Assembly (NCBI GenBank): GCA_030696845.1
Contig: JAUYRJ010000040.1
Location: forward strand, 1-62,907
Source of the DNA: Polynucleobacter sp.
Lineage (GTDB): Bacteria; Pseudomonadota; Gammaproteobacteria; Burkholderiales; Burkholderiaceae
Direction of reading: 5' to 3'
DNA length: 62,907 nt
Part shown: one piece after another, positions 1 through 62,907 of the stretch
Layout: each line of letters starts with the position of its first letter
Numbering within the stretch: the stretch's first letter is position 1
Program-made: the position numbers and the translations under genes
Notes under the pieces: generated by a model
What the model saw: the letters and a program-made list of their open reading frames with translations, nothing else
Told to the model about the DNA's origin: nothing
The model's database searches: none

Positions 1-246
1 CTCGACACCATACCCCTCGCAATTCACCCCAGGTAGCTTATCGATTTACCCAACTTAGCGTTGAGGGTGCCCCAATTTTTATCCTTATGGTTCTTGGGGA
101 TTAGAGCTGCGACAGATGCCCAATATTGACTTGCAGGCCCATTGCCTAATGGACTATTACCCAGACGTAGTCGGACGCATTTTGGCGCAATACGAATGCA
201 TGGATTTCTACTAAGATGGATCGTATTCGGAAACGTAGGGAGGTTC

Positions 247-843
247 ATGATGAACGCGCAAGAAAAAGTCCAGCTCGAGCAATTTTTACAGCAGCTTAAC
301 AGCACTGAAGTGCCCCAAAAGGATGGCGAGGCCGATACGCTGATCGCGGCATCCGCAAAACAACAGCCGGATGCCATGTACTTATTAGTGCAACGTGCAA
401 TGGCTTTAGAGATGGCCTTGCAGGTTGCTCAGCGCCAATTAGTAGAGATGCAGGCAAAGGTAGGGGAGGCTAATAAACCCAGCTCCGGCTTTCTGGACAG
501 TATTAATTCGTGGGGCAGGGCGCCCACTGCAACTGTGCGTTCGCCCCAACATGCAGCAGCTCTAGCTAAACAGCCTGCGGGCCCAGCGCAGCCAAGCGCT
601 TGGGGTTCGGGTATGCTCGGCGCGGTGGCGACTACAGCCCTGGGCGTGGTTGCTGGGTCTATGCTCTATCAAGGTATTCAGAGCATGATGAGTCAGGGCG
701 GTACTCCTGAAGGAAGCGGTGCTCTAGATCACTCTAGTGCGCCGAGTGATGCCGGGGAGCAGTTTGCTCAAAATCACGATCTTGGTGCCGCGGATTACGA
801 TGCCGACTTTGGCGGCGATTTTGACAGCGATGGATTCGCTTAA
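247..843 (+). CDS. DUF2076 domain-containing protein
   Basis: The N-terminal ~75 residues match what I know of the DUF2076 family: a short helical region with a conserved QQPDA-YLLVQ segment, followed by a coiled-coil-like stretch. A Pro/Ala/Gln linker then leads to a small hydrophobic Gly/Ala segment near residues 125-145 and an acidic Asp/Gly-rich tail. Function is unknown; the family is sometimes annotated as a periplasmic sensor-like protein, but no signal peptide is seen here. The frame is open from 142, but I choose ATG 247 because GGGAGG sits just upstream and the family usually begins with a M-(N/T)-x-QE segment. It is a lone gene, 63 bases before the VOC gene. Confidence 0.75.
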   Translation: MMNAQEKVQLEQFLQQLNSTEVPQKDGEADTLIAASAKQQPDAMYLLVQRAMALEMALQVAQRQLVEMQAKVGEANKPSSGFLDSINSWGRAPTATVRSPQHAAALAKQPAGPAQPSAWGSGMLGAVATTALGVVAGSMLYQGIQSMMSQGGTPEGSGALDHSSAPSDAGEQFAQNHDLGAADYDADFGGDFDSDGFA

Positions 844-906
844 ATCGACAGTCTAGCTTTTTATAAGGGTTTATGCTGTCAATTCCTTTCTTAAATAGGA
901 AATTCT

Positions 907-1287
907 ATGTTTAGTCACATCATGCTGGGTGCCAACGATTTAGAGGTCTCCAAACAGTTCTATGATGCCGCCTTAGGGGCCTTGGGAGTCCACCCCGGTG
1001 TGTTTAGCCATAATAAGTATTTTTATCGCAGTCCAACGGGTGTATTGGCCATTACAAAACCCATCGATGGAAAAGAGGCAAGCCCAGCTAACGGCGGCAC
1101 TATCGGCTTTACTGCGAAGTCCATTGAAGAAGTGAACGCCTTTCATGCGGCAGGTATTGCTCACGGCGGCATGGTTTGTGAGGGTGAGCCAGGTCATCGG
1201 GATGGTGCTGCTGGACCGATTTACATTGCCTGGCTAAGGGATCCGATTGGCAATAAGATTTGCGCCATGCACCGACTGCCAAAATAA
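907..1287 (+). CDS. VOC family (glyoxalase/bleomycin resistance-like) protein
   Basis: This 126-residue protein has the size and beginning (FSHIMLGANDLEVSKQFYDAAL) of a single-module vicinal-oxygen-chelate protein. The C-terminal strand (YIAWLRDPIGNKICAMH) is the usual end of the fold. Such proteins act as dimers, often with a metal, on small electrophiles or as binding proteins; the substrate cannot be told from sequence. The likely metal ligands are His4 and an acidic residue late in the fold, but this is inference. The start is supported by AGGA about nine bases upstream. It appears to be a single-gene unit. Confidence 0.8.
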   Translation: MFSHIMLGANDLEVSKQFYDAALGALGVHPGVFSHNKYFYRSPTGVLAITKPIDGKEASPANGGTIGFTAKSIEEVNAFHAAGIAHGGMVCEGEPGHRDGAAGPIYIAWLRDPIGNKICAMHRLPK

Positions 1288-1359
1288 GACTGGGACTGGA
1301 GGGCTTCGCAATAGGTAGTGCGCTCCGTTGTTCGGGCCATGCTTATAACTCATCGCATT

Positions 1360-1473
1360 TTAATTCACTGTTTTGATAATCAAGTAGGCGGCCTGCCAGT
1401 CGGTTTGAGCTATTGAAGTCCGGATAAGAAGAGTGGCTTGTGCGATCAGGACTGCAAAAATCAAGTATTTCAT
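1360..1473 (-). CDS. candidate 37-residue secreted/membrane microprotein
   Basis: A short frame on the minus strand starts with MKYLIFAVLIAQATLL, a lysine followed by a hydrophobic stretch, then reads SIAQTDWQAAYLIIK before stopping. This looks like a Sec signal peptide or a single membrane helix. AAAGGA lies at good spacing ahead of the ATG, which argues for translation. It lies 63 bases downstream of another signal-peptide-bearing small gene on the same strand, so the two could be co-transcribed. I do not recognise a family. It is too short for standard gene callers, and it could be chance. Confidence 0.4.
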   Translation of the reverse strand: MKYLIFAVLIAQATLLIRTSIAQTDWQAAYLIIKTVN

Positions 1474-1536
1474 GGATTCCTTTGAGCTAATGCGATTTTA
1501 TTTGACGGTTTAAGAAGATGATCTAAGGTGTTTTAT

Positions 1537-1914
1537 TTAGCGCTTGATTAAAAAGCAGTACGTCTTTTTGGAGTCACCACGCCCCCTTATTTTTTGGCCC
1601 AACTCTTCTGTGCTCTTTATTGTTCGAGCATCAAACTCCTCTTTAGAGATGTATTTATTTTCTAAGTTTTCAGTGTGAATTTTGAGCTCTTGAAAATAAA
1701 AAATACTCTCCTCATCATTTGGGCAGTATTTTTTTATTACCGTATTAAGTTCTTCAAGTAGGGTGGAGTTGCGTAATTTATTGGATTCAGCGACCATCAG
1801 TAAGCGATTTATTTCCTCAATCGATTCTTGATAGCTTCCTGCTTGACTGGAGGCGAAATTGACAGAAGGCACCAGCAAAGTCATTGCAACGATATTTTTT
1901 AATATGAGCTTCAT
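1537..1914 (-). CDS. hypothetical secreted protein
   Basis: A 125-residue protein with a typical Sec signal peptide (MKLILKNIVAMTLLVPSVNFASSQA; cleavage predicted after an Ala near residue 25). The mature part is mostly helical and charged (EEINRLLMVAESNKLR, EELGQKIRGRG) with two cysteines, one near CPNDEE and one near the C-terminus, that might form a disulfide in the periplasm. I do not recognise the family. On its 5' side a TTATTA-N17-TATATT pair could be its promoter. The region is AT-richer than its neighbours, as is common for accessory genes. Confidence 0.55.
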   Translation of the reverse strand: MKLILKNIVAMTLLVPSVNFASSQAGSYQESIEEINRLLMVAESNKLRNSTLLEELNTVIKKYCPNDEESIFYFQELKIHTENLENKYISKEEFDARTIKSTEELGQKIRGRGDSKKTYCFLIKR

Positions 1915-2186
1915 AAATACTTTTAATTAAGATCGTTCAATATAGCGTTGATTCATCATGTTAATAATTAAAAATTGTTAACAAATAGCTCCTTCAGATT
2001 GATCATGTCTCGTAAGGGATGGGCGGCAATAAAAATATCGCTCTGAATCCTGATGCCGTTATCGCTGGCTACCTTGCCTGCTATAAATCGGAAATTAAAT
2101 AAAACAGATTCATGGCCCATGTCAGTAAATGCGTTATAAATACGTACCGCTTTTACATCGACTATGCCATCCAAAACGAAATTGCT

Positions 2187-3515
2187 ATGCCAACTCCAAT
2201 ACCAAAAGAAATCGCGATCATAGGGGATGGCTATGCCGCCGCCGTTATGGCACTGCACTTATTACGCAGGGGCATTTCAGGATCCTCGATAGCGCTGGTT
2301 GGGCCCAGAGTTCCCGGCAAAGGGAATGCGTATTCTTGCGCTAGTTCGTTTTTTCGCCTCAATGTTCGTGAAGATTTGCCGATTATTTTTTCAGAAGACC
2401 CTTTGCACTTTGCGCGGTGGGCTGAAAACAATGTCAACGATCCTGAATCGAAGACGGATGCGGGATACTTTTACCGGCGCCGAGATTTTGGCGACTACGT
2501 CACTCAATTGCTTCAAGGAACCCCGGGTGCAATGCAAATGGAGCATGTGGCGGCTCGAGTGAAGCGGCTACTTCCCGCTGATGGGCATTGGATCATTACG
2601 CTGGAAGATGGAGGCAATCTTTGTGCAAATCAGGTGATTATTGCGACCGGCAATGCGCCACCAGTTTGGCCCTGCGCTGTGACAAGCTCGGTGCAATCGT
2701 CCGCGCGGATGGTGGAAAATCCTTGGCCTGGCAATTATTTAGATGGCATCCCTCGGAACGATCATGTCATCTTGCTTGGCGGCGGTTTAACTGCGCTGGA
2801 TGCAATTAATGCCCTAGCAGGTCAGGACCACCAAGGAATGGTCAGTGTCATTAGTCCGCGCGCCATTTTTCCGCCAGTTCAGGCCTTATGGAAGCGCAGT
2901 AAGCAGCCGCAATTTCCGCAGGATTTAAGTCCAAGGCGTTTAGTGCGCTTTATGCGGAATTATTTACCCCAGGTTTCTACGGATAGCGTGCAGTGGCAAA
3001 GTGCTTGGGAAGAATTAAGGCCTCCTCTGAATGCAGTTTGGCAGCAGTTTTCGCCGCATCAACGACGTAGACTCTTAAAGCGTTTGGGTTGGATTTGGTC
3101 TTTGTATCGTTTTAGGGCCTCACCACAAACTATTGCAGCTTATGAGTGCTTGCGCGCGCGCAATCAGATTCAATTTATTCTGGGGCGCGCTAAGCAAATC
3201 ACGTGCTCTGAATCAAAAGTAAATGTGCTCATGTCGAGTGGCTCGGAGCTTGTGGGTGACTGGATCATCAATTGCACGGGTGTCGGGTCTGATCCTCTGG
3301 CGCATCAATTGATTCAAAGCGGGATTGCTGCGCCGGATGCCTTATTACAGTCCATCGCGGTTGATGCGGATTTGCGAGTTATTAATCCAGATTATCAGTC
3401 GCATCCCAATTTATGGATGATAGGCCCGGCTACGATGGGAAGTTTGGGGGATGTCGTTGCCTCCAGTGCCATAGCCAAGCAGGCGGAACAATTGGCGCAG
3501 GAGATTGCAAAGTAG
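2187..3515 (+). CDS. FAD/NAD(P)-binding protein (NAD_binding_9 / YdhS-like)
   Basis: The N-terminus EIAIIGDGYAAAVMAL is a Rossmann dinucleotide-binding motif of the GxGxxA type. A second nucleotide-binding motif (HVILLGGGLTALDA) lies near residue 195, and the conserved NCTG segment near residue 370 is typical of FAD oxidoreductases. The overall arrangement and length (about 442 residues) fit the FAD-NAD(P)-binding family that includes E. coli YdhS, whose physiological role is poorly known. The frame extends upstream to 2112, but homologues begin close to the Rossmann motif, so ATG 2187 is preferred. No clear Shine-Dalgarno is seen at either start. It is a lone gene next to the minus-strand SRP RNA. 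Confidence 0.7.
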   Translation: MPTPIPKEIAIIGDGYAAAVMALHLLRRGISGSSIALVGPRVPGKGNAYSCASSFFRLNVREDLPIIFSEDPLHFARWAENNVNDPESKTDAGYFYRRRDFGDYVTQLLQGTPGAMQMEHVAARVKRLLPADGHWIITLEDGGNLCANQVIIATGNAPPVWPCAVTSSVQSSARMVENPWPGNYLDGIPRNDHVILLGGGLTALDAINALAGQDHQGMVSVISPRAIFPPVQALWKRSKQPQFPQDLSPRRLVRFMRNYLPQVSTDSVQWQSAWEELRPPLNAVWQQFSPHQRRRLLKRLGWIWSLYRFRASPQTIAAYECLRARNQIQFILGRAKQITCSESKVNVLMSSGSELVGDWIINCTGVGSDPLAHQLIQSGIAAPDALLQSIAVDADLRVINPDYQSHPNLWMIGPATMGSLGDVVASSAIAKQAEQLAQEIAK

Positions 3516-3602
3516 CGTATTTGCAGGGCGAATCGCATTATTCAAAGACTGAGACCCTGAAACTGCTCCAATATCCTTAAAAACCGATGAGGACTGGTAA
3601 AA

Positions 3603-3703
3603 GTGGACGAGCCCGACCCCCGGCACTGGCAGTACTTGGGTTTGGCTGCTTCGTTCCCGACCTGACCAGGTTACCAAGCCACCATGCGAGGAGGCCCGTC
3701 CAC
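3603..3703 (-). ncRNA. ffs: signal recognition particle RNA, small (4.5S) type
   Basis: Read on the minus strand the segment contains the conserved apical SRP hairpin: CCTGGTCAGGTC, then a GGAA-type loop, then GAAGCAGCCA, as in bacterial 4.5S RNA. The ends pair (GTGGAC with GTCCAC) to close the long hairpin, giving about 101 nt. It binds Ffh to deliver signal-peptide-bearing ribosomes to FtsY and SecYEG. The 5' end is only 31 bases from the dnaX start codon, so the two divergent genes share a very short control region; TAAAAT at 3713-3708 is a plausible -10 for ffs. Exact ends are estimated from pairing. Confidence 0.93.
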
Positions 3704-3734
3704 TTTCATTTTAGCCCTTGTTAGAATGGAAGGC

Positions 3735-5396
3735 ATGACAACTCTGGCATTGGCCCGTTCCTGGCGCCCCAAAACCTTCCCTGAACTTTTAGGACAAGAT
3801 CATGTCGTAAAAGCCTTGACCCATGCCCTGGATCAAGGGCGCCTGCACCACGCATGGCTTTTTACGGGAACCCGCGGGGTTGGCAAAACCACCATTGCCC
3901 GAATTCTGGCCAAGGCACTGAATTGCGTTGGTCCTGACGGGCAAGGCAAGATGACTTCAGAGCCCTGCGGAAAATGCCCTGCATGCCTTGAAATTGATGC
4001 TGGCCGCTATGTGGACTACATTGAAATGGATGCCGCCAGTAATCGTGGCGTTGATGAGATGGCGCAGCTATTAGAAAAAGCATCTTATGCCCCTAGTAAT
4101 GGGCGCTACAAGGTCTACATGATTGACGAAGTGCATATGCTGACTAATCATGCCTTTAATGCCATGCTCAAGACGCTTGAAGAGCCGCCAGAGCACGTGA
4201 AGTTCATCTTAGCAACTACGGATCCACAAAAAATTCCGGTGACGATCTTGTCGCGTTGCTTGCAGTTCAATCTCAAGCAAATGCCAGTCCCGCTGATTGT
4301 GGAGCATTTACAAAATGTCTTGGCCGCTGAAAAAGTGGAATCGGAGATTGGTGCGCTGCGCGTGCTTGCGAAAGCCGCTCAAGGGTCGATGCGCGATGCG
4401 CTATCACTAACGGATCAGGCCATTGCTTATGCAGCAGGCACCGTTACCCAAGAGTCGGTGCGCACTATGCTAGGCACCTTGGATGACGCCTACTTAATTA
4501 AAGTGCTGGATGCTCTGGCTAATAAAGATGGTCCAACTTTGGTGGCAGTTGCGCAAGAAATGGGTGAGCGCAGTATGTCATTTTCATTGGCGCTGCAAGA
4601 TTTAGCCAGTCTTATACAAAAAATCGCTGCAGCGCAAGTGGTGCCTGAGTCGGTTTTAGAAGATTGGCCGGAGGCGGCTGAGATACGCCGTTTAGCCGGA
4701 GTTTTCTCGAGGGAAGAAACTCAACTCTTTTATCAAATTGCCATTACCAGTCGGCCCGATTTATCGCTCGCCCCAGATGAGCAAACGGGTTTTTCTATGG
4801 CCTTGCTCCGTATGTTGGCTTTTCGTCCTGGCGGATCTGGTCAAGCTCAGTCTATGGCCAATCCGAGCGCAGCATCTAAGCTTACTGCGCCATCAGGATC
4901 CCGCGCTTCTGCTGCAACCGGCTCTGCCCCCGCTGCGCCTAGCGCGGCAGCGCCCCAATCTGCAGCAACGGTGACTAAGCCAATCGCCCCTGTCCAGCCG
5001 GTAGCGATCAGTAGCGATCGACCCGACTGGCATGCCTTGATGCGCCAGCTGCCAGTGCGTGGGCTGGTTCAGCAACTCGCCCATCAGACGGAACTGCAGG
5101 ATTGGACGGATTCGGCCCAAGCAATTAAAGCAACGGTAGTCACGAGTCTTCCGCAACTCGCTAATGCCGACTGCGTTGGACGATTGAGCGATGCGCTGAG
5201 CACTCATTTTGGAAAGAAAGTGCAGATCGATATTGTGGAGGGGGCGGTGGAAAAGACTGTCGCCAAGATCGACGCTCAAGTGCAGCAAGAGAGTCGCCAA
5301 AATGCGGAAGAACGTATTGCCGCAGACCCATTTGTGCAGCAACTCGAGCGGGAGTTCGGGGCAAAGGTGGTGAGCGGCTCAGTTCGCCCCGTGTGA
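3735..5396 (+). CDS. dnaX: DNA polymerase III subunit tau (DnaX)
   Basis: Clamp-loader ATPase of the replicative polymerase. The N-terminus (LARSWRPKTFPELLGQDHV) is diagnostic; Walker A GTRGVGKT lies at residues 45-52, followed by a four-cysteine zinc module (C-x-n-CGKCPAC), Walker B DEVHML and the SRC arginine-finger motif. Domain III ends near residue 365; an Ala/Pro/Ser-rich linker and a C-terminal polymerase-binding domain follow. At about 553 residues it is shorter than E. coli tau (643). The frame opens at 3684 inside ffs, but ATG 3735 matches family N-termini (alternative ATG 3726). I see no A-AAA-AAG slippery site after domain III, so a separate gamma product is not supported. Heads the dnaX-ybaB-recR group. 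Confidence 0.95.
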   Translation: MTTLALARSWRPKTFPELLGQDHVVKALTHALDQGRLHHAWLFTGTRGVGKTTIARILAKALNCVGPDGQGKMTSEPCGKCPACLEIDAGRYVDYIEMDAASNRGVDEMAQLLEKASYAPSNGRYKVYMIDEVHMLTNHAFNAMLKTLEEPPEHVKFILATTDPQKIPVTILSRCLQFNLKQMPVPLIVEHLQNVLAAEKVESEIGALRVLAKAAQGSMRDALSLTDQAIAYAAGTVTQESVRTMLGTLDDAYLIKVLDALANKDGPTLVAVAQEMGERSMSFSLALQDLASLIQKIAAAQVVPESVLEDWPEAAEIRRLAGVFSREETQLFYQIAITSRPDLSLAPDEQTGFSMALLRMLAFRPGGSGQAQSMANPSAASKLTAPSGSRASAATGSAPAAPSAAAPQSAATVTKPIAPVQPVAISSDRPDWHALMRQLPVRGLVQQLAHQTELQDWTDSAQAIKATVVTSLPQLANADCVGRLSDALSTHFGKKVQIDIVEGAVEKTVAKIDAQVQQESRQNAEERIAADPFVQQLEREFGAKVVSGSVRPV

Positions 5397-5443
5397 TTTT
5401 TTAGTGAAATGTATTCTTAACGCACCCTAAAGAGAGTATTCAG

Positions 5444-5767
5444 ATGATGAAAGGCAATATCGCAGGCCTTATGAAACAGGCCCAGCAGATGCAGGAAAAT
5501 ATGAAGCGTGCCCAGGCTGAGCTTGCTAGTATGGAAGTGACTGGGCAGGCCGGTAGTGGCTTAATTCAGGTGACGGTATCGGGCAAATACGAACTCAAGC
5601 GTGTGCAAATTGCAGATAGCGCGATGGAGGATCGTGAGATGCTAGAGGACCTCTTAGTCGTTGCTTATGCAGATGCCTTTAAACAGGTTGAGGCAGCCAG
5701 TGAGAAACTCATGTCGGGCGCTACCGCTGGTATGCCAATGCCCCCAGGTTTTAAGTTACCGTTTTAA
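5444..5767 (+). CDS. YbaB/EbfC family nucleoid-associated protein
   Basis: This 107-residue protein has the family layout: an N-terminal helix rich in Gln/Met/Lys ([20 protein letters not shown]) and a central strand region ([14 protein letters not shown]). The C-terminus is Gly/Met/Pro-rich ([12 protein letters not shown]). Homologues form tweezer-like dimers that bind DNA with little sequence preference. The position between dnaX and recR is the classical one in proteobacteria. Its stop codon overlaps the recR start (TAATG), indicating translational coupling. AAAGAGAG precedes the start. Confidence 0.95.
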
Positions 5768-6390
5768 TGGCGCGACATGATGTTCCGCAGGATGCGCTGC
5801 AGCGCCTCGTAGAGGCCTTGCGCGTATTGCCAGGGGTGGGTCCTAAGTCAGCTCAGCGCATGGCTTTTTATTTATTGCAGCATGACCGCAACGGCGCTGC
5901 GCTTTTGGCTCAATCGCTTGGCGAGGCGGTTGAAAAAGTAGGGCACTGTGGCCGCTGCAATACTTTTTCTGAGACGGTGATTTGCGCAACCTGCTCGGAC
6001 GAGCGGCGCGACCCAAGCTTGCTCTGTATTGTTGAAACTCCTGCTGATCAAGTGATGGTAGAGCAGACCCTGAGCTTTAAAGGCAATTACTTTGTACTCA
6101 TGGGCCGCATCTCGCCACTGGATGGTATGGGCCCCAATGAAATTCATTTCGATCGGCTGCTATCCCGAATCGAAAATCCCGATACCGGCCTAGCGGTTCG
6201 GGAAGTGGTTCTGGCAACCAACTTCACAAGCGAAGGGGAGGCAACTGCTCATTACATTGGCGAGGTACTTAAGTCCAAGGGTATTAAAGTCACCCGCATT
6301 GCCAGGGGCATTCCAGTGGGCGGTGAGCTCGAGTATGTTGATGCGGGCACTCTTGCTCGGGCGTTGATGGATCGACGGGCTGTAGGTTAG
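5767..6390 (+). CDS. recR: recombination mediator protein RecR
   Basis: RecR works with RecO (and RecF) to load RecA on SSB-coated gapped DNA. The 207 residues include an N-terminal helix-hairpin-helix ([17 protein letters not shown]), a C4 zinc finger (CGRC near residue 57 and CATC near 72), and a Toprim domain starting at [16 protein letters not shown] with the acidic residues expected. The length equals the usual ~200. The start codon overlaps the ybaB stop by one base. No clear intrinsic terminator follows before the efflux operon control region. Confidence 0.95.
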
Positions 6391-6534
6391 TCTGTCAAGG
6401 AAGTGAATAATCCTCTAATCCCGACTTTTTTCTGGCTTAAGAATTCTGCGTGATTTTCAGTGGTCTTGGGTGTGTTTATCCATTTGAACTGGAAATCAAT
6501 ACTGTTTTCACCTTCTAGCGTGTCTTTGCACCAT

Positions 6535-6557
6535 ATAATTAATTAACCCTTAATTAT
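6535..6557. promoter_or_regulatory. dyad operator candidate over the efflux operon -10 element
   Basis: A perfect inverted repeat, ATAATTAA-N7-TTAATTAT, overlaps a perfect TATAAT hexamer at 6534-6539 upstream of the outer-membrane efflux gene. No good -35 element is visible at 17±1 bases. The layout (dyad covering -10 and the start site) is typical of a repressor operator, but no regulator gene lies next to the operon, and an AT-rich dyad can arise by chance. Confidence 0.45.
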
Positions 6558-6610
6558 GAAGGGACTTTTCAGACGAGACACTGATAAATAACTATGTGGA
6601 TAAAACTGTA

Positions 6611-8056
6611 ATGCAAGCGCTATATTGCCATCAGACGGCAACTGCCAAAGCGCCATCGTGTTTCTGGCTACTATGCATTTTGCTGTTTAGTTTGTCCGCT
6701 GCCCTTAATGCGCAAGAGCCGCCAAAGCTAGCGCCCCCCGCAACGGTCAAGGTAAGTCCTGCGCCTGCATCGGCTCAAAGCAAAGCGTCGTATTTGAGTC
6801 CGCCTTCTGGAAGTCTGCCTAAAATAGAAATGGATTTACGTCAGCTTTGGTCAGAGCTGAAATTAAACAATCCCCAGCTCGCTGCGTTGCGCGAGTCGTA
6901 TTTGGCCGCCAAAGCCACCGTGCCGCAAATTGCGGCGCCCGCTAATCCACAGGTGGGTTTAGTGTGGTCCGGCATGCCTGCTAACTCGCCATTTGCGTTT
7001 GGGGGCGCAAATGCCCCAACATCCCAATACCCTGGTGGCATCAGTAGCAATAACGCCATATCCATTGCGCAACCTTTTCAGTTTCCCGGGAAGAAGAGTT
7101 TGGCAGCGGATATCGCTGATACCAACGCCGAAGCCTTGCTGGCGCAGAGTGAGTCGACATACTTGCAGCTGGGTTCGCAGCTATCTACCTTGTACTATGG
7201 AGCGTTGGCGGCACAGAAACAACTGCTTGTTTTAAAAGAGTCCGTGCTGCGTCTGGAAATGGTCAAAAACGTTGCTAAAGCACGCTATGCCAATAATGCC
7301 AGCGCATACGTCGAGTTTTTAAATGCGCAAGTCGCCCAAAGTGCGGCAGAGGCAGATCGGTTCGCCTTAGATCGCCAGTTGCAAGTTTCGATTAAAAGCA
7401 TCAATGCTTTAATTGGGCGCCACTCGCGAGAGCAACTGGTTTTACGGGGTGATGTGCGACGAGCCATGAGTGCCGTTCCGACCTTGCTGGAGCTCGAAGA
7501 TTATGCGGAAAGCAGTCATCCCCTTCTGAAAAGCTCAGAGTTGCAATTGGATGCTGCACGTAAAGGGGTAAGTCTTGCTAAAAAAGCATACTTGCCAGAC
7601 TTTCAGGTAACCGGTTCGTCCTATACCCCACGCGGTCCTTTTTCTGCTAACAACGGCGCGCTCTTTTATCAATTCGAGCTTGATATTGTGATTCCACTCT
7701 ATTTTTTTACTAAAGAAAAGTATGGGGTAGAGCAGGCCATGCGCAGTCAAGCATCCGCAGAGGCTGGCAATATCGCCAGTCGCCAGCAAATTGTTCTGGC
7801 TGTAAACGCCGCTTATGCCAATTACGAACAAGCCAAGAATCAAGCGCAGTTTTTGCGAGAACGCCAAGTACCGCAAGCCGATGCTGCTTATAAAGTGGGT
7901 TTAACCCAGTATGCAAATAATGGACAGGGATTTAATGATGTGTTGTTGGCTCAAGCACAGCTTCGCTCACTAGAAATTCAGATGGCGCAAGCCGACAGTA
8001 ATTTATTGCAAAGCCAGGCCGTATTGCTAGTGGCTGCCGGTAAAGAACCATTTTAA
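6611..8056 (+). CDS. TolC-family outer membrane efflux protein
   Basis: Outer-membrane channel component of a tripartite pump. After a signal peptide (hydrophobic CFWLLCILLFSLSAALNA) and a Pro/Ala-rich linker, there are two repeated helical OEP modules: the first around LRESYLAAKATVPQIAAPANPQVG, the second around LKSSELQLDAARKGVSLAKKAYLPDF, each with long amphipathic helices. About 481 residues is normal for the CusC/CzcC group. ATG 6611 is chosen; GTG 6596 is in frame, and neither has a good ribosome-binding site. It is the first gene of a three-gene operon with the adaptor (9 bases downstream) and RND pump. Confidence 0.85.
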   Translation: MQALYCHQTATAKAPSCFWLLCILLFSLSAALNAQEPPKLAPPATVKVSPAPASAQSKASYLSPPSGSLPKIEMDLRQLWSELKLNNPQLAALRESYLAAKATVPQIAAPANPQVGLVWSGMPANSPFAFGGANAPTSQYPGGISSNNAISIAQPFQFPGKKSLAADIADTNAEALLAQSESTYLQLGSQLSTLYYGALAAQKQLLVLKESVLRLEMVKNVAKARYANNASAYVEFLNAQVAQSAAEADRFALDRQLQVSIKSINALIGRHSREQLVLRGDVRRAMSAVPTLLELEDYAESSHPLLKSSELQLDAARKGVSLAKKAYLPDFQVTGSSYTPRGPFSANNGALFYQFELDIVIPLYFFTKEKYGVEQAMRSQASAEAGNIASRQQIVLAVNAAYANYEQAKNQAQFLRERQVPQADAAYKVGLTQYANNGQGFNDVLLAQAQLRSLEIQMAQADSNLLQSQAVLLVAAGKEPF

Positions 8057-8065
8057 GGACATCGC

Positions 8066-9325
8066 TTGAAAGAACAGATCCATTCCATACTTAAAAAACT
8101 GGGAGCGCAAACGCGTGCGCTAAATAAACAGCTTGGTCAGTTGTTTGCCCTACAGCGCTCGCGTTTGGCGTCGCTCTACTGGAGTCGCTCGGCTCAGCAG
8201 CGTCACCGCATTCGCCTGGCTGCGGTAGCGTTTGCCATTTTGTCGCTTGGGATTGTATTGGGGCGCATTACTGATGTTAATCGCAACGTGCAAATTGAGC
8301 GGTCCGATAAAACGTTAAAAGTTCAGAGAGGCGGGGCCCTTGAACTTAAGTTACCTGGTGTTACTTTAAACCCCGATATTTATGTTTTCCAAACAGTTCA
8401 ATCGACCGAGGTACCGGTTGAAATTAAGGTGCCGGGACGGCTGGCATTTAATGCCGAAAAATCCAAAGTGGTTTCTGCTCGAGTTCCTGGTCGCGTAGAG
8501 CGCATTTATGCGTTTGATGGCGCTAGCGTTAATCCTGGCTCGCCGATATTAGAGTTGTATAGCCCTGAATTCAATTCAGCGCAGCAGGAATTCTTACTAT
8601 CCGCCAAAACCGCCGTGATTTTGGCAAAGAACCAAGCCTTGGGTGATTTGATGTTGGATGCCAAAATTACCAAAGATGCTGCAGCCAATCGCCTGCGTAA
8701 TATGGGGGTATCGGACCAGGACATAGCACAGCTGGCTGCCCACGAAAAAACCCAAGCAAACCTCATCATGCGCTCGCCTATCGCGGGCGTAGTGATTAAG
8801 CGTAATACCGAGCCTGGCGCTTTTGTAAATGCTGGCGACGTAGTGGCGAGTTTGGCCGACCCTAAGGCCCTTTGGTTTTTAGGCAATGTATTTGAAAAAG
8901 ACATCCGCATGCTGAGTATTGGGCAGCAGCTTATTTTAAAAACCGAGGCCTACCCTGATCGCGAATTCATTGCGCAGGCAAATTACATATCACCCAGCAT
9001 TGACCCAGAAACGCGCGCCTTGTTAATTCGTGCTGACATTAACAATGCGGATGGTTTGCTTCGCCCCGATATGTTTATGTCTGCCAAGCTCATGGTCGGC
9101 AAAGGACTTGCCCTAGTAGTGCCGCAATCTGCGATTGTGCGTATTCGTGAAATGCGCTATGCGATTGTGCGTGTATCGCCCGACACCTTTCGGAGATTGC
9201 CAGTTAAGGGATATGACTTGGATGGCAAGCGCTTTGCCATTACGGATGGCGTTAGCCCAGGTCTCATGGTTTTAACCGATGGGGCGGTCTTGCTCAATGA
9301 TCGCTTTGCCAAGCTGGAAGACTAA
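8066..9325 (+). CDS. efflux RND transporter periplasmic adaptor subunit
   Basis: Membrane-fusion protein linking the RND pump to the outer-membrane channel. It has an unusually long basic N-terminal tail of about 50 residues, then a membrane anchor (IRLAAVAFAILSLGIVLG), a barrel-sandwich hybrid split around a helical hairpin (RVPGRVERIYAFDGASVNPGSP and MRSPIAGVVIKRNTEPGAFV), a beta-barrel and a membrane-proximal domain. It belongs to the CusB/CzcB/HlyD_D23-like class but lacks an obvious metal-binding N-terminal extension. TTG is the start, with AAGGAC at good spacing. Its stop codon abuts the GTG start of the pump gene. Confidence 0.88.
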   Translation: MKEQIHSILKKLGAQTRALNKQLGQLFALQRSRLASLYWSRSAQQRHRIRLAAVAFAILSLGIVLGRITDVNRNVQIERSDKTLKVQRGGALELKLPGVTLNPDIYVFQTVQSTEVPVEIKVPGRLAFNAEKSKVVSARVPGRVERIYAFDGASVNPGSPILELYSPEFNSAQQEFLLSAKTAVILAKNQALGDLMLDAKITKDAAANRLRNMGVSDQDIAQLAAHEKTQANLIMRSPIAGVVIKRNTEPGAFVNAGDVVASLADPKALWFLGNVFEKDIRMLSIGQQLILKTEAYPDREFIAQANYISPSIDPETRALLIRADINNADGLLRPDMFMSAKLMVGKGLALVVPQSAIVRIREMRYAIVRVSPDTFRRLPVKGYDLDGKRFAITDGVSPGLMVLTDGAVLLNDRFAKLED

Positions 9326-12300
9326 GTGAGCCAATTTACCTCTTTCATTCGGGGCGTCTTAGAAAAGCGCGTCCTTGTGATCGTGGGCTCCATTGTGCTT
9401 TTGGCTTTGGGTATTAATAGTTTAAGTAAATTACCGATTCAACCATACCCCGGTGTTGCCCCGCTGACCATTCAGGCGATTTCGCAATGGCCCGGTAGAA
9501 GCACGACTGAAGTGGAGCAGCAGGTCACTATTCCAGTTGAAAATGCCCTCGCAGGCATCCCTGGATTGCAGGCATTTCGTTCGGTGTCGCTCTTCGGTTT
9601 ATCGGTTGTGACTTTGAAATTCAATGACACTGCAGATCCATTTAAAGCGCGTCAAACCTTCATTGCCAATTTATCGAACGTCAGTTTACCCAGTGGTGTC
9701 ACCTCCAGTATCAGTCCCGATTCGGATGCAACCGGCGAGATCATGCGCTATGAGGTGAAATCGGATTACGCTTCTTCTGCGGAATTAAAAACACTACAAA
9801 ACTACGAAATCTACAAAGAGCTAAAGCAAACGCCGGGTGTGGCGGATGTGTCATCCTTTGGCGGTCAGGTGCGCCAGTATCAAGTCATCGTGACTCCAGA
9901 GGGGTTGCAGTCCAAAGGCGTTTCGATTGCGCAATTAATTGCTGCTTTGACGAGTTCAAACAGTAACATGGGCGGTGGCTTATTGCCCAGCGGCGAGCAG
10001 CAGTTTGTGGTTCGCGGTGTTGGCCTACTGAAAAATATCGATGATATTAAGCAAGTGGTAATCACTACGAATAGTGGTGTGCCAGTTCGAGTGGGCGATG
10101 TAGCTACAGTGCAAATTGGTCATGCACCTCGCTTGGGTATGTTTCAGTTCAATGAAAACCCCGATTCGGTGGAGGGTATTGTGTATTTGCGGCGTGGCGA
10201 GAATGCGACTGAAGTACTCGCGCGTGTACGTCATACCATCCAAAACATCAATAAACAAATTTTGCCGCCGGGTATTGAGGTAAAGCCGTTCTACGATCGT
10301 CAAGTACTGCTGGATATCACTGTGGGTACAGTGAAGCACACTTTATTCTTCGGTATTACCTTGGTGCTTGCAGTACTTTATTTTTTCTTGGGTAATTTAC
10401 GAGCCGCTGCTGTGGTTGCTGCGGTTATCCCTCTCGCGCTGTGTGTGGCATTCATACAAATGCATATTTGGAGTGTCCCAGCTAATTTAATTTCATTGGG
10501 GGCAATTGATTTTGGCGTGATCGTAGATGCGGCTGTGATTTTGACAGAAAACGTCATGCGGCATTTAGAGAAGGGCGGTAAGCGCCTAAATCAGAGCATT
10601 ATTCTGGCTACGAGTGAAGTGCAACGCGCCATGATTTATTCCACTGGCATCATTATCGTAGCCTATTCCCCACTCTTTTTTATGGGCGGTGTAGAGGGCA
10701 TTATTTTTAAACCCATGGCCTTTACTATGGGCTTTGCCCTAATAGCAGCAGTGATTCTGAGTCTTACCTTCTTGCCCGCCATGATTTCATTGATTTTTGG
10801 TGAAAACATGAGCCATCGCCCACCTACTTTTATCTCGCGACTGATCGCTGCCTACAAGCCATTGCTACGGCGTTGGATGGATCGCCCCCGCACTATTGTC
10901 GCCGTGTCCGTCTTTATTTTGGGCTTAACCTTACTCAGCGTAACGCGATTGGGTACGGCATTTCTGCCCACCCTGGAAGAAAATAATATTTGGTTGCGAG
11001 TCACTTTACCGAATACGGTGGATTTGGATTATTCGGTCAAAATTGCAAATCAGTTGCGCGAAAAGTTCATAAAACAGCCTGAGATTGAAAAAGTGGCGGT
11101 TCAAATTGGTCGGCCTGACGATGGCACGGATTCCACTGGGGTATTTAATATTGAATTCGGACTTTATCTGAAGTCGCCAGATCAAATGCCAAAGGGAAGT
11201 AATAAAAAGAAATTAATTCAGAACTTGGAGTTATTGCTTAATCAAATTCCAGGAGCCAATTATAGTTTTTCACAATACATTCAAGATAATGTGAATGAAG
11301 CTTTATCCGGAGTTAAGGGTGAGAATTCGGTGAAGATTTATGGTTCGGATCTGAATGTACTTGATGAAAAAGCCAAAGAGGTTCTAGAGCAAATTCGGCA
11401 TGTTCGTGGCGTCGCAGACGAAGGTATTTTAAATGAGTTAGGTCAACCTACACTCAATATTCAAATTGACCGTGAGCGCGCCGCGCGTTACGGCATTAAT
11501 GTGAGTGATATTCAAACGGTGGTGGCCAATGCGATCGGCGGTGCAGCAGTTACCAATTTATTGGAAGACGAGAAGACATTTGGTATCGCAGTACGCCTGA
11601 GCGAAGCGAGTCGTAACGATGTATCGGATATTTCGCAATTATTAGTGGATGCGCCCGGAGGACAGCGAATACCACTATCGATGGTTGCTAAAATTGAACT
11701 GACCGATGGCCCCTTCTTTATTTATCGCGAAGCGGGCAAGCGCTACATTGCGATTAAGTTCAGTGTCCGCGGACGGGATTTGGGTAGCGCGGTAGAGGAT
11801 GCCCAGTTTTTGGTAGAAAAGAACGTCGTTTTACCCGCAAACTATTCAATTAGTTGGGATGGTCAGTTTAATCAAATGAAGCAGGCCCAAAATAAATTGA
11901 TGGTGATTGTGCCCTTGGCGCTACTCGGTATTTTCTTGCTCTTGGTGAGCGCATTCGGAAACTTTAGGGATGCAGTGATTGTGATGATTAATGTGCCGTT
12001 TGCGGCCATTGGCGGTGTGTTGGCACTGCATTTGGCTGGTGAAACCCTCAGCATTTCCGCTTTCTTTGGCTTCTTATCGCTTTTTGGTATTGCGATTCAG
12101 GATGGTGTGATTTTGATCTCTTTTATCAACAAGACTGTTGCTGATGACCATAGCGCGATGAAGGATTCGATGGTGGAGGGGGCTGCTCTACGGGTTCGTC
12201 CGGTGCTCATGACCGCGATGCTTTCTGGCTTAGGTCTTTTGCCGGCCGCTCTATCTACTTCGATTGGCTCTGAGGCGCAGCGCCCCCTAGCTCTGGTGAT

Positions 12301-12409
12301 TGTGGGGGGTATGGTGACCACTACTATTTTGACCTTATTGGTATTGCCTGTGATTTATGGCTGGTTCCGTTGTCGGACTATGCCAGCACCCCCCAAACTC
12401 TCGGTATGA
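9326..12409 (+). CDS. efflux RND transporter permease, CusA/CzcA-like
   Basis: Inner-membrane proton-driven pump, 1027 residues, with twelve predicted membrane segments and two large periplasmic loops. The transmembrane-4 signature IDFGVIVDAAVILTENVMRH resembles the DFG-x3-DGAV-xxVEN motif of the heavy-metal efflux subclass, including the proton-relay Asp, but Gly to Ala and Val to Thr changes make the substrate uncertain. PIQPYPGVAPLTIQAISQWPGRS is the typical N-terminal porter motif. GTG start immediately after the adaptor stop. The absence of metal sensor genes nearby means the substrate (metal or organic) cannot be assigned. Confidence 0.9.
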   Translation: MSQFTSFIRGVLEKRVLVIVGSIVLLALGINSLSKLPIQPYPGVAPLTIQAISQWPGRSTTEVEQQVTIPVENALAGIPGLQAFRSVSLFGLSVVTLKFNDTADPFKARQTFIANLSNVSLPSGVTSSISPDSDATGEIMRYEVKSDYASSAELKTLQNYEIYKELKQTPGVADVSSFGGQVRQYQVIVTPEGLQSKGVSIAQLIAALTSSNSNMGGGLLPSGEQQFVVRGVGLLKNIDDIKQVVITTNSGVPVRVGDVATVQIGHAPRLGMFQFNENPDSVEGIVYLRRGENATEVLARVRHTIQNINKQILPPGIEVKPFYDRQVLLDITVGTVKHTLFFGITLVLAVLYFFLGNLRAAAVVAAVIPLALCVAFIQMHIWSVPANLISLGAIDFGVIVDAAVILTENVMRHLEKGGKRLNQSIILATSEVQRAMIYSTGIIIVAYSPLFFMGGVEGIIFKPMAFTMGFALIAAVILSLTFLPAMISLIFGENMSHRPPTFISRLIAAYKPLLRRWMDRPRTIVAVSVFILGLTLLSVTRLGTAFLPTLEENNIWLRVTLPNTVDLDYSVKIANQLREKFIKQPEIEKVAVQIGRPDDGTDSTGVFNIEFGLYLKSPDQMPKGSNKKKLIQNLELLLNQIPGANYSFSQYIQDNVNEALSGVKGENSVKIYGSDLNVLDEKAKEVLEQIRHVRGVADEGILNELGQPTLNIQIDRERAARYGINVSDIQTVVANAIGGAAVTNLLEDEKTFGIAVRLSEASRNDVSDISQLLVDAPGGQRIPLSMVAKIELTDGPFFIYREAGKRYIAIKFSVRGRDLGSAVEDAQFLVEKNVVLPANYSISWDGQFNQMKQAQNKLMVIVPLALLGIFLLLVSAFGNFRDAVIVMINVPFAAIGGVLALHLAGETLSISAFFGFLSLFGIAIQDGVILISFINKTVADDHSAMKDSMVEGAALRVRPVLMTAMLSGLGLLPAALSTSIGSEAQRPLALVIVGGMVTTTILTLLVLPVIYGWFRCRTMPAPPKLSV

Positions 12410-12415
12410 TGCGGT

Positions 12416-13237
12416 ATGGCTACTCCTTTTTCTTCGGGTGATACCGCATTACCCCACATTCTGATCTCCAATGACGACGGCTATTTAGCTCCAGGATTAT
12501 TGGCTTTGGTAAACGCGATTCGGCCGCTGGGACGGATCACGGTCATTGCCCCTGAGCAAAATCACAGCGGCGCATCCAACTCTCTAACCTTATCTCGTCC
12601 GTTATCGATTCACCGAGTTGCTGGAGGCGAACGTGATGGCTTCGTTTTCATAAACGGTACACCAACCGATTGCGTGCATATTGCTATGACCGGGTATTTA
12701 GATCACCGCCCCGATCTCGTGGTGTCGGGCATTAATCAGGGTGAGAATATGGGTGAGGATGTTCTGTATTCTGGAACGGTAGCTGCTGCGATTGAGGGGG
12801 TGATGTTTGGCATTCCGGGCATTGCCTTTTCTCAAACCGATCGGGGCTGGGCTCGGATTGAGGATGCAGCGATGGCGGCGCGCGACATTGTGGCACAGAT
12901 GATTGCACACCCAATGCCAAAACACCCGCAGCAGGCTGAAGGCATTGCATCGCTGCTGAACGTCAATATCCCCAACCGACCTTATGCAGAGCTCAAAAGC
13001 TGGCGTGTTACGCGCTTAGGCAATCGCCACCACTCGCAGCCAGTGGTGGTGCAAACCAATCCGCGCGGCGAAAAGATTTATTGGATTGGGGCAGCCGGCG
13101 ATGCCAAAAATGCATCTCCAGGTACCGACTTTCATGCGATTAATGAAGGTTGTATTTCGATTACCCCAATGCAGCTCGATTTAACGGATCATGCTCGCCA
13201 GGCGGCGATGCAGGCTGACGGCTGGAATCGCGATTGA
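12416..13237 (+). CDS. surE: 5'/3'-nucleotidase SurE
   Basis: Stationary-phase survival phosphatase acting on nucleoside 5'- and 3'-monophosphates and exopolyphosphate. The metal site motif [11 protein letters not shown] is near residues 17-27, and [11 protein letters not shown] follows near 45; [22 protein letters not shown] is the second conserved block. Length 273 is normal. The gene begins six bases after the pump gene yet is unrelated functionally, so co-transcription may be incidental. It overlaps pcm by four bases (TTGA), indicating coupling. Confidence 0.95.
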
Positions 13238-13890
13238 AATCTGCTGTAGAACGATTCGCCGGGCACCGCCAGGCGCTCGCCGCCAAAGTGGCTGGAACAG
13301 GCGTTAAGCATGCCAAAACACTCGAGGCGATCGCCACCGTACCACGCCATGCCTTTATGGATGCGGGACTGCATGCGCAAGCGTATGAAGACTCGGCATT
13401 GCCCATTGGACATCAGCAAACCATCTCCAAACCGTCGGTGGTGGCGCGCATGATTGAGCTGTTGCATAGGCCAAAGCAGGGTCTTGGCAAGGTGTTGGAG
13501 ATTGGTACGGGTTGTGGTTACCAGGCGGCTGTTCTGAGCTTACTAGCGGATGAGGTCTATTCAGTAGAGCGCATTCGTCCTTTGCACGACATGGCGCGCG
13601 ATAAATTAAGGCCCTTTCGGATCAAGAATCTACGACTCATCTATGGCGATGGTATTTTGGGCTTACCGCAGGCGGCCCCATTTGATGGCATTATTTTGGC
13701 GGCCGCAGGGTTGGGTATTCCTGATGCCCTGTTAGATCAGCTGGCAATTGGGGGGCGTTTGGTAGCGCCTGTTGCTCGAAATGAAAAAGAACAACAATTG
13801 CTGCTAATTGAGCGGGTTAGCTCCCAGCGCTACCAGCGCACCGCATTGGACGAAGTGTTTTTTGTGCCCTTACAATCAGGGGTAGTATGA
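13234..13890 (+). CDS. pcm: protein-L-isoaspartate O-methyltransferase
   Basis: Repairs isoaspartyl residues in aged proteins using S-adenosylmethionine. Family hallmarks are [29 protein letters not shown], the SAM-binding motif [18 protein letters not shown], and GGRLVAPV towards the end. The 218-residue length is typical. The start appears to be TTG 13234, overlapping the surE stop by four bases. The surE-pcm-nlpD order is the classical stationary-phase survival cluster of proteobacteria. Confidence 0.93.
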
Positions 13891-14678
13891 AATCAACAGG
13901 CTTTTTACCTATGTACCGTCCCTTACGCTTAGCGTCGATCCTCAGTGCATTGCTGACAGTGGCAGTGCTATCGGCTTGCTCGACGCCCCGCACTAAGCCC
14001 GCTAATGTGGTTGACCGCTCCAAGGGCGAGTCGGCAGCCTCCGTTCCCACCCCACCCGGTTATTACCGCGTGAAAAAAGGGGATACCGTCCTGCGGATCG
14101 CCCTCGATCAAGGTCAGTCTTATCGGGATGTGGTGCGCTGGAATAATTTATCCGATCCCAATCAAATTGAGGTTGATCAGTTGCTCTTGGTTCGACCCCC
14201 AGATTCTAAGATGACAGTGAAGCCTCTCGCGGCTTCGAGTGCGACTGCGGGCGATAGAAAAATGACGGATGCGCCTGAGCCCAAAGCGGAATCAGTAAAG
14301 CCCGATGCGCCTCCTCCAGGTATACGTTTATCGTGGCCCGCCAAAGGCAAAGTGGTTGAAGAGTTTGCTGACGGCAAATCGAAGGGTATTGATATTGCCG
14401 GTAAGATGGGTGATCCAGTTCAAGCGGCCAGCGACGGTCGTATTGTGTACGCCGGAAATAGCTTGCGCGGTTATGGCAATCTGGTTATCGTCAAACACGA
14501 CAATACCTACCTGACCGCCTATGCGCACAACCGTAACTTATTGGTTAAAGAGGGCGATTCGGTTCGCAAAGGTCAGAAGATTGCAGAAATGGGCGACACC
14601 GATACCAACTCTGTGAAACTCCATTTTGAACTGCGCGTGAATGGCAAGCCAGTTGATCCGATGCCGTATTTGCAGTAA
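13887..14678 (+). CDS. NlpD-like lipoprotein: LysM plus degenerate M23 (LytM) domain
   Basis: Outer-membrane lipoprotein that probably activates a cell-wall amidase at the septum. A lipobox VLSAC places the lipidated Cys at residue 31. A LysM peptidoglycan-binding module ([15 protein letters not shown]) follows near residue 55, then a M23 fold from about residue 150. Zinc ligands of active M23 enzymes are missing: the His before G-x-D is absent (KSKGIDIAG) and the usual HxH is KLH, as in E. coli NlpD/EnvC. The ATG overlaps the pcm stop (ATGA) and has AGGGG upstream. rpoS, the usual next gene, is not here. Confidence 0.88.
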
Positions 14679-14689
14679 GTGCGAGTAGC

Positions 14690-15511
14690 ATGACAACCGT
14701 TCTGGTATTTGATATCGAGACGATTCCGGATGTCGCCGGTTTGCGCCGGCTCGAAGACTTTCCCCAGAGCATGTCAGACCATGAAGTGGCGCAGCAGGTC
14801 ATGCAGTTGCGCCTGGAAAAAACCGGCAGTGATTTTTTGCCCCTATATTTGCAGCGGATTGTAGCGATTTCCTGTGTGATACGCCGGACCACTAAAGACG
14901 GATTGCCGCAAATTAAAGTGGGCTCCTTAGCTAGCGCGGACGATCCTGAAAAGGTGCTGATACAAGCCTTTTTCGACCTTATAGAAAAATACACCCCCCA
15001 GTTGGTCTCGTGGAATGGTAGCGGCTTTGACTTGCCGGTACTGCACTACCGCGCCCTGATTAATCAAGTCCATGCGCCGCGGTATTGGGAAATGGGCGAG
15101 AGTCAAGATAGTGATAGTCGCGAATTTAAATGGAATAACTACATTAGCCGCTACCATTTGCGCCATTTAGACATGATGGATATTTTGGCGAAGTTTAATG
15201 GCCGCGCAAACGCTCCATTGGATGCCTTGGCCAAGCTTTGCGGCTTTCCTGGCAAGATGGGCATGGACGGTAGTCAGGTCTGGCCCGCCTACCAAGATGG
15301 CAAGATTGCCGATATTCGCCGCTATTGTGAAACCGATGTGGTCAACACCTACTTAATGTATTGCCGTTATCAACTCATGCGCGGCGGCGTTACGCAGGCG
15401 GAGCATGACGAAGAATTGGATTTTGTAAAGCGGTACCTAGAGCAAGAGGCTAAAGAGCCGGGTGGTCATGCGTGGCAAGAATACCTCGCTGGCTTTGATG
15501 GCAATGCCTAG
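14690..15511 (+). CDS. 3'-5' exonuclease, DNA polymerase B-like (DEDDy)
   Basis: A stand-alone proofreading-type exonuclease domain of 273 residues. ExoI motif VFDIETIPD is near residue 5, ExoII WNGSGFDLPVLHYRAL near residue 105, and ExoIII YCETDVVNTYLMY (Tyr-x3-Asp) near residue 205, giving the four acidic metal ligands. This matches the predicted PolB-like 3'-5' exonuclease family, whose cellular role is not well defined. It follows the NlpD-like gene by 11 bases and overlaps the start of rlmD. Confidence 0.88.
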   Translation: MTTVLVFDIETIPDVAGLRRLEDFPQSMSDHEVAQQVMQLRLEKTGSDFLPLYLQRIVAISCVIRRTTKDGLPQIKVGSLASADDPEKVLIQAFFDLIEKYTPQLVSWNGSGFDLPVLHYRALINQVHAPRYWEMGESQDSDSREFKWNNYISRYHLRHLDMMDILAKFNGRANAPLDALAKLCGFPGKMGMDGSQVWPAYQDGKIADIRRYCETDVVNTYLMYCRYQLMRGGVTQAEHDEELDFVKRYLEQEAKEPGGHAWQEYLAGFDGNA

Positions 15512-16943
15512 ACGATCCCATAAGAGCGCTGCGCCCATACCTCAGGCGATATCCGATCCCATTCGAGTAGAAGGTTTGGATCTGGACGCCCAGGGTATTG
15601 CGCGCCTTGCACCAGATGATGCGGCCACTGCGCGCGGGGATAGCGGAAAGGTAGTGTTCATCCGCGGCGCCTTGCCCACCGAACTGGTGCGCTATCAAAT
15701 TACCCGCGATAAATCCCGCTTCTCTAAGGCCAAGGTAGTCGATGTGATTGAGGAGGCGGTCTTTCGGTCAAAACCCGCGTGCACCTACTTTGGTGTTTGT
15801 GGCGGTTGCACGATGCAGCACTTGGATATCCGAGCGCAAATTGCAATCAAACAGCGCGTGTTGGAAGATGATCTTTTGTATATTGCTAAGTTACGCGCAC
15901 AAGAGGTGCTCAGACCCTTAACCGGCCCCGCTTGGCACTACCGTCATCGTGCGCGCTTTAGTGTGGTCAATCGCTCTATCAAAAAAGGCACGGTCTTGGT
16001 GGGTTTTCATGAGCACCAGAGTGCGTATGTTGCCGATATGCTTTCTTGTGAGATATTGCCAAAGCACGTATCGAACTTATTACAGCCTTTGCGGGACTTA
16101 ATCATGTCCCTATCGAATCCATCTCGCGTGCCGCAAATTGAATTAGCGGTTGGCGAAGGGCAGGCAATTGGCAGCCAGGTCACTGCCTTCGTTATTCGGC
16201 ATTTGGAGCCGCTCACGGACGCAGATCAATCCGCAATTCGTGATTTTGCTGACCGGTATGGAGTTTGGATGTGGCTTCAGTCCAGTGGCATAGAGAGTCT
16301 TAAGCCATTTCACCCGCCAACTGGAGTACTTTGCTACCGCTTGCCCGAGTTTGAAATTGAGATGCCTTTTAAGCCTGCAGACTTTACGCAAGTAAACCAC
16401 CTCATGAATCGCTCTTTAGTGAGTAAAGCCTTGCGCCTCTTAGATGCTCAAGCAGGTGAGCGGGTATTGGATCTATTTTGCGGGATTGGCAACTTCACTC
16501 TGCCCTTAGCGCGTCAAGCTCGTGCGGTGCTCGGGATTGAGGGCTTAAAGAGTTTAGTGGCACGCGCCACCGACAATGCGGCGCATAACCAGTTGGCTCA
16601 TAAAGCGCATTTTATGCAAAGCGATCTCTTTGAGGTCGACATAGAGACAATCGCATCTTGGGGGCAAGCTGATCGCTGGTTAATGGATCCACCCAGAGAG
16701 GGCGCCATGGCCATTTGCCAAGCCCTTGCTCAAATTACGCAGGCCAGTAAAGCAGGGCGGCACGAGGGGAATGCTCTGCTACCAAAGCGCATGGTTTACG
16801 TCTCATGCAATCCCAAAACCTTAGCTCGGGACGCTGATATTTTGGTTCATCAAGCAGGCTATCAATTGCGCTCTGCCGGCATCATCAATATGTTTCCGCA
16901 TACCTCGCACGTAGAGTCGATTGCAGTGTTTGATAGGGCATAA
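15498..16943 (+). CDS. rlmD: 23S rRNA (uracil(1939)-C(5))-methyltransferase RlmD
   Basis: Makes 5-methyluridine at position 1939 of 23S rRNA. A TRAM-like domain covers the N-terminal ~70 residues; the iron-sulfur cluster cysteines appear in CTYFGVCGGC plus a later one in LSCEIL. The SAM site is VLDLFCGIGNFTLPLA, followed by MDPPREGA and the catalytic Cys motif VYVSCNPKTLARD. The frame is open further upstream, but starts at 15498 (or 15504) fit the family better; it overlaps the previous gene by 14 bases. A strong bidirectional terminator follows right at the stop codon. Confidence 0.93.
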   Translation: MAMPRRSHKSAAPIPQAISDPIRVEGLDLDAQGIARLAPDDAATARGDSGKVVFIRGALPTELVRYQITRDKSRFSKAKVVDVIEEAVFRSKPACTYFGVCGGCTMQHLDIRAQIAIKQRVLEDDLLYIAKLRAQEVLRPLTGPAWHYRHRARFSVVNRSIKKGTVLVGFHEHQSAYVADMLSCEILPKHVSNLLQPLRDLIMSLSNPSRVPQIELAVGEGQAIGSQVTAFVIRHLEPLTDADQSAIRDFADRYGVWMWLQSSGIESLKPFHPPTGVLCYRLPEFEIEMPFKPADFTQVNHLMNRSLVSKALRLLDAQAGERVLDLFCGIGNFTLPLARQARAVLGIEGLKSLVARATDNAAHNQLAHKAHFMQSDLFEVDIETIASWGQADRWLMDPPREGAMAICQALAQITQASKAGRHEGNALLPKRMVYVSCNPKTLARDADILVHQAGYQLRSAGIINMFPHTSHVESIAVFDRA

Positions 16944-16944
16944 A

Positions 16945-16968
16945 AAAAGCGCCCCGTAGGGCGCTTTT
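16945..16968. terminator. bidirectional intrinsic terminator between rlmD and the BI-1 gene
   Basis: A perfect 10-bp stem (AAAAGCGCCC with GGGCGCTTTT) and a CGTA loop. A-tract and T-tract flanks make it functional for both strands: it ends the surE-rlmD series on plus and the convergent BI-1 family gene on minus. Confidence 0.93.
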
Positions 16969-16984
16969 ACATATGGCGGGTAAA

Positions 16985-17686
16985 TTACTCGCGATCGCCA
17001 CCCATGATCCCAAAGAGGGCCAACAGGTTGGTGAAGACGTTGTAGACATCGAGGTAGATGGCGAGTGTCGCCATGATGTAATTGGTCTCACCACCATTGA
17101 TGACGCGCTGCACATCCACCAAAATGAAGGCGGAGAAAATAGCGATAGCAACTACCATCAAGGTGAGCATGAGGGCAGGGATTTGCAACCAGATATTGGC
17201 TACCATCGCCAGAATCAGGAGCAGAACGCCAACCATCAAGAACTTGCTCATTCCGGAGAAATCACGCTTGCTCACGGTGGCGATGCTGGCCATGACGGTA
17301 AAGATTAATGCCGTACCGCCAAAAGCCGCCATGATTAATGTGGCGCCGTTGGTGTAGCTATTCAGCGTAAAACCAATCAGACGGGAGAGCATGACGCCCA
17401 TGAAGAAGGTAAAGCCCAAGAGCAATACAACGCCTAAGCCATTGTCTTTATTGCGGTTAATCGCCCAGAAGAAGCCAAAAGCAACTGCCATAAAGATCAT
17501 GAAACTCATAAATGGACTGCCCTCAAACATCGAGAAGCCCATTGCAACGCCAAGCCAGGCGCCAATGACGGTAGGCACCATAGAAAGGGCGAGCAAAGCA
17601 TAGGTATTGCGTAAGACCCGATTGCGGGTTTGCGCGTTTGTTACTGAGCCAGTCTGCCCAAAGCCGAACGAGTTTAAATCACCCAT
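16985..17686 (-). CDS. Bax inhibitor-1/YccA family membrane protein
   Basis: A 233-residue integral membrane protein with seven hydrophobic segments, matching BI-1/YccA. Family features include RNRVLRNTYALLALSMVPTVIGAW at the first membrane segment and the C-terminal YLDVYNVFTNLLALFGI with the conserved Asp pair proposed for calcium/proton leak in homologues. E. coli YccA interacts with the FtsH-HflKC complex; hflK and hflC are 10 kb away in this window. AAGGAG precedes the start. TATACT at 17744-17739 on the minus strand is a possible -10. Confidence 0.92.
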   Translation of the reverse strand: MGDLNSFGFGQTGSVTNAQTRNRVLRNTYALLALSMVPTVIGAWLGVAMGFSMFEGSPFMSFMIFMAVAFGFFWAINRNKDNGLGVVLLLGFTFFMGVMLSRLIGFTLNSYTNGATLIMAAFGGTALIFTVMASIATVSKRDFSGMSKFLMVGVLLLILAMVANIWLQIPALMLTLMVVAIAIFSAFILVDVQRVINGGETNYIMATLAIYLDVYNVFTNLLALFGIMGGDRE

Positions 17687-17859
17687 ATTGACTCCTTATT
17701 TGTAAATTACGTTAGTCCACCACGGGACTTTGAGACTAAGTATAGACAAATCCCGCAAAATCAAGAGCAAATTCAATAGGATTACGAAGATTGGGGTTAT
17801 ACCTTGCAAATTCAATGGCTTAGGACTTCGACCCTAGGGGTAAATACGGGCAGGGGATG

Positions 17860-17865
17860 TATAAT
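17860..17865 (+). promoter_or_regulatory. probable -10 element for ndk
   Basis: A perfect TATAAT lies 115 bases before ndk in the divergent spacer. I see no good -35 at the standard distance. If used, transcription would begin near 17872 and produce a leader of about 108 nt that contains the terminator-like hairpin at 17905-17948. Confidence 0.45.
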
Positions 17866-17904
17866 TCCAATTCACGTCGATTTCGGCGTAATGCATTTGC
17901 ATCG

Positions 17905-17948
17905 GCAGCTGCGGCCTAGTTTTTTCAGGCCTAAAAGGCTGCTTTTTT
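17905..17948 (+). terminator. terminator-like hairpin in the ndk leader
   Basis: The outer stem GCAGC/GCTGC and inner stem GGCCT/AGGCC are separated by short bulges, and six T residues follow directly. The upstream gene runs the opposite way, so on the plus strand the structure can only act on transcripts heading into ndk. It is therefore a candidate attenuator or the end of a short leader RNA. Confidence 0.5.
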
Positions 17949-17979
17949 AATATTATTGAATTAATCACTGGAGTTTTGC

Positions 17980-18405
17980 ATGGCAATTGAGCGCACCCTT
18001 TCTATTATTAAACCTGATGCTGTGGCGAAAAACGTGATCGGTCAGATCTATACCCGTTTTGAGCAAGCTGGACTCAAGGTGATTGCCTCCAAAATGGCGC
18101 ATTTATCCCAGTCTGAAGCGGAGCAGTTTTACGCAGTGCATGCAGCTCGTCCATTTTTCAAGGACCTCGTGAGTTTTATGATTTCTGGCCCAGTCATGAT
18201 TCAAGTGTTGCAGGGAGAGAACGCGATTGCAAAAAACCGTGAGCTCATGGGAGCGACTGATCCCAAGAAAGCCGATAAAGGCACTATTCGCGCTGACTTT
18301 GCGGATAGCATTGACGCCAATGCCGTTCATGGTTCTGATGCCCCTGAAACTGCTGCTGTGGAAATTGGTTTCTTTTTCCCCGGCATGAATATTTTTTCGC
18401 GTTAA
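17980..18405 (+). CDS. ndk: nucleoside-diphosphate kinase
   Basis: Transfers the gamma phosphate of ATP to nucleoside diphosphates through a phospho-histidine. The active-site motif [12 protein letters not shown] lies near residue 117, and [15 protein letters not shown] is the N-terminal signature. Length 141 is standard. A GGAG ribosome-binding site precedes the ATG. The rlmN start codon follows immediately after the stop, so the two are coupled. It heads the long series running to purA. Confidence 0.97.
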
Positions 18406-19560
18406 TTGACAGCCCCGCGTATAAATCTCCTGGATTTTGACGCCGCTGGTATGGCGGCGTATGTCGCGGGTCTCAATGAAAAACCCTTTAGGGCGAAGCA
18501 GCTCCTAAATTGGGTTCACCAGCGCGGTGTGTCTGACATTGCCGCGATGAGTGACCTTGCCAAAACTTTTCGTACTGCCATAATGGATCAGGCTGAAATC
18601 AAGTCCTTGCCGGTCATTCGGGATGAGCAAGCGGTAGATGGCACACGCAAGTGGCTGATTGATGTGGGTGCCAAAGACGCTGTTGAAATGGTGTTTATTC
18701 CCGAGGATGACCGAGGCACCTTGTGCATTTCGTCGCAAGCGGGCTGCGCAGTAAATTGCCGCTTTTGCTCCACCGGTTACCAAGGCTTTTCACGTAATCT
18801 CACTGCCGGTGAAATTATCGGCCAACTTTGGTACGCCGAGCATGAGCTCAAAAAAGATCCAAACGCCATTTTGCGCTTAGAGGCGTATCCAACGCCTGGC
18901 TATGTTTACACTGGCCGAGTCGTATCCAATGTGGTGCTGATGGGCATGGGTGAGCCACTTCTCAATTACGACAATGTACTAACAGCATTGCGACTCATGC
19001 TTGATGACAATGCGTATGGCCTATCGCGCCGCCGCGTGACGGTTTCCACATCCGGTGTGGTGCCGATGATGGACCGCCTATCGCAAGATTGTCCGGTAGC
19101 ATTGGCGGTATCCCTGCATGCACCGAATGATGCGCTACGCGACCAGCTCGTGCCGCTCAACATTAAATACCCGCTGCGCGAACTGTTGGCCGCATGCGAG
19201 CGTTATCTTGAATTCGCGCCACGTGATTTTTTAACCTTCGAATACTGCATGCTAGAAAATGTAAATGACAGCGATGCGCAGGCTAAAGAATTAATTCGTT
19301 TGCTGAGCGGTATTAAATGCAAGGTGAATCTCATCCCCTTCAATCCATTCCCAGAATCGGGCCTTACGCGATCATTGCCGCAACGCGTGCAAGCATTCAT
19401 GCATATATTGCAAGATGCCGGGATGATTGCCACCGTACGTAAAACTCGTGGCGATGATATTGCCGCCGCATGTGGGCAGCTAGCCGGTGATGTTGTGGAT
19501 CGAACGCGCGTTCGCGAGCGCGCTTTGTATGAGCAGCCGATTGAATGGATCAACCGTTAA
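18406..19560 (+). CDS. rlmN: dual-specificity 23S rRNA/tRNA adenine-C2 methyltransferase RlmN
   Basis: Radical-SAM enzyme methylating A2503 of 23S rRNA and A37 of some tRNAs. The cluster motif [11 protein letters not shown] (CxxxCxxC) is near residue 115; [16 protein letters not shown] and [10 protein letters not shown] follow. The C-terminal catalytic Cys is in AAACGQL. The segment between the radical-SAM motif and VVLMGMGEP ([20 protein letters not shown]) is longer than in E. coli. TTG is the start, immediately after the ndk stop. In many Burkholderiales pilF- and rodZ-like genes follow; here ispG is next. Confidence 0.95.
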
Positions 19561-19574
19561 GGGAATTCAACGCA

Positions 19575-20861
19575 ATGACAATCTCTTCCGATGGCACTGT
19601 AGATTGCCTTTCTAGCCTACCTTTAGGTCCTTCGCCGAAGCGCGTTTCGCGCCAGTCGGAAGTAGTGTGGGAGAGTACTCGAATTACGGTGGGTGGCGAT
19701 GCTCCTGTGCGCGTGCAGTCGATGACCAACACCGACACGGAAGACGCGGTAGGAACCGCAATCCAGGTGAAAGAGCTGGCCCGCGCTGGATCCGAAATGG
19801 TTCGCATCACTGTTAATACGCCCGAAGCCGCCGCCGCAGTGCCGTACATTCGGGAGCAGCTCGACAAAATGGGTGTTCATGTGCCGCTCATTGGCGACTT
19901 TCATTACAACGGTCACACTCTACTCAAAGACTATCCCGATTGCGCACGCAGTTTATCCAAGTACCGAATCAATCCAGGTAACGTTGGCAAGGGTGCTAAA
20001 CGCGATCCGCAGTTTGCGCAAATGATTGAGGCTGCGTGCGAATACCGTAAGCCGATTCGAATAGGGGTTAACTGGGGTAGCCTAGACCAAGACTTGCTCG
20101 CAAGCATTATGGATATGAACGCGGCTTTACCAAACCCCAAAACCGCACAAGAAGTGATGATTGAGGCATTGATTCAGTCGGCACTGCAGTCCGCTCAAAA
20201 AGCAGAAGAGCTGGGTATGGACCCTAATCAGATTACGCTCTCGTGCAAAGTCAGTAATGTGCAAGACTTGGTAGCGGTGTATCGTGATTTGGCGCGCCGC
20301 TGCGATTATCCATTGCACTTGGGTTTAACCGAGGCGGGCATGGGCAGCAAAGGCATCGTTGCATCGACTGCAGCCTTAGCCATACTGTTACAAGAGGGTA
20401 TTGGCGACACTATTCGGGTTTCGCTCACGCCTGATCCCGGTGCGCCGCGCGAGAATGAAGTGATTGTTGCCCAAGAAATTTTACAAACCATGGGGCTGCG
20501 TAATTTCACGCCGATGGTGATTGCATGCCCGGGTTGTGGCCGAACCACCAGTACGACCTTTCAGGAGTTGGCCGCCAATATTCAGTCTTATCTTCGTCAG
20601 CAAATGCCAGTTTGGAAAAAGACGCATCCCGGCGTGGAAGAGATGAATGTGGCGGTGATGGGTTGTATCGTAAATGGTCCCGGCGAGAGTAAGCATGCCA
20701 ATATTGGCATCTCCCTACCGGGTACGGGTGAAACCCCCGCTGCCCCTGTGTTTGTGGATGGCGTCAAAGTAAAAACCTTGCGCGGTGAATCGATTGCGCA
20801 AGACTTTCAAGTTATCGTTGAAGAGTATGTCAAAACCCGTTATGGAAATACGCAGTTATGA
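19575..20861 (+). CDS. ispG: 4-hydroxy-3-methylbut-2-enyl-diphosphate synthase (flavodoxin)
   Basis: Penultimate enzyme of the MEP isoprenoid pathway, reductively opening MEcPP. The TIM-barrel part begins at [11 protein letters not shown]; the [4Fe-4S] cysteines are in CPGCGRTT and GCIVNGPGE near the C-terminus. About 428 residues, typical of betaproteobacteria. The frame opens at 19545 inside rlmN, but ATG 19575 follows GGGAA at good spacing. Its stop overlaps the hisS start (ATGA). Confidence 0.95.
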
Positions 20862-22165
20862 GTAGTGCAAAGCCTCAAAAAATTGCCGGCGTTCGCGGTA
20901 TGAATGATTTATTACCGGCGGATGCGCAGCAGTGGCTCCATTTAGAAAATACCTTTCGGGACTTAACCAGAGCCTACGGTTACGAGTTGCTGAAAACCCC
21001 CATTGTTGAATCTACTCCAGTATTTCAGCGCGGCATTGGTGAAGTAACCGACATTGTTGAAAAGGAAATGTATTCCTTTGAAGATCGCTTAAATGGTGAG
21101 CAGTTAACGTTACGACCTGAGGGTACGGCAGCATTGGTACGCGCTGTGATTGAGCACAATCTCCTCTACGACGGCCCCAAGCGCCTTTGGTATACCGGCC
21201 CGATGTTTCGGCATGAGCGGCCACAGCGCGGCAGGTATCGACAGTTCCATCAGTTTGGCATCGAAGCCTTGGGTTTTGCGGGCCCCGATATTGATGCTGA
21301 AATCATTTTGATGGGTCAGCGTTTATGGGATGAGCTGGGTTTGCGCGGTGTGCGACTCGAAATTAATTCCCTTGGGCAGGCTGATGAGCGAGCCCAGCAC
21401 CGTAGCGCCTTGATTGCGTACTTTGAGCAACATGCGAGCACCCTTGATGAGGATTCCCAACGACGCCTAAAGACAAACCCCTTACGCATTTTGGATTCCA
21501 AAAATCCAGCCATGCAAACCCTGATCGAAGGCGCCCCACGCCTTTTGGATTTTCTGGGCGCTGAATCCCTGGCGCATTTCGAGGGCGTGCAAACCTTGCT
21601 TAAAGCAAATAACATTCCATGCAAAATTAATCCACGTTTAGTTCGTGGTCTGGATTATTACAACCTGACTGTATTTGAGTGGGTTACCGATGAGCTGGGT
21701 GCGCAAGGCACGATTGCGGGAGGCGGCCGTTACGACCCCCTGATTGAGCGCATGGGTGGCAAACCGTCACCCGCTTGTGGGTGGGCGATGGGGATGGAGC
21801 GCGTCTTAGAGCTTATGAAGTTATCTGGCTCTCTGCCTGAGGCGGAAAGTCGCTGTGATGTATTTATGCTTCATCAGGGCGGTGAGACCCTAACTGCCGC
21901 TTTGGTAGCGGCCGAGCAAATGCGCAGTGCTGGCATTGATGTCATTTTGTTCTGCCCCCCTGATGGGCAAGCTGCCAGTTTTAAGTCCCAAATGAAGAAG
22001 GCCGATAGCAGTGGTGCCGCCTATGCCGTGATTATTGGACCTGATGAAATGGCGCGAAATGAAGCCCAGCTGAAAGATTTGCGTGGCAGCGGAGAGCAGC
22101 GTGCCATCCCTCTGGACGGCCTCCTAGGTAGTGTAATTGACGCCTTAGTCGCCACATCCGAATAG
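20858..22165 (+). CDS. hisS: histidine--tRNA ligase
   Basis: Class II aminoacyl-tRNA synthetase of 435 residues. Motif 2 ([19 protein letters not shown]), the histidine-specific [15 protein letters not shown], and motif 3 ([29 protein letters not shown]) are all present. The C-terminal anticodon-binding domain starts near residue 325. It overlaps ispG by four bases; ispG-hisS-yfgM-bamB-der is a classical conserved order. Confidence 0.97.
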
Positions 22166-22204
22166 AATGAAGCATTAGTACTGAATTGATTACCCTGGAT
22201 TGCC

Positions 22205-22861
22205 ATGCCTTTAGACCTAGAAGAACAAGAACAACTCGATAATTTCAAAGCCTTTTGGGAGAAATACCGCTCCTTCATATTGGGCATTGCTACGGCTGTT
22301 TTATTTGCGTTTGCAGCCTATAACGGCTGGCAGTGGTGGAAAAATAGCCAAGCCAGTGAAGCAGGCAAGCTCTATGAAACTATGATGAGCTCGATTGAAA
22401 AGGGCGATAAAGACCAAAGTTTGCGTGCGGCTGAGGACTTGCAAAAACAATACAGCGGCACAAGCTATGCGCCCATGTCCAGTTTGATCGCTGCAAAATT
22501 AGCAGCAGATTCCGGCGATAGCGCGAAAGCCCAAGGTTTTTTGCGCTGGGTTGCTGAAAACGCATCGGATGATGGCTATAAAGCGCTTGGAAAGTTACGC
22601 CTAGTTACTGCATTAATAGACGATGGCGGCGAAAAGGCCATGGCTGAGGCCGACCGTATTTTAAAAAGTAAACCCATTGAAGGCTTTGAGGCCCTTTGGC
22701 TTGAGCGTCGTGGCGATTGGTATCTTGTACAAGAAAAAATCAAAGAGGCGCGCACTAGCTATTTAGAGGCTTGGAACCTGCTTGAAAAATCCAAAGAATT
22801 TCCGCAGGAGGCACGTAGCCTGTTAAAAGTAAAGATTGACGCGGTTGGAGGTATGCAATGA
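22205..22861 (+). CDS. yfgM: YfgM family TPR-like inner-membrane protein
   Basis: Ancillary SecYEG-associated protein thought to hand over secreted proteins to periplasmic chaperones. A short cytoplasmic N-terminus (LEEQEQLDNFKAFWEKYRS) precedes one membrane helix (FILGIATAVLFAFAAYNGW), then a periplasmic TPR_21 domain with helical repeats. Length 218 is normal. It overlaps bamB by four bases, consistent with a shared envelope role. Confidence 0.92.
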   Translation: MPLDLEEQEQLDNFKAFWEKYRSFILGIATAVLFAFAAYNGWQWWKNSQASEAGKLYETMMSSIEKGDKDQSLRAAEDLQKQYSGTSYAPMSSLIAAKLAADSGDSAKAQGFLRWVAENASDDGYKALGKLRLVTALIDDGGEKAMAEADRILKSKPIEGFEALWLERRGDWYLVQEKIKEARTSYLEAWNLLEKSKEFPQEARSLLKVKIDAVGGMQ

Positions 22862-23991
22862 AGCGCATCTGGGGCTCCTTGGGCATTGCTATATTGGCAG
22901 TTACTTTGGTTGCCTGTTCAGGTAGTTCGCGGGTTCGTAAGCCGGCTGAATTAGTCAAAGTAAGCAATCAATTTGAGCTAGCGCCAGTATGGTCCGTCAG
23001 CATAGGCTCTTCCGAGCCCTTTAACTTTCATCCAGCAGTAGCGGGTGATGCGGTCTTTGCCGCCTCTCGTCGAGGCAGTCTGCGCAAAATTGATTTGCAA
23101 ACGGGTAAAACCATCTGGGATGTGAGTGTTCCTGAAAAACTCATCATTGGCCCCGGTTCCGATGGAAAGGTGACGGCCGTTGTCACCACCGAGGGTGATG
23201 TATTTGCTTATGATGAAGAGGGCAAGAATATTTGGAAGTACCACATCGGCAGTGAGGTGTTGACCGCCCCGGTTGTCGCTGGTGGCGTCGTAGTCATTCG
23301 TGGCTTGGATAATCGCTTTGTGGGGCTGGATGCGGCTACGGGTAAACGTCGCTGGATTTATCAACGCCAACAGTCGGCCTTATCGCTGCGCGTGGGTTAT
23401 GGCATGCTTGCAATAGGGAATGAAGTCATCGTAACGGGATTTGCTGGCGGTCGTTTTGGCATGATTGGCATCGCTAATGGCGGCTTGGTTTGGGAGACCC
23501 CCATTTCCTTTCCGAAAGGTTTTTCCGAAATCGAGCGCTTGAATGATGTCAGCGCTAAACCGAGTATTGAGGGCGAGCGGATTTGCGCCGTATCCTACCA
23601 GGGGCGTATTGGCTGTGCTCAAGCTCGCACGGGAACTCTAATTTGGTTTAAAGATTTTTCTAGTTATACCGGTACCGCGCAAAGTACTGATTTTGTGTTT
23701 GCAGCAAATGAAAAATCCCATATCACTGCTTTTCGCAGCAGTGATGGTGTACAGGTTTGGGAAAATACCCAGTTGACTTGGCGCGATGTGGGTGAGCCAT
23801 TAGCTATTGGCCGAGTGGTATTAATGGGTGATAAAGAAGGGTATTTGCATGCGCTATCTCAGTCGGGCGGTGAAATGCTTGCTCGTATTCGCCATGACAG
23901 TAGCCCCATCACCGCGGCACCCATTGCGGTTGGCGGTTTGATACTGGTGCAGTCTCAAGGCGGTAAGTTAGCGGCGTACAGTCCCAAATGA
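22858..23991 (+). CDS. bamB: outer membrane protein assembly factor BamB
   Basis: Lipoprotein of the BAM complex that inserts beta-barrel proteins into the outer membrane. The lipobox LVAC puts the lipidated Cys at residue 20. The rest is an eight-bladed PQQ-like beta-propeller with repeated W-D/V-like strands such as [12 protein letters not shown] and [11 protein letters not shown]. Length 377 is normal. It overlaps both yfgM and der by four bases. Confidence 0.95.
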
Positions 23992-25346
23992 AACCGGTCA
24001 TTACCATCGTTGGCCGACCAAACGTCGGTAAGTCCACCCTGTTCAATCGCTTAACGCGTTCACGTGATGCCTTGGTTGCCGATTTCTCGGGTCTGACGCG
24101 CGATCGTCACTATGGCAATAGTCGCATTACCTCACGCGAATTCATTTGCGTTGATACCGGCGGTTTTGAGCCCGTTGCTAAAACAGGGATTGTGGCCGAG
24201 ATGGCCAAACAAACCAAGCAAGCGGTCGCCGAATCCGATTTAATTATTTTCTTGGTGGATGGCCGTTTAGGTATGGCGCCGCAAGATCGCGTGATTGCGG
24301 ATTTTTTACGCAAGACGGGCCGCCCTGTGATTTTGGCGGTGAATAAAACTGAAGGTATGTCGCATGGCGTGGTCACGGCGGACTTTCATGAGCTGGGATT
24401 GGGTGAGCCATTTCCGATTTCATCTGCCCACGGTGATGGCGTTAAAACCTTAATTGACGACGCGCTGGATGAACTGGGTATACCTGAGCCAGATGAAGAG
24501 GCCGAGAATGATCCACTAACTCCGCGCGCCATGAAAATTGCGGTCGTGGGGCGACCCAATGTCGGCAAATCGACGCTGATTAATAAATTGATTGGCGAAG
24601 AGCGGGTGATCGCATTTGATATGCCGGGAACAACGCGCGATGCGATTGAGGTGCCATTTGAGCGCAACGGCAAGCCCTATATTTTGATTGATACTGCCGG
24701 CTTGCGTCGCCGCGGCAAGGTATTTGAGGCGATTGAAAAGTTCTCCGTGGTTAAAACCCTGCAAGCCATCGCTGATGCTAATGTCGTGATTTTGATGCTC
24801 GATGCGCAGCAAGATATTTCTGAGCAAGATGCGCACATTGCCGGCTTTATTTTGGAAGCGGGTAGGGCTTTGGTGTTGGCCATCAATAAATGGGATGGTG
24901 TGGATAGTTATGTGAAGGAGCGTTGTCGCGTCGAGATTGGGCAAAAGCTGCGCTTTTTGGATTTTGCGAATGTGCATCCGATTTCAGCGAAAAAAGGCAC
25001 AGGCTTAAAAGAACTCTTTAAGGATGTTGACTTAGCTTACGCTGCCGCTATGGCGAAGTTGCCCACTCCGCGCCTCACGCGCATTTTGGCGGAAGCGGTG
25101 GAGCACCAGCAACCCAAGCGAGTAGGTATGGGCAGACCTAAATTGCGCTATGCCCATCAAGGGGGTATGAACCCGCCGATTGTGGTGATTCACGGTAGCG
25201 CTTTGAGTGGCGTCACGGATAGCTATAAACGCTTTCTTGAGGGGCGTTTCCGGGAGGCTTTTAAGCTTCGCGGCACCCCATTGCGAATTGAGATGCGCAC
25301 CAATAAAAATCCATATGTCGATGCAGACAAAGGCAAAAAGCGTTGA
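23988..25346 (+). CDS. der: ribosome biogenesis GTPase Der (EngA)
   Basis: Essential double-GTPase for 50S maturation. Two G1 motifs GRPNVGKST occur near residues 8 and 184, with G3 (DTGG, DTAG) and G4 (NKTE, NKWD) motifs in each domain, and a C-terminal KH-like domain ([24 protein letters not shown]). The first-domain NKTE differs slightly from NKxD, as in several Der proteins. Length 452 is normal. A terminator-like hairpin with a long T run follows nine bases after the stop. Confidence 0.97.
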
Positions 25347-25354
25347 TTTTTCGC

Positions 25355-25384
25355 TTGCCATTGACTGCTCGGCAATTTTTTTTT
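25355..25384 (+). terminator. probable intrinsic terminator after der
   Basis: A short perfect stem TTGCC/GGCAA with an 11-base loop is followed by nine T residues. The stem is weak but the T run is strong. It would end the ispG-der unit and imply a separate hfq promoter, for which TATATT at 25393-25398 is a possible -10. Confidence 0.5.
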
Positions 25385-25513
25385 AGGCGGTATATATTAT
25401 TAGCTCTAAGGTGATGCGCCTTATAAAAACTGAAAACCGATTAGCGACTCTTAGCGGCACCCGATTAAATAAAAGCAAGACTCCCAAACTTCCAATAATG
25501 AATAAGGAGCAGT

Positions 25514-25759
25514 ATGAATAGCAATAAAACCCAATTACTTCAGGATCCATTTCTGAACGCGCTGCGCAAAGAGCATGTGCCGGTATCCATTTACCTGGTT
25601 AACGGCATCAAACTGCAAGGCAATATTGAATCGTTTGATCAGTACGTTGTGCTGCTGCGCAATACCGTGACGCAAATGGTCTACAAGCACGCTATTTCCA
25701 CTATTGTGCCGGCGCGCGCAATTACGTTCCGCGCTGACGAGGACGAGCCCTCTGCATAA
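25514..25759 (+). CDS. hfq: RNA chaperone Hfq
   Basis: Hexameric Sm-like protein that promotes pairing of small RNAs with mRNAs. The Sm1 motif ([40 protein letters not shown]) and Sm2 motif ([12 protein letters not shown]) are intact. At 81 residues the C-terminal tail is short and acidic (DEDEPSA). A strong AAGGAG site precedes ATG. The hflX frame opens inside the last codons. Confidence 0.97.
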
Positions 25760-26993
25760 AACCGGTATCGATGCCGTTCGTGCGGTCTTAGTTGGGGTGG
25801 ATTCGGGGCGCGAAGATTTCCCCGATAGCATGGCTGAGCTCAGCCTGTTGGCCGATAGTGCTGGCTCCGTACCGGTAGCGAGTGTCGTTGCGCGAAAAGG
25901 GCGCACCGATCCTGCTTTGTTTGTGGGTTCCGGTAAAGCCAATGAGATTAAGCGGGCCTTGGAGGACCATGATGCTGAGTTGGTGATTTTCAATCACCCT
26001 TTATCCCCAAGCCAGCAACGCAATTTAGAGCGTCACCTCGGCCATCATGTGATGGACCGTACCGGCTTAATTCTTGATATATTCTCCCAGCGGGCCCAAA
26101 GCCATATCGGCAAAACTCAGGTTGAATTGGCGCAAGTGCGTTATCGCATGTCGCGCCTAGTGAGGGCTTGGAGCCACCTAGAGCGTCAAAAAGGAGGCAT
26201 TGGCTTGCGCGGCGGCCCAGGGGAGACCCAAATGGAGCTCGATCGGCGGATGCTTGCGACCAAGGCCAAACGCTTAGAGCTTGAACTAGAGAAATTGCAG
26301 CGTCAGCAGCGCACCCAGCGACGCTCACGCAGCCGTAAGGATGTATTCTCGGTATCCTTGGTGGGGTATACCAATGCTGGCAAATCCACCCTGTTTAATG
26401 CCTTAACCAAGGCCGATACCTATGCGGCAGACCAGTTATTTGCCACCCTAGATACCACCTCTCGCAAGGTCTATTTGCCAGAAGTGGGGACTATTGTGGT
26501 CTCAGATACCGTTGGCTTCATTCGGGACCTGCCTCACCAGCTCGTAGAAGCGTTTAGGGCCACCTTGGATGAGACAATCCACGCTGACCTGATTTTGCAT
26601 GTGATTGATGCGTGCAGCCCGGTTGCTAAGGAGCAGCAGTTTGAGGTGGAGCAGGTTTTGGCTGAAATCGGGGCAGATTCGATCCCGCGCATCGAGCTGA
26701 TGAACAAAATTGACCTGATGCCGCAAACCTTCACCAAAGGACCCATGGTTGTGAGGGATATTCAGGGCTTGCCCAACCAGATTTATCTCTCCGCTCAAAC
26801 TGGGCTGGGGCTGGATTTGCTTCGCAGCACTCTCGCGGAATGCGCTGTAATGACTGATAGAATGAGGGAAGAGCAGAATCGACCAAAGTCCCAGGTGACC
26901 TCGGAAGAGCTGCTGACACCCATGACAGAACGACCTGATTCCGCTGAATTTAACCCTATTCCACTAAAACACTATTTACCCCATGATGCGTAG
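25704..26993 (+). CDS. hflX: GTPase HflX
   Basis: Ribosome-splitting and 50S-associated GTPase. The HflX N-domain ([39 protein letters not shown]), the glycine-rich linker ([17 protein letters not shown]) and the G domain ([29 protein letters not shown]) are all seen. The start is uncertain: TTG 25704 overlaps hfq by 56 bases, whereas a CTG at 25752 sits eight bases after a GAGGA motif and better fits the family N-terminus. It overlaps hflK by 11 bases. Confidence 0.93.
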
Positions 26994-28428
26994 ACTGCTT
27001 TCGATTTTCTCGGTAAACGACCCAGGCTGGGGGAATTCACCGCGCTCCAACGAGCCTAAAAGCGATCCCGCCGGTTCTAATGAGCCTAATGCTGGTAGCG
27101 ATGGTAATAGCCCGCCGCCAGAGGAGCAGGGGGCTTCCAGTCCAGCGCCTACCCGGCCAGAGCAGGGTCGTAAGCCCGTCAGCAATGGACCTCCTGATTT
27201 AGACGAGCTCTGGCGTGATTTTAATGATCGCCTGAGCAATCTCTTTGGTGGCAAAAAAGGGCCGAGTAAGCCAGGCAATGCATGGGGTGGCGGCAATACC
27301 CCGAATTCTGGGCGCGGCGGCCCTCCTGGTGGTACGCGTCCCCCCATTTTCTCAGGCGGCGGTCCATTCTCTTCTAAAAATGGTGTTTTAGTTGCGCTGG
27401 GAGGAGTATTTGCTATTTGGATCGGCAGTGGCTTTTTCATGATTCAAGAGGGCCAGGCTGGTGTGGTGCTGACCTTTGGCAAATACGATTACACGGCTGG
27501 TCCCGGTATTAACTGGCGGATGCCTTGGCCAATTCAGTCGGAAGAGGTGGTCAATATTTCAGCGGTACGCTCGGTCGAGATTGGTCGATCTGTGGTGATT
27601 AAGGCGACCAACCAAAAAGACTCCTCCATGCTGACGGAAGATGAAAATATTATCGATGTTCGTTTTGCCGTGCAGTACCGTTTAAAAGATCCAACCGAAT
27701 ATCTGTTTAATAACCGCGACCCTGATTTTGCTGTGGTGCAAGCTGCTGAAACAGCTGTTCGTGAAATCGTTGCGCGTAGCACCATGGACAACGTGCTGTA
27801 CGAAGGGCGCGAAAAAATTGCGATTGACCTGACTGCATCGATTCAACGTATCCTAGACAGCTATAAAGCTGGCATCTTCATTACTAGCGTCACCGTACAA
27901 AATGTGCAGCCGCCAGAGCAAGTGCAAGCCGCTTTTGATGACGCAGTGAAGGCCGGTCAAGATCAAGAGCGCCTCAAGAGTGAAGGTCAGGCTTATGCGA
28001 ACGACATTATTCCGCGCGCCAAAGGTACTGCTGCCCGCTTAATTGAGGAGGCGGAAGGTTATAAGGCGCGTGTTACTGCAACTGCTGAAGGTGATGCCAT
28101 GCGCTTTAAGCAGATCCTCGTGGAGTATGCCAAGGCGCCTCAAGTCACGCGTGATCGGATGTATGTCGATACCATGCGCGAGGTCTACAGCAATGTCTCG
28201 AAGATTTTGGTTGATACCAAGAGCAATAGCATGTTGTATTTACCGCTGGATAAGATTGTTTCGCAAGTCAGTGCGGAAAGCGCGCAAGCGGCAAGTCAAG
28301 CGACTGGCTCCGTTACCGTTGGTTCTGCAACCGATACGCCTACTTCTACATCCACCACTAAAGCGCCTGAGCGCGCTGCAGACCGTCGTGATGGCGGTTT
28401 GCGTAGCCGAGATCGGGACGCACGATAA
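26983..28428 (+). CDS. hflK: FtsH protease activity modulator HflK
   Basis: Membrane-anchored SPFH/band-7 protein that with HflC forms a cage around FtsH. A long Gly/Pro/Asn-rich cytoplasmic N-terminus of about 120 residues precedes a single helix (VLVALGGVFAIWIGSGFFMI). The band-7 domain starts at EGQAGVVLTFGKYDYTAGPGINWRMPWP. The C-terminus is Ala/Thr/Ser-rich and ends with a basic segment. Length 481 is slightly longer than E. coli HflK (419), mostly through the N-terminal extension. It overlaps hflC by one base. Confidence 0.95.
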   Translation: MMRRLLSIFSVNDPGWGNSPRSNEPKSDPAGSNEPNAGSDGNSPPPEEQGASSPAPTRPEQGRKPVSNGPPDLDELWRDFNDRLSNLFGGKKGPSKPGNAWGGGNTPNSGRGGPPGGTRPPIFSGGGPFSSKNGVLVALGGVFAIWIGSGFFMIQEGQAGVVLTFGKYDYTAGPGINWRMPWPIQSEEVVNISAVRSVEIGRSVVIKATNQKDSSMLTEDENIIDVRFAVQYRLKDPTEYLFNNRDPDFAVVQAAETAVREIVARSTMDNVLYEGREKIAIDLTASIQRILDSYKAGIFITSVTVQNVQPPEQVQAAFDDAVKAGQDQERLKSEGQAYANDIIPRAKGTAARLIEEAEGYKARVTATAEGDAMRFKQILVEYAKAPQVTRDRMYVDTMREVYSNVSKILVDTKSNSMLYLPLDKIVSQVSAESAQAASQATGSVTVGSATDTPTSTSTTKAPERAADRRDGGLRSRDRDAR

Positions 28429-29303
28429 TGAATATGAATCCGAATCGCATTATTCCAGCTATCATCGGCTTAGTCCTAATTGGAATTGTTCTCTCCTCCA
28501 GTATTTTTGTGGTGGATCAACGTAAATACGCTGTAGTTTTTGCGTTTGGTCAGTTTGTCCGTACCGCAGAAGAACCCGGCTTGCATTTCAAACTGCCTGC
28601 CCCTTTTCAGAATATCCGCTTCTTTGATCGCCGCATTATGACGATTGATAATCCAGAAGCCGAGCGTTACATTACCGCTGAGAAGAAAAATTTATTGGTT
28701 GATTCCTATGTCAAGTGGCGCATTATTGATCCGCGCAAATTTTTCATCAGCTTTAAGGGTGATGAGCGCATGGCTTCTGACCGATTAACACAATTGGTTC
28801 GTTCGGCGCTAAATGAGGAATTTACTAAGCGGACAATACGCGAGATTATTTCCGAGCAGCGCGATGAGGTGATGCAAAACATTCGCAAAAAAGTTTCAGT
28901 GGATGCAACCGAAATCGGTGTTGAGATTGTGGATGTCCGTTTAAAGCGAATCGATCTCTTAGCCGAGATTAGTGACTCGGTTTATCGCCGTATGGAGGCC
29001 GAGCGTAAGCGCGTTGCGAACGAACTGCGTTCAACGGGCGCCGCAGAGTCAGATAAGATTCGCGCGGATGCCGAGCGCCAGCGTGATGTCATTTTGGCGG
29101 AAGCCTATCGCGATGCGCAGCGTATCAAGGGTGCGGGCGATGCTCGCGCAACCGCTTTGTATTCCGAGGCCTTTGGTCGCGATCCGCAGTTTGCCCAGTT
29201 TTATCGTAGCTTAGAGGCGTATCGCGGTTCACTGAAAGACAAGAAGGACATCATGGTCATCGAGCCGAATAATGAGTTCTTTAAGTACCTTAATAAAAAA
29301 TAA
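28428..29303 (+). CDS. hflC: protease modulator HflC
   Basis: Partner of HflK in the FtsH-regulating complex. An N-terminal membrane helix (IIPAIIGLVLIGIVLSSSIFVV) is followed by the band-7 domain (VDQRKYAVVFAFGQFVRTAEEPGLHFKLP) and a coiled coil rich in Ala/Glu/Arg (EAYRDAQRIKGAGDARAT). At 291 residues it is typical. The start overlaps the hflK stop (TAATG). Confidence 0.95.
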   Translation: MNMNPNRIIPAIIGLVLIGIVLSSSIFVVDQRKYAVVFAFGQFVRTAEEPGLHFKLPAPFQNIRFFDRRIMTIDNPEAERYITAEKKNLLVDSYVKWRIIDPRKFFISFKGDERMASDRLTQLVRSALNEEFTKRTIREIISEQRDEVMQNIRKKVSVDATEIGVEIVDVRLKRIDLLAEISDSVYRRMEAERKRVANELRSTGAAESDKIRADAERQRDVILAEAYRDAQRIKGAGDARATALYSEAFGRDPQFAQFYRSLEAYRGSLKDKKDIMVIEPNNEFFKYLNKK

Positions 29304-29315
29304 GAAGTTCGTATC

Positions 29316-30509
29316 GTGAATCGCTGGTTACTGCCTGAAGATATTGCTGACGTTCTGCCTGCCAACGCGCGTAAAGTCGAGCAACTTCGTCGCGACTTAC
29401 TCGATCTCTATCGATCCTATGGCTACGAATTGGTTGCGCCCCCTTTACTGGAGTTTCTGGATTCCTTATTGACGGGCACGGGGTCGGACCTGAATTTACA
29501 AACCTTCAAACTGGTAGACCAGTTGTCGGGGAGAACCTTAGGTTTGCGTGCCGACATCACGCCACAGGTTGCCCGGATTGATGCGCATTTGTTAAACCGC
29601 TCGGGTGTTACCCGGCTTTGTTATGCGGGATCCGTTGCGCATACGAGAGCCCCTATGGGCAGCGCCTCGCGCGAGGAATTACAGCTTGGTGCGGAGATAT
29701 ACGGCCATGCTGGCTGGGAGGCCGATCTTGAGGCCTTGTCTTTGCTTTTGCAAACCCTTCAGACCGCAGGGCTCAAACAGATCTATCTTGATCTATCGCA
29801 CGCCGGAATACTTGCCGGCATTTTGGAGGGACATGCGATTGCGAAAGAGGAAATCGAGACTCTTTATAGCCTCTTGCAAAGCAAAGACCGCGCGCGCTTA
29901 GGGCAGTGGTCAAGCGCCTTGCCAAAGCCAGTCGGGCAGGCCTTGATGGCGCTTACTGAACTTAATGGCCCTTGCGCAGCAGTTTTAGCTAATGCAAGGT
30001 CGGGCCCCTTAGCGCTTCCCAACAATACCCTGGTTACTGAAGCATTGGCTTTGCTCGAACGTTTGTCATTCGCCTTAGCTAATTTATCTCCGGCGCCAGA
30101 GGTCAGTATCGATTTGGCCGATTTACGTGGCTACCAGTACCACAGTGGCATGATGTTTACCGCTTATGTTGATCAATTATCACAACCCATCGCACGTGGC
30201 GGTCGTTATGATCATGTTGGAAAAGCGTTTGGCCGCGCCAGGCCTGCGACGGGGTTTTCCTTAGATTTATTAACGCTCGCCAATTTATCGACGGGGGCGG
30301 TTGAACGCTCAGCTATTTTGGCGCCATGGCAGGATGATGTTGCTTTAATGGAAGCAATTGCAACACTGCGGGCTGCCGGTGAAATCGTAGTACAACTTGC
30401 TGCAAATGACGTTGCCAAGACCGCCGAGTATCGATTGGATCGCGCCCTAGTAAAGCAGGGCGATCGTTGGTGTGTGCAGGCTCGGGTTGCCAGTGGCGAC
30501 CCGAGTTAA
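29316..30509 (+). CDS. hisZ: ATP phosphoribosyltransferase regulatory subunit HisZ
   Basis: A histidyl-tRNA synthetase paralogue lacking the anticodon domain; it forms a complex with short-form HisG to start histidine synthesis. Class-II-like motifs are recognisable (VEQLRRDLLDLYRSYGYELVAPPLLE; LRADITPQVARIDAHLL; GGRYDHVGKAFGRARPATGFSLDL), but HisRS-specific residues for tRNA charging are altered. Length 397. GTG start, 12 bases after hflC. Its presence implies a short HisG elsewhere in the genome. Confidence 0.93.
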   Translation: MNRWLLPEDIADVLPANARKVEQLRRDLLDLYRSYGYELVAPPLLEFLDSLLTGTGSDLNLQTFKLVDQLSGRTLGLRADITPQVARIDAHLLNRSGVTRLCYAGSVAHTRAPMGSASREELQLGAEIYGHAGWEADLEALSLLLQTLQTAGLKQIYLDLSHAGILAGILEGHAIAKEEIETLYSLLQSKDRARLGQWSSALPKPVGQALMALTELNGPCAAVLANARSGPLALPNNTLVTEALALLERLSFALANLSPAPEVSIDLADLRGYQYHSGMMFTAYVDQLSQPIARGGRYDHVGKAFGRARPATGFSLDLLTLANLSTGAVERSAILAPWQDDVALMEAIATLRAAGEIVVQLAANDVAKTAEYRLDRALVKQGDRWCVQARVASGDPS

Positions 30510-30535
30510 TTTTGATTGATGTTTTGTTTTATTGA

Positions 30536-31900
<1,365 letters not shown>

Positions 31901-31968
31901 GGCGGGCTCATTTTTCAATCCATGAAGCCGAGTAGTTTGCTGTTAAAGACTTACTTGGCTCAAAAAAA

Positions 31969-32055
31969 TGGTGCCCAGAAGAGGACTCGAACCTCCACAA
32001 CCTTTCGATCGCCAGCACCTGAAGCTGGTGCGTCTACCAATTTCGCCATCTGGGC
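31969..32055 (-). tRNA. tRNA-Leu (anticodon CAG)
   Basis: On the minus strand the 87-nt segment folds as a class II tRNA: acceptor stem GCCCAGA/TCTGGGC, D-arm with GGTAGACGC, anticodon arm CCAGC-TTCAGGT-GCTGG with CAG in the middle, a variable arm, and TTCGAGTC in the T-arm. CCA is encoded at the 3' end. It reads CUG codons. It lies antiparallel between purA and rnr. Confidence 0.97.
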
Positions 32056-32065
32056 ATTGGGCTCT

Positions 32066-32071
32066 ATTATA
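32066..32071 (-). promoter_or_regulatory. probable -10 element of the tRNA-Leu gene
   Basis: A perfect TATAAT on the minus strand lies ten bases before the mature tRNA 5' end. No good -35 is seen. The same short spacer must also hold the rnr upstream region on the other strand. Confidence 0.55.
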
Positions 32072-32122
32072 GGGTCTACGGTATCGGTTTGGCCGATATT
32101 GATATAAAACCCATCCCATTGA

Positions 32123-34498
32123 ATGCGAGCTATGCGTAAATCCGAAACCCGAGTACCCCGCGAAACCGATCGCCTCGGTACGATCCAGGGCCATCGCGAT
32201 GGCTTCGGCTTCGTGGTTCCAGACGATGCGGGTGAAGATATTTTCCTCTCCGAGCGGGAGATGTCCCGAGTTATGCATGGCGATCGCGTCAAAGTCCGGG
32301 TTTTGGGAACCGATCGCCGTGGGCGACCTGAAGGGCAAATTGTGGAGGTCATTACGCATGTCAATCGCTTGGTAATCGGCCGCCTTCTGAATGAAAACGG
32401 TGTTCTGATTGTCGCGCCGGAAGATAAGCGCATTGGTCACGATATTTTGATTCCACCTAAAGGTCAGCTTAACGCAAAGTTAGGACAAGTTGTCAGCGTA
32501 GAAATCATTGACTATCCCGATAGCTATCGTCAGGCGGTAGGTCGTGTGATTGAGGTGCTGGGTGAGATCGATGATCCCGGCATGGAGATCGAGATCGCCG
32601 TGCGTAAGTATGGCGTTCCCCATGAGTTTTCCGCCGCCACCATGAAGGAAGCCGCTGCATTGCCAGACGAGGTGTTGCAGTCGGATGTGGAAGGGCGGGT
32701 CGATTTGCGCGATGTGCCTTTGGTAACGATTGATGGTGCGGATGCGCGTGACTTTGATGATGCGGTGTATTGTGAGCCGACCCAATTTGGCAAATCCAAA
32801 GCGTGGCGCTTGATCGTGGCAATTGCCGACGTATCGCATTACGTCAAGCCTGGCAACGCTCTTGATGAAGAGGCGTTACTGCGTGCCACCTCCGTGTATT
32901 TTCCGCGCCGGGTTATTCCAATGTTGCCGGAAAAGATTTCCAATGGCCTATGTTCACTTAACCCCGGTGTAGATCGTTTGTGTATGGTCTGCGACTCGGT
33001 GATCGATGTGCATGGTGAGGTTTTGGCATACCAGTTCTATCCCGCAGTCATGCACTCTGCGCAGCGCTTTACCTATGATGCGGTGTGGGAAGTGATTAGC
33101 AATTCTAATGGACCGGATGCCGCGCGCTTTGCCCAGTTCCGTCCGTTGCTAAACAATCTGTATGCCCTATTTAAGATTCTGCTCTCCGCCCGCGAAAAGC
33201 GTGGCGCGATTGATTTTGAAACAACCGAAACCCAAATCATCAGCAATGAACTGGGTAAGATTTTGCGCATTGAGCCACGGACACGAAATGATGCCCACCG
33301 TCTGATTGAAGAGTGCATGTTGACGGCTAACGTCTGCGCTGCTGATTTTCTGCAAAAGAATGAACACTTAGGCTTGTATCGCGTACACGCCGAGCCGTCC
33401 GAAGAAAAAATTATGACCTTACGGCAGGTGCTTCGAACCTCTTCATTAAGTTTAGGCGGTGGTGAAAAGCCAAAACCCAAAGACTTTGCCAAGCTCATTA
33501 AAGAAATTAAACCCAGACCCGATGCCACTATGCTCCAGTCGGTGGTTCTGCGGTCAATGCAGCAGGCGGTCTACCAGCCGGATAATGTGGGTCACTTTGG
33601 TTTGTCGTATCCTGCTTATGCGCATTTCACGAGCCCGATTCGGCGCTACCCGGATTTATTAGTGCACCGGGCAATTAAAGCGATTTTGCAGAAAAAACCC
33701 TATCACCCTGCGTTGCCTGAGCGCGTGCCCCTCAATCTAACCTTGCCACGTAAGGGGCAGGCTCGTACCAATGCGGCTGAAGCAAAAAAATCGCACAGTG
33801 CCAGTAAGGCCGCCGGCCCTCAAAAAGGAAAAGGGGCTGCAGCCAGTGGCGCTTTAGCTGTTTGGGGTCAGTTGGGGGTTCACTGTTCCTCGAATGAGCG
33901 ACGGGCTGATGAGGCATCGCGCGATGTGGAGGCGTGGCTTAAGTGCTACTACATGCGCGATCACCTTGGGCAGGAATATGCTGGAACCATTACGGGCGTT
34001 GCCAGTTTTGGATTATTTATCCAGCTTGAGAACTTGTTTGTAGAGGGCATGGTGCATGTCACAGAATTGGGCGGTGATTATTATCAATATGATGAAGCCC
34101 GCCAAGAGTTGCGTGGAGAGCGCACCGGCATGCGCCACCGTTTAGGTGATCGCTTGCATGTGCTCGTGAGTCGGGTTGATTTAGATGCCCGCAAGATTGA
34201 GTTTAGTCTCGTTAAGTCGGTTGTAACGGAGCGTGACGGAGTTCGAGGCCGCAGTCTAGTATTAGCCAGCGATACGGGCAAGCCTAATAAAAAAGCAGCA
34301 TCTAAAAAATCGCGTCCCGCCAGTAAGGCGCCAAAAAAACATGCTGGCGTGAATGTGAATGCCGCTAAAGCGACGGGTAAGTTGGGCGCAAAGCAAGCAA
34401 AAGCAGTTAAACCGGTACAGGGCAGATCAGCACCTGCTAGGTTGGCTGGAAAACCCGCGGGCGGCAAACCGCCCGCTCGCAAAGGAAAGCGCTCATGA
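32123..34498 (+). CDS. rnr: ribonuclease R
   Basis: Processive 3'-5' exoribonuclease for structured RNA. A cold-shock domain begins almost at once ([16 protein letters not shown], residue ~20), so the winged-helix domain that precedes it in E. coli RNase R is missing. The RNB catalytic motif [13 protein letters not shown] is near residue 207, and the S1 domain starts at [17 protein letters not shown]. Between HRAIKAIL and [15 protein letters not shown] there are about 61 residues, Lys/Ala-rich, versus about 25 in E. coli. The C-terminus is a Lys/Ala/Pro tail. Start ATG 32123 or 32132. It overlaps rlmB by four bases. Confidence 0.95.
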
Positions 34499-35235
34499 AG
34501 CAAATTATGTTGGGTTTTCATGCGATTCAGGCGCGACTGCGCTTGGATCCCGATAGCCTAAAAGCAGTCTACTTTGATCCGGCACGACGCGATCGCCGTA
34601 TGGGCGATTTTCTAAAGCAAGCAGAATCGATTTTGGGTGAACGTCTGCACTCAGCGGATTCAGAGCGCTTGCATAAGCTAGCTGGACACGATCGCCATCA
34701 AGGTGTAGTGGCTTTAGCTGAAAAAATGACGGTCGCCCGAACCTTGGCCGAGCTGGTTGATGGTATTGAGGGTAAGCCCCTCTTGCTGGTGCTTGATGGC
34801 GTTACGGACCCGCATAACCTCGGAGCCTGTTTGCGGGTTGCCGATGGTGCTGGCGTTCATGGCGTCGTGGTTCCAAAAGATCGCTCAGCCCACATTAATG
34901 CTACTGTTAGCAAGGTCTCTAGCGGCGCCTCAGAGGTGATGCCACTCATTACCGTTACCAATTTAGCGCGCAGTATGCGCGAGATGCAGGAAATGGGGAT
35001 CTGGCTGATTGGTACGGATGATCAGGCTGAAAAGTCGATATACGATATCGATCTGACTGGTCCGATTGCGATTGTGATGGGAGCTGAAGGCGAAGGTATG
35101 CGACGCTTAACCCGTGAGCACTGCGATCAGCTCGTGCGCATTCCGATGCATGGAGTCGTTGAGAGTTTAAATGTCTCTGTGGCAAGCGGGGTTTGCCTCT
35201 ATGAATCCTTGCGGCAGCGTACGCTTAAAAAATAA
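34495..35235 (+). CDS. rlmB: 23S rRNA (guanosine(2251)-2'-O)-methyltransferase RlmB
   Basis: SPOUT/TrmH family enzyme for Gm2251. An N-terminal substrate-binding domain ([21 protein letters not shown]) precedes motif 1 ([21 protein letters not shown]), motif 2 ([10 protein letters not shown]) and motif 3 ([23 protein letters not shown]). Length 246 is standard. It overlaps rnr (ATGA), the usual pairing. The convergent tal gene begins its stop codon only nine bases downstream, with no visible terminator. Confidence 0.95.
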
Positions 35236-35244
35236 GCCCTAGCG

Positions 35245-36198
35245 TTAGCTTTTCAGCAACGCTTCTAAGGTATTGATGTCTGAGCAAAAAGCCCGGATGC
35301 CTTCAGCTAGCTTTTCAGTCGCCATCGCATCATCATTGAGTTGCAGGCGAAATGCGGATTCGGATACGCTTAGTCGCTTGATCTCGCAATTACCTGGTTC
35401 GGGAGACAGTTGACGCACGACGGGTTGATTGCTTGCTTGAAGTTCAGCCAAGAGTTCGGGGCTGATGGTCAGCAAATCACAGCCCGCAAGCTGCAGAATC
35501 TGATTGGTGTTGCGAAAACTGGCGCCCATGATTTCGGTCGCAATGCCGAAATGTTTGTAGTACTGGTAAATGCGTTTTACCGATCGCACGCCAGGATCAT
35601 TAGGTCCGCCGTGTTCACTATCATTCCAAGCGCTGCCGAGTTTGGCTTTATTCCAATCCGTAATGCGACCCACAAACGGTGAAATGAGGGTTGCCTGAGC
35701 CGCCCCACAGGCTGCTGCCTGCACCAATGAAAACAGCAAGGTCATATTGCAGTGAATGCCCTCTGCTTCAAGCGCTTTTGCTGCTTCAATGCCTTCCCAG
35801 GTGCTGGCTAATTTAATTAAGACACGTGAGCGGCTGATGCCGTTGGCCTCATATAGGTTAATAAGCTCCCTGGCTTTGGTAATGGTAGCTTTGCAATCGA
35901 AGGAAAGCCTAGCATCCACTTCGGTTGATACACGTCCAGGGACTATTTTTAAGATTTCCAAGCCAAATGCAATCAGGATGCGGTCCATTAGGGCATCAAC
36001 TGGCATATTGGGGTGTGCGTTTCTGACTGACTGAACCAACTGTTGGTAGCTAACTTGCTGGACCGCTTTCAGGATTAACGACGGATTAGTGGTGGCATCT
36101 TGAGGTGCAAATTGCTTCATGCGCTCAAAGTCGCCTGTATCGGCAACCACGGTGGTCATGGTTTTTAATTGGGCTAATGTATTGCTTGCGGTTGTCAT
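35245..36198 (-). CDS. tal: transaldolase
   Basis: Pentose-phosphate enzyme transferring dihydroxyacetone via a Schiff-base lysine. [10 protein letters not shown] is near residue 35; the active lysine is in [16 protein letters not shown] near residue 130, and [10 protein letters not shown] near 180. The frame is open to 36297, but the preferred start is the ATG at 36198, which gives the standard ~317 residues. It diverges from rpiA with an 84-base spacer, pairing two non-oxidative pentose-phosphate enzymes head-to-head. Confidence 0.95.
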
Positions 36199-36282
36199 AT
36201 TGCTATCAGATCCGGGTCTAGGGGCGCACACCGTTATAGTGTCGTATATGGAGTAGCATAAATGAATTTGAGGTGAGCTTGA

Positions 36283-36972
36283 ATGGAACAGGATCAATTA
36301 AAGCGGATGGTAGCTGAGGCGGCTCGTGATGAGGTGCTAGCGCTTCCTGCCGGTCAAGTTCTTGGCATTGGCACTGGATCAACCGCCAATTGGTTTATTG
36401 ACCTACTCGCTCCCCATAAAGAGCATTTTGCGGGAGTGGTATCAAGCTCGGTAGCCAGTACCCAGCGTTTACTGCAGCACGGATTTTATGTACTAGACGC
36501 CAATGCAGTAACGGAACTTCCAGCCTACGTGGACGGCGCCGATGAGGTTGATCCATCGGGTTACATGATTAAAGGCGGCGGCGGCGCTTTAACCCGCGAA
36601 AAAATCATTGCCGCGCTGGCACAGCAATTTATTTGCATTTGCGATCAATCCAAGCAAGTCGCCACCTTAGGTAAATTCCCCTTGCCGATTGAAATCATCC
36701 CCTTGGCGCAGGGCTCCGTGATGCGGGCAATGCAGGCCCTTGGGGGCAATCCTTGCCTGCGCTTGATTCCGGGGGCCTCCAACCCATTCGTAACGGATAA
36801 CGGTGGCTGGATTATCGATGTGGCGGGTTTGCATATTGCTAAGCCAGCAGAGCTGGAGACGCTGATTAATCAGATTCCTGGCGTTATTACGGTCGGACTT
36901 TTTACTCAGCAAAAGGCCGATGTATTGCTGCTTGGCGGCCCAAGCGGAGTAAAGCGGATCGTATATTCATAA
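36283..36972 (+). CDS. rpiA: ribose-5-phosphate isomerase A
   Basis: Interconverts ribose-5-phosphate and ribulose-5-phosphate. [13 protein letters not shown] near residue 27, YVDGADEVD near 85, and [12 protein letters not shown] near 97 with the catalytic Asp/Glu/Lys are present. Length 229 is normal. A strong GAGGTGA ribosome-binding site precedes the ATG. It ends at a bidirectional terminator. Confidence 0.96.
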
Positions 36973-36996
36973 ATTAAAATTGCGTTTGCATCAATA

Positions 36997-37023
36997 AAAA
37001 AGCGGATCTCAGATCCGCTTTTT
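36997..37023. terminator. bidirectional terminator between rpiA and yggX
   Basis: The stem AAAAAGCGGAT/ATCCGCTTTTT with a 5-base loop is flanked by A and T runs. It serves rpiA on plus and the argA-yggX unit on minus. Confidence 0.92.
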
Positions 37024-37057
37024 ATTTGGTTCGGCAGACTCTGCCATATTGCTAAAC

Positions 37058-37333
37058 TCAGTCAGCGCTTGGCGGTACATAGCCCGTCGCCGCGTCGGCA
37101 CCACCTTCGTAAAAATACTTTTCCACTTGCTTTAGAAGGTATTGGCGAGCGCGTGGGTCGGCCATATTGAGGCGATTTTCGTTAATTAGCATGGTTTGGT
37201 GTTTTAGCCAGCCCGCCCACGCCTCTTTTGATACTTCCTGCCAAAGCTTTTTGCCTAATTCGCCGGGAAGCGGCGCGAAATCCATGCCTTCGGCTTCCTT
37301 GTTGAGCTTGATACATTGAACCATGCGTGCCAT
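37058..37333 (-). CDS. yggX: oxidative damage protection / Fe(2+)-trafficking protein YggX
   Basis: A 91-residue cytosolic protein associated with iron-sulfur protection and iron trafficking in enterics. [28 protein letters not shown], with the conserved Cys in the first ten residues, and [25 protein letters not shown] are diagnostic. It lies 58 bases downstream of argA on the same strand and likely shares its transcript. Confidence 0.95.
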
Positions 37334-37391
37334 TGCTAAAACCTTTCTAGATGCAATCCGATATTTCTTAAAAACAAACTCCCAGCGCTCA

Positions 37392-38768
37392 TTATGTCAA
37401 GTTTTTGGTAAGTACCATGGACTTACGATCCCAGTTATAAATCTGCTTGCGCTCCTCTGGTAGATCATCGACTGAAGCGCGCATAAAGCCGCGTTTAAGG
37501 AACCAGTGCTCAGTCCGCGTGGTGAGCACAAAAAGCTTCTTAATCCCTTCTTTTTTTGCTCTAGCCTCAATGCGCTTGAGAAGGCGCTCGCCATCACCAG
37601 AGCCTTGAACGTCGGGGTTCACCACGAGGCAAGCCAATTCACCAACGCCATTGGGGAAAGGAAATAGGGCGGCGCAACCAAACAGTACGCGGTCGTGCTC
37701 AATCACCGAAAAGCGGTCGATATCACGCTCGATGACGTCCTGACCTCGGGCAGCCAAAATACCCTCTTCCTCCAAGGGCATTGTCAGTTGCAGGATACCG
37801 CCCACATCATCTTGGTTGGCTTCACGGAGATTTTCAATACCGGATGAGGCTAGCATCATGCCTATGCCATCGTGGGTGAAGAGCTCCTCAAGAAGCGCGC
37901 CATCCCGATTGCAGGGCAGGAAGTGCACACGGCTAACACCCGCTTTAATAGCGCGGCCGGAGAGGTTGAGAAGGGTTTTTTGGCCTGCGGGTAGCTCTGG
38001 ATGGTTGGCGATATAACTTTGCATTTGCGCCAGGGTGAGTTCAGTCATTAAATCACCTTCCTCATCAACCAGGCCAGAGTAGGGGCTTAAGAATAGAATC
38101 TTATCCGCCTTGAGGGCTGCGGCAGTGGATGCGGCAACATCCTCAAACGAGAGGTTAAATGCTTGCCCAGTTGGTGAAAAACCGAGCGGCGAGAGAAGAA
38201 CGATCTTATTGCTATCTAGAGATAGCTTAATTGAGACGGAGTCTACCTTGCGAACTAGGCCGGTGTGAATAAAGTCCACGCCCTCTACCACCCCAAATGG
38301 CATTGCTGTAATGAAGTTGCCTGAAATCACTGAAATGCGTGATCCTGCCATTGGCGTATTGGGGAGGCCGCGACTAAATGCCGCTTCGATGTCAAGACGC
38401 AATTCTCCGGCAGCTTCTTTCACGCACTCCAGCGCTGCAGCATCCGTAATTCGGTAGCCATTCATGAGGCCTTGACCAAATTGGCTCTCAATTTTGCGCA
38501 GGGTTAATTGTTCTTCAATCTGAGGGCGAATCCCATGAACCAGCACAATTCGCATGCCCATGGCGTGCAGCATGGCGATGTCCTCGATGATGCGTTCCAA
38601 GCCGATTTCCTGAACTAATTCGCCCGCAAAGGCAATTACGAAGGTTTTTTCACGAAAGCTATGAATGTATGGCGCGACATCGCGCAGCCAGCCCACAAAA
38701 GGAAAGTTGCTAGGAACCTCTGTCTCGGGAGGGGGTTTGGGGGAAGAGTTGGATGGGGTAGCTGCCAT
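37392..38768 (-). CDS. argA: amino-acid N-acetyltransferase (N-acetylglutamate synthase)
   Basis: First step of arginine synthesis. An amino-acid-kinase-like domain ([37 protein letters not shown]) fills residues ~40-310, followed by a GNAT domain ([31 protein letters not shown]) to the end. About 458 residues. ATG 38768 is preferred over upstream codons because the leader has no family similarity. The hrpA start lies only 20 bases away on the other strand, so their promoters must sit in each other's coding sequence. Confidence 0.94.
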
Positions 38769-38788
38769 AGTGAGAAAATTATAGGGTG

Positions 38789-41700
38789 ATGCCGCCGATA
38801 AACCAATCAAAATCAGAAACTGTGCCCGCTTCCAACACAGATCGTGCTGGAAAGCGCACACTCTCCATTCGCTTTCCGGAAGAATTACCGGTCTCCAGTC
38901 AGCGGAATACCATTATGGATGCGCTGCGTAGCAACCAGGTGGTGATTGTCTGCGGCGAGACTGGCTCGGGGAAAACCACCCAGTTACCTAAAATTTGCCT
39001 TGAATTAGGCCGCGGCACGATCAATGGGGGGAAGCTGATTGGGCATACCCAGCCCAGGCGGATTGCGGCAACGGCGACTGCCAAGCGGATTGCCCAAGAG
39101 TTGGGCTCGCCAATCGGCCTAGACGTGGGTTACCAAATTCGCTTTACCGATAAAACCACGCCAACCGCATCGATCAAGCTCATGACGGATGGCATTTTGC
39201 TGGCGCAGACCCAGCGCGATCCGTTGCTTAAAGCCTATGACACCCTCATCATTGACGAAGCGCATGAGCGTAGCCTCAACATTGATTTTTTATTAGGCTA
39301 TTTGCGCCAGTTACTGCCAAAGCGCCCCGATCTAAAGGTAATTATCACTTCCGCCACCATCGATGCGCAGCGCTTTTCGCAGCACTTTACGATTGGCGAC
39401 AGGCCGGTTCCGGTGATTGAGGTCAGCGGCAGGCTGTTCCCGGTAGAGCAGCGCTATGCCCCGTTAGAAATCGAGGGCAAAAAAGAGGCTTTGGACTTGT
39501 CCGAAGGCATTGCCAAAGCGATAGGTGATCTATGGCGTGAGGGCGCATCCGGCTCTGGCGATGTGTTGGTTTTTTTGCCGGGAGAGCGGGAAATTCGGGA
39601 TTGTGCTGAAACGCTCCGAAAAGATTCGCTTTTGCAACAGCGCTTTCATCCAGAAGTATTAACTCTCTTTGCTCGTCAGTCGGTCTCAGAGCAGGAGCGG
39701 GTTTTCCAGTCAGGCAATGGGCGCCGCATTATCTTGACAACCAATGTTGCCGAAACTTCCCTTACCGTACCGAATATCCGTTATGTAATCGACAGTGGCT
39801 TGGCGCGGGTGAAGCGCTACTCGTATCGCAATAAGGTTGAGCAACTCCAAATCGAGCCGATCTCGCAAGCTGCAGCCAATCAACGGGCGGGGCGCTGCGG
39901 CCGGGTATCGGATGGCATTTGCATTCGCTTGTATAGCCAGGCTGATTATGAAGCGCGGCCTAAATTTACTGACCCCGAGATTCTGAGGAGTTCATTGGCA
40001 TCGGTCTTGTTGCGCATGAGCGCGCTGCGACTACCTAAGATTCAGGATTTTCCGTTCATCGATCGACCGCTTGGCCGCGCCATTGCCGATGGCATTCAAT
40101 TGCTCGATGAATTGGGCGCCATCGAAAGTGAAGGTGATCACAATACATTTACCTTGACGACGATTGGTAAGGCGCTATCTGATTTGCCGCTTGATCCGCG
40201 TATCGGCCGTATTTTGCTAGCGGCGCGTGAGTACCATGCCCTGCGTGAGGTGACTATCATTGCATCCGCATTGGCCACCCAGGACCCTCGAGAACGGCCC
40301 TTAGATCAGGCCGCTGCTGCCGACCAGGCACATTTGCTGTTCAAGGATGAGAAGTCGGAGTTCTTGAGTTTTGTGAAATTGTGGGATTGGTATCACGATG
40401 CCTTAACCCATAAACACAGCAATCGCCAATTAGAAGCCCTTTGTCGAAGCAAATTTCTGTCGCCGCGGCGCCTGCGCGAGTGGCGTGATGTACATGGGCA
40501 GCTGCATACTATGCTGGGCGAAAAAGGTTGGCGTGAAAACGGTTTACCGGCGACGTATGAGCAAATTCATTTAGCTTTACTGACCGGGCTGTTGGGGCAT
40601 GTTGCCAAAAAAGAAGAGGAAGAGCGTGGCCCCCATGCGGGATCGTATTTGGGCGCACGTGGCATTCGGCCGCACATTTGGCCTGGCTCAAGCTTGGGCA
40701 AAAAAGCAGGCGCTTGGATTTTATCGGGAGAACTTCAAGAAACTAGCCGCCTGTATGCGCGCACCATCGCCAAAATTGAGCCTCAATGGGTTGAGAAAGT
40801 CGCCGCCCATCGCCTGGTGAAATCCTTGAGCGACCCTTTTTGGGACAATCGCCAAGGGGAGGTGATGGCGTTTGAACGTGGCTCGCTATATGGTTTGCCG
40901 ATATATCATGGCCGCAAAGTGCGCTATGCGCCGCACGATAGTCAAGAAACCCGAACCTTATTTATTCAGCAGGCTCTAGTTGGCGCCGAGATGTTTGGCC
41001 GCATGGAAACGCCGGCTCAAGAAAAAGAGCTTGAGGCAACCGCTAAAAAAAGCTTCCCTAGCTGTTTTCAATTCTTTTGGCATAACCGTAAATTAATTCG
41101 GGAGATCGAGGCCTTAGAGCATCGCTCGCGCCGTCCTGATGTGCTTGTTGATGAGCAGCTGCTGTTCGCTTTTTACGACAGTCGTTTGCCGGTTGATGTA
41201 CTAAGCCGCTCGAGCATGCAAGCCTGGCTACAAAAGACCGATGGCGCTGAGCTGAGTTTGCGTTTAGACAAAGCCGACTTGATGCGCCATGAGGCTGCGG
41301 GGATTACGGTAGATCGCTACCCCAAGCAAATCAGTATGGGCGGCGTTCAATTAAATTTGACCTATCACTTTGAGCCCGGCAGCCCTAAAGATGGCGTCAC
41401 CTTAGTCGTGCCGCTGGCCATGCTCAATCAAATTGATGGCCGACGCTGTGAATGGCTAGTGCCTGGGATGTGCGAAGAGAAAACATTGCTTCTGTTAAAA
41501 ACACTACCGCAAAAATTGCGGCGACATTGTGTTCCCCTGCCGGATTATGCGAAGGGTTTTTTGCAACGCATGATGGATACGAAACAATTTGGTCAGGGTG
41601 ATTACATAGACACATTGATTACGGATCTGCGCCGAGAAAAAGGCTTAGAGTTCAAGCGCACCGATTTTCGACCGGAGGCTTTACCAGCTCACTGCGCTAT

Positions 41701-42760
41701 GAACTTGCGTTTAATCGATGAGCATGGCCGTCAATTGGAGTTGGAGCGCAATCTAGCGCGTTTACGAGCCGACTATGGACAAGAGGCGCGCAGTGCATTT
41801 CAGGCGGTGGCTCAAGAGGCAGTAAGCTCTGAGGTCTTATCGCCAAGGACGGATAAGGCAAATAGCAATTCCACTCCGTCTACTGTCTTGCAGGTAACAG
41901 GCAGTTATAGTCAATGGGATTTTGGCGAGCTACCTGAAACCCTGGAAATTCAGAAGGGCAACAAAACCCTCTTTGGTTATCCGGCCCTAGTTGATCGTGG
42001 CGATGCGGTTGATCTTGAAGTGTTTGATGATTTGCTAGAGGCACGCAAGGTCCATTGGCAGGGTTTGCGGCGCTTATTTGCTTTAAATCAAAAAGATACG
42101 CTGAAAGCCTTGCAAAAGCAGTTACCTGGCGCACGCGAGATCGGCCTGTTGTTCATGCACATTGGGCAGGTCGATCTACTTATTGAGCAAATTTTGAATG
42201 TGGCAATTGAGCGGGCCTTTATGACAGACCCGCTACCCACCTCGGCGAACGCATTCACCGAGCGACTTGTTTCTGGAAAGCCGCGCTTAGCGCTGATTGC
42301 ACAGGAAATTGCTCGGCATACATTATCAGCCTTGCAGGCGTACGCCGAAACGCAAAAGAAATTGGCGCAGGCTAAGGCGGCTTCACCCAGCGCCCATGCC
42401 GATATGGTGACGCAGATTCAGGGCTTAATTTTTCCAAAGATGCTGGCTGAGGTGCCCTATACGCAGCTTGTGCATTTACCCCGATATTTAAAAGGGATTG
42501 CCCTGCGGATTGATAAGCTTCGCAGCAATCCTGCCCGAGATGCGCAGTGCCAGCGCGACTGGGAATCGGTGGCAAGGCCTTGGCAAAAACGCATACAGGG
42601 GGCGAAGGGGGTTTCCTATGCCATGCAAGAAGATCCCGCTTTACGCGATTTTCGTTGGCAGCTCGAGGAATTGCGAATTGCTTTATTTGCCCAGGAGCTC
42701 AAAACACCCACCCCAATGTCCTTAAAGCGGCTAAAAAAAGTGTTAGCAAGCCTGCATTAG
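38789..42760 (+). CDS. hrpA: ATP-dependent RNA helicase HrpA
   Basis: Large DEAH-box helicase implicated in rescuing stalled ribosomes and mRNA processing. Walker A GETGSGKTTQ is near residue 55, DEAH near 150, SAT near 182, and QRAGRCGR motif VI near 360. HA2 and OB domains follow, then a long C-terminal DUF3418 region characteristic of HrpA. About 1323 residues matches E. coli (1300). GTG 38786 is directly before ATG 38789; I choose the ATG. It diverges from argA. Confidence 0.94.
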   Translation: MPPINQSKSETVPASNTDRAGKRTLSIRFPEELPVSSQRNTIMDALRSNQVVIVCGETGSGKTTQLPKICLELGRGTINGGKLIGHTQPRRIAATATAKRIAQELGSPIGLDVGYQIRFTDKTTPTASIKLMTDGILLAQTQRDPLLKAYDTLIIDEAHERSLNIDFLLGYLRQLLPKRPDLKVIITSATIDAQRFSQHFTIGDRPVPVIEVSGRLFPVEQRYAPLEIEGKKEALDLSEGIAKAIGDLWREGASGSGDVLVFLPGEREIRDCAETLRKDSLLQQRFHPEVLTLFARQSVSEQERVFQSGNGRRIILTTNVAETSLTVPNIRYVIDSGLARVKRYSYRNKVEQLQIEPISQAAANQRAGRCGRVSDGICIRLYSQADYEARPKFTDPEILRSSLASVLLRMSALRLPKIQDFPFIDRPLGRAIADGIQLLDELGAIESEGDHNTFTLTTIGKALSDLPLDPRIGRILLAAREYHALREVTIIASALATQDPRERPLDQAAAADQAHLLFKDEKSEFLSFVKLWDWYHDALTHKHSNRQLEALCRSKFLSPRRLREWRDVHGQLHTMLGEKGWRENGLPATYEQIHLALLTGLLGHVAKKEEEERGPHAGSYLGARGIRPHIWPGSSLGKKAGAWILSGELQETSRLYARTIAKIEPQWVEKVAAHRLVKSLSDPFWDNRQGEVMAFERGSLYGLPIYHGRKVRYAPHDSQETRTLFIQQALVGAEMFGRMETPAQEKELEATAKKSFPSCFQFFWHNRKLIREIEALEHRSRRPDVLVDEQLLFAFYDSRLPVDVLSRSSMQAWLQKTDGAELSLRLDKADLMRHEAAGITVDRYPKQISMGGVQLNLTYHFEPGSPKDGVTLVVPLAMLNQIDGRRCEWLVPGMCEEKTLLLLKTLPQKLRRHCVPLPDYAKGFLQRMMDTKQFGQGDYIDTLITDLRREKGLEFKRTDFRPEALPAHCAMNLRLIDEHGRQLELERNLARLRADYGQEARSAFQAVAQEAVSSEVLSPRTDKANSNSTPSTVLQVTGSYSQWDFGELPETLEIQKGNKTLFGYPALVDRGDAVDLEVFDDLLEARKVHWQGLRRLFALNQKDTLKALQKQLPGAREIGLLFMHIGQVDLLIEQILNVAIERAFMTDPLPTSANAFTERLVSGKPRLALIAQEIARHTLSALQAYAETQKKLAQAKAASPSAHADMVTQIQGLIFPKMLAEVPYTQLVHLPRYLKGIALRIDKLRSNPARDAQCQRDWESVARPWQKRIQGAKGVSYAMQEDPALRDFRWQLEELRIALFAQELKTPTPMSLKRLKKVLASLH

Positions 42761-42785
42761 TCGACCAATTGCTTACAATGGAAGG

Positions 42786-43829
42786 ATGTCCTCTTTATTT
42801 CCAGTATTGCAACTTACCACCCTAAAAAACAGGCCTTCCTTGCTAAGGCAGTTAGTTCAATTGGGTATCGCCTCGGCTTTATTTGGTTTTGTTACCCACG
42901 CCTTGGCTGCAAACCCAGTCGAACCGAGTTTGGCGGTTGTGTTGAATTCGGGGGATGCCAGCGTCAGCCTGATTGATATGAAGACCCGCAAGGTCACTAA
43001 AACGATGCCGATCGGTAAAGAGCCGCATCACCTGATGATGACTCCAGATGAGAAGACTTTATTGATCGCCAATGCCGTTGGGAATGATATTGCTTTGATG
43101 AATCCCACTACGGGAGAGATACAAGGTCGGATTCCGAAAATTATTGATCCATACCAAATTGGGTATTCGCCAGATCACCGCTGGTTTGTATCCGCCGCTA
43201 ATCGCCTAGATCGGGTTGATATCTATGCTGCCCAAGGCGCAGATTTAAAGTTGGCTAAAACAATTGCAGTTGGTAAGACTCCAAGTCACATTGCCTTTAC
43301 TGCGGATAGCAAGATTGCCTTTGTAACGATGCAAGATTCAAACGAGGTGGTGGCGATTGATTTACCAACCCAAACGCTGCTATGGAAAATGCCTACGGGT
43401 CCAGCTCCCGCAGGCTTGTGGATGACTCCAAACGATCAGTATTTGTTGGTTGGGATTACGGGCGCTGATTACGTTCAAGTGATGGACTGGCGCAATCGCC
43501 AAGAAGTTAAAAAAATTATGACGGGTAAGGGCGCTCACAACTTTAGGCCGATGGGCGATCGCAAGCATGTATTTGTAACGAATCGAGTTGCTTCGACAAT
43601 TTCCTTGCTCAATATGAAAACCTTGGAAAAAGTTGGTGAGGTGACTGGCTTGCCGGCGGGTCCAGATGATATGGAGCTTACTCCAGACGGAAAAAATCTC
43701 TGGGTGACCTTTCGTTTTGCGCGCAAGGCAGGTGTGATTGACGTGCCGACAATGAAGCTCATCAGCGTCATACCCGTTGGTAAGTCACCGCATGGGGTTT
43801 TCTTTTACCCGCGCGCGCCTTGGGAGTAA
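42786..43829 (+). CDS. YncE/cytochrome-D1-like beta-propeller protein
   Basis: A 347-residue secreted protein with a signal peptide (LVQLGIASALFGFVTHALAA) and about seven propeller blades marked by repeated VGKTPSHIAFTAD, PAGLWMTPNDQYL and MELTPDGKNLWVTF segments. No c-type haem motif CxxCH is visible, so it is a YVTN-type propeller rather than a nitrite reductase. Such proteins are periplasmic and their ligands are mostly unknown. It is 16 bases upstream of the deacetylase-like gene and probably co-transcribed with it. Confidence 0.82.
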   Translation: MSSLFPVLQLTTLKNRPSLLRQLVQLGIASALFGFVTHALAANPVEPSLAVVLNSGDASVSLIDMKTRKVTKTMPIGKEPHHLMMTPDEKTLLIANAVGNDIALMNPTTGEIQGRIPKIIDPYQIGYSPDHRWFVSAANRLDRVDIYAAQGADLKLAKTIAVGKTPSHIAFTADSKIAFVTMQDSNEVVAIDLPTQTLLWKMPTGPAPAGLWMTPNDQYLLVGITGADYVQVMDWRNRQEVKKIMTGKGAHNFRPMGDRKHVFVTNRVASTISLLNMKTLEKVGEVTGLPAGPDDMELTPDGKNLWVTFRFARKAGVIDVPTMKLISVIPVGKSPHGVFFYPRAPWE

Positions 43830-43845
43830 AGGTCGGAAAACTGCC

Positions 43846-44646
43846 ATGGCTACAAAGATTAAACCCATGAGAAGTGCATTCGTATTGCTCTTTTTGGGGG
43901 TCTTAAGCATGCCCATAAACGCAAAAACGCCGGATGATGGCGTTTGTAAAAAACCCATTTACCTTACATTCGATACCGGTAATATGGCGGTTGCGCAAAC
44001 CGTGGCGGATATTTTGAGGCGCCAGCAAGTCAAAGCCACTTTCTTTCTGGCTAATGAGAAAACCATTCGAGGTGATTATTCTTTGGATGATTCTTGGAAA
44101 GGATTTTGGCAGGAACGCGTTAAAGAGGGCCATCAATTTGGTAGTCATACATACGATCATGTTTATTTGGTAAAAGATTTGCCACCCTCCAGCACAGGTA
44201 TTAAGCGCGTTCTGATGAAAGCGCAATTTGGCAATCAAGCTAACCGGGCGACGCCTTACACCGGCGCCGAAGTCTGCGCGGAAATACAGCGCGTCAATAC
44301 ACGCTTTCAGGAGCTAACCCAGCGTCCACTAGATGCCATTTGGCGAGCCCCTGGCGGTAAAACTTCGCCCGAGTTGATTGCGATGGGCGAGCAGTGCGGT
44401 TACCGTCATATTGGATGGTCGCCCGCCGGCTTTTTGGGGGATGAATTGGATTCAGGCAAGTATCCTAATCAAACGCTTCTGGATAAAGCCTTACGTACGG
44501 TCAAACCGGGCGATATTGCAATGGCCCATTTAGGCATTTGGTCTCGTCAGGACGCTTGGGCGCCCGTTGTATTGGAGCCTCTGATTGAGGGTTGGAAACG
44601 CAAGGGTTATTGCTTTGACCTATTACCGATCAGTGCATCAAAATAG
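43846..44646 (+). CDS. polysaccharide deacetylase-like (NodB homology) protein
   Basis: Carbohydrate esterase 4 fold with a signal peptide (MRSAFVLLFLGVLSMPINA). Motif 1 reads TFDTG rather than TFDDG, so the second Asp that usually binds metal is Thr. Motif 2 GSHTYDH retains both histidines. Motif 3 RAPGGKTS and a late HLGIWSR follow. It could act on exported polysaccharide, peptidoglycan or another N-acetylated substrate; with the altered motif activity is uncertain. ATG 43846 is preferred to the longer frame from 43777 because it lies outside the preceding gene and AAAGG is near. Confidence 0.8.
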   Translation: MATKIKPMRSAFVLLFLGVLSMPINAKTPDDGVCKKPIYLTFDTGNMAVAQTVADILRRQQVKATFFLANEKTIRGDYSLDDSWKGFWQERVKEGHQFGSHTYDHVYLVKDLPPSSTGIKRVLMKAQFGNQANRATPYTGAEVCAEIQRVNTRFQELTQRPLDAIWRAPGGKTSPELIAMGEQCGYRHIGWSPAGFLGDELDSGKYPNQTLLDKALRTVKPGDIAMAHLGIWSRQDAWAPVVLEPLIEGWKRKGYCFDLLPISASK

Positions 44647-44654
44647 AGCAAGCT

Positions 44655-45626
44655 ATGAACCTATTTGATTCCTTCGCTACCGCCTATGCGACGCTCCAAG
44701 AAAATTGCTTTCGTTTTATTGTTGAGCCTGTATTGTTTCATTTGGGATTAATTGCATGGGCCGAGGATGCATATGATGGCACCGAGTGGTTGCTGCTTGG
44801 CATCATCCAAATCGCAATTATTTTCTTGGTATTGCGCACTTGGGAAAAGCGAAATCCCGCCGAAGATCAAAGTGCCCACTCCACAGCCAAATGGCCCGAT
44901 ATTGCATATACCTTATTCCATCGTTTAGGGTTTTTTCAAGTCTTGGTATTTGTTGTTTTTTCTGGGTTATTTTTTCAACTGGAGTCTGTCTTGCACGATT
45001 GGCGTTTTGAGCGCCTCAATGTCGAAGATTGGTGGCCGGGCGTCACTACCATTCCCCTAATTAGTTTTTGTATTTATCTGGTTCTATTGGATCTTGTTGA
45101 TTACATATACCATCGCGCTTCTCATCGATTTCAATGGTGGTGGCAATTGCATGCCTTGCATCACAGCCAGCAGGCCATGAATGCCTGGTCGGATGATCGC
45201 AATCATGTGCTGGATGACATCATGCGCGCCTTGGTATTCTCATTCTTCGCAATGCTGTTTGGTGTGCCCCCAAGCCAGTTTATTTTGCTTGTGGTGTGCA
45301 GTCAGTTAATTCAAAGTTGGCAACATGCCAATTTGAAAATCGATTTAGGCTTAGGGCGCTACTTATTGGTTTCACCGATGTTTCACCGTTTGCATCATGC
45401 GGTTGGGTATGGACATGAGGCCAAGGGTAAGCCTGGGGTCTTGGGTGGCTGCAACTTTGGTGTACTCTTTCCGTGGTGGGATATGATTTTTAGAACCGCC
45501 GTATTTCCAGACGGGGTTTATCCTACCGGTGTACGGAACGTGCAAATGCCAAATCACATTTTGGCGCAGCAATGGCAAGCATTGCGCAATGCATTGCAAT
45601 CGGTGTTTGATCTGAATAGGAAATAA
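44655..45626 (+). CDS. sterol desaturase / fatty acid hydroxylase family protein
   Basis: Integral membrane di-iron oxygenase. The histidine clusters are YHRASH (HxxxH), LHALHHSQQ (HxxHH), and FHRLHH, with several membrane helices between (FFQVLVFVVFSGLFFQL; ISFCIYLVLLDLVDY). Substrates of bacterial homologues include fatty acids, hopanoids, carotenoids and ether lipids; sequence alone cannot decide. It follows the deacetylase-like gene by eight bases and precedes the EI24 gene by four, so an operon is likely. Confidence 0.85.
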   Translation: MNLFDSFATAYATLQENCFRFIVEPVLFHLGLIAWAEDAYDGTEWLLLGIIQIAIIFLVLRTWEKRNPAEDQSAHSTAKWPDIAYTLFHRLGFFQVLVFVVFSGLFFQLESVLHDWRFERLNVEDWWPGVTTIPLISFCIYLVLLDLVDYIYHRASHRFQWWWQLHALHHSQQAMNAWSDDRNHVLDDIMRALVFSFFAMLFGVPPSQFILLVVCSQLIQSWQHANLKIDLGLGRYLLVSPMFHRLHHAVGYGHEAKGKPGVLGGCNFGVLFPWWDMIFRTAVFPDGVYPTGVRNVQMPNHILAQQWQALRNALQSVFDLNRK

Positions 45627-45630
45627 GTCA

Positions 45631-46500
45631 ATGCAAGGTGTACAAAACGTATTTCGTTCGCTCGGTTTGGCGATGGTTGGCACCATGCACCCTCGGATGC
45701 TGTGGCTCAGCTTTCGCCCGTTTTTAATTGTCTCTATTTTCTGGGGAATTTTAATTTGGCTGATTTGGTCGCCAGCACTAGATCATTTGCGCATTTTTCT
45801 AACCACGTCGATCTTTACGAGCTGGATTCAGACAGTACTTAGCTGGGTTGGTCTTGATGAGGCGCGCGCCTGGATCGCCCCCTTGTTTTTGGTGATGCTG
45901 CTCATCCCGCTCATCGCAATTAGCCTGCTCGTGTTCATTGCCTTCTCCACTGTTCCCGCAATCGTGAATAGTGTCATGCGGCAGGGCGCTTATCATGGGA
46001 TTGAGGCGGTTGGTGGCAGTGGATTGATTGGGAGTTTTTTTTACACCATTTGGTCTGCGCTGATTTGTTTAGCCCTCATTATGCTCACCTTGCCTGTGTG
46101 GTGGATTCCGCCATTAGTTGCGATATTGCCGCCACTTTTATGGGGCTGGCTAACCATGCGTCTCATGTCCTATGACGTACTCGCAAAACACGCCAGCTCA
46201 GCAGAGCGGGATTTATTACTAGAGCGTTATCGCTGGGAGCTCTTGGGCATGGGGGTTGCTGCAGGGATGCTGGGCGCCGTACCCACCTTCTTTTGGGCGA
46301 CGTCAGCTTTGGCTTTAGTCCTGTTTCCATTTGTGAGTTTTGTCGCCCTGTGGATCTATTCCATTATTTTTGTATTTGCAGCGCTCTGGTTCGCGCATTT
46401 TTTACTGAGCGCCTTAAAAGAGTTGCGCGCGGAAGGGTTGGCTAAGGCGCCTCAAATCCATCACGAAGTCGTCGACATGGAGCCAGTTCAACATGACTGA
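45631..46500 (+). CDS. EI24 domain-containing membrane protein
   Basis: A 289-residue protein with about six hydrophobic segments, including PFLIVSIFWGILIWLIW, LFLVMLLIPLIAISLLVFIAF and FVSFVALWIYSIIFVFAALW. The order and the N-terminal FRSLGLAM pattern match the EI24 (CysZ-like) family. E. coli CysZ takes up sulfate, but many betaproteobacterial members are uncharacterised. It overlaps the following gene by eight bases. Confidence 0.8.
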   Translation: MQGVQNVFRSLGLAMVGTMHPRMLWLSFRPFLIVSIFWGILIWLIWSPALDHLRIFLTTSIFTSWIQTVLSWVGLDEARAWIAPLFLVMLLIPLIAISLLVFIAFSTVPAIVNSVMRQGAYHGIEAVGGSGLIGSFFYTIWSALICLALIMLTLPVWWIPPLVAILPPLLWGWLTMRLMSYDVLAKHASSAERDLLLERYRWELLGMGVAAGMLGAVPTFFWATSALALVLFPFVSFVALWIYSIIFVFAALWFAHFLLSALKELRAEGLAKAPQIHHEVVDMEPVQHD

Positions 46501-47332
46501 CGCGAAGCGCTTGCCAGCGGTAAGGCGATTTGGTCTCATTGTGATTGGCGATGAAATCCTTTCAGGCCGTCGTCAGGATAAGCACCTCAGTAAATTAATT
46601 GAGCTATTAAAAGAGCGGGGTCTGAGTTTGTCGTGGGCAAGGTACGTTGGCGACGATCCCGAGCAGATTGTGCAGTGTTTGCGCGAAACCTTTGCCAGCG
46701 GCGATGTGGTGTTTAGTACTGGTGGCATTGGCGCTACGCCGGATGATCACACTCGCGCTTGCGCAGCAAAGGCCTTGAGCCTTTCTACTGTATTGCATCC
46801 AGAAGCGAAAGAATTGATCGCCAAGCGGATTGTGGCAATGGCTGAAGGTGATTTAGCTAAGGCGGATTTATCTACCCCCGAGAATCAGCATCGCTTCAAA
46901 ATGGGGGAGTTTCCCGAGGGTTCTGAGATTATTCCTAACCCGTACAACCAGATTCCAGGGTTTCGGATTCGGGAGCACCATTTCTTTCCTGGCTTCCCGG
47001 TAATGGCTGCGCCCATGATGGCGTGGTGCCTTGATCAGCATTACGCGGATTTATTCCACCAAGAAAACTGGCTTGAGAAAAGTTTTATCGTCCCCGAAGG
47101 GATTGAGTCCCGCTTAACGCCTCTTATGGAGCAGATCGAGGCAGACTTTGAGGGTGTGAAAGTGTTTAGTTTGCCGTCAGTGGGTGACCCCGCTCGCGGT
47201 GGCGTATTTGCGCGACGCCACATTGAATTGGGTGTTAAAGGGCGCTCGGATTCGGTGCAATTGGCTTGGGATGCCTTACGAAAGGGCACTCTCGCTTTAA
47301 ATTATCCGATTCATGACCTTATTAAGCACTAA
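46493..47332 (+). CDS. molybdopterin-binding / CinA N-terminal domain protein
   Basis: A stand-alone MoCF_biosynth domain protein of 279 residues. GDEILSGRRQDKHLSKLIELLKERGL at the N-terminus and STGGIGATPDDHT near residue 80 are family signatures shared with CinA. The C-terminal nicotinamide-nucleotide amidase (PncC) domain of full CinA is absent. Homologues in Burkholderiales are annotated as competence/damage-inducible protein A, but the function is unproved. Its stop codon lies inside the first NtrC-type dyad of the glnA control region. Confidence 0.85.
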   Translation: MTDAKRLPAVRRFGLIVIGDEILSGRRQDKHLSKLIELLKERGLSLSWARYVGDDPEQIVQCLRETFASGDVVFSTGGIGATPDDHTRACAAKALSLSTVLHPEAKELIAKRIVAMAEGDLAKADLSTPENQHRFKMGEFPEGSEIIPNPYNQIPGFRIREHHFFPGFPVMAAPMMAWCLDQHYADLFHQENWLEKSFIVPEGIESRLTPLMEQIEADFEGVKVFSLPSVGDPARGGVFARRHIELGVKGRSDSVQLAWDALRKGTLALNYPIHDLIKH

Positions 47333-47340
47333 TATGGTGC
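47326..47340. promoter_or_regulatory. NtrC-type binding dyad, site 1
   Basis: GCAC-N7-GTGC matches the core of the NtrC consensus. It overlaps the stop codon of the upstream gene and is centred at 47333, 42 bp from site 2 (four helical turns). It lies about 175 bases before glnA. Confidence 0.65.
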
Positions 47341-47347
47341 ATTAGTA

Positions 47348-47359
47348 GGTTTATAAACC
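47348..47359. promoter_or_regulatory. 12-bp perfect palindrome between the two NtrC-type sites
   Basis: GGTTTATAAACC is centred at 47353.5, almost exactly midway between the two dyads. It could bind another factor or be chance. Confidence 0.35.
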
Positions 47360-47367
47360 CATTTTAA

Positions 47368-47382
47368 GCACCGAAATAGTGC
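47368..47382. promoter_or_regulatory. NtrC-type binding dyad, site 2
   Basis: A second GCAC-N7-GTGC centred at 47375. A degenerate GG-N10-GC arrangement at 47389-47402 is the only sigma-54-like candidate nearby; a TTTTTA-N17-TACATT pair (47391-47419) is an equally weak sigma-70-type alternative. Confidence 0.65.
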
Positions 47383-47507
47383 AATAATGGTTTTTAAATG
47401 GCCTGGCTTTCGGTACATTACTTACATAGAACCGGTGTTGTTTACAGGCGATATCTAGACATGCCTGTCACCACAGAATACGAATTCATTTTATTGAGGA
47501 GAATTGC

Positions 47508-48923
47508 ATGACAAAAACCGTCGCCGATGTAATGAAGTTGGTTAAAGAAAAAGAGTGCACCTTTGTGGACTTTCGCTTTGTTGATACCAAAGGTAAAGAG
47601 CAACATACCACCGTGCCCATTTCCCACTTCGATGAAGATAAATTTGAGAGTGGTCATGCATTCGACGGCTCGTCGATTGCTGGTTGGAAGGGTATTGAGG
47701 CATCCGATATGCTCTTGATGCCAGATCCAACAGCAGCCTACATTGATCCGTTTTATGAAGAGCCAACCCTCGTTATTACGTGCGATGTCATTGAGCCATC
47801 GGATGGTAAAGGGTATGACCGTGATCCACGCTCGATTGCTAAACGTGCCGAAGCCTATTTAAAGGGAACCGGCCTTGGAGATACCGCTTTCTTTGGTCCA
47901 GAGCCAGAGTTCTTTATTTTCGACGGCGTGCGTTGGGGCGCTGATATGCAGGGTTGCTTTGTTAAGGTAGAGTCGGAAGAGGCTCCTTGGTCATCATCGG
48001 CTGAAATCGAGGGCGGTAACACTGGCCATCGTCCAGGAAAAAAAGGTGGTTATTTCCCGGTAGCGCCTGTTGATACATTCCAGGACATGCGCTCAGAGAT
48101 GTGTTTGATTCTGGAGTCCTTGGGCATCCCTGTTGAGGTGCACCACCACGAAGTGGCTGGTCAAGGTCAAAATGAACTGGGAACCCGATTCAGTACATTA
48201 ACGCAACGTGCTGATTGGACCATTTGGCAAAAGTACGTAGTGCAAAACGTTGCGCATGCGTATGGCAAGACAGCCACTTTCATGCCTAAGCCAATCGTTG
48301 GTGATAACGGTTCTGGTATGCACGTTCATCAATCCATTTGGAAAAATGGCGAGAACTTATTTGCGGGTAATGGTTACGCTGGCTTATCTGAATTTGCGTT
48401 GTTCTACATCGGCGGCATCATTAAGCACGCCAAGGCGCTCAATGCGATTACCAATCCAGGCACCAATTCATACAAACGTTTGGTCCCTGGCTTTGAGGCT
48501 CCAGTCAAATTGGCTTACTCAGCCCGCAATCGCTCCGCTTCGATTCGTATTCCGCACGTTTCGAATCCGAAGGGTCGTCGCATTGAAACGCGCTTCCCTG
48601 ATCCATTGGCTAACCCTTACTTGTGCTTCTCTGCTTTAATGATGGCGGGTCTTGATGGCGTACAAAATAAGATTCACCCAGGTGAAGCGGCTGACAAAAA
48701 CTTGTATGATTTGCCGCCAGAAGAAGACGCAAAGATTCCAACCGTGTGCCATAGCTTAGATCAGGCCCTGGACTGCTTGGATAAGGATCGCGAATTCTTA
48801 ACTCGCGGCGGAGTGTTTACGAACTCGATGTTAGATGCCTATATCGATTTGAAGATGGAGGAAGTGACGCGTTTCCGCATGACTACCCATCCAATCGAAT
48901 TCGATATGTACTACTCACTCTAA
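47508..48923 (+). CDS. glnA: type I glutamine synthetase (GSI-beta)
   Basis: Assimilates ammonia into glutamine; dodecameric. [17 protein letters not shown] is near residue 50, [14 protein letters not shown] near 265, and [12 protein letters not shown] near 345. The adenylylation site is intact (NLYDLPPEE, Tyr near 400), so GlnE control is expected. Length 471 is standard. A strong GAGGAGA ribosome-binding site precedes the ATG. Upstream are two NtrC-type dyads; downstream are ntrB and ntrC. Confidence 0.97.
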
Positions 48924-48938
48924 TCGAAGGAGTAGTCC

Positions 48939-50072
48939 TTGAGCGCAGGTCTGTTGCGCAATTCGTTCAAAGGGGCAGCTTCGGCTGCCCCTTTTGTTCC
49001 GAATTTGCTTGATCAATTACCCAATGCCGTCATTGTGTTTGATGGCGTAACGAAGCTGTTGTTCTATGCGAACCCGGCGGCGGAGTCGGCGCTTGACCTC
49101 TCGCGCAAGGTCATTGAGGGTCATCTTCTAAGTGAATTATTCGCAGAAAATAACGCTTTAAACCAGATGATTGCCGAGGTGACAGATGGTGTTACAGCTG
49201 CCCAGCGGCAAGAAATGGTCTTGCACGTTTTGCCAAATGCCATTCATCACGAGGCCAGTGCTGCCCATGTAGTTATTGCGCTGCTGGAGGATCCCGCGTT
49301 AGTCATGATGGAGTGGTTTCCAATTGATCAACAATTGCGCAGCGAACGCGATGAGCGCGTTACGCAGCAAGTCGAGGCTAATAAGCAGCTGATGCGGAAT
49401 TTGGCTCATGAAATTAAAAATCCTCTGGGCGGCATTCGGGGGGCGGCCCAGCTACTGGAATTTGAGCTGCCTGAGAAGGGTTTGCGTGAGTACACCCAAG
49501 TGATCATCAAAGAATCGGATCGGTTGCAGGGCTTGGTTGATCGGCTTCTAGCGCCGCACCGAAAAGCGCATACGGTGGAGTTAGTCAATGTCCATGAAGC
49601 ATTAGAGCGGGTTCGAAGTTTGGTGCTCGCTGAGTTTCCTAAAGGATTGCGGATTAATCGCAATTACGATACAAGCTTACCCGATATCTTGGGCGATAAA
49701 GAGCAGCTAATTCAGGCGGTATTAAATATTGCCCATAACGCTGCGCAGGCATTATCGGAAGAGATTCGCCGCGGTAGCGCTGTGATTGAGTTGCGTACGC
49801 GAGTGGCGCGTTCGGTAACCATTGCAAAGCAGCGATATAAGTTAGCCTTGGATTTACATGTGATTGATAACGGACCCGGAATTCCAGATGATATTCGGGA
49901 TCGCATTTTTTTTCCGCTGGTCAGTGGCAGAGAAGGTGGCAGTGGATTGGGTTTGACCTTAGCGCAAACCTTTATCCAACAACACCAAGGATTTATTGCT
50001 TGTGAAAGTCGCCCAGGCAATACTGATTTTCATATTCAAATACCGTATCGTACGCAGGAGATATCCGCATGA
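48939..50072 (+). CDS. ntrB: nitrogen regulation sensor kinase NtrB (GlnL)
   Basis: Cytosolic kinase/phosphatase that sets NtrC phosphorylation in response to PII. A PAS domain starts near residue 24 (LLDQLPNAVIVFDG). The H-box NLAHEIKNPLGGIRGAAQLL is near residue 155; the ATPase motifs NIAHNAAQAL, DNGPGIPDD and SGREGGSGLGLTLA follow. Length 377. TTG 48939 is chosen because AAGGAG lies just ahead. With that start, a terminator hairpin falls within codons 11-19; a later TTG near 49007 would exclude it. It overlaps ntrC by four bases. Confidence 0.93.
   Translation: MSAGLLRNSFKGAASAAPFVPNLLDQLPNAVIVFDGVTKLLFYANPAAESALDLSRKVIEGHLLSELFAENNALNQMIAEVTDGVTAAQRQEMVLHVLPNAIHHEASAAHVVIALLEDPALVMMEWFPIDQQLRSERDERVTQQVEANKQLMRNLAHEIKNPLGGIRGAAQLLEFELPEKGLREYTQVIIKESDRLQGLVDRLLAPHRKAHTVELVNVHEALERVRSLVLAEFPKGLRINRNYDTSLPDILGDKEQLIQAVLNIAHNAAQALSEEIRRGSAVIELRTRVARSVTIAKQRYKLALDLHVIDNGPGIPDDIRDRIFFPLVSGREGGSGLGLTLAQTFIQQHQGFIACESRPGNTDFHIQIPYRTQEISA
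48969..48995 (+). terminator. UUCG-loop terminator hairpin in the ntrB 5' coding region
   Basis: A perfect 11-bp stem (AAAGGGGCAGC with GCTGCCCCTTT) closes on a C(TTCG)G loop, the extra-stable tetraloop, and is followed by TTTT-G-TT. It sits 46 bases after the glnA stop. By appearance it is an intrinsic terminator that would reduce ntrBC expression relative to glnA. Confidence 0.8.
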
Positions 50073-51523
50073 ATAAATCAGTTTGGATCGTAGATGATGA
50101 CCAGTCCATTCGTTGGGTTTTGGAAAAAGCTTTAACTAGAGAAAACCTCTCACATCGTAGTTTTACTAATCCGAATGATGTGCTCAATGCGCTAGAGCGC
50201 GAATCCCCACAGGTATTGATTTCAGACATTCGCATGCCGCGAGGAAGTGGTCTTGATCTTTTGCAGCACGTTAAAGCAAGCCACCCTCATTTGCCTGTTA
50301 TCGTGATGACGGCATACTCCGATTTAGATTCAGCGGTATCTTCTTTTCAGAGCGGCGCATTTGAATACCTCACCAAGCCATTTGATTTAGATAGGGCGAT
50401 TGAACTCATTCGCCGGGCTATTGGGGAGAGCGAGCGTGCGCAGTCGGTCGCCAAAGAGCCGCGCTACTGGCAACAAGAAACCCCAGAAATTATTGGTCAA
50501 GCCCCCGCGATGCAGGAAGTCTTTAGAGCGATTGGCAGGCTTGCTCAATCGCATGCCACGGTACTGATTACGGGTGAGTCGGGTACAGGCAAAGAGCTTG
50601 TGGCGAGAGCCTTACATAAGCATAGTCCGCGAGCCAAAGGCGCTTTTGTGACTCTAAATACAACAGCGATTCCTAAGGAGTTGTTGGAGTCGGAATTATT
50701 TGGCCACGAACGCGGGGCTGTGCCAGGCGCGCAAACCCTCCGGCGTGGACGTTTTGAGCAGGCTGATGGTGGCACCTTATTCTTGGATGAAATAGGCGAC
50801 ATGCCGTTTGATTTGCAAACCCGTTTGCTGCGCGTATTAACGGATGGGCATTTTTATCGCATTGGCGGCCACGATCCAATACGCGCTAATGTGCGCATTA
50901 TTGCTGCCACCTATCAAAATCTTGAGTCGCGTGTCAGTGCCGGCCTTTTTAGGGAGGATCTTTTGCATCGCTTAAATGTGATTCGCCTGCGTTTGCCTGC
51001 ATTGCGTGAGCGAGTCGAGGATATTCCCTTGCTTGCACGGCATTTTATGCAAAGTTGTGCCAAGAACTTAGGTGTTGAGCCAAAGCGATTATCCGATGCG
51101 GCGCTAGTGGAGATAGCTCATAAGCCCTTTTCAGGAAATGTACGCCAACTGGAGAATCTTTGTCATTGGTTAACGGTCATGTCGCCGGCTGTTGAAATCG
51201 GCGTTAGCGATCTCCCTGCTGACTTGGCTACTGAAACCGCAAGTGCCGCTCCCCATCCTGCACTCGCCCCCCAGGCTGCGGCTATAACCCCCGCCAAAAT
51301 CGCCTCTGGGGATTGGGAAGGGACTCTTGGCCGACTTGCTGTCAAAATGCTGCAGGATGGCGATAAACAGGTTTTTGATGCGCTGACCTCTCGTTTTGAA
51401 AAGGTGGTGTTACAGGCCGCCCTCGAGGTGACTCGAGGCAGGCGGGTGGAGGCCGCGCAGCGCTTGGGTATTGGCCGCAATACAATTACCCGTAAATTAC
51501 AGGAATTAGGTATTGATGACTGA
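50069..51523 (+). CDS. ntrC: nitrogen regulation response regulator NtrC (GlnG), variant GAFTGA loop
   Basis: Enhancer-binding AAA+ activator. The receiver domain has the phospho-acceptor Asp53 (SDIRMP) and a Lys in LTKPFD. Walker A GESGTGKE is at residues 169-176, and LFLDEIGDMP is Walker B. The sigma-54 contact loop, GAFTGA in E. coli NtrC, reads GAVPGA at residues 216-221 (50714-50731), although flanking residues are conserved. The Fis-type helix-turn-helix is at the C-terminus (RRVEAAQRLGIGRNTITRKLQ). Length 484. It overlaps ntrB by four bases and xth by eight. Confidence 0.94.
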   Translation: MNKSVWIVDDDQSIRWVLEKALTRENLSHRSFTNPNDVLNALERESPQVLISDIRMPRGSGLDLLQHVKASHPHLPVIVMTAYSDLDSAVSSFQSGAFEYLTKPFDLDRAIELIRRAIGESERAQSVAKEPRYWQQETPEIIGQAPAMQEVFRAIGRLAQSHATVLITGESGTGKELVARALHKHSPRAKGAFVTLNTTAIPKELLESELFGHERGAVPGAQTLRRGRFEQADGGTLFLDEIGDMPFDLQTRLLRVLTDGHFYRIGGHDPIRANVRIIAATYQNLESRVSAGLFREDLLHRLNVIRLRLPALRERVEDIPLLARHFMQSCAKNLGVEPKRLSDAALVEIAHKPFSGNVRQLENLCHWLTVMSPAVEIGVSDLPADLATETASAAPHPALAPQAAAITPAKIASGDWEGTLGRLAVKMLQDGDKQVFDALTSRFEKVVLQAALEVTRGRRVEAAQRLGIGRNTITRKLQELGIDD

Positions 51524-52361
51524 TGTAAACCGTATTGCCGCTTGGAACGTAAATTCGATTAAGGTACGCCTGCCACAGGTACTGCGCTGGCTAAGTGATC
51601 AAGAAAAGGCGAATGCACCGATTGATGCTTTGTGCCTTCAGGAGCTCAAACTCACGGACGATAAGTTCCCGCATGCCGAGTTTCATTCGGCAGGGTATCT
51701 GTGTCTTACGGCTGGGCAGAAAACCTACAACGGGGTTGCTATTATTTTGCGCAAAACAGCATTAGCGCCAATTGCGGCTGATACCGATACCGCTTTTTTA
51801 AAGGCGGTACGTAATATTCCCGGTTTTGAGGATGAGCAGCAGCGTATTTTGGCGGCTACAGTCTGCTTTAAAAGCAAACAGCCGATTCGTCTTATATCGG
51901 CATACTTTCCCAATGGCCAAGATCCGAATAGCGATAAATTTATCTATAAGTTGGCATGGCTTAAAGCCTTGCATACTTGGCTTGCATCCGAGCTTGCTGA
52001 TCATCCGCGCTTGGCGTTGCTGGGCGATTTTAATATTGCCCCTGAGGATAGTGATGTGCATGATCCAGCTAAATGGGTAGGCCAAAATCTAGTTTCCCCC
52101 GAGGAGCGCGCCGCCTTTGCCGATCTTATTAAGTTGGGTCTTCACGATTCATTTCGTTTATTTGAGCAGCCCCCTAAAACCTTTAGCTGGTGGGATTACC
52201 GCATGATGGGTTTTCGCCGAAATGCGGGTCTGCGTATTGATCATGTATTGCTAAGTGATTCCCTGAAGGAGCTTTGTGTTGGGAGCAGAGTCGATAAAGA
52301 GCCACGCACTTGGGAGCAGCCATCGGACCATGCTCCCGTGATAGCTGAGCTAAGACTCTAA
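51516..52361 (+). CDS. xth: exodeoxyribonuclease III
   Basis: AP endonuclease and 3' exonuclease of base-excision repair. WNVNSIKVRLPQVLRWL, LCLQELKLTDDKFP, GDFNIAPEDSDVHD, RIDHVLLSD and SDHAPVIAEL, the standard EEP-family motifs with Asn, Glu, Asp and His catalytic residues, are present. About 281 residues. ATG 51516 is preferred to the preceding TTG. It starts within the end of ntrC and ends 11 bases from the convergent prlC with no visible terminator. Confidence 0.94.
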   Translation: MTDVNRIAAWNVNSIKVRLPQVLRWLSDQEKANAPIDALCLQELKLTDDKFPHAEFHSAGYLCLTAGQKTYNGVAIILRKTALAPIAADTDTAFLKAVRNIPGFEDEQQRILAATVCFKSKQPIRLISAYFPNGQDPNSDKFIYKLAWLKALHTWLASELADHPRLALLGDFNIAPEDSDVHDPAKWVGQNLVSPEERAAFADLIKLGLHDSFRLFEQPPKTFSWWDYRMMGFRRNAGLRIDHVLLSDSLKELCVGSRVDKEPRTWEQPSDHAPVIAELRL

Positions 52362-52372
52362 ATCAATATAAT

Positions 52373-54523
52373 TTAATCAAGAGCCAATTCTTCGATTAAT
52401 CCACCATGACGCAATAGCGTATCGATTGAGGGGTCGCGACCGCGAAACGCTTTGAATGATTCCGCTGCGGATCGGCTGCCGCCCACTTCTAGAATTTCAG
52501 TGCGATAGCGTAATCCTGTGGCAGAGTCTAATATGCTACCGGTCATTTTCGCAGCCTCTTCAAATGCTGAATACACGTCAGCAGATAGCACTTCGGCCCA
52601 CTTGTAGCTATAGTAACCTGCGGCGTAGCCACCAGCAAAAATATGGCTAAAGGTATTAGGCCAGCGTGATAGGGGGGATTGAGGAATGACATTAAATGCA
52701 TCACCAATCTCTTTTGCTAAAGCTAAGACAGCCTGTCCTTTAGCATCGGCCGCATCAAAAGATGAGTGTAGGCGCCAGTCCGTTAAGGAGAATACGACTT
52801 GACGTAGGGTTGCTAAGCCATTTTGGAAATTTTTTGCCGCTAGCATTTTTTCAAATAAAGCTCGCGGCAATGGTTGACCAGAATCCACATGCTCAGTCAT
52901 TTTTTCAAGCACCTCCCATTCCCAGCAGAAGTTTTCCATAAATTGGCTTGGCAACTCAACGGCATCCCACTCAACCCCATTGATGCCAGAGACGCCCAAT
53001 GCACCAACCTGGGTTAAAAGGTGATGTAGGCCATGACCACTTTCATGAAAGAGGGTAATGACATCATCGTGCGTGATCGTGGGTTGCTTCAGTTTGCCGT
53101 CAACCTTTACTGGCGCCGCAAAGTTACAGACTAAGTAGGCTACAGGAATTTGCACTTCGCCACTGGGTAATAGGCGACGACCGCGCGCATCATCCATCCA
53201 TGCGCCCCCACGTTTTCCAGGTCTTGCATAGGGGTCAAGGTAAAAATACGCCACGATCTCGCCATTCGAGTTGCTAACCGAGAAAGACTGCACTGTCTCG
53301 TGCCAGATTGGCAAATCAGCTGGTTTAATTTGCACGGAGAACAGAGTTTGAATTAAACCAAAGAGGCCATCAAGTACTTTAGGTAGGGGAAAATATTGTT
53401 TTAGTTCATTCTCAGAAAAAGCGTAGCGTGCTTGCTTGAGTTTTTCTGATAGGAAGGCAATATCCCATGGCTGAATTGGATCATCTGGAGTGAGGCCTAA
53501 ATTAAATTCGGTGCGGGCAAAGAGTTGCAGTGTTTCCCAGTCCGTTTTGGCAAAGGGTTTGGCGCGCTTCGCGATATCGACTAAAAAAAGATCCACTTCC
53601 TCTACGGTTCGAGCCATTTTAGGGGCAATGCTAAGTTCAGCATAGTTGCGATACCCGAGCATAACGGCTTCCTCATTACGCAGGCGCAGCTGATCCAGCA
53701 TATTTTGCGTGTTATCCCACTCGGCTTTACCGTTGCCAAATTGAGCGCTTAGTTCGGAGGCGCGAGTCACGTATGCTTCGTACATACGCTGGCGCAAGGC
53801 ACGATTTTCTGAGTACTGCTGTACTGGATAGTACGAGGGGAAATGCAGGGTAAACATCCAACCTTGCTTACCTTGTTGCTCTGCCGCATCTGCTGCGGCT
53901 GCGATGGCGTCCTCAGGTAAGCCGATTAAATCGGCCGGGTCTGTCAGTAAATGGGTAAAGCCATTAGTGGCATCGAGTACATGATCGGAAAAGGCTTTGC
54001 CGAGCTTTGCTTGCTCTTCCTGAATCTGTGCAAAACGGGGCTTTTGTTCCTCGGGTAACTCTGCTCCGCCTAGGCGAAAGTCCCGGAGCGAGTTTTCAAT
54101 CACTTTTTGCTGATCGCGGGAAAGTGTTGCAAAACTGGGATCCTGACGCAGCAACTTAAAGCATTCGTATAAGGCCAGATTTTGCCCTAAGCTGGACATA
54201 AAGGCGGTGACCTTGGGTAGCATTGCGCCGTATGCTTCACGCATCTCTGGCGTATCGGCAACGCTATTGAGGTGCGCTACAGCACCCCAAGCGCGGCTGA
54301 GACGTTCCGTTGCGTCCTCCAATGGCTCTACTAAGTCATTCCAGGTTTTTGGCGTGTCTGTATTAGTTGCCTTTTCTACCGCCATATTGGCTTCGCTCAG
54401 GAGGAGGTCAATCGCGGGTGCAATATGGTCAGGTTTGACTTGGGCGTAAGCAACAATCCCCCTACCAAACTGCAAGAGGGGATTGGCGGATTGGGCTGGC
54501 GTTAATGCGGGATGTGTATTCAT
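52373..54523 (-). CDS. prlC: oligopeptidase A (M3 metallopeptidase)
   Basis: Zinc oligopeptidase degrading short peptides, including cleaved signal peptides. The zinc motif HESGHGLHHLL (HExxH form) is near residue 497, with a downstream Glu supplying the third ligand. The N-terminal helical M3 segment and FAGGYAAGYYSYKWAEVLSADVYSAFEE near the C-terminus are typical. Length 716 (E. coli 680). It is 50 bases downstream of folD on the same strand. Confidence 0.93.
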   Translation of the reverse strand: MNTHPALTPAQSANPLLQFGRGIVAYAQVKPDHIAPAIDLLLSEANMAVEKATNTDTPKTWNDLVEPLEDATERLSRAWGAVAHLNSVADTPEMREAYGAMLPKVTAFMSSLGQNLALYECFKLLRQDPSFATLSRDQQKVIENSLRDFRLGGAELPEEQKPRFAQIQEEQAKLGKAFSDHVLDATNGFTHLLTDPADLIGLPEDAIAAAADAAEQQGKQGWMFTLHFPSYYPVQQYSENRALRQRMYEAYVTRASELSAQFGNGKAEWDNTQNMLDQLRLRNEEAVMLGYRNYAELSIAPKMARTVEEVDLFLVDIAKRAKPFAKTDWETLQLFARTEFNLGLTPDDPIQPWDIAFLSEKLKQARYAFSENELKQYFPLPKVLDGLFGLIQTLFSVQIKPADLPIWHETVQSFSVSNSNGEIVAYFYLDPYARPGKRGGAWMDDARGRRLLPSGEVQIPVAYLVCNFAAPVKVDGKLKQPTITHDDVITLFHESGHGLHHLLTQVGALGVSGINGVEWDAVELPSQFMENFCWEWEVLEKMTEHVDSGQPLPRALFEKMLAAKNFQNGLATLRQVVFSLTDWRLHSSFDAADAKGQAVLALAKEIGDAFNVIPQSPLSRWPNTFSHIFAGGYAAGYYSYKWAEVLSADVYSAFEEAAKMTGSILDSATGLRYRTEILEVGGSRSAAESFKAFRGRDPSIDTLLRHGGLIEELALD

Positions 54524-54573
54524 CCCTCTAGCTTAATGTAATGCTGGTATTGACGTTTAATTCCGTAAAGAAA

Positions 54574-55428
54574 TTACGGTCTTGCCGCCTTTTCCGCAGC
54601 TTCTAAGGTATTCATCAGGAGCATGGTGATGGTCATAGGTCCAACGCCACCTGGCACCGGTGTAATCCAGCCGGCTATGTATTTGGCTGTATCGAAATCA
54701 ACGTCGCCACAGAGTTTGCCGTCCGGCAGACGATTAATACCGACATCGATCACAACAGCCCCGGATTTGATCATGTCACCCGTCACCATTTTGGGCTTGC
54801 CGGTAGCAACAACGAGTACATCGGCATCCTTGGTATGGTGAGCTAAATCGCGCGTTTTGCTGTTGCAAATGGTGACGGTAGCCCCTGCCTGTAATAAGAG
54901 CATAGCCATGGGCTTGCCCACAATATTAGACGCGCCCACAACCACCGCGCGGGCGCCGCGTAAGGGGTAGTCAATACTCTCGAGCAGCTTCATGCAGCCA
55001 TAGGGCGTGCAGGGCTTGAATTCTGGTGCGCCTACCATCAGCGCGCCTGCATTGGCCACATGAAATCCATCCACATCTTTTTGTGGTGCGATTGCCTCTA
55101 GAACGCGTTCGGCAGCAATGTGCTCGGGCAGGGGGAGTTGCACCAAAATACCATGGATAGCAGGATCAGCATTGAGGGTGGCAATACGCGCCAGCAACGC
55201 CTCTTCACCCATCTCGGCTTCATATCGCTCCAACACGGAATGAAAGCCCACCTCTTCGCAGGCTTTGACTTTATTGCGGACGTAAACCGCGCTAGCTGCG
55301 TTGTCGCCAACCACAATCACCGCTAAACCAGGGCGCACCCCTTTGGCAGTGACGATTGCTGCGCGCGCAGTGATTTCGGTGCGAATTTTCTTGGAGAGGG
55401 CAACGCCATCGAGTAATTGAGCGGGCAT
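54574..55428 (-). CDS. folD: bifunctional methylenetetrahydrofolate dehydrogenase/cyclohydrolase
   Basis: Interconverts methylene-, methenyl- and formyl-tetrahydrofolate with NADP. The catalytic Lys is in [16 protein letters not shown] near residue 55; [21 protein letters not shown] and [18 protein letters not shown] (dinucleotide site) are present, and the C-terminus has [19 protein letters not shown]. Length 284 is normal. It lies between the response regulator and prlC on the minus strand. Confidence 0.96.
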
Positions 55429-55482
55429 AAATTTAAAAAGAAAGTAATAGCAAATGCGGTGAAAAAATAAACATAAATCCCA

Positions 55483-56130
55483 TTAGTTGGGTTGTGGATC
55501 CGACAAGGCCAGTCTTAAGAGGTCCGCAACGGTATTGACATTAAGTTTTTCCATAATATTAGCTCGGTGCGCTTCTACTGTTTTTATGGAGATGCCCAAA
55601 TCGTCGGCAATTTGTTTGTTTAGGCGCCCCGCTACGATACGCTCCAGCACTTGGCGCTCGCGCCCAGTTAGCTTGCCAAGGAGGCCTTGGGTTAATTTAC
55701 GCTGATTGGCTTGGCTGTAATCGGTACGCGCCTTTGCCAGCATTTTTTCCACGAGGGCACAGAGCTCATTCTCTTTGAAGGGCTTCTCAATAAAATCAAC
55801 AGCCCCTTTTTTCATAGTGGCAACCGCCATCGACACATCACCATGGCCGGTAATAAAGGAAATGGGCATGGGTAGATTTTCAGCAATTAAGCGCTCCTGT
55901 AATTCCAGTCCGGACATTCCGGGCATTCGCACATCCAAAATCACACAGGAGATCGTCGATTTATCCGTATTTTGTAGGGACTGTAAGAATCGCTCCGCAC
56001 TAGCGTGGCAACGAACCATATAACCATTACTCTCTAAAAGCCAGGTTAGCGAATCTCGAACTGCTTCGTCATCATCGACTACATAAACCACTTCAGTTGG
56101 GTTGGAATGGGATGTATTCATTAAGTTCAT
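55483..56130 (-). CDS. FixJ/TtrR-type response regulator (NarL HTH)
   Basis: A receiver domain (VYVVDDDEAVRDSLTWLLES; phospho-Asp in ILDVRMPGMSG; Lys in FIEKPF) is joined to a LuxR/NarL helix-turn-helix (LTGRERQVLERIVAGRLNKQIADDLGISIKTVEAHRANIMEKL). 215 residues is typical for FixJ. It is 33 bases downstream of the sensor kinase and almost certainly its partner. It belongs to the FixJ/TtrR/DctR branch by architecture; the regulated genes are unknown, but aceE-aceF next door are obvious candidates. Confidence 0.9.
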   Translation of the reverse strand: MNLMNTSHSNPTEVVYVVDDDEAVRDSLTWLLESNGYMVRCHASAERFLQSLQNTDKSTISCVILDVRMPGMSGLELQERLIAENLPMPISFITGHGDVSMAVATMKKGAVDFIEKPFKENELCALVEKMLAKARTDYSQANQRKLTQGLLGKLTGRERQVLERIVAGRLNKQIADDLGISIKTVEAHRANIMEKLNVNTVADLLRLALSDPQPN

Positions 56131-56163
56131 CGATTTGTTCCACTAAGTTGGTTTTGATGTTAA

Positions 56164-58710
56164 TTACGATTGTTTGGCAGGAGTGCCGTTTCCAGTTTCC
56201 GTTGTCTCTAGGGGTAATAGTATTGTAAATGTGCAGCCCACCCCCTTACCGCTCTCGGGGTCGCGCTGATTTTTGGCCCAGAGACGGCCATGGTGGGACT
56301 CGATAATGGAGCGGCAAATATTGAGTCCCATGCCCATTCCATCGGCTTTGGTGCTAAAAAAAGGCTCAAACATCCGCTCGATAATGCTGTCAGCAATACC
56401 GGGTCCAGCATCGATTACCTGGATGCGCAGCATGGCTGGAAAGGTGCTGGTTTCTAGATCGGTGATGATTTTGATGGGGGGGACCGCCCAACGCGACGAC
56501 AATGGAGCGCTTTCCCGAACGCTGTCGAGGGAGTTTTTGAGCAGATTGACCAAAACCTGCTGTATTAATACAGGATCTAAATCGACATTGGGAAGCATGG
56601 GCGCAACCTCCGATACGATGCTGAGGCGGTGCCGATGCGCTTCGATTTCGACTAAGCCAACGGCATCAGCAACAATTTCAGCGATATCGCAATTTTTACG
56701 CTGCGGCTCACTGCGTTTGACAAACCCCCGAATGCGCTGAATGATGGTTCCGGCGCGATGCGCTTGCTCCGATGCTTTTTCAAGTGCAGGTAATAAATCG
56801 CGCGAGAGGTTTTGGTCTGCTTGCCCTGATAGGCGTTTTGCTACGCCCATGCAGTAATTTGAAATCGCAGCCAGTGGCTGATTTAATTCATGCGCTAACG
56901 AGGATGCCATTTCTCCCATCGTCGTCAAGCGGCTGGTGAATTGCATCCGCTCCTCTTGTTGGCGCGCCAAATCCTCCGTGTTTTTCCGTAGGGTGATATC
57001 GGTTGCAATAAGGAGCTGCGCCAGATGTCCGTCTACCCATGAAATAAAACGCCTTCGGACTTCGTACCATTTGGTTTCGTCACCAACTAATTGGATTTCT
57101 TGAGATTCAGTTTGTCGATTTTGGCCCAGCTCAGCGCTCGGCAGGCCGGCCAAAGGATCAATATTGTCGTCTTCAAGGCCGTGCAACAGCCCTGGATCCA
57201 TTTCGTGATTGGCTAAGTCAATGTGCCCTTTGGATGTATTTCCAAAGCGTTCGCGATAGAAGCGGTTGGCAAAGAGCAGTTCACCGGTTTCAATGGATAT
57301 CACCGATACTGCCGCATCCAGTCCTTCCAATACAGTAATGAAGCGATCTTGGGCGGCCGCCAGCTCTTCACGAATTCGCTTTGGCTCGGAGATATCTACG
57401 AGCGAGGTAACCCATCCGGTTTGCTCACCTTTTTCATTAATAAGCGGCGCAATGTATGTTCGAGTCGCAATACGCGACCCATCCCGTTTTTGGATAACTC
57501 CCTCGATTCCTGCTTTTAATTCTTGACGCGTATCCATGGTGAGCGCCATTTCCATTTTTCGTAGTAAATCATCTTGCTGATCTGCTGGCCAAAATGGAAA
57601 GGGCGGCTGCAAGCCCATCAACTCTTCGGCCTTCCAGTCGGTCATTTCGCAAAACGCTCGATTGACATACGTAATACGCTTTTGCATGTCATGCGCTCGA
57701 ATGCCCACTGGCGTCGAGTTCTCCATGGCATTTCGAAAATTGGTTTCAGTGCGCAGACTGGCTTCAGCCATTTGCCGTACTTGCATCTGCTTGAGTACCG
57801 ACCACAAACTCCAAATCACAAATGCACTCAAGCCAATCACGACTCCCAGCAGCATTTTAAAAGTGAGGTTTGTTGGCGTTGGATAAGTGTCTACTCGCAA
57901 AATCGCATTCGGACTAAGGATGCCCAGATCGAGGCTAGTCTGGTTACTGAGCGATCGAGGTGGCATATTGCGATCTGAGGAAATCGCCAGAACCTTGCCT
58001 GCATCAGTTGTCAGGCTAAAGCGGTACTGGCCTTTTAGTTCGGGTGGAATCACATATTCCAAAATTCCCTGAGCGGAATACAGTACTGCCATGATTCCGG
58101 TTACGTCGCCATCAAAACTAATCGGAATGGTTTGCCAGAATATCGTGCGACGCTCTTTCGCCATCGGCTCATCGCTTGGCAGGTCGAGTTGAATAAATTC
58201 GCTAAAGGCGGGGCGGTTGGTGCCTGTACTTAATGCAATGGTCTTGGCCAATTGGCTTTTTAATTGTTTCGAGTGGGGTGCCTGATCAAACCAGTCATTA
58301 CTTCGGCTTGATGGCGGCATCATCCATTCCCGTTTATTTTCCGCATTGATCCAAATCAGCTGGCTTATTTCATGGTTGTTTAAAAGGAATGCTTCCGCTT
58401 CTTTAAGCGCAATAGTCTTAGTTTTATCATCATCCGTCACTCGCCCCAAATCGCGACTAAGCGACATGAGCACTTCGGTGTTATTTGCAAAACGCAATTG
58501 AATGCGCTGTTTAACAAATGACAGTTCGCGAAAGAGGGCATTCTCTTGCTGGCTGCGCTCTTGCATTTGCAGTGTGCCCAAGATAATGGTCATCATCACC
58601 GTAAAAATCACAATCGCAACAAGCGGTGTATAGACCAGCCTAAATCCACGGATTCGACGAAACCAGGCGCCCGATAACCAGCGCGTTGACAAGGGATTCA
58701 ATAAGTTCAT
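56164..58710 (-). CDS. membrane sensor histidine kinase with PAS domains
   Basis: An 848-residue kinase. Membrane helix 1 (VYTPLVAIVIFTVMMTIILG) lies near residues 27-47 and helix 2 (MLLGVVIGLSAFVIWSLWSV) near 285-305, enclosing a ~235-residue periplasmic domain of Cache-like appearance that could bind a small ligand. Two PAS regions follow, the first with a PAC segment (KRDGSRIATRTYIAPLINEKGEQTGW). The H-box MGEMASSLAHELNQPLAAISNY is of the FixL/DctB type, followed by N, G1 (DAGPGIAD) and G2 (GMGMGLNICRSI) boxes. It diverges from aceE across 213 bases. Confidence 0.9.
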   Translation of the reverse strand: MNLLNPLSTRWLSGAWFRRIRGFRLVYTPLVAIVIFTVMMTIILGTLQMQERSQQENALFRELSFVKQRIQLRFANNTEVLMSLSRDLGRVTDDDKTKTIALKEAEAFLLNNHEISQLIWINAENKREWMMPPSSRSNDWFDQAPHSKQLKSQLAKTIALSTGTNRPAFSEFIQLDLPSDEPMAKERRTIFWQTIPISFDGDVTGIMAVLYSAQGILEYVIPPELKGQYRFSLTTDAGKVLAISSDRNMPPRSLSNQTSLDLGILSPNAILRVDTYPTPTNLTFKMLLGVVIGLSAFVIWSLWSVLKQMQVRQMAEASLRTETNFRNAMENSTPVGIRAHDMQKRITYVNRAFCEMTDWKAEELMGLQPPFPFWPADQQDDLLRKMEMALTMDTRQELKAGIEGVIQKRDGSRIATRTYIAPLINEKGEQTGWVTSLVDISEPKRIREELAAAQDRFITVLEGLDAAVSVISIETGELLFANRFYRERFGNTSKGHIDLANHEMDPGLLHGLEDDNIDPLAGLPSAELGQNRQTESQEIQLVGDETKWYEVRRRFISWVDGHLAQLLIATDITLRKNTEDLARQQEERMQFTSRLTTMGEMASSLAHELNQPLAAISNYCMGVAKRLSGQADQNLSRDLLPALEKASEQAHRAGTIIQRIRGFVKRSEPQRKNCDIAEIVADAVGLVEIEAHRHRLSIVSEVAPMLPNVDLDPVLIQQVLVNLLKNSLDSVRESAPLSSRWAVPPIKIITDLETSTFPAMLRIQVIDAGPGIADSIIERMFEPFFSTKADGMGMGLNICRSIIESHHGRLWAKNQRDPESGKGVGCTFTILLPLETTETGNGTPAKQS

Positions 58711-58801
58711 GGGCAGGGCGATTTCATGGCAGCCCTTAGTGTATCTGTCTATTTATTGGGTCGTGTATTTCACATGATGCGAATTGCGCTGCAATAAAAT
58801 C

Positions 58802-58832
58802 CCATATTATGAGAAATATTATCATTATGTGG
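58802..58832. promoter_or_regulatory. imperfect dyad in the kinase-aceE spacer
   Basis: Arms CCATATTATGA and TCATTATGTGG match at 9 of 11 positions, with a 9-base spacer. It lies just upstream of the predicted aceE -35 and could serve either divergent gene. Confidence 0.4.
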
Positions 58833-58840
58833 AAAATTGC

Positions 58841-58869
58841 TTGTCTTGAATACCGACGCTTTTTAGAAT
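58841..58869 (+). promoter_or_regulatory. predicted aceE promoter
   Basis: TTGTCT (58841-58846) and TAGAAT (58864-58869) are separated by exactly 17 bases. Transcription would start near 58876, about 48 bases before the aceE ATG. Confidence 0.5.
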
Positions 58870-58877
58870 ATTCCCTG

Positions 58878-58898
58878 TAGAGTGAATACATCACTCTA
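58878..58898. promoter_or_regulatory. perfect dyad at the predicted aceE start site
   Basis: TAGAGTG-N7-CACTCTA is a perfect inverted repeat at about +2 to +22 of the predicted transcript, the position of a repressor operator. It does not resemble the E. coli PdhR site. As RNA it could also form a 5' hairpin. Confidence 0.5.
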
Positions 58899-58923
58899 AT
58901 CATCGACTTATTGGAGATAAGCT

Positions 58924-61626
58924 ATGGCCGCAGTTCCAGATCAGATACTAGGTAAAGCACAAACCGATGCAATGGATATTGATCCAGCAGAAACGCAAGA
59001 GTGGTTACAAGCGTTGGATGGCGTGATTCGAGCAGAAGGTCCTGAGCGTGCTGCGTACCTAATAGATCAGCAGATTTCGCACGCGCGGGTCAATGGCGTC
59101 GATCAGCCGTTTCATGCCGAGACGCCCTATATCAATACGATCCCAGTAGAACTGCAGGCACGTCTGCCTGGCGATCAAAATATCGAGCATCGGATACGCT
59201 CCTACACGCGTTGGAATGCGATGGCGATGGTCTTGCGTGCAAATAAAGATACTAATGTGGGCGGCCATATTTCTTCTTTTCAGTCGGCAGCCACCTTATA
59301 CGACGTGGGCTTTAACCATTTTTGGCATGCGCCCAGTCCAGAACACGGCGGAGACCTGATTTTTGTTCAAGGCCATTCGGCGCCGGGTGTGTATGCACGA
59401 GCTTACATGTTGGGGCGCTTGGATGAAAGTCAATTAGACCTGTTTCGTCAGGAGGTCGGCGGTAAGGGTATCTCTAGCTATCCGCACCCTTGGCTAATGC
59501 CGGATTTTTGGCAGTTCCCCACCGTGTCGATGGGTCTTGGACCCATCATGGCGATCTACCAAGCGCGCTTTATGCGCTACATGGAAGATCGGGGTTTTAT
59601 TAATGCCGGCAATAGAAAAGTTTGGGCTTTCTTAGGCGATGGTGAAACCGATGAGCCAGAATCCCTTGGTGCGATTGGCATGGCTGGTCGTGAAAAATTA
59701 GATAACCTAATATTTGTCGTGAACTGTAATTTGCAGCGACTTGATGGACCAGTGCGCGGTAATGGCAAGATTATTCAAGAGCTTGAAGCAGAGTTCCGCG
59801 GTGCGGGCTGGAATGTCATTAAAGTGGTGTGGGGCGGTCATTGGGACGCTCTCTTTGCGCGAGACAAAAAAGGTATCTTGATGCAACGCTTGGGCGAGAT
59901 TGTTGATGGCCAATATCAAACCATGAAGGCCAAGAACGGGGCATATGTTCGTGAGATCGTATTCAATACACCCGAACTCAAAGCGCTGGTTGCGGACTGG
60001 AGTGATGAGGATATTTGGAACCTCAATCGTGGCGGACACGATCCTCATAAAGTCTATGCCGCCTTTCAGTCGGCGGTGACCCATCAGAATCAACCTACCG
60101 TGATCTTAGCTCACACCATTAAAGGCTACGGTATGGGCGGCTCGGGTGAGGCGATGAATATCGCGCACCAAGCTAAAAAAATGAGCCCGGATGATGTGCG
60201 TCGATTCCGGGATCGCTTTGAAATTCCGGTGAAGGATGAGCAGCTTGACGACATCCCATTTGTGAAATTCCCTGAAGGTAGTCCGGAGCTTGAGTACATG
60301 CGAGCACGTCGACAAGAGCTGGGTGGATATTTGCCGCAGCGTCGGATGAAGGCCGAGAGCTTGCCGGTTCCAGGCTTGGATGCATTTAACGCGCTGCTTG
60401 AGGCAACTACAGATGGTCGAGAGATCTCTACCACTATGGCATTTGTACGCTTGCTGAATATTGTGATTCGAGACAAAACCTTGGGTAAGCGCGTTGTGCC
60501 AATCGTGCCCGATGAGTCGCGCACATTTGGTATGGAGGGCATGTTCCGTCAACTGGGTATTTGGAATCAACTCGGTCAGCTCTATACGCCAGAAGACCAG
60601 GATCAGCTGATGTTCTACCGCGAAGATAAGCAGGGACAGATTCTTCAGGAAGGCATCAATGAAGCCGGTGGCATGTGCGATTGGATTGCGGCTGCTACTG
60701 CGTACTCGACGCATGGAGTACCCATGCTGCCCTTCTATATTTTCTATTCGATGTTTGGTTTCCAGCGGATTGGCGATTTAGCCTGGGCTGCCGGCGATAT
60801 GCGTAGCCGCGGTTTCTTGCTAGGCGGTACTGCGGGCAGAACCACTTTAAATGGTGAAGGTTTGCAGCATGAAGATGGTCATAGCCATGTTTGGAGCGCA
60901 TCCATTCCGAATTGCGTCAGCTACGACCCTACATTTGCATTTGAATTGGCTGTGGTGATTCAAGATGGCATGCGTCGCATGCTTGATGCGCAAGACGATG
61001 TGTATTACTACATCACGCTGATGAACGAAAACTACGCTCATCCCGCAATGCCTAAAGGTGCTGAGCAAGACATTATTAAGGGGATGTATAAATTACGCTC
61101 AGTTGGTGATGCAAGCGCGAAGCTGCGTGTTCAGCTTCTCGGTTCGGGCACCATCTTCCGTGAGGTGATCGCAGCAGCCGAGATGTTGCATGCCGACTGG
61201 GGCATTGCATCGGATCTGTGGGGCTGCCCAAGCTTTACCGAGCTTGGCCGTGATTGGAATATCGTGCACCGCGAGAATTTATTAAACCCAACCGCTCAAC
61301 CAAAGTTATCCCATGTCGAGACGTGTTTAAAGGACACTAGTGGACCTGTGATTGCGGCAACCGATTATGTCCGCACGTTTGCTGATCAGATTCGTCCAGC
61401 GATTCAACATTTAGGTCGTCGTTACGAGGTATTGGGTACGGATGGCTTTGGTCGTTCGGATACCCGTGAAAACTTACGCGACTTCTTCGAGGTGGACTGC
61501 CGTTGGGTTGTATTGACGGCATTGAGGTCATTAGCGGATGAGGGAAAAATAGATCGCCAGAAGATTGCTGATGCAATTAAAAAATATGGGATTGATATTC
61601 AAAAACCCAATCCGATGATTTCTTAA
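58924..61626 (+). CDS. aceE: pyruvate dehydrogenase (acetyl-transferring), homodimeric E1
   Basis: Thiamine-diphosphate E1 of the pyruvate dehydrogenase complex. NVGGHISSFQSAATLYDVGFNHFW and the ThDP motif GDGETDEPESLGAIGMAGREKLDNLIFVVNCN are diagnostic of the large homodimeric type. Length 900 (E. coli 887). A GGAG site precedes the ATG. aceF follows after 24 bases. The minus-strand kinase/regulator pair diverges upstream. Confidence 0.97.
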   Translation: MAAVPDQILGKAQTDAMDIDPAETQEWLQALDGVIRAEGPERAAYLIDQQISHARVNGVDQPFHAETPYINTIPVELQARLPGDQNIEHRIRSYTRWNAMAMVLRANKDTNVGGHISSFQSAATLYDVGFNHFWHAPSPEHGGDLIFVQGHSAPGVYARAYMLGRLDESQLDLFRQEVGGKGISSYPHPWLMPDFWQFPTVSMGLGPIMAIYQARFMRYMEDRGFINAGNRKVWAFLGDGETDEPESLGAIGMAGREKLDNLIFVVNCNLQRLDGPVRGNGKIIQELEAEFRGAGWNVIKVVWGGHWDALFARDKKGILMQRLGEIVDGQYQTMKAKNGAYVREIVFNTPELKALVADWSDEDIWNLNRGGHDPHKVYAAFQSAVTHQNQPTVILAHTIKGYGMGGSGEAMNIAHQAKKMSPDDVRRFRDRFEIPVKDEQLDDIPFVKFPEGSPELEYMRARRQELGGYLPQRRMKAESLPVPGLDAFNALLEATTDGREISTTMAFVRLLNIVIRDKTLGKRVVPIVPDESRTFGMEGMFRQLGIWNQLGQLYTPEDQDQLMFYREDKQGQILQEGINEAGGMCDWIAAATAYSTHGVPMLPFYIFYSMFGFQRIGDLAWAAGDMRSRGFLLGGTAGRTTLNGEGLQHEDGHSHVWSASIPNCVSYDPTFAFELAVVIQDGMRRMLDAQDDVYYYITLMNENYAHPAMPKGAEQDIIKGMYKLRSVGDASAKLRVQLLGSGTIFREVIAAAEMLHADWGIASDLWGCPSFTELGRDWNIVHRENLLNPTAQPKLSHVETCLKDTSGPVIAATDYVRTFADQIRPAIQHLGRRYEVLGTDGFGRSDTRENLRDFFEVDCRWVVLTALRSLADEGKIDRQKIADAIKKYGIDIQKPNPMIS

Positions 61627-61650
61627 TCAGAACTACATAAAGCCCAGACT

Positions 61651-62907
61651 ATGAGCCAATTAATTGAAATACACGTCCCGGATATCGGGGATTACAGCGA
61701 TGTGCCCGTGATTGAGGTGTTAGTCAAGGTCGGGGATGTTATCGAAAAAGAGCAGTCGGTTGTGACTTTGGAGTCTGATAAAGCAACGATGGATGTGCCT
61801 TCGTCGCACGCCGGAATTGTCAAGGAAGTCAAAGTCAAAGTGGGAGACTTGATTTCGGAAGGCGCTACTGTGTTGCTGATAGAGGGGCTAGATGATGCAG
61901 TTACTCCTGCTACTACCCCCAAGGCGCCCCCCGCCGTAGTTGCGACAGCTCCGGTAGTGGTGCCTACGCCAGTAAAAACATTCCCCATTCCAATGGCTCC
62001 TGCTCCACTCCAGACCGTTGCCGCGGTTCCTAATGATGAGATGATGAGTCATGCCAGTCCATCGGTGCGCAAATTCGCGCGCGAACTCGGCGTTACGATT
62101 AATCAGGTCAAGGGATCTGGTCCAAAGGGCCGCATTACACAAGATGATGTGCAGGCATTTGTTAAGGGTGTGATGAGTGGCTCGACCTCTTCGGCATCTG
62201 GTGCCGCAGCAGGCAGTCTCGGCGGATTGACCTTATTGCCATGGCCTACCGTTGACTTTACCAAGTTTGGTGAAGTTGAGCGTCAACCGTTATCACGCAT
62301 TAAAAAATTATCTGCTGCTAATTTAGCGCGGAATTGGGTCATGATTCCGGCGGTAACCTATCATGAGGACGCGGATATTACCGACCTAGAAGCATTTCGC
62401 GTTTCTACGAACAAAGAAAATGAAAAGCAGGGCCTCAAAATCACCATGCTTGCCTTTATGATCAAGGCTGCTGTCAACGCTCTCAAAAAATACCCGGAGT
62501 TCAACAGCTCCTTAGACGGCGATGACTTGGTGCTCAAAAAATATTTTCACATAGCCTTTGCCGCTGATACCCCAAATGGATTGGTTGTTCCGGTGATTCG
62601 GAATGCCGATCAAAAAGGCATCTACGAAATCGCTAAAGAAACGGGCGAACTAGCAGCCTTGGCGAGAGAGGGCAAACTCAAGCCGGAGCAAATGCAAGGC
62701 GCTAGTTTTACGATTTCATCACTGGGCGGTATTGGTGGCACCTACTTTGCGCCGATCATTAATGCGCCAGAGGTTGCTATTTTGGGTGTGAGTAAGGCTG
62801 TCATGAAACCAGTTTGGGATGGTAAGCAGTTTGTGCCCCGCTTGATTTGTCCATTATCGTTGACTGCCGATCACCGCGTGATTGACGGTGCATCAGCAAC
62901 TCGTTTT
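61651..62907 (+). CDS. aceF: dihydrolipoyllysine-residue acetyltransferase (E2), partial
   Basis: E2 core of pyruvate dehydrogenase, cut by the window end after 419 codons with no stop. A single lipoyl domain is at the N-terminus (lipoyl Lys44 in ESDKATMD); E. coli has three. An Ala/Pro/Val linker leads to an E3-binding domain (ASPSVRKFARELGVTINQVKGSG) near residues 130-165, then the catalytic domain ending with the HxxxDG motif (DHRVIDGA). Nearly the whole protein is present. Confidence 0.96.
   Translation, partial: MSQLIEIHVPDIGDYSDVPVIEVLVKVGDVIEKEQSVVTLESDKATMDVPSSHAGIVKEVKVKVGDLISEGATVLLIEGLDDAVTPATTPKAPPAVVATAPVVVPTPVKTFPIPMAPAPLQTVAAVPNDEMMSHASPSVRKFARELGVTINQVKGSGPKGRITQDDVQAFVKGVMSGSTSSASGAAAGSLGGLTLLPWPTVDFTKFGEVERQPLSRIKKLSAANLARNWVMIPAVTYHEDADITDLEAFRVSTNKENEKQGLKITMLAFMIKAAVNALKKYPEFNSSLDGDDLVLKKYFHIAFAADTPNGLVVPVIRNADQKGIYEIAKETGELAALAREGKLKPEQMQGASFTISSLGGIGGTYFAPIINAPEVAILGVSKAVMKPVWDGKQFVPRLICPLSLTADHRVIDGASATRF

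Follow-up and report, generated by a model that had tools for sequence, protein, structure and literature searches.

Paired NtrC-type sites upstream of glnA in Polynucleobacter, at a promoter that probably no longer uses sigma-54

In enterobacteria, glnA has paired NtrC sites at the promoters glnAp1 and glnAp2, and the NtrC of Escherichia coli represses glnAp1. According to passages of PMC10274813, which cites Bowman and Kranz (1998), the NtrC proteins of Rhodobacter capsulatus and Caulobacter are bEBPs that lack the GAFTGA motif and act at sigma-70 promoters. The regulators TyrR, DhaR, HupR, and VpsR likewise have a broken GAFTGA, and the relevant section of Francke et al. (PMC3162934) presents the first three as shown to be sigma-70 dependent and gives proline at position 4 as a frequent feature of defective loops. 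The same Thr-to-Pro change as the one reported below yields an inactive NifA in B. japonicum, as stated in an excerpt of PMC4641369. NtrC proteins without GAFTGA that act at sigma-70 promoters are, as such, already known; a stepwise uncoupling of NtrC from sigma-54 in Betaproteobacteria was not found described in a full-text literature search (judged by titles and abstract openings, with most subscription journals outside its scope).

The locus described here lies in a window of 62,907 bases (the whole stretch of DNA analyzed) from a Polynucleobacter genome, G000, of 1.95 Mb and 99% completeness. A cinA/moaB-like gene (46493-47332, stop codon at 47330-47332) is followed, after a gap of 175 bases, by the plus-strand genes glnA (47508..48923; glutamine synthetase type I, 471 aa; TIGR00653, 660 bits against a cut-off of 429), ntrB (glnL; sensor kinase, 48939..50072; NF008293, 314 bits against 240), and ntrC (glnG; response regulator, 50069..51523; TIGR01818, 665 bits against 558.6). 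The closest named relatives of the window NtrC are from Polynucleobacter, including a P. meluiroseus MAG at 86%. Its residues 216-221 (50714..50731, plus strand) read GAVPGA in place of the sigma-54-contacting GAFTGA, a substitution of the same length, and the receiver Asp and the HTH are kept.

As at enterobacterial glnA, paired GCAC-N7-GTGC dyads lie upstream and the gene order is glnA-ntrB-ntrC, but the sites sit closer to the predicted start (-51 and -93), and the remaining canonical traits of sigma-54-dependent control of glnA by NtrC, namely GAFTGA, RpoN, and a -24/-12 element, are absent from the window and from G000. With the R. capsulatus and Caulobacter kind, as portrayed in the passages of PMC10274813 that treat it, the locus shares an NtrB-NtrC pair, a kept receiver Asp and HTH, the loss of GAFTGA, and control of nitrogen genes without sigma-54, predicted here from NtrC-type sites at a nitrogen gene that has no -24/-12. 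The examples in those passages have a loop 1 deletion and belong to the Alphaproteobacteria, whereas the change here is mostly Thr-to-Pro and the genus belongs to the Betaproteobacteria; the deletion is not present in the window NtrC, and we do not hold it to define the kind. Also unlike those examples, no rpoN was found in 73 of the 96 tree rows of the window's clade (clade C, below), intermediates survive in the same genus, and the Walker B Asp is lost in about half of the proteins. The difference from TyrR, DhaR, HupR, and VpsR is that the protein here is an orthologous NtrC still encoded in the glnA operon.

Two putative NtrC sites, both perfect plus-strand dyads, are held in the gap before glnA together with the upstream stop codon: a distal one, GCACTAATATGGTGC (47326..47340, centre 47333), which overlaps that codon, and a proximal one, GCACCGAAATAGTGC (47368..47382, centre 47375), near -51 of the predicted start. 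A sequence scan bears out the original prediction of two GCAC-N7-GTGC matches 42 bp apart, and these are the two perfect matches of the entire window. Dinucleotide shuffles of the window are expected to hold 1.29 perfect dyads, and 42 of 100 shuffles contain at least two, so a lone dyad carries little meaning. Across its 1.95 Mb, the G000 genome has 21 (4 for the reversed-pattern control), several of them inside coding frames. At this genomic density, two dyads in the 175-bp gap have P ~1.5e-6, and the pair does not arise by chance.

Relationships within the genus were taken from a FastTree tree with local support, built on GlnA and NtrC from 135 rows after removal of the loop columns; it left out G129 and rows without both proteins and kept the NtrC of G023, with one stop, by placing X at the stop. 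In this tree, GAFTGA is the loop of an outgroup (7 rows) and of clade A (11), whereas the loop of clade B (9) is either GAFTGA or GSFTGA. Clade D (12, on a long branch) has GAFANA and similar loops, and clade C (96, with the window inside) has an rpoN of some kind in 23 rows and none found in 73. Support is 99 for B+C, 93 for C, and 85 for the place of D; the position of D and the branching inside C are not firm. GAFTGA occurs in 67/67 outgroup NtrCs and 11/11 clade-A rows and is kept by none of the 96 clade-C tree rows; a Thr-to-Pro change marks 89 of the 106 rows of the clade-C class, which includes one clade-A row (G142). The clade-C strains Polynucleobacter sp. 80A-SIGWE and Tro8-14-1, both in culture, have GAFPGA. 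Among 138 genomes, the loops GAFTGA and GSFTGA are found in 21 with rpoN and 0 without, and other loops in 32 with and 85 without; two losses of GAFTGA suffice to explain the tree, so this association reflects few events.

Change within NtrC is concentrated in one domain. The 105 clade-C NtrC rows include nine off-tree rows classed by exclusion, among them the decayed ntrC of G129. Of the positions that do not vary outside clade C, 221 in all, clade C has altered 23 (kept in <90%), with 22 in the AAA+ domain, 1 at the edge of the receiver, and 0 in the DNA-binding region (Fisher 8e-4, treating positions as independent). The AAA+ domain has the lowest likeness in clade C (0.872, versus 0.899 and 0.900 for the other domains) and the highest (0.901) in clades A and B. 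The Walker B Asp240 is Gly in 50/105 and kept in 54/105 clade-C rows, the window among the latter, and ATP hydrolysis is probably dispensable in part of the clade. In a small clade (G001, G061, G074, G086, and G147), the loop is replaced by AQFGNT and the Walker B Asp is kept.

We compared the regions upstream of glnA across the genus, leaving out those under 200 (150 for the -24/-12 matrix) or over 400 bases in length. Among 93 clade-C regions, the dyad spacing is 52 bp in 81, 51 bp in 8, and 42 bp in 4 (G074, also of clade C, has a single dyad); in clade B it is 40 bp in 8 regions (with mismatches) and 31 bp in G092; both sets of spacings are near whole helical turns. Among 94 clade-C regions holding GTGCAATAAT, the proximal dyad is perfect in 93, both dyads are perfect in 88, and both are within one mismatch in 93. 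The hexamer AATAAT (47383..47388, plus strand), a candidate for either an alpha-CTD/UP-like contact or the -10 of an overlapping promoter, adjoins the proximal dyad in 94/95 clade-C regions, the exception being G129, and AATAAT, with GTGCAATAAT, is invariant in 92/92 distinct sequences. The combination of dyad and AATAAT occurs in 86 of 121 genus genomes, as a single copy except in G071 and G113, and is absent from the clade-A and clade-D genomes searched and from clade B except G092. In clade D (e.g., L248, L249, L251-L255, and L257-L259), the promoter layout is another one and GAFTGA was lost independently: one dyad lies ~98 bp before glnA, with an inverted repeat after it (CCTTATT...AATAAGG in several).

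Downstream of AATAAT, a second conserved element, TAAATT or TACATT (TAMATT), follows at exactly 25 nt in 92 of 94 clade-C regions, and the remaining two have TAAATT at 24 and 26 nt. In the window it reads TACATT (47414..47419, plus strand; TAAATT in most relatives), a putative -10 of a sigma-70-type promoter with a predicted start near 47426. The fixed dyad spacing and TAMATT distance would place the proximal site at -51 and the distal one at -93 or ~-103. The original prediction had paired TACATT with TTTTTA across 17 bases; the pair is present at 47391-47419 and its -10 half stands at a fixed distance, but TTTTTA (47391..47396) is not conserved. Of the corresponding -35 columns (alignment columns 23-28), the first three show some of the highest variability in the block and the last three are mostly TTC, and we reject TTTTTA as a conserved -35, half its columns being highly variable. 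Scanning against the consensus yields no sigma-70 pair that reaches 9/12.

The 12-bp palindrome between the dyads, GGTTTATAAACC (47348..47359, plus strand; centre 47353.5), is perfect, as had been described, and both dyads are kept in relatives, but the palindrome itself is unconserved among them and is rejected as an operator. As RNA, it folds weakly (-2 kcal/mol, z -0.7). No clear stem is present there in G088. G010 and G069 have a GC-rich stem and a T-run at its position, so the palindrome may form a weak hairpin at the 3' end of the upstream gene. A scan of the window for an intrinsic terminator of that gene (a stem, then a T-run) finds none; T-runs are present in G010 and G069, and the flanks of the distal dyad covary partly in relatives.

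Beyond the promoter, the main clade-C group shows hardly any variation in its glnA leader (-119 to -1; 47427-47507 in the window). This leader contains a GGCAT-N-TGCC stem, and changes at the last pair of the stem preserve pairing in 64/69 (A/G opposite T). An Rfam search with the window leader returns no known RNA family (three matches fall far under the thresholds), and the predicted fold of that leader is no more stable than those of shuffles (z -0.24). From ~-76 to -38, clade-C leaders contain, by eye, a short frame resembling MFDAWNKQGCMP, with stop TAA, TGA, or TAG depending on the genome and with its ATG replaced by ATA in 15/69.

The sigma factor itself is missing from G000: neither an HMM of the sigma-54 DNA-binding domain nor a protein query with the RpoN of G010 finds a match, and on one contig lptB ends 48 bp before hpf, so that the junction is closed. 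The native order lptB-rpoN-hpf is present in six relatives from the order (L005-L009 and L012) and in eight clade-A-type genomes (G005, G009, G027, G029, G032, G065, G109, and G162). All 24 relatives from other families that were searched have rpoN; within the genus, it is detected in 60/151 genomes and 48/117 good ones and was not found in 91/151, counts that may include misses in incomplete genomes, while an ntrC product (E < 1e-100) is found in 144/151. Clade B retains rpoN at the native place in G087 and a native remnant with stops between lptB and hpf in G093 (L314, G093:C1:1762947-1769228).

Where rpoN does occur in clade C, it is mostly of another type. In 23 genomes, including 19 clade-C tree rows, RpoN is a different one that shares 71-100% identity with the G010 protein, and the nine loci read (L279, L298-L301, and L303-L306) are all away from the native place, beside relatives of three G010 genes, including GGDEF and Adhesin_E proteins. 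We therefore reject repeated loss of rpoN after the loss of GAFTGA, given that these 23 rpoN-positive genomes carry a different RpoN, located elsewhere in the nine read. Other RpoNs (42-46% identical to that of G010) are found in G018, G036, G073, and G110 of clade C and in G092 of clade B, and neither lptB nor hpf lies near rpoN in the stretches fetched from G036, G073, G092, and the clade-D genomes G003, G138, and G150 (those from G092 and G150 end ~450 bases after rpoN). A further activator was read in two rpoN-positive genomes of clade C (L280 and L281): G010 encodes a separate activator with GSFTGA ~26 kb from rpoN, its own NtrC loop being GAFQGA, and G036 encodes one with GAFTGA ~18 kb from rpoN, its own NtrC loop being GAFPGA. 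The non-native rpoN copies would be later arrivals with their own activator. G120 carries an additional rpoN (L302), which has 51% identity to the G010 gene product.

Two genomes of 1.7 Mb, G126 and G129 (L393 and L392), have ntrB and ntrC in decay and an open glnA. The distal dyad of G126 is broken and its proximal dyad has one mismatch; G129 has an undamaged distal dyad and a proximal spacer shorter by one base. TAAATT and the leader survive in both genomes. Where ntrC is present, by comparison, 93 of 94 regions have each dyad within one mismatch. Dyad damage thus appears to track ntrC decay (P ~0.001, with just two decayed cases), a trend clear in direction and few in cases.

Few further targets can be shown. 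In G000, gdhA has a perfect dyad (L004 1501-1515) beginning 59 bp upstream, adjoining a -10-like CATAAT, and could be an acquired gene repressed by NtrC, but gdhA occurs in only 1 of 61 genus genomes searched. The gene icd (monomeric isocitrate dehydrogenase) has a perfect dyad 214-218 bp upstream in G000, G010, G069, and G080 (L294 2015-2029; L350-L352), the four members of the window's subclade that were read, and none in the other 26 of the 30 loci examined (from 54 matches). With several dyads inside coding frames, gdhA rare, and the icd dyad limited to one subclade, we reject a wide NtrC regulon.

The absence of rpoN, GAFTGA, and -24/-12, the conservation and phasing of the dyads, AATAAT, and TAMATT, and the dyad damage that accompanies ntrC decay, all read from sequence, lead us to regard it as likely that NtrC acts through both dyads at a glnA promoter that has abandoned sigma-54. 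When nitrogen is limiting, NtrB would phosphorylate NtrC, whose dimers would occupy both dyads on the same face of the DNA, four or five helical turns apart. From the proximal site at -51 and the distal site at -93 (in the window) or ~-103 (in most relatives), NtrC would recruit or stabilize housekeeping RNA polymerase at a promoter combining a poor -35 with the TACATT/TAAATT -10, and AATAAT, lying between NtrC and polymerase, is a possible alpha-CTD contact. Remodelling of sigma-54 would be impossible in G000, since its genome is without rpoN and its NtrC without GAFTGA. The genomes are related, so their counts are not independent events, and against this reading stand the unrecognizable -35 and AATAAT itself, a fair -10 overlapped by the proximal dyad in a manner suiting repression.

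AATAAT is in fact a second candidate -10, conserved as well as TAMATT, and the best rival begins from it: the main start would lie just past AATAAT (~47394-47396, with TGCAATAAT as an extended -10), NtrC would repress there because the proximal dyad overlaps that promoter, and glnA expression would depend on the promoter further downstream or on the distal site acting alone at ~-62/-72. Its strength is that the block GTGCAATAAT is followed by ~5 less conserved bases and then by the conserved leader, and that the gdhA dyad of G000 likewise adjoins its -10-like hexamer. We nonetheless think it unlikely: the -12 position is A rather than T, the sequence 17 bp upstream is GTATTT rather than TTGACA, the +1 is mostly a pyrimidine in relatives, NtrC is expected to induce glnA and not to repress it, and TAMATT, too, stands at a constant distance, 31 bp downstream, and survives where ntrC has decayed. 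The same expectation about the sign of control at glnA tells against a broader version, in which NtrC solely represses sigma-70 promoters (glnA and gdhA), activates nothing, and leaves glnA otherwise constitutive. The loosening of the AAA+ domain with its loss of the Walker B Asp, and the position of the gdhA dyad inside its promoter region, would suit such a regulator; the Walker B Asp kept in the other half of the rows and a phased distal site typical of activators would not, and we judge this version improbable.

Other explanations dispense with NtrC at the dyads or retain sigma-54. The dyads, above all the distal one, could be mainly RNA hairpins at the 3' end of the upstream gene, whose stop codon the distal dyad overlaps; in the window, the distal hairpin reaches -12 kcal/mol (z -2.6), and among 86 distinct sequences, flank positions 3, 4, and 6 pair above any of 500 shuffles, although seven others do not. 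Part of the conservation of the distal dyad may hence be at the RNA level. As a full account, it is very unlikely, because the GCAC/GTGC core stays fixed while the flanks change, the two dyads keep a fixed distance, no extended stem accompanies the proximal dyad in 82/82, outgroup dyads (perfect in 40/53 glnA regions and within one mismatch in 51/53) are mostly at true sigma-54 glnA promoters, and the dyads are damaged in G126 and G129, where ntrC is decayed. Lower still is the credence we give to sigma-54 serving glnA through a degenerate -24/-12, whether at 47389-47402 or in the GGCAT-N-TGCC of relatives. Clade-C AGGCATGTTTGRTGCC does resemble clade-A TGGCATGCTTTGTGCA and is similarly placed, and some rpoN is present in 23/96 clade-C tree rows. 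A matrix built from 51 outgroup sites (outgroup scores are circular, and clade A is the independent test) scores 14.6-18.4 in all 11 clade-A regions, however, and finds no -24/-12 site in clades B, C, and D, with maxima of 5.6 (9 regions), 6.7 (95, window included), and 1.6 (10), near the level of shuffles (95th percentile 3.2-5.9; 99th 4.9-11.9, and 9.3 for C). The matrix also upholds two earlier observations on the window, that there is no good sigma-54 promoter before glnA and that the GG-N10-GC at 47389-47402 lacks the rest of the consensus. GGCAT-N-TGCC is kept much alike in 20 rpoN-positive and 52 rpoN-negative regions and is absent from the window, and the Thr-to-Pro loop change inactivated NifA, as the excerpt of PMC4641369 has it. 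On the matrix scores, an element conserved regardless of rpoN, and the missing rpoN of G000 and much of the genus, we reject such a site.

Working NtrC sites at a promoter freed from sigma-54 therefore remain our preferred reading. The suggestion in the original prediction that the altered NtrC loop fits sigma-70-type control agrees with a loop altered across clade C and a G000 without rpoN, and its overall interpretation is partly supported by the sequence comparison, which upholds the core and fails two details, the -35 and the palindrome.

Clade B lacks -24/-12 and has GAFTGA, so the promoter may have changed first. In the history that this suggests, which we hold to be about evenly balanced between right and wrong, the promoter left sigma-54 first (clade B), GAFTGA and the native rpoN were then lost (clade C), and the AAA+ domain decayed thereafter; NtrC would have become a helix-phased sigma-70 activator that works without ATP hydrolysis, and other RpoNs with intact-loop activators would have entered some genomes later. 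The -24/-12 may have been lost separately in clades B and C, whose two layouts differ except in G092.

NtrC with sigma-54 is the textbook case of enhancer-dependent transcription, and here the pair would be uncoupled in a widespread freshwater genus. NtrC proteins and sites of this type should accordingly not be annotated as sigma-54-dependent. Because intermediates survive, the relative timing of changes in promoter, regulator, and sigma factor is open to test, as is whether an AAA+ activator can become a plain recruiter.
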